Shown here one piece after another: positions 1 through 11,222 of a DNA stretch of 11,222 bases (position 1 is the stretch's first letter; every line of letters starts with the position of its first letter). Made by a program: the position numbers and the translations under genes. Origin of the DNA: an uncultured Lachnospiraceae bacterium (GTDB taxonomy: Bacteria; Bacillota; Clostridia; Lachnospirales; Lachnospiraceae); the NCBI GenBank assembly GCA_902803635.1, contig CADCQU010000189.1:1-11222 (forward strand). The letters are read 5' to 3'. Under the pieces are notes generated by a model. It saw nothing but the letters and a program-made list of their open reading frames with translations, did no database searches and was not told where the DNA came from.

Positions 1-1
1 C

Positions 2-294
2 GAATCGAAAGAATTTGCTGAAGCTGTAAACGGGAGCAGCCATTATTTTGTCATCGTGACGAGGGAAAATCTTGAGATGCTTCCCATTAGCGTAACGGAG
101 GTGTATGGAATCCGCAGTTCTGGGAAATATGGGTCTCTCGCTCCTGTGTATCATGAAATGTATCGTATTTAACCGGAACCTGAGAGGCTGCCAGAAGAAA
201 AATTGAACCGGAAATCATTATTACCGAAGATAGCCAAGCAGGATTCTTGTTTTTTTATGATGTTGCGGTAAGACATGGCCTACAGTGCAAGTGA
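2..294 (+). pseudogene. Decayed 3' part of a conserved hypothetical protein gene (partial)
   Basis: The window opens inside a reading frame (codons from base 2) that runs 56 residues and includes HYFVIVTRENLEMLP and VYGIRSSGKYG, ending at TAA 170-172. The same frame then continues protein-like for about a dozen codons (PEPERLPEEKL). After the five-A run at 198-202 the sense moves to another frame, KIEPEIIITEDSQAGFLFF and onward, ending at TGA 292-294. From memory, the pattern (LP-SV-E-YGI--SGKY, then a hydrophobic strand followed by EDS--G--FF) resembles a widespread Firmicutes/phage protein of unknown function, sometimes misnamed translation initiation factor 2, in which these blocks lie in one chain. 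One nonsense change plus one lost base in the A run would explain the layout, and the family's usual tail after the cysteine near 288 appears missing. The 5' part is outside the window. Function is unknown. Alternatively the gene simply ends at 172 and the rest is intergenic. Confidence 0.55.
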
Positions 295-312
295 GGAGTA
301 GGGGGAGACGAA

Positions 313-1167
313 ATGATTGGTGCGATTATTGGTGATATTGCTGGTTCGAGGTTTGAATGGCATAATTACAAGTCAAAAAAGATTTCGCTGTTCAACAAAA
401 AGTGCCGGCCGACGGATGACAGCGTGATGTCCCTGGCGGTTGCGAAGGCAATCCTTGCCTGTGAAGGGAATTACGAGGAGCTTTCTGCAAATGCAATTGC
501 GTGCATGCAGGAGCTTGGGCGGATTTATAAGGATGCCGGTTACGGAGGGTCATTTTACAAATGGCTCTTTACGGAGAATCCGCAGCCGTACAATAGTTAT
601 GGAAATGGCGCCGGAATGCGGGTCGGGCCTTGTGGCTTTGCGGCGAAGACGCTGGAGGAGGCGAAGGAGCTGGCGGCGAAGGTGACGAGGGTAAGCCACG
701 ACCATCCGGAAGGAATGAAGGGGGCGGAGGCGATTGCTGTTGCTGTTTTTCTTGCAAAAAGCGGGAAAAGCAAAGAGGAGATAAGAACCTTCATCGAGGA
801 AAACTATTACAAGATCGAGTTCACGCTCGATGGGATTCGAAAGAAGTATACATTTGACGTTTCCTGCCAGGGTTCCGTACCGGTTGCTCTGGAGGCGTTT
901 TTTGAGGCAAATGACTTCGAGGACGCCATCCGCAACGCGATTTCGGTTGGCGGGGACAGCGATACAATCGCGGCCATGGCCGGGGCTGTTGCCGAGGCGT
1001 TCTATGGAATTCCGGAAAATGTAATAAGGTCGGCCATCCCTTACCTTGATCGCCAGGAGATGGAAATATTGTGCACTTTTGAAAAGAAATTCCCGTCTAA
1101 AGCGGTGGCGGAGGATGGTGGGGCGGTGAAAACCGTTTTTGACGTTCTTAATGTATTTGAGAAATAA
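313..1167 (+). CDS. ADP-ribosylglycohydrolase (DraG/ARH) family protein
   Basis: 284 residues, complete. DraG/ARH-fold enzymes remove ADP-ribose from proteins or small molecules using two metal ions, usually magnesium or manganese. The family signatures are present in order: the N-terminal GAIIGDIAGSRFE block (residues 3-15), metal-binding TDDS (34-37), YGNGAGMRV (96-104), HDHPEG (129-134), and C-terminal GGDSDTIAAMAGAVAEA (213-229), whose D215, D217 and T218 match the second metal site. The length is normal for a single-domain member, and no signal peptide or membrane segment is seen, so it should be cytoplasmic. The ATG is preceded by a G-rich GGGGGAG ribosome site. No nitrogenase gene or ADP-ribosyltransferase is visible nearby, so a dinitrogenase-reductase role is unlikely and the substrate cannot be assigned. 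It is followed after 20 bases by the lipoprotein gene and probably shares its transcript. Family assignment is secure; substrate is not. Confidence 0.93.
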   Translation: MIGAIIGDIAGSRFEWHNYKSKKISLFNKKCRPTDDSVMSLAVAKAILACEGNYEELSANAIACMQELGRIYKDAGYGGSFYKWLFTENPQPYNSYGNGAGMRVGPCGFAAKTLEEAKELAAKVTRVSHDHPEGMKGAEAIAVAVFLAKSGKSKEEIRTFIEENYYKIEFTLDGIRKKYTFDVSCQGSVPVALEAFFEANDFEDAIRNAISVGGDSDTIAAMAGAVAEAFYGIPENVIRSAIPYLDRQEMEILCTFEKKFPSKAVAEDGGAVKTVFDVLNVFEK

Positions 1168-1187
1168 GGGAATCGAGGAGTAGACAA

Positions 1188-2177
1188 ATGAAAAAAGGTA
1201 GGATTGTTTGGGCGGTGGCACTTGTTTTGTGTATGCTTTTTACTGGCTGTTCGTCTGTCACACCGCAGTCGGGAGCTTCGAGTGCAAGTAAAGTAGAGGG
1301 GGATTCACTGGGCGAAACGGAGTATGCCTGTGACGTGATTCCCTTGAGCCGAAACAATGTGGAACTGCATTTGGATCGGATGATAGTTAAGGGCACCGAG
1401 CCGGAAAAGAATATCCTGCTCATACATGGCGTTACCTACTCCTCGCATGAATTTGACGTGGATTATAAAGATTACAGTCTTGTACGGCGGCTTGCGCGGG
1501 AGGGGTATGCCGTTTGGCGGCTCGATATCGCGGGCTTCGGACAGTCGGAAGAGGTTACGGATGGGTTTCTACCCGATTCCGATTACGCTGCGGAGGACAT
1601 CAATGCCGCCGTGGAAAAAATCGTGGAGCAAAGCGGGAAGGAGAAAATCGACCTTCTTGGATGGAGCTGGGGCACGGTGACGACCTCGCGCTTTGCTGCG
1701 AAATATCCGGAGCATGTCAATCGGCTGGTGCTGTATGCGCCAATCCTGAGCGGGATAGGAGAATATGAAGTCAGCGAGGCGTTCCACCACAATACCTGGG
1801 AGCACGCCGCGGACGATTTTCAGCACGGGGAGGACGGCGGCTTTGACCTTTCGATTACAGAACCGGAGATGATCGAGATGTTCTGCTCAAGCTGCTGGCA
1901 TTACGACAGGGAACACAGCCCCAACAGCGGGAGAAGAGACATTTGCATCGATCCTTCCAAGAAGCTGATTGACTTGGCGGCGATTACGATGCCTACGCTG
2001 GTCATCTGCGGAGGCAGCGACCCGTACCTTAACTATGAACTTGTCAATTCTTCCCTGAGCGAGCTTCCCGAAGGATCTTCCCTGAAGGTTATCGACGGCG
2101 GAGCGCACGTGGTTATGTATGAAAAGCCGTATTCTCAGGAGTTTCAGGAAGCATTGACTGAGTTTTTAAGTAAGTAA
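1188..2177 (+). CDS. Alpha/beta-hydrolase fold lipoprotein
   Basis: 329 residues. The N-terminus is a lipoprotein signal: charged KK-R, a hydrophobic stretch (about 7-18) and lipobox F-T-G-C with Cys21 as the expected lipidated residue, so the mature protein should be anchored outside the membrane. A short Ser/Ala-rich linker (about 22-40) precedes an alpha/beta-hydrolase domain. Visible catalytic features are the oxyanion-hole HG (80-81), the nucleophile elbow G-W-S-W-G (Ser160), a candidate acid Asp278 in GGSDPY, and His307 in GGAHVV. The family covers esterases, lipases, peptidases and other hydrolases, and the sequence does not tell which. A cap region rich in His, Trp and Cys (about 195-250) probably shapes substrate choice. 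GAGGAG at 1175-1180 lies seven bases before the ATG. The gene sits 20 bases after the glycohydrolase gene and 26 bases before the helicase gene, consistent with an operon, although no functional link to DNA repair is evident. Confidence 0.9.
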   Translation: MKKGRIVWAVALVLCMLFTGCSSVTPQSGASSASKVEGDSLGETEYACDVIPLSRNNVELHLDRMIVKGTEPEKNILLIHGVTYSSHEFDVDYKDYSLVRRLAREGYAVWRLDIAGFGQSEEVTDGFLPDSDYAAEDINAAVEKIVEQSGKEKIDLLGWSWGTVTTSRFAAKYPEHVNRLVLYAPILSGIGEYEVSEAFHHNTWEHAADDFQHGEDGGFDLSITEPEMIEMFCSSCWHYDREHSPNSGRRDICIDPSKKLIDLAAITMPTLVICGGSDPYLNYELVNSSLSELPEGSSLKVIDGGAHVVMYEKPYSQEFQEALTEFLSK

Positions 2178-2203
2178 GTATATGTCGGGAAGGAGGGGAC
2201 CAG

Positions 2204-5200
2204 GTGGCGAACCAGGAGAAAAAGAAGATACGCATTTCGGTTCGCACTCTGGTGGAGTTCCTGCTTCGGAGTGGTGATCTGGACCGGAGGACCGGCGGTG
2301 TGGCGGATAAGGAGGCGATGCTGGCAGGGGGCCGCATGCACCGGAAAATTCAGAAGGAGAGCGGTGGCGATTACCGAGCGGAGGTGCCCCTGGCCGAGGA
2401 AGCGGAGCTGGGATCATTTGTCATGCGTGTTGAGGGACGTGCGGATGGAATTTATACCAAGGATTTGAAGGAATTTTCAAAGCAGGCTTTCCGCACAGCC
2501 GCCGAGGGAATTGAGGACAACACGCTTTTTTTGGTACGTGAAAACGAAATAAAAGAAGAACTCTCAACGAAAAAATCATCCGGAGACAAGTGTACTCCGA
2601 AAGGTTCGATGGGAATGGAATCGACCGCATCTCAGCAGGGAAAGGACAAGGAATCGACCGCATCTCAGCAGGGAACAAACAAGGAATCGACCGATTCAGA
2701 GCAAGGAGCGGAGAAAAATGCGGACGTATCCTTGCAGGAAAGTGAAGAAACGGAGGAAACACTGTCTTTGTTGCAGCGTATGGGCGTGGACGGGGCGAGG
2801 CGATCCGAGAAGAACTTGTCCGTGGTGGATGAGATTAAGGGAATGTATCTGGAGCCCTCCCTGCTCGACGGACCGGTTCCGGTGCATTTGGCGCAGGCAA
2901 AGTGCTACGCGGCGATGCTGGCAAATGCCGAAAATTTGCCGGAGGTGGGCATTTGCATGACCTATGTGCAGCTGGAAAATGAGCACCTTAGGAGGTTTTT
3001 CTTCCTGTATACAAATGAGGAGCTTCGCGGCTGGTTCGACGCGCTCCTCGCGGAGTGGGAGAAGTGGGCTACTTGGAAGGCGGACTGGGAGCGGACGCGG
3101 GATGCCTCGATGGAGACGCTGACCTTCCCATTTCCGTACCGCGAGGGGCAGCGGGGCCTTGTGGCGGCGGTCTACCGCACCATCGAGCGCGGGGGCGAGC
3201 TCTTCCTCATGGCCCCGACAGGCACGGGAAAGACGCTCGCGACGGTTTACCCGGCGGTTCGCTCGCTCCGGGAAGGCTGCGCAGAGCGCATTTTTTATCT
3301 CACGGCCAAGAACCAGACTCTTGCGGTTGCCTGGGAGGCCTTCTCCATTCTCCGGGAGCACGGCCTCAGGCTGAAGGTCGTGCGCATCACCGCCCGCGAC
3401 AAGGCCTGCTTCCTGTCTACGCCCACCTGTGACCCCGACCATTGTCCGTATGCGAAGGGACATTTCGATCGGATCAACGAGGTCGTGTTTTCCATGCTGA
3501 ACGGTAAACGAATTTCCGGCTGCGCAATTGGGAAGCAGAACGAAATAATGCTTCCTTTGGAGGAGCAAAGTGACGAAGAATTCCGTCAGCAGTTGGCGAA
3601 AACCAATGGGATGCTTCACCCAGAAAAGACTTCTGCGGGGACGACAGTGCCTTGCAACAAGACAAGCCCTGACAAGAAACAGGAGCACCGCAATATTATT
3701 CCGTATAATAAGGACAAAAACGGATATACGGACAAATGCGAGGCGGATTTTTTCGATTTATCTCACATCCGCGAGGTGGCGGAGGCGGCGAAGGTCTGCC
3801 CCTTCGAGCTGGCGTTGGAGCTTTCGTCGTGGTGCGATGCGATTCTCTGCGATTATAACTACGCATTTGACCCACATGCGTATCTTCGGCGTTTCTTCGG
3901 GGAAAATGCGGACGGCGGGAGCGTGCTCCTCGTGGACGAGGCTCATAACTTGGTCGAACGAGGGCGGTCGATGTATTCCGCCATGCTTTCCAAGGCAAAT
4001 GTTCTCGCCGCGAAGAAGGTTCTGAAAACGGCCCGTCCGAAGGCGGCGAGGGCGTTGGAGAAGCTGAACAAGTCCCTGCTCGCTCTACAGAAAACGCTGC
4101 CGGAGGAGAATGCTGAGAATGTACGGAACAATCAAAAATGCCGGATTCTCTCGCCGGCTTGGCTGTCCGGGGAGGGGGAAGCCGACGGAAAATTCGAGCA
4201 TGGCACGGTATTTGATACAGAGGAGACCATAGGTAGGAAGGAAGCTGCGCTCAAGACTGTATCTCTAAGGACGTTTTCTTTTTTAACAGGTGGTGCCGAA
4301 AAAAGAGTTTTGTCTGAAGAGAAAGGGAAGATGGTCGATGCAGTCCCATCAGGCCGGGAACAGCTTCAAACAGTGTATACAAATGCCCTCCGCGCAGTCG
4401 CCGAGTTGGATGCTTTCTTTAAGGAGGAGCGGGGTTCGCATTTGCGGGAGGAAGTGCTCGATTTTTACTTCGAACTGCGGACATTTGTCGATACTTTCGA
4501 GGCCATGCAGGAGGATTATATCGCTTACGGGGCCATGGACGAGGACAAGCATTTCTTCTTTGAGCTTTTCTGCGCGGATCCTTCAAGGCGACTCACGGAA
4601 ATGGCCGAGCGGGCGGGAGCTGCCATTTTCTTTTCGGCGACGCTTCTCCCCATCGACTATTATCGGAGGCTCCTCACGACCCACGAAAATGTCCCCGCCA
4701 TCTACGCGAAGTCTGCATTTGACGAGAAAAACAGACTTGTACTCATCGGACGGGGCGTGACCACGCGGTACAAGGACCGCGGGATCGCCATGTACCGCAA
4801 AATCGCCGGCTATATTCGCGCACTTGCACGTGGGAAGGTCGGGAACTACCTTGCTTTTTTCCCTTCTTATCAGTTGCTTTATGAGGTGCTCAAAGTTTAC
4901 CGGGAGGAATTTGACGAGCAGGGGATTAATTTCGTCGCACAGGGGCGGGGCATGGACGAGCTGGGCCGCGAAATCTTTATGGAGAATTTCTACGAGGACC
5001 CCAGGGAGAGCCTTGTTGGATTCTGCGTGATGGGCGGGATGTTCGCCGAAGGCATCGACCTTACGGGAACGCGCCTCATCGGGGCGGTCATCGTCGGTAC
5101 CGGCCTCCCGCAGGTCGGCTTCCAGACGGAGCTTTTGCGGAGATATTTTGCGGAGCTTTCCCTCGATGGTTTCCAGACCGCCTACCAGATCCCCGGCATG

Positions 5201-5389
5201 AGCAAGGTCCTGCAGGCGGGCGGTCGCGTCATCCGCACCGCCACCGACCGGGGCGTCATTTTGCTCCTCGACGACCGCTTCATAGAGGCCTCCACACGGC
5301 AAATGTTCCCCCGCGAGTGGGCGGGGGCACGCATTTGCCGCGAGGAGGAGCTGCCGAGGGTGCTGGCGGAGTTTTGGGAGGGAGGATGA
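2204..5389 (+). CDS. PD-(D/E)XK nuclease / XPD-DinG-type Fe-S DNA helicase fusion, with large insertions
   Basis: 1061 residues. The start is GTG at 2204, set by AGGAGGGG at 2191-2198 and by the N-terminal block IRISVRTLVEFLLRSGDLD, which I recall from clostridial homologues. The N-terminal nuclease domain resembles Cas4/AddB nucleases: H46, D81 in GRADG, E210-I-K212, and Q231-x3-Y235. The helicase core is superfamily 2: Walker A APTGTGKT (337-344), DEAH (578-581), SAT (811-813) and motif VI QAGGRVIR (1004-1011). Cys402, Cys409, Cys414 and Cys532 are candidate ligands of the Fe-S cluster typical of XPD/DinG enzymes. The likely role is ATP-driven 5'-3' unwinding coupled to cutting of damaged or branched DNA in the cytoplasm. 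Homologues as I recall them are roughly 780-800 residues; the excess lies in three hydrophilic insertions (about 95-200, 436-520, 636-715) that leave all motifs intact. The gene converges on sbcC 20 bases away. Family is secure; biological role is inferred. Confidence 0.93.
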   Translation: MANQEKKKIRISVRTLVEFLLRSGDLDRRTGGVADKEAMLAGGRMHRKIQKESGGDYRAEVPLAEEAELGSFVMRVEGRADGIYTKDLKEFSKQAFRTAAEGIEDNTLFLVRENEIKEELSTKKSSGDKCTPKGSMGMESTASQQGKDKESTASQQGTNKESTDSEQGAEKNADVSLQESEETEETLSLLQRMGVDGARRSEKNLSVVDEIKGMYLEPSLLDGPVPVHLAQAKCYAAMLANAENLPEVGICMTYVQLENEHLRRFFFLYTNEELRGWFDALLAEWEKWATWKADWERTRDASMETLTFPFPYREGQRGLVAAVYRTIERGGELFLMAPTGTGKTLATVYPAVRSLREGCAERIFYLTAKNQTLAVAWEAFSILREHGLRLKVVRITARDKACFLSTPTCDPDHCPYAKGHFDRINEVVFSMLNGKRISGCAIGKQNEIMLPLEEQSDEEFRQQLAKTNGMLHPEKTSAGTTVPCNKTSPDKKQEHRNIIPYNKDKNGYTDKCEADFFDLSHIREVAEAAKVCPFELALELSSWCDAILCDYNYAFDPHAYLRRFFGENADGGSVLLVDEAHNLVERGRSMYSAMLSKANVLAAKKVLKTARPKAARALEKLNKSLLALQKTLPEENAENVRNNQKCRILSPAWLSGEGEADGKFEHGTVFDTEETIGRKEAALKTVSLRTFSFLTGGAEKRVLSEEKGKMVDAVPSGREQLQTVYTNALRAVAELDAFFKEERGSHLREEVLDFYFELRTFVDTFEAMQEDYIAYGAMDEDKHFFFELFCADPSRRLTEMAERAGAAIFFSATLLPIDYYRRLLTTHENVPAIYAKSAFDEKNRLVLIGRGVTTRYKDRGIAMYRKIAGYIRALARGKVGNYLAFFPSYQLLYEVLKVYREEFDEQGINFVAQGRGMDELGREIFMENFYEDPRESLVGFCVMGGMFAEGIDLTGTRLIGAVIVGTGLPQVGFQTELLRRYFAELSLDGFQTAYQIPGMSKVLQAGGRVIRTATDRGVILLLDDRFIEASTRQMFPREWAGARICREEELPRVLAEFWEGG
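2618..2716 (+). repeat. Three tandem 33-bp repeats inside the helicase gene
   Basis: Three head-to-tail 33-bp units encode ESTASQQGKDK, ESTASQQGTNK and ESTDSEQGAEK (residues 139-171). Units 1 and 2 differ at only three of 33 bases; unit 3 is more diverged. In the same 11-residue phase the flanks are weaker copies: KEELSTKKSSG, DKCTPKGSMGM before, NADVSLQESEE after, keeping Ser or Pro at position 5. The array lies between nuclease residue D81 and the E-I-K motif at 210-212, a distance I expect to be short in relatives. The frame is preserved because the unit is a multiple of three. It is predicted to be a disordered, polar linker. Confidence 0.9.
3557..3721 (+). repeat. Degenerate 33-bp-period insertion in the helicase Fe-S region
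   Basis: Between Cys414 and Cys532 of the helicase, residues 452-506 can be read as five loose 11-residue units: LEEQSDEEFRQ, QLAKTNGMLHP, EKTSAGTTVPC, NKTSPDKKQEH and RNIIPYNKDKN. KTS recurs exactly 11 residues apart, and position 5 is S, T, A, P, P. The surrounding insertion (about 436-520) is polar and unlike the flanking conserved segments (CPYAKGHFDRIN before, VCPFELALELS after), which in relatives I recall being separated by only some 20-30 residues. The repeat character is much weaker than at 2618-2716 and may be partly chance. Confidence 0.4.
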
Positions 5390-5416
5390 TTTTGAGAAAA
5401 ATAGGGAAATCATCCT
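5383..5416. terminator. Palindrome between convergent helicase and sbcC genes, overlapping both stop codons
   Basis: A perfect 10-bp inverted repeat, AGGATGATTT (5383-5392) and AAATCATCCT (5407-5416), encloses a 14-base A/G-rich loop. The left arm contains the helicase TGA (5387-5389) and the right arm contains the sbcC stop (TGA on the minus strand, 5412-5410). Its place between two convergent genes suggests a shared bidirectional transcription end. No long T-run follows on either strand, so it is not a textbook intrinsic terminator. It may act as an RNA 3'-end stabiliser instead. Confidence 0.55.
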
Positions 5417-8400
5417 ACGAGGATTTCTACTTTGCTGCCGCCGCTTTTTTCCTTGGTGACGACGATTTGCTTGTCGATTCGTTCCTTGAGCTCGGCGACG
5501 TGGGAAATGATGCCGACGAGGCGGTTGCTCTCGGTGAGGTCCTGCAGGGCTCGGATGGCCTGACGGAGGGATTCCTCATCGAGGGAGCCGAAGCCCTCGT
5601 CGACGAACATGGTGTCGAGACGGATGCCCCCCGCCGAGGACTGGATTTCGTCCGAAAGACCGAGGGCAAGGCAGAGCGAGGCCTTGAAGGACTCCCCGCC
5701 GGAGAGGGTTTTCACGTTGCGCAGAGTACCATTGTAGTGGTCGAGGACGTCGAGTTCGAGGCCGTACTGGTGCTGTTTATCTGTGGCCTCTTTCCGGCGG
5801 CGGAGCTCGTACTGGCTGTCGGTCATGGCCAGAAGCCGCCGGTTCGCGCGGGCGATGATGCGATCAAAGTAGGTCGTCTGGACATAGGTCTCAAGCATGA
5901 TCCTTTCTCTGCCTTTCAGAGCTCCGTTCGCGGTGTCGGAGAGGGTACTGACCCACTGGGATTTGCGCTCCAGATTGGCAAGCTCGGTCGCTCCTTTCGA
6001 GATGTTTTCCAACAGCTTCTGGTTGTTGCTTAAGCGGATGGAGAGTTGCGTGCTTGCTTTCTTCTCCTCTCCATCGCGCGTCTCCCATGCAGTTTTTTCA
6101 GCGAGAAGTGAAGCTTTTTCCGGTACTTTTTTCCCTTCCGTCTGCTCACGGAGCGCATCCTCTTTTTTAGCAATTTGTTCACGGAGCTGTTCTGCTTTGG
6201 CTTTCATTTCTCCTAGTTCTTTTTGTCCCTTGTTTAATACCTCTTCAGCAGTTTTTATTGCAGCTTCCAGACGTGTCTTTTTCTCCTCATCCTTCGATTG
6301 TTGCTCGATAGCCTCCTTTTCGCTGGCAAATGTCAGATCCCGGGAGAGGGTGTCAATTTCGACCTGACGAGCGTTTTGTTCTTTGGAAAGATTCTCCTTC
6401 TGCGTGGTTTTTTCTTGCAGATCATTTTCCAGCGTCGCAAGCTTTTCCACATCCTCTGGAATCTGTTTGTCTAAGAAATCCCGACGGGCGAGGCGGTCGT
6501 TCTCAAGCTTGATCTTTTCTTCGATTTCGTCAATCAGAAGTCTAGCTTCGTCCTGGCTCTTCTTGGTAGCTTCAAGAAGAGAGGGAAGAGCACTATCAAT
6601 TCGAACTTTACGATAGAGAATCGTGCTGGCAAGGTCTTCCCCACTCGTTGGAATAGAGTTGTCATTATCCAACAAACGGGAAGATGTAGTAGCTCCGAGT
6701 TCTTTCGGAGACGAAAGAAGAGTATCTTCCGTCAATTCAGAACTCGAAGAAAGGACAGCCTCTTTGTATAAAGGATTCGAAGGGCGAGCATTTTCCGTGT
6801 ATTCAAAATGCGAAGAGAAAGAATTCTCAGCATTGACAGGGAATGAGGAAGCAATGTTGTCTGGAACCACGGAGAAAGCCGGAATCTCAGCATCGCAGAG
6901 GGAGGGAAGCATCGCGTCGCAGAAGGAGAGCTGCTCCAACATCTGGGCGAGCTGTCCGTCAAGGCGGCTGACGGCGTCACTGCAGGTGTTATAGCTCTTT
7001 TCTGCCGTTTCCACCGCGTTTAGGATGGCGGTTCGCTGTCTTTCCATTTCCGCCTTCGCCTTCTCGGCGACGGAGCGGTTCTGGTAGTTTAGCTTTTGCG
7101 CCAGAGCCGTTATCTGGCTTTCCAGCTCGCCTTTTTTCGTGGTGTGGGATGCAATGGCTGTGCGGATGTTTTCCAGGTTTTTCTGGATCGTGACAAATGC
7201 GCTCTCCAGAGCGGGCTGGCTTTTTTCCAGGACTTCCTTGTGGTCGATACGGGCATTCTCTGTTTTTAGTTGCTCTTCAAGAGAGACCTTGGAAGAACGA
7301 ATTTCCTTTTGTAACGCAGCGAGCCGAGTATTTGCCTCCTCGAAGGGGCAGGCATTCAGAAGCTCGGAGAGGAGTCCATCGATTTCCTTACGCTTGGCTG
7401 TCAAAGTTGCGTTAAGCTCTCCAGCCGTCTTACTGGCGGCCTCCATTGCCGCGGTATCGTCCTTCGCTTTTTTCTCGACAGCCTCCAGTTCCGCCTCGGT
7501 GGGAGCTTCGGGCGACAAATGCGCGGGCAGGGGATGGGAGAGAGAACCGCAGACAGGGCAGGGCTGCCCTTCCTGCAGGGTTTGCGCCAAAAGGCCCGCC
7601 TGCTCATCCAAAAAGGCCCGGTGCAATGTCTGGTAGGTTTGCTGACTGGCATCGGCAGTTTCTTTCGCTTTCAGGTATTGCGACTGCGCAGTTTCAAAAT
7701 TGCCCTGTAGTTCTGCGTGACTCTCTAAAGCCTTCTTTAGCTTTTCCAGCCGGGGTTCTTTGTCCTGAAGTTGAGTAAGTTGTCCATTAAGCTTCTCGCG
7801 CATTTCCCCCGCATTTGCAAGTGCCTGTAACTCTTCCTTACAGTCGTTTCTGGCTTTCTCGTGCTTCGCAAGGTTTTGGGCTTCTGTGGTTTCCGCATCT
7901 AAAGCCGTTGTAAGGGCTGTTTTGGTTGTTTGAAGGCTCTCCTGAAGTGTTTTAAGTCTGTCATACTCCGGTAGTTCGGCTTCGATTTGGCTTATCTTTG
8001 TCTGGAGCTTGTCCGCCTCGGGCTGCTTTTTCCGTGCCTCTTCCAGCTTCGCAGCCTTAACTTCCAAATCAAAATCTTGCATTTTCTTTTTTTTGGAGAG
8101 GGTGGAATAATCGGTAAGCTGCCCATGTTGCTTTTTGGCCTCCCCAAGCTTGTTTTCAGCTTCTTTTTTCTGTCCTTCAAGCTGCGCCTTCGCCTCCCCG
8201 GCATTTTCGAGGGAGGTGCGCTCGGTTCGCAGAGCTTCGAGGGCTTCCTTGGCGGTTGTCAGGGCGGCCTCTGCCGCAATCCGATTCGTTTCAGCAGCAG
8301 AGAGTGTTGCGACTCCTTTTTCCTGTTCCTTTCGAAGCGCATCGCGTTTCTTGTAATTCGGAAGCTGTGCCTCGCGAGTGGTGATGGTTTTTCCGAGCAG

Positions 8401-9357
8401 GTCAATTTCGGGCTGTTTTTCTTGCGCACTTTCCCATGCGGCCTTCTGTTTAGCTACCTTTTCTTTTTGCGTGTCCAAAGATTGGTTTTGCCTTTCAAGG
8501 TCATTTTTCCAGCCTTCAATCGTTCCCACGTCCTGCAGCTTCCCGCGGATACTTTCTAACTGATTTCGTGTTTCCCCTATGCGGCCCGAGAGGGCAAGCT
8601 GCGCGTCCTCGTCCTCGCGGATCAGTCTTTCGAGCAGCTCCAGCGACTGGTCCGCAGGGAGCTGGCCGGCGCGAGCCTTCACCACCTCCGGGAAGGCTGC
8701 ATTTGTCTCTTCGCATTGGATGCCATTTAGGTACTGCTGGATGCTCGCCTTTTTGCCCTTGCATTCGGCGGCGAGGGCATTTGCCTCGGCCTTGAGTTTG
8801 TCCTGAAAAACCTGGTAATAGTGGGTTTCGAAAATTTGCCGGAAGATTTTTTGACGATCATTGGTATCGGCGAGGAGGAGCTTTAGGAAGTCTCCCTGTG
8901 CAATCATCGCAATCTGGGAAAATTGCCCACGGTCGATGCCGAGAATATCAAGAATCTTCTGCTTGATTTCGGCATTTTTCGTGAGAACCTTGCCGTCCGG
9001 AAGAGTAAGCTCCACACTTGCCTCCTGCTCCGTGAAGCCTTTGCCGCGCTTTACGGGACGCATATACTTCGGATTACGGCGAATGGTGTATGTTTTTCCA
9101 CGGTAGAGGAAGGTCAGGCAGACCTCCGTGGGGGTCTCCGGCGCGGCGTATTTCGAGCGGAACATGTCCGGCTCGCGGTTTTCGCCGCTCGCCTCGCCGT
9201 AGAGGGCGTAGGTGATCGCGTCAAAGAGGGTGGTCTTGCCCGCGCCGGTATCCCCCGTGATGAGGTACAGGCCGGATTTGCCTAATTTGTCAAAGTCCAC
9301 GACCGTCCGGCCGGCATACGGGCCGAAGGCGGACATTTCAAGCTGTAAGGGTCTCAT
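5410..9357 (-). CDS. sbcC: SbcC, Rad50-like ATPase subunit of the SbcCD nuclease, with internal insertion
   Basis: 1315 residues. SbcC is the Rad50-type SMC ATPase that with SbcD forms the nuclease opening DNA hairpins and removing blocked ends. Visible parts: N-terminal lobe with Walker A GDTGAGKTT (35-43) and Q-loop AQGDF (153-157); a long coiled coil (about 185-590); the zinc hook CPVC (600-603) that joins two molecules; a returning coiled coil (about 615-1130); and the C-terminal lobe with signature LSGGESF (1218-1224), Walker B ending in D1253-E1254, D-loop GSLDE (1257-1261) and a switch histidine H1286. Better-known SbcC proteins are about 1050-1130 residues. The excess is largely a Ser/Pro-rich, non-coiled-coil stretch at about 813-923 in the returning arm, so the two arms are unequal in length. 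The start is supported by GGGAGGA just upstream on the minus strand and by the conserved MRPLQLEMSAFGPY beginning. It lies 166 bases downstream of sbcD on the same strand. Confidence 0.97.
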   Translation of the reverse strand: MRPLQLEMSAFGPYAGRTVVDFDKLGKSGLYLITGDTGAGKTTLFDAITYALYGEASGENREPDMFRSKYAAPETPTEVCLTFLYRGKTYTIRRNPKYMRPVKRGKGFTEQEASVELTLPDGKVLTKNAEIKQKILDILGIDRGQFSQIAMIAQGDFLKLLLADTNDRQKIFRQIFETHYYQVFQDKLKAEANALAAECKGKKASIQQYLNGIQCEETNAAFPEVVKARAGQLPADQSLELLERLIREDEDAQLALSGRIGETRNQLESIRGKLQDVGTIEGWKNDLERQNQSLDTQKEKVAKQKAAWESAQEKQPEIDLLGKTITTREAQLPNYKKRDALRKEQEKGVATLSAAETNRIAAEAALTTAKEALEALRTERTSLENAGEAKAQLEGQKKEAENKLGEAKKQHGQLTDYSTLSKKKKMQDFDLEVKAAKLEEARKKQPEADKLQTKISQIEAELPEYDRLKTLQESLQTTKTALTTALDAETTEAQNLAKHEKARNDCKEELQALANAGEMREKLNGQLTQLQDKEPRLEKLKKALESHAELQGNFETAQSQYLKAKETADASQQTYQTLHRAFLDEQAGLLAQTLQEGQPCPVCGSLSHPLPAHLSPEAPTEAELEAVEKKAKDDTAAMEAASKTAGELNATLTAKRKEIDGLLSELLNACPFEEANTRLAALQKEIRSSKVSLEEQLKTENARIDHKEVLEKSQPALESAFVTIQKNLENIRTAIASHTTKKGELESQITALAQKLNYQNRSVAEKAKAEMERQRTAILNAVETAEKSYNTCSDAVSRLDGQLAQMLEQLSFCDAMLPSLCDAEIPAFSVVPDNIASSFPVNAENSFSSHFEYTENARPSNPLYKEAVLSSSSELTEDTLLSSPKELGATTSSRLLDNDNSIPTSGEDLASTILYRKVRIDSALPSLLEATKKSQDEARLLIDEIEEKIKLENDRLARRDFLDKQIPEDVEKLATLENDLQEKTTQKENLSKEQNARQVEIDTLSRDLTFASEKEAIEQQSKDEEKKTRLEAAIKTAEEVLNKGQKELGEMKAKAEQLREQIAKKEDALREQTEGKKVPEKASLLAEKTAWETRDGEEKKASTQLSIRLSNNQKLLENISKGATELANLERKSQWVSTLSDTANGALKGRERIMLETYVQTTYFDRIIARANRRLLAMTDSQYELRRRKEATDKQHQYGLELDVLDHYNGTLRNVKTLSGGESFKASLCLALGLSDEIQSSAGGIRLDTMFVDEGFGSLDEESLRQAIRALQDLTESNRLVGIISHVAELKERIDKQIVVTKEKSGGSKVEILVG
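6631..6894 (-). repeat. Degenerate 33-bp repeats inserted in the SbcC returning coiled-coil arm
   Basis: Residues 822-909 of SbcC divide into eight 11-residue units: DAEIPAFSVVP, DNIASSFPVNA, ENSFSSHFEYT, ENARPSNPLYK, EAVLSSSSELT, EDTLLSSPKEL, GATTSSRLLDN and DNSIPTSGEDL. Position 1 is acidic in seven of eight, position 2 is N, D or A in all eight, and position 6 is Ser or Thr in seven. The 33-base period is also visible in the DNA. By hand count 6701-6865 is about 42% G+C, lower than the flanking sbcC sequence. Proline and serine content rules out a continuous coiled coil here, so the segment is probably a disordered loop leaving the arm. Confidence 0.75.
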
Positions 9358-9523
9358 TGTTTTCCTCCCAGTTATCTATCATTCGTTCCAGGGCTTCTTT
9401 CCTGCTCGATCAAAGGTTCTAAGGTCGCCTTCGAATCGTTCCTGCGAAACCATTGTTTTTTCATGTGTAAGGAGTTCAAGGGTGGCTTGGATCATCTTCC
9501 AAGGAGCTTTTAGGTCGAAGGCA
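9358..9523 (-). other. 166-base spacer between sbcD and sbcC with an open minus-strand frame
   Basis: SbcD ends at 9524 and the sbcC ATG is at 9357. The spacer holds the sbcC ribosome site next to 9357 and otherwise no recognised feature. On the minus strand a frame different from that of sbcD stays open through the sbcD end down to 9379, encoding text such as FDAFDLKAPWKMIQATLELL. Its only candidate start is a TTG at 9567 inside sbcD with a weak GGAG before it. I do not recognise the product. It could be a small overlapping gene, a remnant of a longer sbcD tail lost by frameshift, or chance. No clear terminator or promoter was seen, so sbcC is probably co-transcribed with sbcD. Confidence 0.3.
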
Positions 9524-10660
9524 TCAAACCTTGCCTTCCCAGATGCTTTCCATAATCTCTCTTGCAAATTTCTCCTGCTCGGTATTCATGGGCCGCCCGT
9601 TTTGCTGTTCGTAGAATTCCGAGAACAAGTCAAATGGCGATTTTGTCTCCACGGCTTCGAGCTCGGCGATGGTTCCGGCGGCCCTGGTGCGGCTGTTGTT
9701 ATAGTCGAGCTTCATGAGATTCGGATAAATGAGACGGAGCTTCCCAATTGCGTCGGGAATATCGTCCTCGTCGGTCAGGGTGATGTGCACGTAATCCTCG
9801 GTGTTGGTGCCCTCGTAGTTGGGACGGAAGGAGACATCGTCGTAGCTCCCCGTGATCTCGCGGAGGTCGTGGAGGGGCTTGAGCGGGACGGTGCGGACTA
9901 CGAGGCTCTCTTTTTCCGCAAGTGTCACCACAGTAACGGATTTTTCGTGCCTGGCCTCGGAGAAGGAGTATTTTAAAGGCGTGCCGGAGTAACGGATGCG
10001 CACCCCGCCGATGTTCTGCGGGCCGTGGATGTGCCCGAGGGCCACGTAATCGAAGCAGTCAAAGACGGAGGCGTCCACGTTGTCGCTGCCGCCGACGGAA
10101 ATTTCCTCGGAATCGGAGCGGGCCGCGCCGGTGACAAACTGGTGGGTGACGAGGACGTTTCTCTCGGAGGGATTGATGCAAATGGCATCGACGGCGACCT
10201 TAAGTGCGTCGGTGTAGCTTTCGATTTTCGTGTCCGGGAAGAAACGGCGGACGTGGGCGGGCTTTACGAAGGGGAGCAGGTAGAAGTTGACCGGCCCGTG
10301 TTCGTCTGAAAGGACGACCTTCTCGACCTTGCCGTCGTAGACGGGCGAGACGTGGATGCCGGTGCGCGCGATGAGCCGGGCGGCGAAGGAGAGCCGTTCA
10401 GGGGAGTCGTGATTGCCGCTGATGAGAAGGACCGGGAGCTTCCTTGCGGCGAGCTTTACGAGGAAGTCGTCCAGAAGCTCCACCGCCTCGGTCGGGGGTA
10501 CGCCCTTGTCGTAAATGTCCCCGGCCAGTACGACCGCGTCCGGGGCCTCGGTGTCGATGATTTCCAGAATTTGCTTAAGGATATATCTCTGGTCTTCCAG
10601 CATGCTGAACTCGTTGACCCGCTTTCCAAGGTGCAGGTCGGAGAGATGGATGAACTTCAT
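9524..10660 (-). CDS. sbcD: SbcD, Mre11-like nuclease subunit of the SbcCD complex
   Basis: 378 residues counted from the ATG at 10660. SbcD is the manganese-dependent calcineurin-like phosphoesterase that performs the cutting in SbcCD, with exonuclease and hairpin endonuclease activity controlled by SbcC ATP binding. Metal-site motifs are all present: D8 and H10 in LSDLHLG, D48 in AGDIYD, N73-H74-D75 in SGNHDS, H173 in VTHQF, and H210/H212 in LGHIHG. A C-terminal capping region (about 245-345) and the SbcC-contact tail follow. Length is close to the usual 380-400. An upstream in-frame ATG would add 15 residues (to 10705), but AGGAGG just before 10660 and the conserved MKFIHLSDLHLGKR beginning decide for the shorter form. 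It is read leftward, first in an sbcD-sbcC pair, behind the promoter at about 10723-10733, and is divergent from ridA. Confidence 0.97.
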   Translation of the reverse strand: MKFIHLSDLHLGKRVNEFSMLEDQRYILKQILEIIDTEAPDAVVLAGDIYDKGVPPTEAVELLDDFLVKLAARKLPVLLISGNHDSPERLSFAARLIARTGIHVSPVYDGKVEKVVLSDEHGPVNFYLLPFVKPAHVRRFFPDTKIESYTDALKVAVDAICINPSERNVLVTHQFVTGAARSDSEEISVGGSDNVDASVFDCFDYVALGHIHGPQNIGGVRIRYSGTPLKYSFSEARHEKSVTVVTLAEKESLVVRTVPLKPLHDLREITGSYDDVSFRPNYEGTNTEDYVHITLTDEDDIPDAIGKLRLIYPNLMKLDYNNSRTRAAGTIAELEAVETKSPFDLFSEFYEQQNGRPMNTEQEKFAREIMESIWEGKV

Positions 10661-10722
10661 GAAGGCCTCCTTTTTCGGTATGGGGCGGGGCAGTTCCTCG
10701 CCCACGCTACGTGTTTCTTCCT

Positions 10723-10733
10723 ATTATACCACG
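10723..10733 (-). promoter_or_regulatory. Probable sbcD promoter (extended -10 box)
   Basis: On the minus strand 10728-10723 reads a perfect TATAAT, preceded by TGG at 10731-10729, giving an extended -10 element (TG-N-TATAAT). No good -35 hexamer lies 16-18 bases upstream; the stretch there is pyrimidine-rich, as extended -10 promoters can tolerate. Transcription would start near 10716, leaving a leader of about 55 bases before the sbcD ATG at 10660. Confidence 0.65.
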
Positions 10734-10831
10734 GCTGGAGTGGTAGGGAAGGAGAAATCTGGCAAATGCAGCCGCAAATGCCTTCACTGTCACAAAGGTA
10801 GTTTCCAAGACTGTGAATGAAGGGGAAATGA

Positions 10832-10860
10832 TTGTTTTTTGGAAGGCGTTATGCTATACT
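10832..10860 (+). promoter_or_regulatory. Probable ridA promoter (TTGTTT-17-TATACT)
   Basis: TTGTTT at 10832-10837 and TATACT at 10855-10860 are separated by exactly 17 bases, and TGC at 10852-10854 supplies an extended -10. This is a good sigma-A (vegetative) promoter. Transcription should begin near 10867, giving an untranslated leader of about 95 bases before the ATG at 10962, almost all of it taken up by hairpins. Confidence 0.75.
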
Positions 10861-10867
10861 CACCGTG

Positions 10868-10947
10868 AAAAGCAAGTTGCTTTTACAGGAGCCAGCTCGA
10901 TTGGCTTCTGTAAGCCAGAAGTAAAAGCAGTGCAGAAGCTGCTTTTA
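10868..10947 (+). promoter_or_regulatory. Hairpin-rich ridA leader with mutually exclusive pairings
   Basis: Three hairpins are visible. H1: AAAAGCAA (10868-10875) with TTGCTTTT (10877-10884), a one-base loop as drawn, in practice probably opening to a larger loop. H2: TTACAGGAGCCA (10883-10894) with TGGCTTCTGTAA (10902-10913), twelve pairs including one G-U. H3: TAAAAGCAG (10922-10930) with CTGCTTTTA (10939-10947), nine perfect pairs, ending three bases before the AGGAGG at 10951. Competing pairings exist: TGCTTTTAC (10878-10886) with GTAAAAGCA (10921-10929), and CTTCTG (10905-10910) with CAGAAG (10916-10921). H3 ends in a short T-run and could act as an attenuator. I do not recognise a known riboswitch or T-box class. 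Confidence 0.6.
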
Positions 10948-10961
10948 TAGAGGAGGTTTGT

Positions 10962-11222
10962 ATGGACTATATCAGCACAACGAAGGCCCCGGCGGCGATT
11001 GGGCCGTATTCGCAGGCGATTACCGCGGGCGGATTTTTGTATACCTCGGGCCAGATTCCCCTGGTTCCGGAGACGGGCAGGATTGAGGCAGAGGACATCG
11101 TCGGGCAGACGCACCAGGCCTGCAAGAACCTTGGCGCGGTGCTTGACGAGGCCGGTATCGGCTTTGCAAATGTCGTGAAGACGGTCTGTTACCTCGCAAA
11201 CATGGATGATTTCGCGGCCTTC
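10962..11222 (+). CDS. ridA: RidA family enamine/imine deaminase (partial, runs off window)
   Basis: The first 87 residues are present of an expected 125 or so. RidA (YjgF/YER057c/UK114) hydrolyses reactive 2-aminoacrylate and related enamine/imine intermediates released by PLP enzymes such as threonine and serine dehydratases, protecting other enzymes in the cytoplasm. The N-terminal family pattern is clear: KAPAAIGPYSQAI (8-20), FLYTSGQIPLVPETG (25-39), and the helix QTHQACKNLGAVLDEAG (49-65) followed by VVKTVCYLANMDDF (71-84). The catalytic arginine lies beyond the window, so the RidA subgroup cannot be confirmed. AGGAGG at 10951-10956 sits five bases before the ATG. It is divergent from sbcD, with its own promoter and structured leader. 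Confidence 0.95.
   Translation, partial: MDYISTTKAPAAIGPYSQAITAGGFLYTSGQIPLVPETGRIEAEDIVGQTHQACKNLGAVLDEAGIGFANVVKTVCYLANMDDFAAF

Follow-up and report, generated by a model that had tools for sequence, protein, structure and literature searches.

Iterated short words in other bacteria

To our knowledge, and in our searches, self-specific uptake words are known only from the Neisseriaceae and the Pasteurellaceae. The USS of the Pasteurellaceae, whose copy number is similar to that of the word described here, likewise has a 9-base core word with many copies inside genes and mismatched forms of intermediate excess, whereas our word has no distal A/T-rich extension and its flank information lies mostly within four bases. 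Chi and KOPS are also over-represented short words, but they are polar along the chromosome, and no polarity is seen here.

The DUS of the Neisseriaceae, as presented in PMC3630211, are likewise short asymmetric words of about 1,000 or more copies, with a common core, lineage-specific flanks and dialects distributed along the phylogeny; the 1,035 exact 9-mers found here in 2.4 Mb are of the order of the 943 to 5,918 10-mers per genome given there. Genes for the type IV pilus, ComEA and ComEC are also present in our genome. The differences are that our lineage is probably of Clostridia type, that no PilB was found in some of the dialect-bearing relatives, and that neither an extra non-coding enrichment nor an excess of inverted pairs is seen. 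DUS are reported to be highly conserved within Neisseria, whose genomes are much closer to one another, whereas the site positions are poorly shared between species here. Finally, HIP1 and the alternative HIPs of cyanobacteria, as described in PMC4390886, likewise reach about one site per kb and have clade-specific alternatives, but they are palindromic and tied to methyltransferases, whereas our word is asymmetric.

The word in the window

The window, i.e., the whole stretch of 11,222 nucleotides that was analysed, contains 18 exact copies of CAAATGC/GCATTTG, against a mean of 2.19 and a maximum of 5 in dinucleotide shuffles (18 or more in 0 of 200). All 18 sites had been claimed by an earlier, sequence-only reading, which gave 17 of the positions correctly, 1377 being a misprint for 1367. 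Its yardstick of equal base use was too lenient, but the heptamer excess holds under stricter models. The core CAAATG, put at about 31 copies, counts 32, and site mapping bears out the claim that several codon phases and both strands are used. The pair announced as intergenic (10763 and 10775) indeed sits in the stretch that separates sbcD from a Ribonuc_L-PSP (RidA-type) gene. The longer word GGCAAATGC, of which CAAATGC is a fragment, had been overlooked. The sites are as follows:

488..494, plus strand: CAAATGC, within an ADP-ribosylglycohydrolase-type gene
1367..1373, minus strand: CAAATGC (the misprinted 1377), within an alpha/beta-hydrolase-type gene
2884..2890, minus strand: CAAATGC, within a Rad3/DinG-type helicase gene
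2920..2928, plus strand: complete GGCAAATGC, helicase gene
2949..2955, minus strand: CAAATGC as TGCAAATGC, helicase gene
3733..3739, plus strand: CAAATGC as GACAAATGC, helicase gene
3863..3869, minus strand: CAAATGC, helicase gene
4380..4386, plus strand: CAAATGC, helicase gene
4438..4444, minus strand: CAAATGC as CGCAAATGC, helicase gene
4715..4721, minus strand: CAAATGC, helicase gene
5331..5339, minus strand: complete GGCAAATGC, close to the end of the helicase gene
7194..7200, plus strand: CAAATGC as GACAAATGC, within sbcC (gene on the minus strand)
7516..7522, plus strand: CAAATGC as GACAAATGC, within sbcC
7811..7817, minus strand: CAAATGC as TGCAAATGC, within sbcC
8699..8705, minus strand: CAAATGC as GACAAATGC, within sbcC
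8777..8785, minus strand: complete GGCAAATGC, within sbcC
10761..10769, plus strand: complete GGCAAATGC, non-coding, between sbcD and the RidA-type gene
10775..10781, plus strand: CAAATGC as CGCAAATGC, non-coding, between sbcD and the RidA-type gene

Genome-wide excess and shape of the word

GGCAAATGC is a genome-wide, asymmetric and strand-symmetric iterated word of this genome. The whole genome was counted against the word read backwards, while the Markov expectations come from samples of 178-425 kb. The 2.42 Mb draft holds 2,407 copies of CAAATGC (1184+1223 on the two strands) against 131+114 for the reversed word, in line with the genome-wide signal that had been proposed, and 1,035 copies of GGCAAATGC (503+532) against 24 (9+15). 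A third-order Markov expectation, the yardstick suggested by the sequence-only reading, does not match the sampled counts: in a 301 kb sample there are 344 heptamers for 73.6 expected and 162 copies of GGCAAATGC for 7.9 expected, and across samples the excess of the longer word is 18-21 times the expectation. This genome is the extreme outlier for the word among 397 sampled genomes of the family. Stretches of G294 contained none of the letters A, C, G and T and were left out.

The inner AAAT is strict, single changes there reaching at most 12 occurrences against 6.3 expected, and the flanks are loose. Many single-mismatch forms of GGCAAATGC are in intermediate excess: those with T at place 1, A at 2, A at 3 or any base at 9 are clearly enriched, and A or T at place 8 is enriched about threefold. 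The word lacks palindromic symmetry, and substitutions at its centre are not enriched. A symmetric binding site of the form GGCA-NN-TGCC was rejected, since no centre besides AA is clearly enriched.

Related spellings in the genus

Relatives likewise carry iterated words built on the core GCAAATG, spelled in at least two ways that track the ComEC tree. GGCAAATGC is the spelling of this genome and of G329, TTGCAAATG that of G310 and G333, and both occur in G317, G328 and G309. This distribution follows a tree of one gene, ComEC, covering 27 of the 42 genus genomes, in which the clade has a support of 96/89 and from which the TTGCAAATG-rich G307 is absent. The density of GGCAAATGC varies more than tenfold among species of this one genus, and G306, outside the clade, carries 60 copies per Mb, more than G310 or G333.

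G312 shows no excess of GCAAATG (8 for 7.8 expected in 97 kb). Its top 7-mer in two separate samples is AAATGAA, with 32 against 9.4 and 22 against 7.0 on the two strands of coding DNA, yet no more than 14 against 7.4 in non-coding DNA; it is a lead, perhaps to a third dialect, on AAATG. A TGAAAATG dialect of pilus-bearing relatives, suggested by samples, was dropped because whole-genome counts of TGAAAATGM do not split pilus-bearing from other genomes.

When sites of this genome are compared with G329, 19 of 23 align without gaps (in 8 of these 19 one or two bases differ, in the other 11 at least three), so that these sites arose by substitution. Few positions are shared: the sites are intact in 0 of 23 cases in G329, 2 of 18 in G317, 0 of 9 in G328 and 0 of 10 in G312.

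A possible uptake sequence and its machinery

The sequence-only reading had likened the heptamer to uptake sequences and to HIP1. The first likeness is supported by the asymmetry and strand symmetry of the word, its strict core and loose flanks, and its clade dialects; against the second, the word is no palindrome and its centre changes are unenriched. Our leading mechanism, which we put forward tentatively and which may well prove wrong, is that the word marks a DUS-like system of self-recognition. A surface DNA-binding component, such as a minor pilin of a type IV pilus, would prefer word-bearing DNA, which would then pass to ComEA and ComEC. Chance point mutations making or improving a site would spread by biased uptake and recombination, within the places where the protein tolerates the change, and a shift of receptor preference would leave a daughter lineage with a dialect of its own.

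Several observations count for this DUS-like reading. The first are the excess in the whole genome and in the samples, the lack of polarity, and the equal coding and non-coding excess. The strict AAAT with its intermediate mismatch forms recalls uptake sequences, in which a strict core and mismatched forms of intermediate excess are described (PMC1939737). Further support comes from the substitution origin of the sites. The protein surroundings of the sites are slightly more disorder-prone and of lower complexity (p=0.002 and 0.004; 347 sites), which also counts in its favor, DUS being described as located in permissive places (PMC2397512). So do the dialects tracking the ComEC tree, together with the machinery of this genome, which encodes ComEA, ComEC, PilB, PilT, PilC, PilD and PilM.

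Against it counts a machinery that does not seem to follow the word from genome to genome. ComEC is found in 38 of the 42 genus genomes. Searches gave no full-length PilB match in four dialect-bearing genomes, G310 (82% complete), G333 and G328 (both 97%) and G309 (76%), and G312 has PilB, PilT and PilM yet no GCAAATG excess. Shorter T2SSE matches are present in the same four genomes; from their matched range, we read them as probably of TadA/CpaF type. The PilM search found none in G328 and G309 and weak matches in G310 and G333 (20 bits; 30.5 and 30.8 with neighbours, for a cut-off of 27 bits), which we read as probably other actin-like proteins. Weak matches of this kind occur in many genus genomes. 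PilB also occurs outside the clade, in G311, G321, G336 and G303. The few shared positions, the lack of extra non-coding enrichment and of an inverted-pair excess, the undiminished density in genes of atypical codon use, and the abundance of GGCAAATGC in G306 count against the DUS-like reading as well.

More speculative, and on balance doubtful, is the wider proposal that a Clostridia-type clade, probably within the Lachnospiraceae, evolved its own uptake-sequence system. This would be the first that we know of in Firmicutes; its dialects would number at least two on GCAAATG (GGCAAATGC and TTGCAAATG), perhaps with a third on AAATG, and its receptor, pilus or other, would be unrelated to the neisserial ComP. 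In our literature searches no such word turned up for Firmicutes or Lachnospiraceae, and a search for the literal string GGCAAATGC returned, among the matches listed and by their titles and abstract openings, unrelated work. If the proposal is true, this third independent case would mean that the uptake-word strategy evolves repeatedly; it would also lead one to expect natural competence where none is known so far, and provide a sequence mark for tracing gene exchange between species.

Possible roles of methylation or chromosome architecture

A rather unlikely alternative is a HIP1-like ratchet, in which a methyltransferase would act on the core, methylation-dependent mismatch repair or protection would bias which mutations are kept, and changes of target recognition would produce the dialects, with no selection for the word itself. 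HIP words are palindromic and read on both strands, whereas this word is asymmetric with an unenriched centre, and methyltransferase targets are usually shorter than its nine positions. A process at the level of mutation fits a fold excess that is alike inside and outside coding DNA, continuing creation fits the independent positions in G329, and no pilus is required, which suits G310, G333 and G328. The density of GGCAAATG, 407 in 425 kb, is moreover near the one site per kb at which the HIP ratchet model saturates (PMC4390886, section 3.4). Under such a methylation or repair ratchet, HIP1 would have an asymmetric counterpart in this word.

It is unlikely that the word is an architectural or repair site, bound by a nucleoid-associated or repair/recombination protein and kept by selection at about one site per kb. 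A dense, strand-symmetric word with no replication polarity seen would suit this role, and its asymmetric strict core with looser flanks resembles a protein-binding site. However, a more than tenfold change of GGCAAATGC density within a genus is faster than expected of essential chromosome-organising sites, and the sites are spaced no more evenly than by chance (CV 1.04, as in simulated random placement).

Polarity, spacing and composition

A polar signal of recombination or segregation of the Chi or KOPS type is very improbable: the length and density of the word are within the Chi range, but orientation is unbiased, at 58:53 for the presumed leading strand (assigned on draft contigs by gene direction and skew) and 87:83 by GC skew; the strand bias that the sequence-only reading had suggested looking for is not seen on this basis. 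Even spacing was also rejected, gaps of 20-100 bp being in excess (53 against about 32). Most of these close gaps separate sites on one strand and keep the codon phase (among 80 same-strand pairs within 120 bp, 60 have a distance divisible by three), partly owing to an Ala-rich repeat. Inverted pairs within 100 bp show no excess (24 for about 28 expected).

Neither base composition nor that of codons or codon boundaries accounts for the word. It is hardly credible that codon choice or codon-pair bias, or else repeated amino acids, gave rise to it, even though one phase dominates (GCA AAT G in 117 of 260 coding GGCAAATG), the word is repeated in an Ala-rich linker and close same-strand pairs are in excess. 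As the sequence-only reading had held, codon choice is insufficient: the excess outlasts four kinds of synonymous-codon shuffle, both strands and all six reading phases are in excess, and GGCAAATGC is as enriched in non-coding DNA (20 for 1.2, 16.9-fold) as in coding DNA (187 for 10.3, 18.1-fold). On codon-pair bias, which that reading had named as a possible explanation, the strictest shuffle, which fixes the amino acid of every codon and the two bases after it and so controls codon pairs in part, leaves 145 observed against 30.9; the equal non-coding excess argues likewise against such a bias. Codon and codon-pair bias are thus rejected for the bulk of the sites, and the shuffles, the six phases, the equal coding and non-coding excess and the lack of polarity together set aside codon use and Chi as the explanation and make KOPS improbable.

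An absence of the word from foreign genes, as judged by atypical codon use, is not seen: GGCAAATG density is 1.02, 1.10, 0.98 and 1.05 per kb over the four quartiles of 288 genes. The genome has one integrase match (locus L190, 2.9 kb, with 0 GGCAAATG), so the mobile-DNA contrast is too small to judge. Whatever the mechanism, the word penetrates deep into the proteome, since GCAAATG encodes 208 of the 461 Ala-Asn pairs found in the genes that were sampled.

An Asymmetric Word Spread Over the Genome

The window is a complete contig (C189) of a draft assembly (2.416 Mb, 411 contigs, 88.65% complete). Its genes include those for an ADP-ribosylglycohydrolase, an alpha/beta hydrolase, a Rad3/DinG-type helicase, SbcC and SbcD, as well as the first part of a Ribonuc_L-PSP (RidA-type) gene. 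Most named relatives of SbcD (31 loci, top identity 67%) are MAGs carrying a Clostridia, Oscillospiraceae or Lachnospiraceae label; some carry the labels Spirochaetales, Treponema or Bacteroidales. We take the source to be a Clostridia-type bacterium, probably one of the Lachnospiraceae.

The window holds 18 exact CAAATGC sites, as the sequence-only reading had counted, and 200 dinucleotide shuffles reached a maximum of 5; one listed position, 1377, should read 1367. The over-representation is genome-wide, with 1184 forward and 1223 reverse copies vs 131 and 114 for the same word read backwards. The heptamer lies within a 9-mer, GGCAAATGC, which ranks first among 9-mers in a 301-kb sample (41 contigs of the source genome, the window among them), with 162 copies vs 7.9 expected under a third-order Markov model. 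GGCAAATGC is asymmetric, and the whole genome carries 503 + 532 copies of it vs 9 + 15 read backwards.

The single-mismatch spectrum shows that the edges of GGCAAATGC are looser than its AAAT core. Substitutions in this inner AAAT, which is strict, number at most 12 vs 6.3 expected; the first G is replaced by T 35 times (5.3 expected), the second G by A 41 times (6.3), the first C by A 34 times (9.7) and the last G by A or T 13 and 14 times (4.3 and 4.6), and any base is tolerated at the final place (28, 59 and 50 vs 7.6, 7.3 and 5.2). Flank information is largely confined to 4 bases around the word. It is practically certain that the word is a real signal of the genome and specific to its lineage.

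Placement and Codon Use

Chi and KOPS are over-represented short words that are polar along the chromosome. On these draft contigs GGCAAATGC showed no polarity, either on the presumed leading strand (58:53) or by GC skew (87:83 relative to the G-rich strand). Its shorter form, GGCAAATG, favoured the presumed leading strand by 120:85 and the coding strand by 154:106, biases that we attribute to the favoured codon phase. The sites are not evenly spaced, their gap CV (1.04) being that of random placement (1.04); gaps of 20-100 bp are in excess, the close pairs are chiefly same-strand and in codon phase, and inverted close pairs showed no excess. Site density is level across codon-typicality quartiles of genes. 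The protein context of 347 sites is slightly more disorder-prone (p=0.002) and of slightly lower complexity (p=0.004), both small effects. In one gene the word returns every 45 bp:

L049:4391-6076, minus strand: membrane-type protein whose repeated linker is rich in Ala

In line with the sequence-only reading, codon choice alone does not explain the word. The 145 coding copies of GGCAAATGC in 194 called genes exceed the means of four synonymous shuffles (60 shuffles each), whether genome-wide (7.8), within genes (10.3), preserving codon-boundary dinucleotides (19.1) or preserving the next two bases (30.9). The excess is present in all six reading phases, of which GCA AAT G is preferred, and GCAAATG accounts for 208 of the 461 Ala-Asn pairs that the sampled genes encode. 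Over 425 kb (56 contigs of this genome), the fold excess is equal in coding DNA (349 kb; 187 vs 10.3 expected, 18.1-fold) and non-coding DNA (76 kb; 20 vs 1.2, 16.9-fold), genes being simple ORF calls, so that "non-coding" may include missed genes. A methylation or repair ratchet resembling the HIP1 proposal would account for this equality and would need no pilus; however, HIPs are palindromes (PMC4390886), unlike GGCAAATGC, and we consider such a driver unlikely.

Turnover and Dialects

Across 28.6 kb aligned with the relative G329 (73% identity), none of the source genome's 23 GGCAAATG sites is intact in G329; 19 are gap-free, 8 with one or two base differences and 11 with three or more. Identity is lower at the sites (118/186) than in their flanks (996/1380), which is partly expected since the sites were chosen by our genome's own sequence. 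Intact sites numbered 2/18 in G317, 0/9 in G328 and 0/10 in G312; the G309 alignment covered zero sites. From these alignments, the sites seem to have been mostly gained in the lineage of the source genome through substitution. An architectural binding site that maintains the word is possible, if rather improbable, and would have to change unusually fast.

Among 397 genomes sampled from the family, which has at least 334 genera, the source genome carries 1,035 copies of GGCAAATGC and the runner-up among those listed, G399, 259. Within the genus (42 genomes), G329 (407), G317 (390) and G306 (163) follow. An alternative spelling on the core GCAAATG, TTGCAAATG, is found in G310 (402), G317 (361), G333 (351), G307 (256), G328 (229), the source genome (198) and G309 (160), and at most 84 times in each of the other 35. 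In the source genome and G329, GGCAAATGC stands 14-16-fold and TTGCAAATG 4-5-fold over Markov expectation; in G310 and G333 the values are 3-4-fold and 13-14-fold, respectively. All are rough values from sample-based expectations scaled to genome size, several of these expectations being near one.

The dialects follow the tree of the ComEC domain, a single gene tree and not a species tree, which holds 27 of the 42 genomes (38 have a ComEC match; G307 is outside the tree). A supported ten-genome group (96/89) contains all tree genomes with more than 100 GGCAAATGC or more than 50 TTGCAAATG per Mb; outside it the maxima are 60/Mb for the GG spelling (G306) and 31/Mb for the TT spelling (G316).

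Spellings within the ten-genome ComEC group
GG spelling (GGCAAATGC): source genome (G000), G329
TT spelling (TTGCAAATG): G310, G333
Both spellings: G317, G328, G309
Neither spelling: G312, G320, G304

In pilus-bearing G312 (L154-L157, L194, L218-L220), AAATGAA leads the 7-mers in two separate samples, on both strands; as a lead only, it is possibly a third spelling on AAATG.

Uptake Machinery

To our knowledge, only two families, Neisseriaceae and Pasteurellaceae, have uptake words, and literature searches showed no others. Our leading, tentative reading is that the word may be the mark of an uptake or self-recognition system, although we hold this at somewhat below even chances. Such a model would account for the asymmetry, strand symmetry, core-and-flank pattern, permissive placement and dialects of the word. 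Uptake sequences are reported to have mismatched forms in intermediate excess (PMC1939737), and the DNA uptake sequences (DUS) of Neisseriaceae to lie in permissive places (PMC2397512) and to have dialects (PMC3630211).

The source genome holds the parts that the model needs. Contig C204 carries ComEA (SLBB plus helix-hairpin-helix) and ComEC, and a type IV pilus locus on contig C50 encodes PilB (T2SSE plus MshEN), T2SSF (PilC), a prepilin peptidase (PilD) and PilM. A second T2SSE protein on C50 is taken as PilT, and the prepilin-like ORFs and those in the PilN/PilO position, below the Pfam cut-off, are putative, judged by eye and place. In G329 the PilB and PilM matches share one contig, with neighbours similar by eye; in G317 the matches are to a PilT-type protein and PilM, along with a pilin bearing the N-terminal methylation motif.

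The chief weakness of the uptake model is that the pilus is patchy. Dialect-bearing G310, G333, G328 and G309 yielded no full-length PilB; their T2SSE matches are all shorter, of the TadA/CpaF type by our reading, and their PilM matches weak or absent. G312 has a pilus and lacks the word. Loss of the pilus, with words slowly fading, might account for G310, G333, G328 and G309.

Other Repeats

A second interspersed repeat is found outside the window in contigs of the source genome (among L040-L079, L170-L173 and L179-L189), its over-represented words including TGTCATTCT, CATTCTGAG and AAGAATCCC; TCATTCTGAG has 60 copies in 425 kb, 55 of them beyond called genes. A similar repeat in G317 (L080-L119) is spelled differently, with ATCCTGAGC, CTGAGCGTA and AGCGAAGGA among the dominant over-represented 9-mers, so this repeat, too, varies between species. 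The relative G311 (L150-L153) shows an excess of a palindrome, TGAATTCA, with 24 copies in 80 kb vs 3.3 expected.
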